From assembly GCA_002415895.1 (NCBI GenBank), contig DIAV01000163.1, positions 1 to 10,488 on the forward strand: a stretch of DNA of 10,488 nucleotides. The letters run 5' to 3'. A model generated the notes under the pieces. The model did not search any database. It was not told where the DNA came from and saw only the letters and a list, made by a program, of their open reading frames with translations. Positions 1-10,488 of the stretch are shown piece by piece; within the stretch, counting starts at the first letter, position 1, and every line of letters begins with the position of its first letter. The DNA comes from Anaerolineales bacterium UBA5069 (GTDB lineage: Bacteria; Chloroflexota; Anaerolineae; Caldilineales; Caldilineaceae). The translations under genes were made by a program, and so were the position numbers.

Positions 1-35
1 TCCGCTACTGCGTGTGCCATGCGGGGCCGGGTCTG

Positions 36-1931
36 CTATTCCTCGGCACGCGCGGCGCGCTTGACGGCGCGCAGGCGAATATCGTGGTTGAGCACGCGCT
101 TGCGAATGCGCAGGGCGGTGGGCGTTACCTCGAGCAGGTCGCCTTTGTCAAGGTACTGGATCGCGTCATCCAGCGAGAGGGTGCGTGGGGCCATGAGCAT
201 GTCGGAGACGTTGGTCGGCTTCTCGCGGAAGTTGGTAAGCTGCTTGGCCTGGGTAATGTTGACCACAAGCTCCTCCGGGCGAATGTGGCGGCCCACAACC
301 TGCCCGCCGTAAACTTCTTCACCAGGGGAGACGATATACTCGCCGCGCTGCTGCAGCTTGACGAGGGCGTAGGCCGTTACAGTGCCTTGCTCCAGCGCGA
401 CAATCTTGCCCAACTGCTGTGAGTCGATGTCGCCGGAGAAGGTTTCGTAGCCGCGGAAGAGCGTGTGAAAAATGCCTGTGCCGCGTGTGGCCGTCAGGAA
501 GGGCTGGCGGAAACCAAGCAGGCCGCGCGTGGGCGCAATATACTCGCTGTAGACCGTGCCGTCGTCGCCGTAGCGGATGTTATCCAGCTTGGCGCGCCGG
601 CGGCCCAGCATTTCGGAGACAGCGCCCAGGTAGTCGCTGTGCACCTCGAGATAGACGCGCTCCATAGGCTCCAGCAGCGAATCATCCTCGGCGCGCTTGT
701 AAATGACCTCGGGCGAGCTGACAAAGAACTCGAAGCCCTCGCGGCGGATTGTCTCAATCAGAATGGCCAGGTGCAGTTCGCCGCGCCCCGAAACGAGAAA
801 TTCGCTGGCAACTTCAGTCTCCTGCACACGCAACGACACATTGCGTTCAAGCTCCGACATCAAGCGGGCGCGCAACTGGCGGCTGGTGAGGTAGTTGCCG
901 TCGCGCCCGGCAAAGGGGCTGTCGTTCACACCAAAGGTCATGCGTACCGTCGGCTCTTCAACGGCAATGGGCGGCAGCGCGACAGGGTTCAGCGGATCAG
1001 CCAGGGTGTCGCCAATGCCCACGTCATCAATGCCTGCGACGGCGACAATGCTGCCTGCTTCCACCATGTCGACCTCGTTGCGCTGCAGGTCGCGGAAGAT
1101 GTAGGCTTGCGTAATCTTGCCCTGCTTCATTTTGCCTTCGGCGTTGATGTGCATAATCTGCTGGCCGCTGCGGATGGTGCCCTTTTGCAGGCGGCCAATC
1201 GCAATTTTGCCCACGTAGGGGCTGTACTCGAGAGTGCTCACAAGCATCTGCGTGGGCGCGTTCGGGTCCACATCAGGCGCAGGAATGTACTTGACAATCA
1301 TGTCGAAGAGGGGCTTCAAGTCCTCTTCCAGCGCGTCGGGTGCATTACCGGCGCGGCCCTCGAGCGCACGCGTGTAGACAACGGGGAAATCGGCCTGGTC
1401 GTCGGTTGCGCCCAGGTCGATGAAGAGGTCAAAGGTGGCATTGACAGCGTAGGCCGGGCGCGAGGCTGGACGGTCTACCTTGTTGACCACCACAATTGCC
1501 TTGAGCCCCTTGTTGAGCGCCTGGCGCAGCACAAAGCGGGTCTGTGGCATGGGGCCTTCGACGGCATCCACGAGCAGCAGCACGCCGTCCACCATGTTCA
1601 TCACGCGCTCCACCTCACCGCCAAAGTCGGCGTGGCCGGGGGTGTCGACGATGTTGATGGTGGTGCCTTCGTAGACGATGCCCGTGTTCTTGGCGAGAAT
1701 GGTAATGCCGCGCTCGCGCTCGAGATCGTTGGAGTCGAGCACCCGTTCCTGCACCTGCTGATTGGAGCGGAAGACGTTGGTCTGCTTGAGCATGCCATCG
1801 ACGAGCGTGGTTTTGCCATGGTCAACGTGGGCGATAATGGCAATATTACGGATATTGGGGCGCGCGGCGGCAGCGCCGGATTCTTCATTTGGCATCGTGT
1901 TTATCTGCTCCAGCGTTGTCATACCTGACAT
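36..1931 (-). CDS. typA: Ribosome-associated translational GTPase BipA/TypA
   Basis: This is a full-length BipA/TypA, an EF-G-like GTPase that binds the 70S ribosome and supports 50S subunit assembly and growth under cold or other stress (family knowledge). The 631 residues show G1 AHVDHGKT (34-41), the switch-I RGIT (74-77), G3 DTPGH (96-100) and G4 NKVD (150-153). The G5 region reads TRAL (187-190) rather than the more usual Ser-Ala form. A beta-barrel domain (about 225-310), EF-G III-like (about 326-405) and V-like (about 418-500) domains and the BipA-specific C-terminal domain (about 500-620) follow. About 27 residues precede the G domain, slightly longer than usual. The start at 1931 is supported by AAGGAAG at 1937-1943, five bases upstream. 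The next Met (residue 4) is possible but less well spaced. The gene stands alone behind its own promoter and a leader terminator. Identity is very secure. Confidence 0.97.
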
Positions 1932-1953
1932 TCAGACTTCCTTAGCTCCACAC

Positions 1954-1983
1954 AAAAAAGCCCGGCTGCGGGGGGAGCCGAGC
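1954..1983 (-). terminator. Intrinsic terminator in the bipA leader (candidate attenuator)
   Basis: On the minus strand, GCTCGGCT (1983-1976) pairs with AGCCGGGC (1967-1960): an 8-bp stem with one G-U pair and an 8-base C-rich loop. Six U residues (1959-1954) follow at once. The T-run lies only 10 bases before the bipA ribosome binding site and 22 before its ATG, and downstream of the predicted bipA promoter. It therefore fits an attenuator better than a plain end-of-gene terminator. It could also stop read-through from the GYD gene. The structure is seen directly; the regulatory role is inferred. Confidence 0.75.
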
Positions 1984-2011
1984 AAAACCAGATCCTTGCT
2001 TGTCGCAGAGG

Positions 2012-2040
2012 AGTATAGCGGTGATGGAGCGCAAACGCAA
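2012..2040 (-). promoter_or_regulatory. Predicted sigma70-type promoter of bipA
   Basis: On the minus strand, TTGCGT (2040-2035) and TATACT (2017-2012) are separated by exactly 17 bases. The -10 matches consensus at five of six positions; the -35 keeps only TTG. Transcription would start near 2005, giving a leader of about 75 bases that contains the whole terminator hairpin before the bipA start. No other good promoter was seen between the GYD stop and bipA. Confidence 0.55.
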
Positions 2041-2058
2041 GACGTGCGGGGGATGGAA

Positions 2059-2102
2059 CGCCAACTCGGATCCCTCGTCATCTGAGCGGATCCGAGTTGG
2101 TG
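2059..2102. repeat. Large perfect inverted repeat downstream of the GYD gene
   Basis: CCAACTCGGATCC (2061-2073) and its exact reverse complement (2088-2100) form a 13-bp stem around 14 bases. The stem extends outward by a G-T and a C-G pair (2059-2060 with 2101-2102), and inward by CTC/GAG with a one-base bulge. It lies 34 bases past the stop of the GYD gene and just before the bipA -35 box. It may end GYD transcription, but no T-run follows on either strand. A regulator site or a dispersed palindromic element is also possible. Confidence 0.7.
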
Positions 2103-2134
2103 CTGGCACTGCGTCGACGGCTATGTGCTGACTT

Positions 2135-2455
2135 CTACCGGCCCGGTGCTCTGTATGCAGGCATCTTCTGGGAGGCTGCGTCTACGTCGGCGGACGTAAG
2201 CAGCACCGTCGTGCTAACTTTTGCCGCGCCGGTCGCGCCCACGGTCAGAGCGATCGCGGCAGCCGATGCATTGTCCGCCAAATCGGCAATAATGTAGAGG
2301 TCGTGGTCACCAAAGGCGTAGTAATAGGATTCGATCGAGCCGCCCAACGAGGTGGCCATTGCATCGACGGCTGCGCGGCGCGCCGTTCCCCCCTCCTTGA
2401 GCAAGCCTTTGACGCCATCCGTGGTGTAGCTTGCCAGGAACAGATACTTTGCCAT
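2135..2455 (-). CDS. GYD-domain protein
   Basis: The 106-residue protein matches the GYD domain family (small alpha/beta proteins of unknown biochemical role, dimeric ferredoxin-like in style) over nearly its whole length. Recognisable stretches are KYLFLASYTTDGVKGLL at the N-terminus, RRAAVDAMATSLGG, the core YYYAFGDHDLYIIADL and the closing TTVLLTSADVD. There is no signal peptide or membrane segment, so it should be cytoplasmic. The start is fixed by GGAGG at 2463-2467, seven bases before the ATG. It is a single gene with its own promoter, divergent from the amine oxidase pair; no functional link to either neighbour is evident. Family assignment is secure, function unknown. Confidence 0.9.
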   Translation of the reverse strand: MAKYLFLASYTTDGVKGLLKEGGTARRAAVDAMATSLGGSIESYYYAFGDHDLYIIADLADNASAAAIALTVGATGAAKVSTTVLLTSADVDAASQKMPAYRAPGR

Positions 2456-2509
2456 GGTTCAGCCTCCAAAATGAATTGGACCACCCCTACATGAGGCGAC
2501 CGGAGTGCA

Positions 2510-2538
2510 ACCATAGGTGGTAGCGTCGATCTTGTCAA
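2510..2538 (-). promoter_or_regulatory. Predicted sigma70-type promoter of the GYD gene
   Basis: On the minus strand a perfect TTGACA -35 box (2538-2533) is followed after 17 bases by TATGGT (2515-2510), four of six matches to the -10 consensus. Start of transcription would be near 2503, giving a leader of about 48 bases to the ATG. This is among the best promoter matches in the window. Confidence 0.6.
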
Positions 2539-2625
2539 TCAGGGTAAAAGCACGCCACCATGCGCTTTACCGTGAGTAAGGCACTTCGACACGATTCCTG
2601 TGGCGTTGAATGTGCCATCATCCGT

Positions 2626-2631
2626 TACAAT
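2626..2631 (+). promoter_or_regulatory. Weak candidate -10 box for the amine oxidase operon
   Basis: TACAAT (2626-2631) matches the -10 consensus at five of six positions and lies about 75 bases upstream of the first amine oxidase gene. No convincing -35 box stands 16-18 bases before it, so the promoter may depend on an activator or on another sigma factor. The rest of the 2540-2704 stretch shows no clear coding or structural signal apart from the ribosome binding site AAAGGAG at 2691-2697. Confidence 0.25.
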
Positions 2632-2704
2632 GGGCGCGCCCGGTATGGGAATGGTTGTTTGTCGTTCGTTCATGTGGGCTGATTGAGCATAAAGGAGCAT
2701 TCGC

Positions 2705-3520
2705 ATGCGCAACTTGCTGCACATCCTGCTGCGTGTCTTGCCACGCTGGTCGATCATTGTATTCCTGGTGCTTGTATTGGCGAGCGCCGGCGTTGCCCTG
2801 GCCGCGCCCGCTTCACAGCTCGGCGCATCGGCTGCGAGTGCCGGACTGGACCCGCTCTCGCCCGATGAACAGGCGCGTGCCCTGGCTGGCGCAGCCGCGC
2901 TGCGCAGCGTAAGCGCGGCCGCTGTGCGCACAGCGCAGGCTGATCCCGGCCAGGTGGCGGTGACAGCGCCCGCCGAAGAGCTTGTGCTGCTGGAGCGCCA
3001 CCAGGAAAGTAAGGATGTGATGGCCGCCGGCGCATGGGCACGGCGCGCCGATCTTTTTCTCTACCGGTATGCGGATGACACCCTCGTGCATGGTCTCTAC
3101 GATTACGCCACAGGGCAGACGACAGTGATTGAGGAGGTTCAGGGGGTGCAGTTGCCGCTGAGCGACGGCGAGCGCGCGACGGCGATTGCGCTGGCTTTTG
3201 CCGATACACCCTTGCACGCGCAAATGGCCGACGAGTACCGGCTGATTACGGGGAATGCGCTCACCAGCGCGGCGCAACTGGATTTTCGTGTCTTCAACTA
3301 CCACGCCGGTTCCAACCCCGAGATGGAAACGCCCGCTGTGCAGGCGTGCGCCATCAATCGCTGTGCGCAACTGCTGATCCTCACCGATCAGAACGTGACA
3401 CTGCGCGCACTGCCAATTGTCAACCTCTCCACCATGCGCGTTGTCAGCGTCCTGCCCTTTGATGTGGGGCAGCCATCCGATGTACAGAACGGCCACACGC
3501 ACAGCGAAGGAGGCAACTGA
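2705..3520 (+). CDS. Secreted N-terminal (N2/N3-like) subunit of a split copper amine oxidase
   Basis: This 271-residue protein has an N-terminal signal sequence: basic start, hydrophobic stretch at about 16-33, and an ALA-A cleavage-type motif at 31-34. After it, residues 47-60 (GLDPLSPDEQARAL) resemble the 'LDPLt..Ei..a' opening of the copper amine oxidase N2 domain, and 89-103 fit its end. Residues 112-157, with YDYATGQTTVIEEVQGVQLPL, resemble the N3 domain. The part after about 175 I do not recognise; it holds two Cys (215, 220), the only ones in the protein. It ends in a His-containing tail (HTHSEGGN). In known enzymes N2/N3 sit in the same chain as the catalytic domain and help dimer and channel architecture. 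Here the catalytic domain is the next gene, whose ATG overlaps this stop codon. Start: AAAGGAG seven bases upstream. The gene is certain; the domain assignment is good but by eye. Confidence 0.75.
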   Translation: MRNLLHILLRVLPRWSIIVFLVLVLASAGVALAAPASQLGASAASAGLDPLSPDEQARALAGAAALRSVSAAAVRTAQADPGQVAVTAPAEELVLLERHQESKDVMAAGAWARRADLFLYRYADDTLVHGLYDYATGQTTVIEEVQGVQLPLSDGERATAIALAFADTPLHAQMADEYRLITGNALTSAAQLDFRVFNYHAGSNPEMETPAVQACAINRCAQLLILTDQNVTLRALPIVNLSTMRVVSVLPFDVGQPSDVQNGHTHSEGGN

Positions 3521-5196
3521 TGATGCAGCCGCAAACTCCACCGCAGATTGCAAATCAACAGGCGTTTCGCCGCGCGCTCCTGCGCCACTCGCTGGGTGTA
3601 GCGCTCGTGCTGGTTGGCGTATTGCTGCTGGCGGCCACATGGATGCATGGGTCTGCGCGCCTGCTGGCGCAAAGCGAGCACGCATGCTCGGCTGCGTACC
3701 GCATTGACAAGACCCTGCCCACGGGCACGCGCTGGGAGATGTGCTGGGAGCAGCGCGCGCTGGATGGCATTGTGCTGTACGACATTACCATGACGCCGCC
3801 GGGTGAGGCGCGCCGGCTGATTCTGGCGCAGGCGGGTCTGGCGCAGGTGCATGTGCCCTATGATGACAACGGTGCACGTTTTCATGATGTGACGGATTTC
3901 GGCTTTGGCGGCAGCTATCTGCAGAACCTGACTGCGGCCGAATGCCCCGCAGGCACGCTCATTCCCTATGGCGGCAAGAACGTGCTCTGCATGCAGATTC
4001 AGCCGCGCGGGTATGCGCAAAAGTATTACGCGCGCCAGCTTCAGGGCTATGAACTGTCGCTCTTCAGCGTATCGGCATCGGGTGATTACAACTACATTGT
4101 GCAATACGAGTTTTATGATGACGGCACAATCTTGCCCAGCGTGGGCGCATCGGGGCAGTTGCAGCGCTACGGCACGAATGCCGCCTATGGCTGGGTAACG
4201 GCCACCAACCGCATCCCCATCTCGCACTACCACAACTACTGGTTTCGCCTGGACTTTGACCTGAACGGTCGCGAGAATGACTTGGTGCAGGAGATTCAGA
4301 TCAACCCGACGGACCAGAACCGCCGCCGCGAGAAGCAGCTCACCGATATTACGCTGGAGGCGGCGCGCCGGCATGATCCCAGCGTGCAGCGCAGTTGGCG
4401 CGTGTTGGACAAGGTGACACGCAACGCAGACGGTAACTTCATCTCCTATCAGATTGAGGGCATGAGCAGCGGGCACGACTTCACCGGGCCGGACTTTGAG
4501 CCCTTTACGCAGAATGACCTCTATGTAACAGCCTTCAAGTCGTGCGAGAACTACCCATCGCATAACCCGCAGCTTGGCGGCTGTGCGGGTGACGTGTCGC
4601 AATTTGTGAATGGCGAGAGCGTGGACGGTACGGACCTTGTGGTTTGGTACGGAATTACCTTCCACCACCTGCCGCGCGAAGAGGATGAAGTCTACATGGA
4701 TGTGCACTGGGATGGCTTCACAATCATCCCGCGCGATTGGACAGCGCACAATCCGCTGGACAACGTGAATGGGGGTGGTACAAATGCGACGTCGACGCCC
4801 ACGCCCACGCCATCGCCCACACCGACAGTACAACCGGCCGCGCTTGAAGTGGACCCGCAGCAGGTGACGTTGATTGACGCGGATTTACCGCTGACGGTAA
4901 CCGTGCATGTTTCGCAAACGGGGAGTGGCGGGCCGATTGCGTGGCAGGCGCAGAGTGACGCTGCGTGGATTGTGGCCAGCCCGCCGCAAGGCAATACGCC
5001 GGCCAGCCTTTCGCTGGACGTTCGTGCGCCGGTGGCGGCACGTGGCGCGATGGCGGGCACAGTCTACACGGGAACCGTGACGGTGAAGTCCACGGAACAG
5101 ACTGTGCTGCAACCCATCGCGCAGGTGCATATCACGGTACTGAGCGGGCTGACGGAGAAGAACTTCGTGCCTGTTATTGAGGGTCCCACACAGTAG
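3520..5196 (+). CDS. Membrane-anchored copper amine oxidase catalytic subunit with C-terminal BACON-like domain
   Basis: Copper amine oxidases use copper and topaquinone (TPQ, made from an active-site Tyr) to oxidise primary amines to aldehydes, ammonia and hydrogen peroxide. After a hydrophobic anchor (about 25-41), the 558-residue protein follows the catalytic domain in order: W72...GIVLYDI (83-89), VPYDD (112-116), and the base motif HDVTDFGFG (122-130; Asp123). The cofactor motif SGDYNYI follows (187-193; Tyr190), then HYHNYWFRLD (236-245; copper His236 and His238) and VVWYGITFHHLPREED (374-389; third copper His383). Six Cys (56, 75, 142, 157, 342, 355) could make three disulfides. A Thr/Pro linker (about 421-440) leads to a BACON-like beta domain (about 440-541) and a KNFVPVI tail. 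The TPQ motif reads D-Y-N instead of the usual N-Y-(D/E). The ATG overlaps the previous stop (TGATG) and has AAGGAGG at 3507-3513, so the two genes are translationally coupled. No N2/N3 domains occur in this chain. Confidence 0.85.
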   Translation: MMQPQTPPQIANQQAFRRALLRHSLGVALVLVGVLLLAATWMHGSARLLAQSEHACSAAYRIDKTLPTGTRWEMCWEQRALDGIVLYDITMTPPGEARRLILAQAGLAQVHVPYDDNGARFHDVTDFGFGGSYLQNLTAAECPAGTLIPYGGKNVLCMQIQPRGYAQKYYARQLQGYELSLFSVSASGDYNYIVQYEFYDDGTILPSVGASGQLQRYGTNAAYGWVTATNRIPISHYHNYWFRLDFDLNGRENDLVQEIQINPTDQNRRREKQLTDITLEAARRHDPSVQRSWRVLDKVTRNADGNFISYQIEGMSSGHDFTGPDFEPFTQNDLYVTAFKSCENYPSHNPQLGGCAGDVSQFVNGESVDGTDLVVWYGITFHHLPREEDEVYMDVHWDGFTIIPRDWTAHNPLDNVNGGGTNATSTPTPTPSPTPTVQPAALEVDPQQVTLIDADLPLTVTVHVSQTGSGGPIAWQAQSDAAWIVASPPQGNTPASLSLDVRAPVAARGAMAGTVYTGTVTVKSTEQTVLQPIAQVHITVLSGLTEKNFVPVIEGPTQ

Positions 5197-5205
5197 AATG
5201 GAGAA

Positions 5206-5241
5206 ACGCAGCGAGGCTTCCCCCAGGGGAAGCCTCGCTGC
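5206..5241. repeat. 36-bp palindromic repeat, copy 1 (possible bidirectional terminator)
   Basis: GCAGCGAGGCTTCCCC (5208-5223) and its exact reverse complement (5226-5241) meet around a two-base centre: a 16-bp perfect palindrome. It sits between two converging genes, 11 bases after the amine oxidase stop and 17 bases past the HAAS gene stop. On the minus strand GTTTCTC follows, a poor U-tract, so it could end the HAAS transcript. The plus side has no T-run. A 36-bp identical copy in the same orientation lies at 6386-6421. Confidence 0.85.
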
Positions 5242-5258
5242 AAGAGTGCGTCCAGCGT

Positions 5259-6245
5259 TTAGGGAGTTGCGACCCTCTCCTGTGCGCTGTCTGACAGGGG
5301 GCGGCGCACGATGCGCGCGGCCTGCTTCGCGACGTCGAAGACTGTGACAACCATGGCAATGGCCACGGTAATGCGCGCCGCAACTTCAAAAGCAGGCATG
5401 GCGAGCAGCGCATCACCCGTGAGCATGAAGTAAAACAGGAGAAGCGCACCCACGTTCAGCGCGATCTTGAGGATGCGTGTAAGTGGTTGCCAGTAGCCCT
5501 GCGCGAATACGGCGATTGTGAGGAGCGTGTCCAGCGCCAGCCACAGAATTAGCCACGGCACAAAGCTCTGGAAATGGGCAGAAAAGATGGGGAATGATGA
5601 CCACCCCTGCCCAGGCACGTAGTAGCCGCCCAATCTGTCCAGGAAGAATGCCAGCACAACCAGCGCGACAATGCCGGCAACAATCTCGAAGATCGTTTCG
5701 CCCATGCGGATGCGATCATTCTCCTGGGCGGCAGGCAGCGATTTCGGGTTCCAGTCCTTGTCAAGGTCTTTGGCCTGGATATGCGAGACACGTTCGATGG
5801 CGGCAAAAATCAAGACGACGATGCCTGCGGCCTCGAAGAGCGCGGCCAGCACGCCGGTGAACGCGCCGACTGCCGACAGCGGCTCCGGTTTCCAGCCAAT
5901 GGCAAAGAAGATGGCGAAGAGATTGAGCGCAAGCACGATGGCAAGGACAATTTGCAGCACCTTGAGAAAGATGGGGTAGAGAACGGGGCCAATCAGCGAA
6001 CGGCCGCCACCGTATTGCAGCGCCAGCCGCTGCGGCGCGCCCAGCGTCTTGAGCGTGGCCAAAACGGCCTTGTCTCCGTCCGAAGTTGTTGCCAGCGATT
6101 GGGCAACCGCAGCACGCACAGCGGCTTCGGCGCCGGCCAAATTCTTTGCTGGCACCCAGCGCGCCAGTTCTGCCATGTAGCGGGTGACCCATTTGCTCTG
6201 CTGGCCCATATTGGGTGATGCGGGTGATGCAGGACTTGCGGACAT
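5259..6245 (-). CDS. HAAS-like domain membrane protein, six predicted helices
   Basis: The 328-residue protein starts with an Ala/Ser/Pro stretch. A soluble helical region follows (about 19-83: RYMAELARWVP ... LKTLGAPQRLALQY ... LIGPVLYP), resembling the HAAS domain often found in membrane proteins partnered with PadR-type regulators. Six hydrophobic helices follow at about 94-116, 124-150, 185-203, 228-249, 258-276 and 284-304, with a basic C-terminal end. No catalytic motif is visible and no PadR-like gene is in the window, so its role is unknown. The start at 6245 is chosen because AAAGGAGG lies eight bases upstream. The open frame runs on to 6359, but that stretch is Cys-rich, lacks a ribosome binding site and overlaps the probable promoter. 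Two identical palindromic repeats flank the gene. A 9-bp tandem duplication (6213-6230) encodes the SPA-SPA near the N-terminus. Confidence 0.8.
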   Translation of the reverse strand: MSASPASPASPNMGQQSKWVTRYMAELARWVPAKNLAGAEAAVRAAVAQSLATTSDGDKAVLATLKTLGAPQRLALQYGGGRSLIGPVLYPIFLKVLQIVLAIVLALNLFAIFFAIGWKPEPLSAVGAFTGVLAALFEAAGIVVLIFAAIERVSHIQAKDLDKDWNPKSLPAAQENDRIRMGETIFEIVAGIVALVVLAFFLDRLGGYYVPGQGWSSFPIFSAHFQSFVPWLILWLALDTLLTIAVFAQGYWQPLTRILKIALNVGALLLFYFMLTGDALLAMPAFEVAARITVAIAMVVTVFDVAKQAARIVRRPLSDSAQERVATP

Positions 6246-6253
6246 GCAGGTAA

Positions 6254-6261
6254 CCTCCTTT
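6254..6261 (-). promoter_or_regulatory. Ribosome binding site deciding the HAAS gene start
   Basis: AAAGGAGG on the minus strand, eight bases before the ATG at 6245, is near-perfect. It argues against the longer in-frame start at 6359. Confidence 0.8.
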
Positions 6262-6339
6262 GGCATGCAGGACGTATGTTGCGCACACGAACGCAACGAC
6301 TCACATCCGCTGTTCTCGGGAGAGAAAAAGAGCGGCGCT

Positions 6340-6370
6340 GTTATATGCACTACGCACACCAGCGGCGCAA
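6340..6370 (-). promoter_or_regulatory. Weak candidate promoter of the HAAS gene
   Basis: On the minus strand TTGCGC (6370-6365) and TATAAC (6345-6340; five of six matches) lie 19 bases apart, wider than ideal. The expected start of transcription, near 6333, would give a leader of about 88 bases and would exclude the longer open frame. The 6246-6385 gap holds nothing else recognisable. Confidence 0.35.
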
Positions 6371-6385
6371 GGTTTCGTACGCAAG

Positions 6386-6421
6386 ACGCAGCGAGGCTTC
6401 CCCCAGGGGAAGCCTCGCTGC
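6386..6421. repeat. 36-bp palindromic repeat, copy 2
   Basis: The sequence is identical to 5206-5241 over all 36 bases and in the same orientation. Here the palindrome is longer, because AC (6386-6387) also pairs with GT (6422-6423), giving 18-bp arms. It lies 30 bases past the stop of the BNR-propeller gene, on the side where that transcript would end, and just upstream of the candidate HAAS promoter. No U-tract follows on either strand, so it is either a U-poor terminator or a dispersed palindromic element. Confidence 0.85.
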
Positions 6422-6452
6422 GTTATCTCACAAGAACAATGTCAAACGGTGG

Positions 6453-9400
6453 CTACGTCACAATTGCGGGTACGCCCGCCTGTGCGATCAGCGCATTGAG
6501 CGCCTGCACGTCGGTTTGCAGCACCTCATCCAGCAGTGCAACCTGCGCCTGGATGGCGGCGCTGTACTGCTCTACAAGCGCGGCGGCTTGTTCTGTGGGG
6601 CGGGCATCAGCCGTGCCGATGGTGGGCACAAGTGCGCCAATTGCATCGTTGAGGCGCGGCCGCTGCACCAGGTGATAGTTGTCCTTCTGATCGCCCGGCA
6701 GGACCAATGCATCCTCGATGGGAGCAAGCTTGGCGATGATGGCGGTTGCGGCGCTGTCTATATCGGCGCGCTCGGGCAGCAGCTTCTGCCAGCTTTGCAC
6801 CTGATCGCGCACAGTGCGCAATGTCTGCACGGCGCGGTAGCCATCTGAGACGGCGTCGCGAATACGCAGCAAGACAGTGTGCTGCTCCTCAAGGTGGGCA
6901 AATGGCGTTTGCACGCGCAGGTCGTTAACGACGTCAAAGCGCTGCGTTTGCACACTGCTGCCCACGGTGAGCCGAACGGTATATGCGCCGGGCAGCGCCC
7001 AGGGTCCTTCATTGAGGTCGCCGCCTGTCTTGTTGCCCGCGAGACGTATTGCGCCCTCTTCACGCAGGTTCCAGACGAAGCGGTGGATGCCGGCTGTCGT
7101 GCCAATCCACGGCCCGGGCTTGAGGCTCTTGGCCTTGTCATCAAGCTTGTCGTACCCGCGCGGCTTGGCCCCGTAAGTGCGCAGGACGTTGCCGTCTCCA
7201 TCAAGAAAAGCCAACTCAACCGTCGTGTCTCCAGTTACGTCCTCGGGCAGGTGGTAGTAGACGATGGCGCTGCGCGGCGCCCCTTGGCCTGCGTCGAGGT
7301 ACTGCTTTTCAATGGCCCCCAGTTCCGTGCGCTTTGCCACGGCTGTGGCGCAATTGCCCATACCAATGTTATAGAGACGGCCCTCGGGCGCCTGCCAGCT
7401 TTCAAAGAGGTCGGGCAAAATGCGATAGGTGGTGCGTGGCGCAAAGAGGTAGGGCGCAGCCTGCGCCACTTCGCCGCGTGCCTGCTGGTAGAGCGGCGTC
7501 AGGTCGTCCATGATCCACGCCGAGCGGCCATGGGTGGCAATCACAAGGTCCGTGCCCTTGATCTGCATGTCGTAGACAGGGCAGACGGGGAAGTTGCCCG
7601 CCCAGCGCGCCCAGTGCGCGCCGTCATCCAGCGAGAGGTAGAGGCCCGTTTCCGTGCCGGCATAGAGCAGGCCGGGCTGGTTGGGGTCGGCGCGAATGAC
7701 GCGAGTGAAATCATCTGTGGGGATGCCGGTCGTGATTTCGCTCCACGTTGCGCCGTAGTCGGTGGTCTTGAAGAGCCAGGGCCTGGTGTCGTCCAGCTTG
7801 TAGCGGGTGGCCGCCAGGTAGCAGGTGGCCGGATCGTGGGGCGATGGCTCCACCGTGCGAATCCATGCCCATTCGGGCAGCGCTGGCGGGGTGACATTCT
7901 GCCACGACGTGCCGCCATCGCGCGAGAGGTGCACAAGGCCGTCATCGCTGCCGGCCCAGAAGACACCCTTTTCATGGGCGGATTCGCGGAAGGTGTAGAT
8001 TGTGCAGTAGTGTTCGGCGGCGCTGCTGTCGAGGGTGATCGGCCCGCCCGACGGGGTTTGCTTGGATTTGTCGTTGCGTGTCAGGTCCGGGCTGAAGGGT
8101 TCCCATGAGTGGCCGTTGTTTGTCGAGCGGAAGGCCATATTGCCGCAGGCATAGAGCAGGTTGGGATCATGCGGCGAGAAGAGCAGCGGGAACGTCCACG
8201 GGAAGCGGTACTTGAGCGTGCTGAGGGCAATGTCGCCGCCCGTGTTTTCGGGCCAGACGTTAATGAGCTGGATTTGGCCCGTGGCATGATCATAGCGCTG
8301 GATGGAGCCGAGGCCGCCGGGCGAACTGCCCACCGCGCCAACGATTGTCACGTTGTCATCCTTGGGGTCCACGGCGATATAGCCGCTCTCGCCCGTGCCC
8401 GCCACGTAGCAATCGCCCATGGCAATTGCGCCCGAGATGGTGTCGCTGGGCACGCTGATGCTGGAGTTGTCCTGCTGGGTGGCATAGACGCGATAGGGGA
8501 AGCGCCCGTCGGTGTCAAGGTGGTAGAACTGGGCGGTGAGCTGGTTGTAGACGGTGCTGAAGGATGCGCCGGCATCAAATGAGACATTGGCGCCGCCGTC
8601 GTTGCCCTGAATCATGCGGCGGTTGTTGTGGGGGTCAATCCAGAGGCCGTGGTTGTCGCCGTGGGGCGTGGGAATCTCGCTGAAGGTGCTGCCACCGTCA
8701 ATTGAACGGTGAAAGCCGAGGTTGGAGACGTAGACCGTGTCGGCGTCCTGCGTGTCGGCGTGGATGTGCATGTAGTACCAGGGGCGGCGGCGCAACTCGT
8801 GCTGCTCGCACAGCAACTTCCAACTGTCGCCAAAGTTGTCGGAACGGTAGAGGCCGGGGTCATTCTGGCTTTCGACCATGGCCCAGACGCGGCCAGCCTG
8901 CACCGGCGACGCGCTGATACCGATTTTGCCGTATAGCCCCTCGGCGGGCAGGCCGGCGTGGCGACTGATGTCCGTCCATGTGTCGCCGCCGTTGGTGGAG
9001 CGCCAGATGCCGCCGTCTTCGCCGCCGCTGCTCATGTACCAGGGGCCACGCCGCGCCTGCCAAATGGTGGCGTAGAGAATGCCCGGGTTGCGCTGGTCCA
9101 GCGTGATGTCAATTGCGCCGGCGCGGTCGCTGATGTACAGCACCTTCTGCCACGACGCGCCGCCGTCGCGCGAGCGGAAGACGCCGCGCTCCGCGTTCGT
9201 GCCAAAGGCGTGGCCCAGCGCCGCGACGTAGACAATGTCGGGGTTTTTGGGGTGGATGCGAATGGCGCCGATGTGGCGCGTGTCGCTCAGGCCCATGTGC
9301 GTCCACGTGCGCCCGGCGTCCGCAGATTTGTAGACTCCGTCGCCATGCGAGACATCGGTGCGGATAGCGGTCTCGCCCATGCCTGCATAGATCACGTTGG

Positions 9401-9647
9401 GGTCGGAGATGGAGACTTCGAGCGCGCCCACGGACGAGGTCTTGAGGAAGCCGTCCGAGACATTCAGCCAGGTTGTTCCGGCGTCGGTGGTCTTCCAGAT
9501 GCCGCCGGCGACACCGCCAAAGTAGAAGGTGGCAATGTCACTGGGATCACCGGCCACAGCGACGACGCGCCCGCCACGCGGCGGCCCAATGCAGCGGAAC
9601 TTGAGGGCGGAGAACAGGGCATCCTGTTCGGAGAGCAGGCTGGTCAT
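6453..9647 (-). CDS. BNR/Asp-box beta-propeller protein (VPS10/sortilin-like), cytoplasmic by sequence
   Basis: This 1064-residue protein is a double beta-propeller of the BNR/VPS10-like type. At least eleven Asp-box motifs (S/T-x-D-x-G-x-x-W/F) are visible, near residues 52, 107, 158, 216, 268, 314, 356, 507, 575, 627 and 671, each closing a blade. The N-terminal signature FRCIGPPRGGRVVAVAGDP and the segments between boxes (NPDIVYVAALGHAFG, WIDPHNNRRMIQGNDGG) fit the large bacterial family annotated as BNR-repeat or 'sialidase-like'. No sialidase Arg triad can be claimed. After about 735 comes an Ig-like region (GIHRFVWNLR, 853-861; PGAYTVRL, 886-893). A helical C-terminal domain (about 915-1060) follows. 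Homologues in other phyla often carry a signal peptide, but here the protein starts MTSLLSEQDALFSALKF without one. The start is supported by AAGGAG six bases upstream (9654-9659). The ligand is unknown. The gene has its own promoter and ends before a palindromic repeat. Confidence 0.88.
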   Translation of the reverse strand: MTSLLSEQDALFSALKFRCIGPPRGGRVVAVAGDPSDIATFYFGGVAGGIWKTTDAGTTWLNVSDGFLKTSSVGALEVSISDPNVIYAGMGETAIRTDVSHGDGVYKSADAGRTWTHMGLSDTRHIGAIRIHPKNPDIVYVAALGHAFGTNAERGVFRSRDGGASWQKVLYISDRAGAIDITLDQRNPGILYATIWQARRGPWYMSSGGEDGGIWRSTNGGDTWTDISRHAGLPAEGLYGKIGISASPVQAGRVWAMVESQNDPGLYRSDNFGDSWKLLCEQHELRRRPWYYMHIHADTQDADTVYVSNLGFHRSIDGGSTFSEIPTPHGDNHGLWIDPHNNRRMIQGNDGGANVSFDAGASFSTVYNQLTAQFYHLDTDGRFPYRVYATQQDNSSISVPSDTISGAIAMGDCYVAGTGESGYIAVDPKDDNVTIVGAVGSSPGGLGSIQRYDHATGQIQLINVWPENTGGDIALSTLKYRFPWTFPLLFSPHDPNLLYACGNMAFRSTNNGHSWEPFSPDLTRNDKSKQTPSGGPITLDSSAAEHYCTIYTFRESAHEKGVFWAGSDDGLVHLSRDGGTSWQNVTPPALPEWAWIRTVEPSPHDPATCYLAATRYKLDDTRPWLFKTTDYGATWSEITTGIPTDDFTRVIRADPNQPGLLYAGTETGLYLSLDDGAHWARWAGNFPVCPVYDMQIKGTDLVIATHGRSAWIMDDLTPLYQQARGEVAQAAPYLFAPRTTYRILPDLFESWQAPEGRLYNIGMGNCATAVAKRTELGAIEKQYLDAGQGAPRSAIVYYHLPEDVTGDTTVELAFLDGDGNVLRTYGAKPRGYDKLDDKAKSLKPGPWIGTTAGIHRFVWNLREEGAIRLAGNKTGGDLNEGPWALPGAYTVRLTVGSSVQTQRFDVVNDLRVQTPFAHLEEQHTVLLRIRDAVSDGYRAVQTLRTVRDQVQSWQKLLPERADIDSAATAIIAKLAPIEDALVLPGDQKDNYHLVQRPRLNDAIGALVPTIGTADARPTEQAAALVEQYSAAIQAQVALLDEVLQTDVQALNALIAQAGVPAIVT

Positions 9648-9714
9648 GCGCGGCTCCTTGTATGCTTGTGCCGGGGATCATGGAGACCCGAGGGTATGGA
9701 ATGGAGATGAATCC

Positions 9715-9743
9715 AGTATCGCACGCGCGCCCACGCGTGGCAA
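9715..9743 (-). promoter_or_regulatory. Predicted extended -10 promoter of the BNR-propeller gene
   Basis: On the minus strand TTGCCA (9743-9738; five of six matches) and GATACT (9720-9715; four of six) are 17 bases apart. TGC directly before the -10 box gives an extended -10 element. Transcription would start near 9708, about 60 bases before the ATG. A perfect 10-bp palindrome, CCACGCGTGG (9731-9740), overlaps the -35 box and could be an operator. Confidence 0.5.
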
Positions 9744-9771
9744 AGACGTGAGGGACCGCTTGCAGGGCGTA

Positions 9772-10488
9772 TCAGTTGGTGACCGTCACGTGCGTGAAGT
9801 ATTCGACGAAATGGTGATCGGCGAAATCAATGCGTAAACGCAGCATGTGCGGCCCGTTGGCGTATTGGCTGCTGTTCCACACGGCGAGGCGCGCCACGGT
9901 GGGCAATGGCTCCGTGCCTGTGGCGAGTGTGATCGCATCTTCGCCGTCAACCAGCAGATCCAACCGCCACTGGACGAAGTCGGGATGATCGGCAAAACCC
10001 TGCACCAGCACCGCGCCGGAGACGGCGACGCCCGGGATGGGGAAGGTGATTTGTCCGTAGACAACGTCGTCAGCCGGTTGTATGGCGGTGGCGCTTGCCG
10101 TCGCGCGTTGAGCAAGCGTGGCACGCGCCGTCGCCGTAGCAGTAGCCGTTGCCGTTGCCGCCGATGTGGGCACTAGTGTCGGCGTTGACGGCATGGTGGC
10201 AGTCAGCGCCGGTGTGGCCGTTGTGGCCGCCGCGCTGGATGTGGCAGTGGGCACAGGTGTGCGCGTTGGGGTTTGGGATGCCGGCCGCGTCGCGGTTGGC
10301 GTAGATGCCAGCGTGGGGCTGGGGGTGGGGGTTGCGGTGGCAGTGGGCGCAGGTGTTTGCGTGGGTGTGGCTGTCGCGTTCGGGTCCGGGGTGGGCGTGG
10401 CGAGGTCCGCGGTCGTCAGGTCGAGCATAGGATAGTCGCGACAAAGCGCCTTGAATTGCCAGCCCTGCGCGGTGAGCGTCTTCAGGAT
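9772..10488 (-). CDS. C-terminal part of a secreted protein with Thr/Pro/Ala linker and Ig-like domain (possible polysaccharide deacetylase)
   Basis: The frame is open to the window end, so the gene is cut and its start lies outside. The first 20 visible residues (ILKTLTAQGWQFKALC then RDYP) come before the internal Met at 10428. They look like the last strand and helix of a NodB-type polysaccharide deacetylase ('il..L...Gy.f..l'), but this is a weak match on a short piece. Next comes a low-complexity linker of about 110 residues made almost only of Thr, Pro, Ala and Ser. A C-terminal beta-sandwich of about 98 residues follows (YGQITFPIPG, GAVLVQGFADHPDFVQW, NGPHMLRLRI, FTHVTVTN). It resembles Ig-like domains at the ends of Chloroflexota cell-wall enzymes. 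The protein is presumably outside the membrane, the linker spanning the envelope. The next gene has its own promoter in the 124-base gap. Confidence 0.7.
   Translation of the reverse strand: MLKTLTAQGWQFKALCRDYPMLDLTTADLATPTPDPNATATPTQTPAPTATATPTPSPTLASTPTATRPASQTPTRTPVPTATSSAAATTATPALTATMPSTPTLVPTSAATATATATATARATLAQRATASATAIQPADDVVYGQITFPIPGVAVSGAVLVQGFADHPDFVQWRLDLLVDGEDAITLATGTEPLPTVARLAVWNSSQYANGPHMLRLRIDFADHHFVEYFTHVTVTN
10075..10401 (-). repeat. Low-complexity DNA encoding a Thr/Pro/Ala linker
   Basis: About 325 bases are built from imperfect short units (ACGCCCACG-, GCAACGGCTAC-like) that encode TPTP, TATA and similar runs, ending in a stretch of alternating Ala-Thr. It is coding, in frame and part of the truncated gene. 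Such DNA is prone to slippage and assembly error. Confidence 0.8.

Follow-up and report, generated by a model that had tools for sequence, protein, structure and literature searches.

A Two-Gene Locus Predicted to Encode a Copper Amine Oxidase as Separate Subunits

Results

Two Overlapping Genes in a Caldilineaceae Genome

The window, by which we mean the whole stretch of 10,488 nucleotides that was analyzed, lies on contig C129 of a Caldilineaceae assembly of 4.05 Mb (412 contigs, 84% complete). It contains on its plus strand two genes, here called P1 and P2, whose features are as follows.

2691–2697, plus strand: Shine–Dalgarno-like AAAGGAG of P1, 7 nt ahead of its ATG (sequence)
2705–3520, plus strand: P1, 271 amino acids, predicted stand-alone N2–N3 (D2–D3) subunit of a copper amine oxidase (CuAO) (open reading frame, AF2/PDB match, HHalign)
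2705–2806, plus strand: N-terminal hydrophobic signal or anchor of P1, about residues 1–34 (hydropathy)
2840–3142, plus strand: N2-like (D2) half of P1, about residues 46–146 (AF2 secondary structure and VIA-align range; boundary approximate)
3143–3469, plus strand: N3-like (D3) half of P1, about residues 147–255 (AF2 secondary structure and VIA-align range; boundary approximate)
3299–3301, plus strand: Tyr199 of P1, proposed amine-channel residue (paired by HHalign with the bulky Trp of single-chain N3)
3347–3364, plus strand: C-x3-R-C hallmark of P1, Cys215, Arg219 and Cys220 (comparison of loci)
3507–3513, plus strand: Shine–Dalgarno-like AAGGAGG of P2, within the 3′ end of P1 and 6 nt ahead of the P2 ATG (sequence)
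3518–3522, plus strand: TGATG overlap of the P1 stop (TGA, 3518–3520) and the P2 start (ATG, 3520–3522) (sequence)
3520–5196, plus strand: P2, catalytic subunit, 558 amino acids (open reading frame, Pfam)
3520–3672, plus strand: N-terminal hydrophobic signal or anchor of P2, about residues 1–51 (hydropathy)
3691–4755, plus strand: CuAO catalytic domain (D4) of P2, residues 58–412 (PF01179)
3886–3888, plus strand: catalytic base Asp123 of P2 (assigned by alignment)
4084–4092, plus strand: Asp189–Tyr190–Asn191 of P2, the cofactor Tyr with non-canonical flanks (alignment)
4225–4233, plus strand: copper ligands His236-x-His238 of P2 (alignment)
4666–4668, plus strand: third copper ligand His383 of P2 (assigned by alignment)
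4843–5106, plus strand: C-terminal BACON domain of P2, after a Thr/Pro-rich linker (PF19190, 4e-7)

The most hydrophobic stretch of each N-terminus, a 15-mer that starts at residue 17 of P1 and at residue 25 of P2, has a mean Kyte–Doolittle value of 2.9. A preliminary description of the sequence had reported two coupled genes with a TGATG overlap, each with a Shine–Dalgarno site and a hydrophobic N-terminus of its own, and the coordinates, sequence and hydropathy agree with it.

Upstream of the pair, on the minus strand, are genes for a BipA/TypA translational GTPase (36–1931) and a small GYD-domain protein (2135–2455). Downstream, also on the minus strand, is a gene (6453–9647) for a 1064-residue protein with Sortilin-Vps10/BNR repeats that is unrelated to the amine oxidase pair. 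An identical 36-nt palindrome, with perfect arms of 16–18 nt and a 2-nt loop, occurs just after P2 (5206–5241) and again 1180 nt away (6386–6421), and the two copies flank an open reading frame of 366 amino acids. Its 28-nt core is found at three places in the genome, the third being on contig C393.

P2 Carries the Catalytic Domain and P1 the Fold That It Lacks

The assignment of P2 as the catalytic part is borne out by its match to PF01179 (E 1.9e-39; 136.1 bits against a curated cut-off of 27). Alignment locates all three copper ligands, the catalytic base and the cofactor Tyr, as had been claimed, and the gate Tyr114 is kept as well. In an alignment of 38 P2 sequences Asp123, Tyr190, His236, His238 and His383 are invariant, as are Cys142 and Cys157. 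The D4 fold, copper ligands, base Asp, and gate and cofactor Tyr are thus common to P2 and the single-chain CuAOs (AGAO, ECAO, HPAO, pea and human; PF02727 for N2, PF02728 for N3 and PF01179 for D4), which also share the D2–D3 fold with P1. In those enzymes, however, D2–D3 and D4 are on one chain, whereas the window pair consists of separate chains, each with its own predicted export signal or anchor. Because its D2–D3 module is on P1 and not on the catalytic chain, we regard P2 as a CuAO variant rather than a standard member.

P1 had been described as the N2/N3-like part. A Pfam search of the window P1 gave no match at E ≤ 1, PF02727 and PF02728 included, but a search of the PDB with an AF2 model of P1 (Foldseek, VIA-align) returned as best matches the N2–N3 (D2–D3) region of solved CuAOs, and HHalign (probability 95, E 2.7e-8) aligned the P1 profile with the N-terminal regions of 17 single-chain CuAOs. 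Residues 31–47 of the model, just after the hydrophobic segment, are of low confidence. Among 34 P1 relatives, Pfam found N2 weakly in four (best E 6e-4), an AGAO-like N2 in three and N3 in none. We set this family-wide N2 signal aside because unrelated families scored at the same level, PT-TG as often and better; in the control, all 17 single-chain N-termini matched both N2 and N3. The structure match and the profile comparison therefore overturn the Pfam-only reading, in which P1 would have no N2/N3 identity, and support the view that P1 carries a D2–D3 fold, as modeled, that is too diverged for the Pfam N2 and N3 models.

Two features of P1 deserve comment. A C-x3-R-C motif is present in all 81 loci with more than 140 P1 profile columns and in 82 of 84 when all P1 open reading frames are counted, but in none of 27 single-chain CuAO open reading frames (two of them fragments). 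The position of Tyr199 is occupied by Phe or Tyr in 31 of the 33 P1 rows that have a residue there; a role for it in the amine channel may be proposed from the channel position described in a review (PMC3382800).

That automated annotation could miss the first gene proved correct. None of 62 P1 relatives has a precomputed Pfam domain, and the source names, where given, read "hypothetical protein" in every case but one, "Cu2+-containing amine oxidase." Annotation therefore hides the partner subunit.

The Split Pair Is Conserved in Three Phyla

Searching species genomes with the P2 alignment identified 318 relatives, and our locus counts cover the best 80 of these. At 71 of the 80 a P1-like open reading frame precedes the P2-like one on the same strand, the layout whose presence in related genomes had been put forward as a check; a spacing of 83 to 540 nt separates the P1 stop from the P2 catalytic domain. 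These best 80 loci span the Chloroflexota, Gammaproteobacteria and Actinomycetota. Carriers of the pair include Caldilineaceae, Herpetosiphon (also in the complete genome CP000875.1), Thiothrix, Leucothrix, Cocleimonas, Methylomonas, Hydrocarboniphaga, Pseudomonadales, Rubrobacter, Actinomadura and Streptomyces, among others. Locus-tag pairs (R3A44_22365/22370 and R2911_26225/26220) are likewise consistent with adjacency, and stop–start overlaps recur outside the window, as TGATG at L076 and L114 and as ATGA at L115. Some loci are interrupted: P1 lies across two frames at L064, as does the first P2 at L032, and L117 consists of a P1 fragment that runs to the edge of the available sequence. P1 is also patchy, a point against the two-subunit proposal made below: of 396 genomes in the class, five have it, including that of the window.

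All nine loci that lack an adjacent P1 are in assemblies (as judged by a shared assembly prefix) that have a P1-bearing locus elsewhere. They are, with the partner locus in parentheses, L050 (L047), L060 (L045/L070), L062 (L048/L075), L065 (L051), L068 (L056), L069 (L074), L072 (L067), L073 (L079) and L077 (L052); the upstream sequence is short at L068, L069 and L073.

The preliminary description argued that the two genes are genuine and not the remains of a broken one. In keeping with this, the pair is kept in three phyla, and hydrophobic N-termini are common among the relatives of both P1 (53 of 62) and P2 (110 of 119). The database cluster of P1 comprises five sequences on four contigs and that of P2 five sequences on two contigs; the split therefore cannot be put down to an error in a single assembly. 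A single fused gene in relatives had been named as one observation that would count against two subunits. No in-order P1–P2 chain was found among the 120 listed P2 relatives (of 319 found), against which the best E value of a P1 profile was 0.13 for a close profile and 1.9 for a diverse one. P2 relatives of 707–766 residues were considered as candidate P1–P2 fusions and rejected, as their extra length is C-terminal and the P1 profiles score at noise; in P0020–P0034 the additional stretch lies between the catalytic part and a BACON-like tail. The C-terminal tails vary among P2 relatives generally, with Ig- and cadherin-like domains in two proteobacterial catalytic chains of the P2b type described below. 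One reversed fusion does exist: at L116 (G526, 52–2157) a single open frame of 702 codons encodes P2 followed by P1. By eye, two hydrophobic segments can be read between them, an arrangement that could put both domains on one side of the membrane.

An unrooted tree of 152 tips divides, with support of 1.0, into 129 split-type and 23 single-chain tips. A mirror-tree correlation between P1 and P2 was also computed, but it carries little weight because shared ancestry alone yields such a correlation.

The Cofactor Tyrosine Has an Altered Flank

The preliminary description considered activity plausible given the kept residues; it had missed that the cofactor Tyr sits in a non-canonical D-Y-N context, and it had also missed the loci with dead and live paralogues described below. 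Around Tyr190 the window P2 reads A-S-G-D-Y-N and departs from the CuAO consensus T-x-x-N-Y-D/E given in the review (PMC3382800). We compared this flank in 93 intact split-type P2 rows, "intact" meaning selected for the cofactor Tyr and HxH, and in 26 rows from single-chain CuAOs, a set that includes fragments. The residue before the Tyr is Asn in 24 and Ile in 2 of the single-chain rows but Asn in none of the 93, where it is Ala (46), Trp (31), Glu (6), Ser (5), Gln (2), Asp (1), Lys (1) or Arg (1). The residue after it is Glu (19) or Asp (7) in the single-chain rows and Asn (32), Glu (30), Tyr (10) or another (21) in the split type, with Glu or Asp in 32. Six rows with fewer than 300 of 365 columns (the two L032 fragments and the rows of L021, L022, L025 and L026) and the duplicates L111 and L112 were excluded from these counts, and near-identical Herpetosiphon rows were retained. 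The gate Tyr, base Asp and third His are present in all 93 rows so selected. The T-x-x-N-Y-D/E consensus is a trait of the characterized CuAOs and not of the fold family.

Mutations at these positions have been described in two publications. In HPAO, N404A leaves 5–10% topaquinone, N404D slows biogenesis 2-fold and E406Q slows it by an order of magnitude (PMC3382800); in AGAO, N381A slows topaquinone biogenesis 180-fold and lowers kcat 160-fold (PMC9491219). From these effects and the flank found here, a working enzyme is plausible. The earlier expectation of activity therefore stands as far as the kept residues go, but the altered flank plausibly makes it less certain than had been held.

Gammaproteobacterial Loci Contain a Dead Catalytic Paralogue

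At 32 loci P1 is followed by two catalytic paralogues, first a dead one (P2a) and then a live one (P2b); these loci are titled Gammaproteobacteria, a subgroup thereof or, once, simply Proteobacteria. The base Asp and both HxH His are missing from all 34 P2a rows (in two by a gap) and the cofactor Tyr from 28 of the 34, whereas P2b keeps the Tyr, the Asp and the HxH His. All 34 dead copies group together (support 1.0) in the unrooted 152-tip tree. At L039 and L041 P1 stands in a row with one dead catalytic copy and two live ones, L070 and L075 have two dead–live pairs around a single P1, and the Hydrocarboniphaga locus L044 has only a live P2. Both P2 fragments of L032, from a member of the Caldilineaceae, likewise lack these catalytic residues, and a dead copy may therefore exist outside the Proteobacteria.

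BLASTP detected, 3′ of P2b, a YtkA-like gene at 17 and a MauG-like di-haem peroxidase gene at 15 of the best 80 of 318 loci; at the two loci examined with Pfam, MauG scored above the cut-off and YtkA below it in both. Genes for a YtkA-like lipoprotein and the MauG-like peroxidase follow the dead–live pair at L037, L051 and other proteobacterial loci. MauG matures the quinone cofactor of another enzyme. We have left both proteins out of the mechanism proposed for the window because the scanned open reading frames of its contig contain neither.

Discussion

We think it probable that P1 and P2 are two subunits of one exported CuAO. A single message would give both proteins through translational coupling; each would be exported by itself, and they would meet outside the membrane. 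P2 would supply the whole of D4, with the three copper His, the base Asp and the Tyr to be oxidized to topaquinone, and P1 the D2–D3 module that is on the same chain in other CuAOs. In the assembly and stoichiometry that we envisage, P2 would dimerize through D4 and P1 would pack on D4, completing the wall of the amine channel. The enzyme would act at the cell surface, with the BACON tail perhaps keeping it there, and would convert a primary amine, O2 and H2O to an aldehyde, NH3 and H2O2. The proteobacterial systems have a third component, the dead D4 paralogue, which would take the place of one half of the D4 dimer.

The anticipated interface between the two proteins did not emerge from modeling. 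An AF2 model of P1 and P2 of L044, read through as one chain, had a pTM of 0.64, a linker with pLDDT below 50 and a whole-chain Foldseek rmsd of about 25 Å. Its VIA-align matches cover residues 238–612, the D4 part, and P1 was not placed as in known CuAOs in this one-chain prediction, which had a disordered linker and few paired rows. Its alignment held 92 further rows, of which 10 were read-through pairs and the remainder one-part rows, a few full-length P2 rows putting 11–29 residues on the P1 part. Since P1 was not at the canonical site in this model, the interface is one that we infer.

Could P1 instead be a maturation factor, an exported D2–D3-like chaperone for copper loading or topaquinone formation in P2, with C-x3-R-C as a redox or metal site? 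The constancy of that motif and its absence from single-chain enzymes, the altered flank in every intact split-type P2, the slower biogenesis that flank changes cause in single-chain enzymes (PMC3382800, PMC9491219) and the undocked model would all suit such a role. However, P1 retains a complete two-domain D2–D3 fold that a chaperone would not need, the aromatic residue at its channel position would be superfluous, and the reversed fusion tethers P1 to P2; we consider the idea unlikely. Rather less probable still is that a genuine pair has ceased to be an amine oxidase, the flank changes having stopped topaquinone formation and the copper site doing something else. The window's D-Y-N in place of N-Y-D/E, the loss of the Asn in all 93 rows and the HPAO N404A and E406Q defects (PMC3382800) speak for it. 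Against it, the gate Tyr, base Asp and third His are kept in all 93 whereas the base Asp is kept in none of the 34 dead rows, and N404D, the window's own change, slows biogenesis only about 2-fold in HPAO (same source).

We give little credence to the notion that P2 works alone beside a mere operon neighbor with its own role: the nine of the best 80 loci without a nearby P1 (three of them with a short upstream piece) would fit it, but every one has a P1 locus elsewhere in its assembly, and P1 has exactly the fold that P2 lacks. Least credible of all, to the point of being negligible, is an ordinary gene break or assembly error, that is, a single-chain CuAO frameshifted at the TGATG. Taken together, P1 and P2 do match one CuAO in size and domain content, but each has its own hydrophobic N-terminus and ribosome-binding site, the layout recurs at 71 of the best 80 of 318 loci in three phyla, the P1 cluster extends over four contigs, and an in-order fusion is absent from the 120 listed relatives of 319. 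Our preferred reading is a secreted amine oxidase of hetero-oligomeric build, a novel variant within a known family.

A broader proposal is more tentative, and we hold it as a possibility short of an even chance: that the split type is a separate, obligately hetero-oligomeric branch of the CuAOs in which the free D2–D3 subunit completes the amine channel and takes over the control of the cofactor exerted by the missing Asn. In Gammaproteobacteria the dead D4 paralogue, as one half of the D4 dimer, would be kept for the β-hairpin arm that it lends to the live half, giving a natural single-site enzyme; retention of the dead D4 as an arm donor would fit. Several catalytic chains have surface-type domains and several hosts of the pair are filamentous bacteria; the substrate could therefore be amines of surface or sheath proteins, as in a lysyl-oxidase-like role. 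Trypanosomatid deoxyhypusine synthase and AdoMetDC–prozyme are different enzymes from P2a and P2b, with folds unrelated to that of CuAOs. Their pairing of a live with a dead paralogue (PMC3663545, PMC5201418) is nonetheless analogous to that proposed for P2a and P2b.

The Thiothrix/Leucothrix-type P1–P2a–P2b operons, whose P1 and catalytic P2 are homologous to the window pair, differ from it in the extra dead D4 paralogue between the two and, in some, in the downstream YtkA-like and MauG-like genes; we found no published description of them in the open literature. Nor did a search of the open-access literature by title and start of abstract, a scope that leaves subscription journals mostly outside, return any description of a split or two-subunit CuAO. 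According to the 2012 review, all structurally characterized CuAOs are homodimers with D1–D4 along one chain (PMC3382800), and a 2025 survey drew on plant and animal sequences (PMC12058724).

The recurrence of the split pair in three phyla suggests that a multi-subunit version of a well-known enzyme has been overlooked. CuAOs are a textbook family of quinone enzymes, known as homodimers of one multi-domain chain, from which the split type differs both in the C-x3-R-C of P1 and in the absence of the Asn before the cofactor Tyr. That Asn is thought to hold topaquinone in place, and its position is taken in 46 of 93 intact split-type chains by Ala, as in the crippled AGAO N381A; hence either these are slow enzymes or another element, perhaps P1, substitutes for it. 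The three-part form, in which a dead D4 accompanies a live one, would offer a natural means of probing communication between the two active sites, such as mixed-metal experiments with HPAO suggest (PMC3382800). Finally, a conserved two-gene form would allow D2–D3 to be added or omitted and would thus provide a direct test of the role of these domains.
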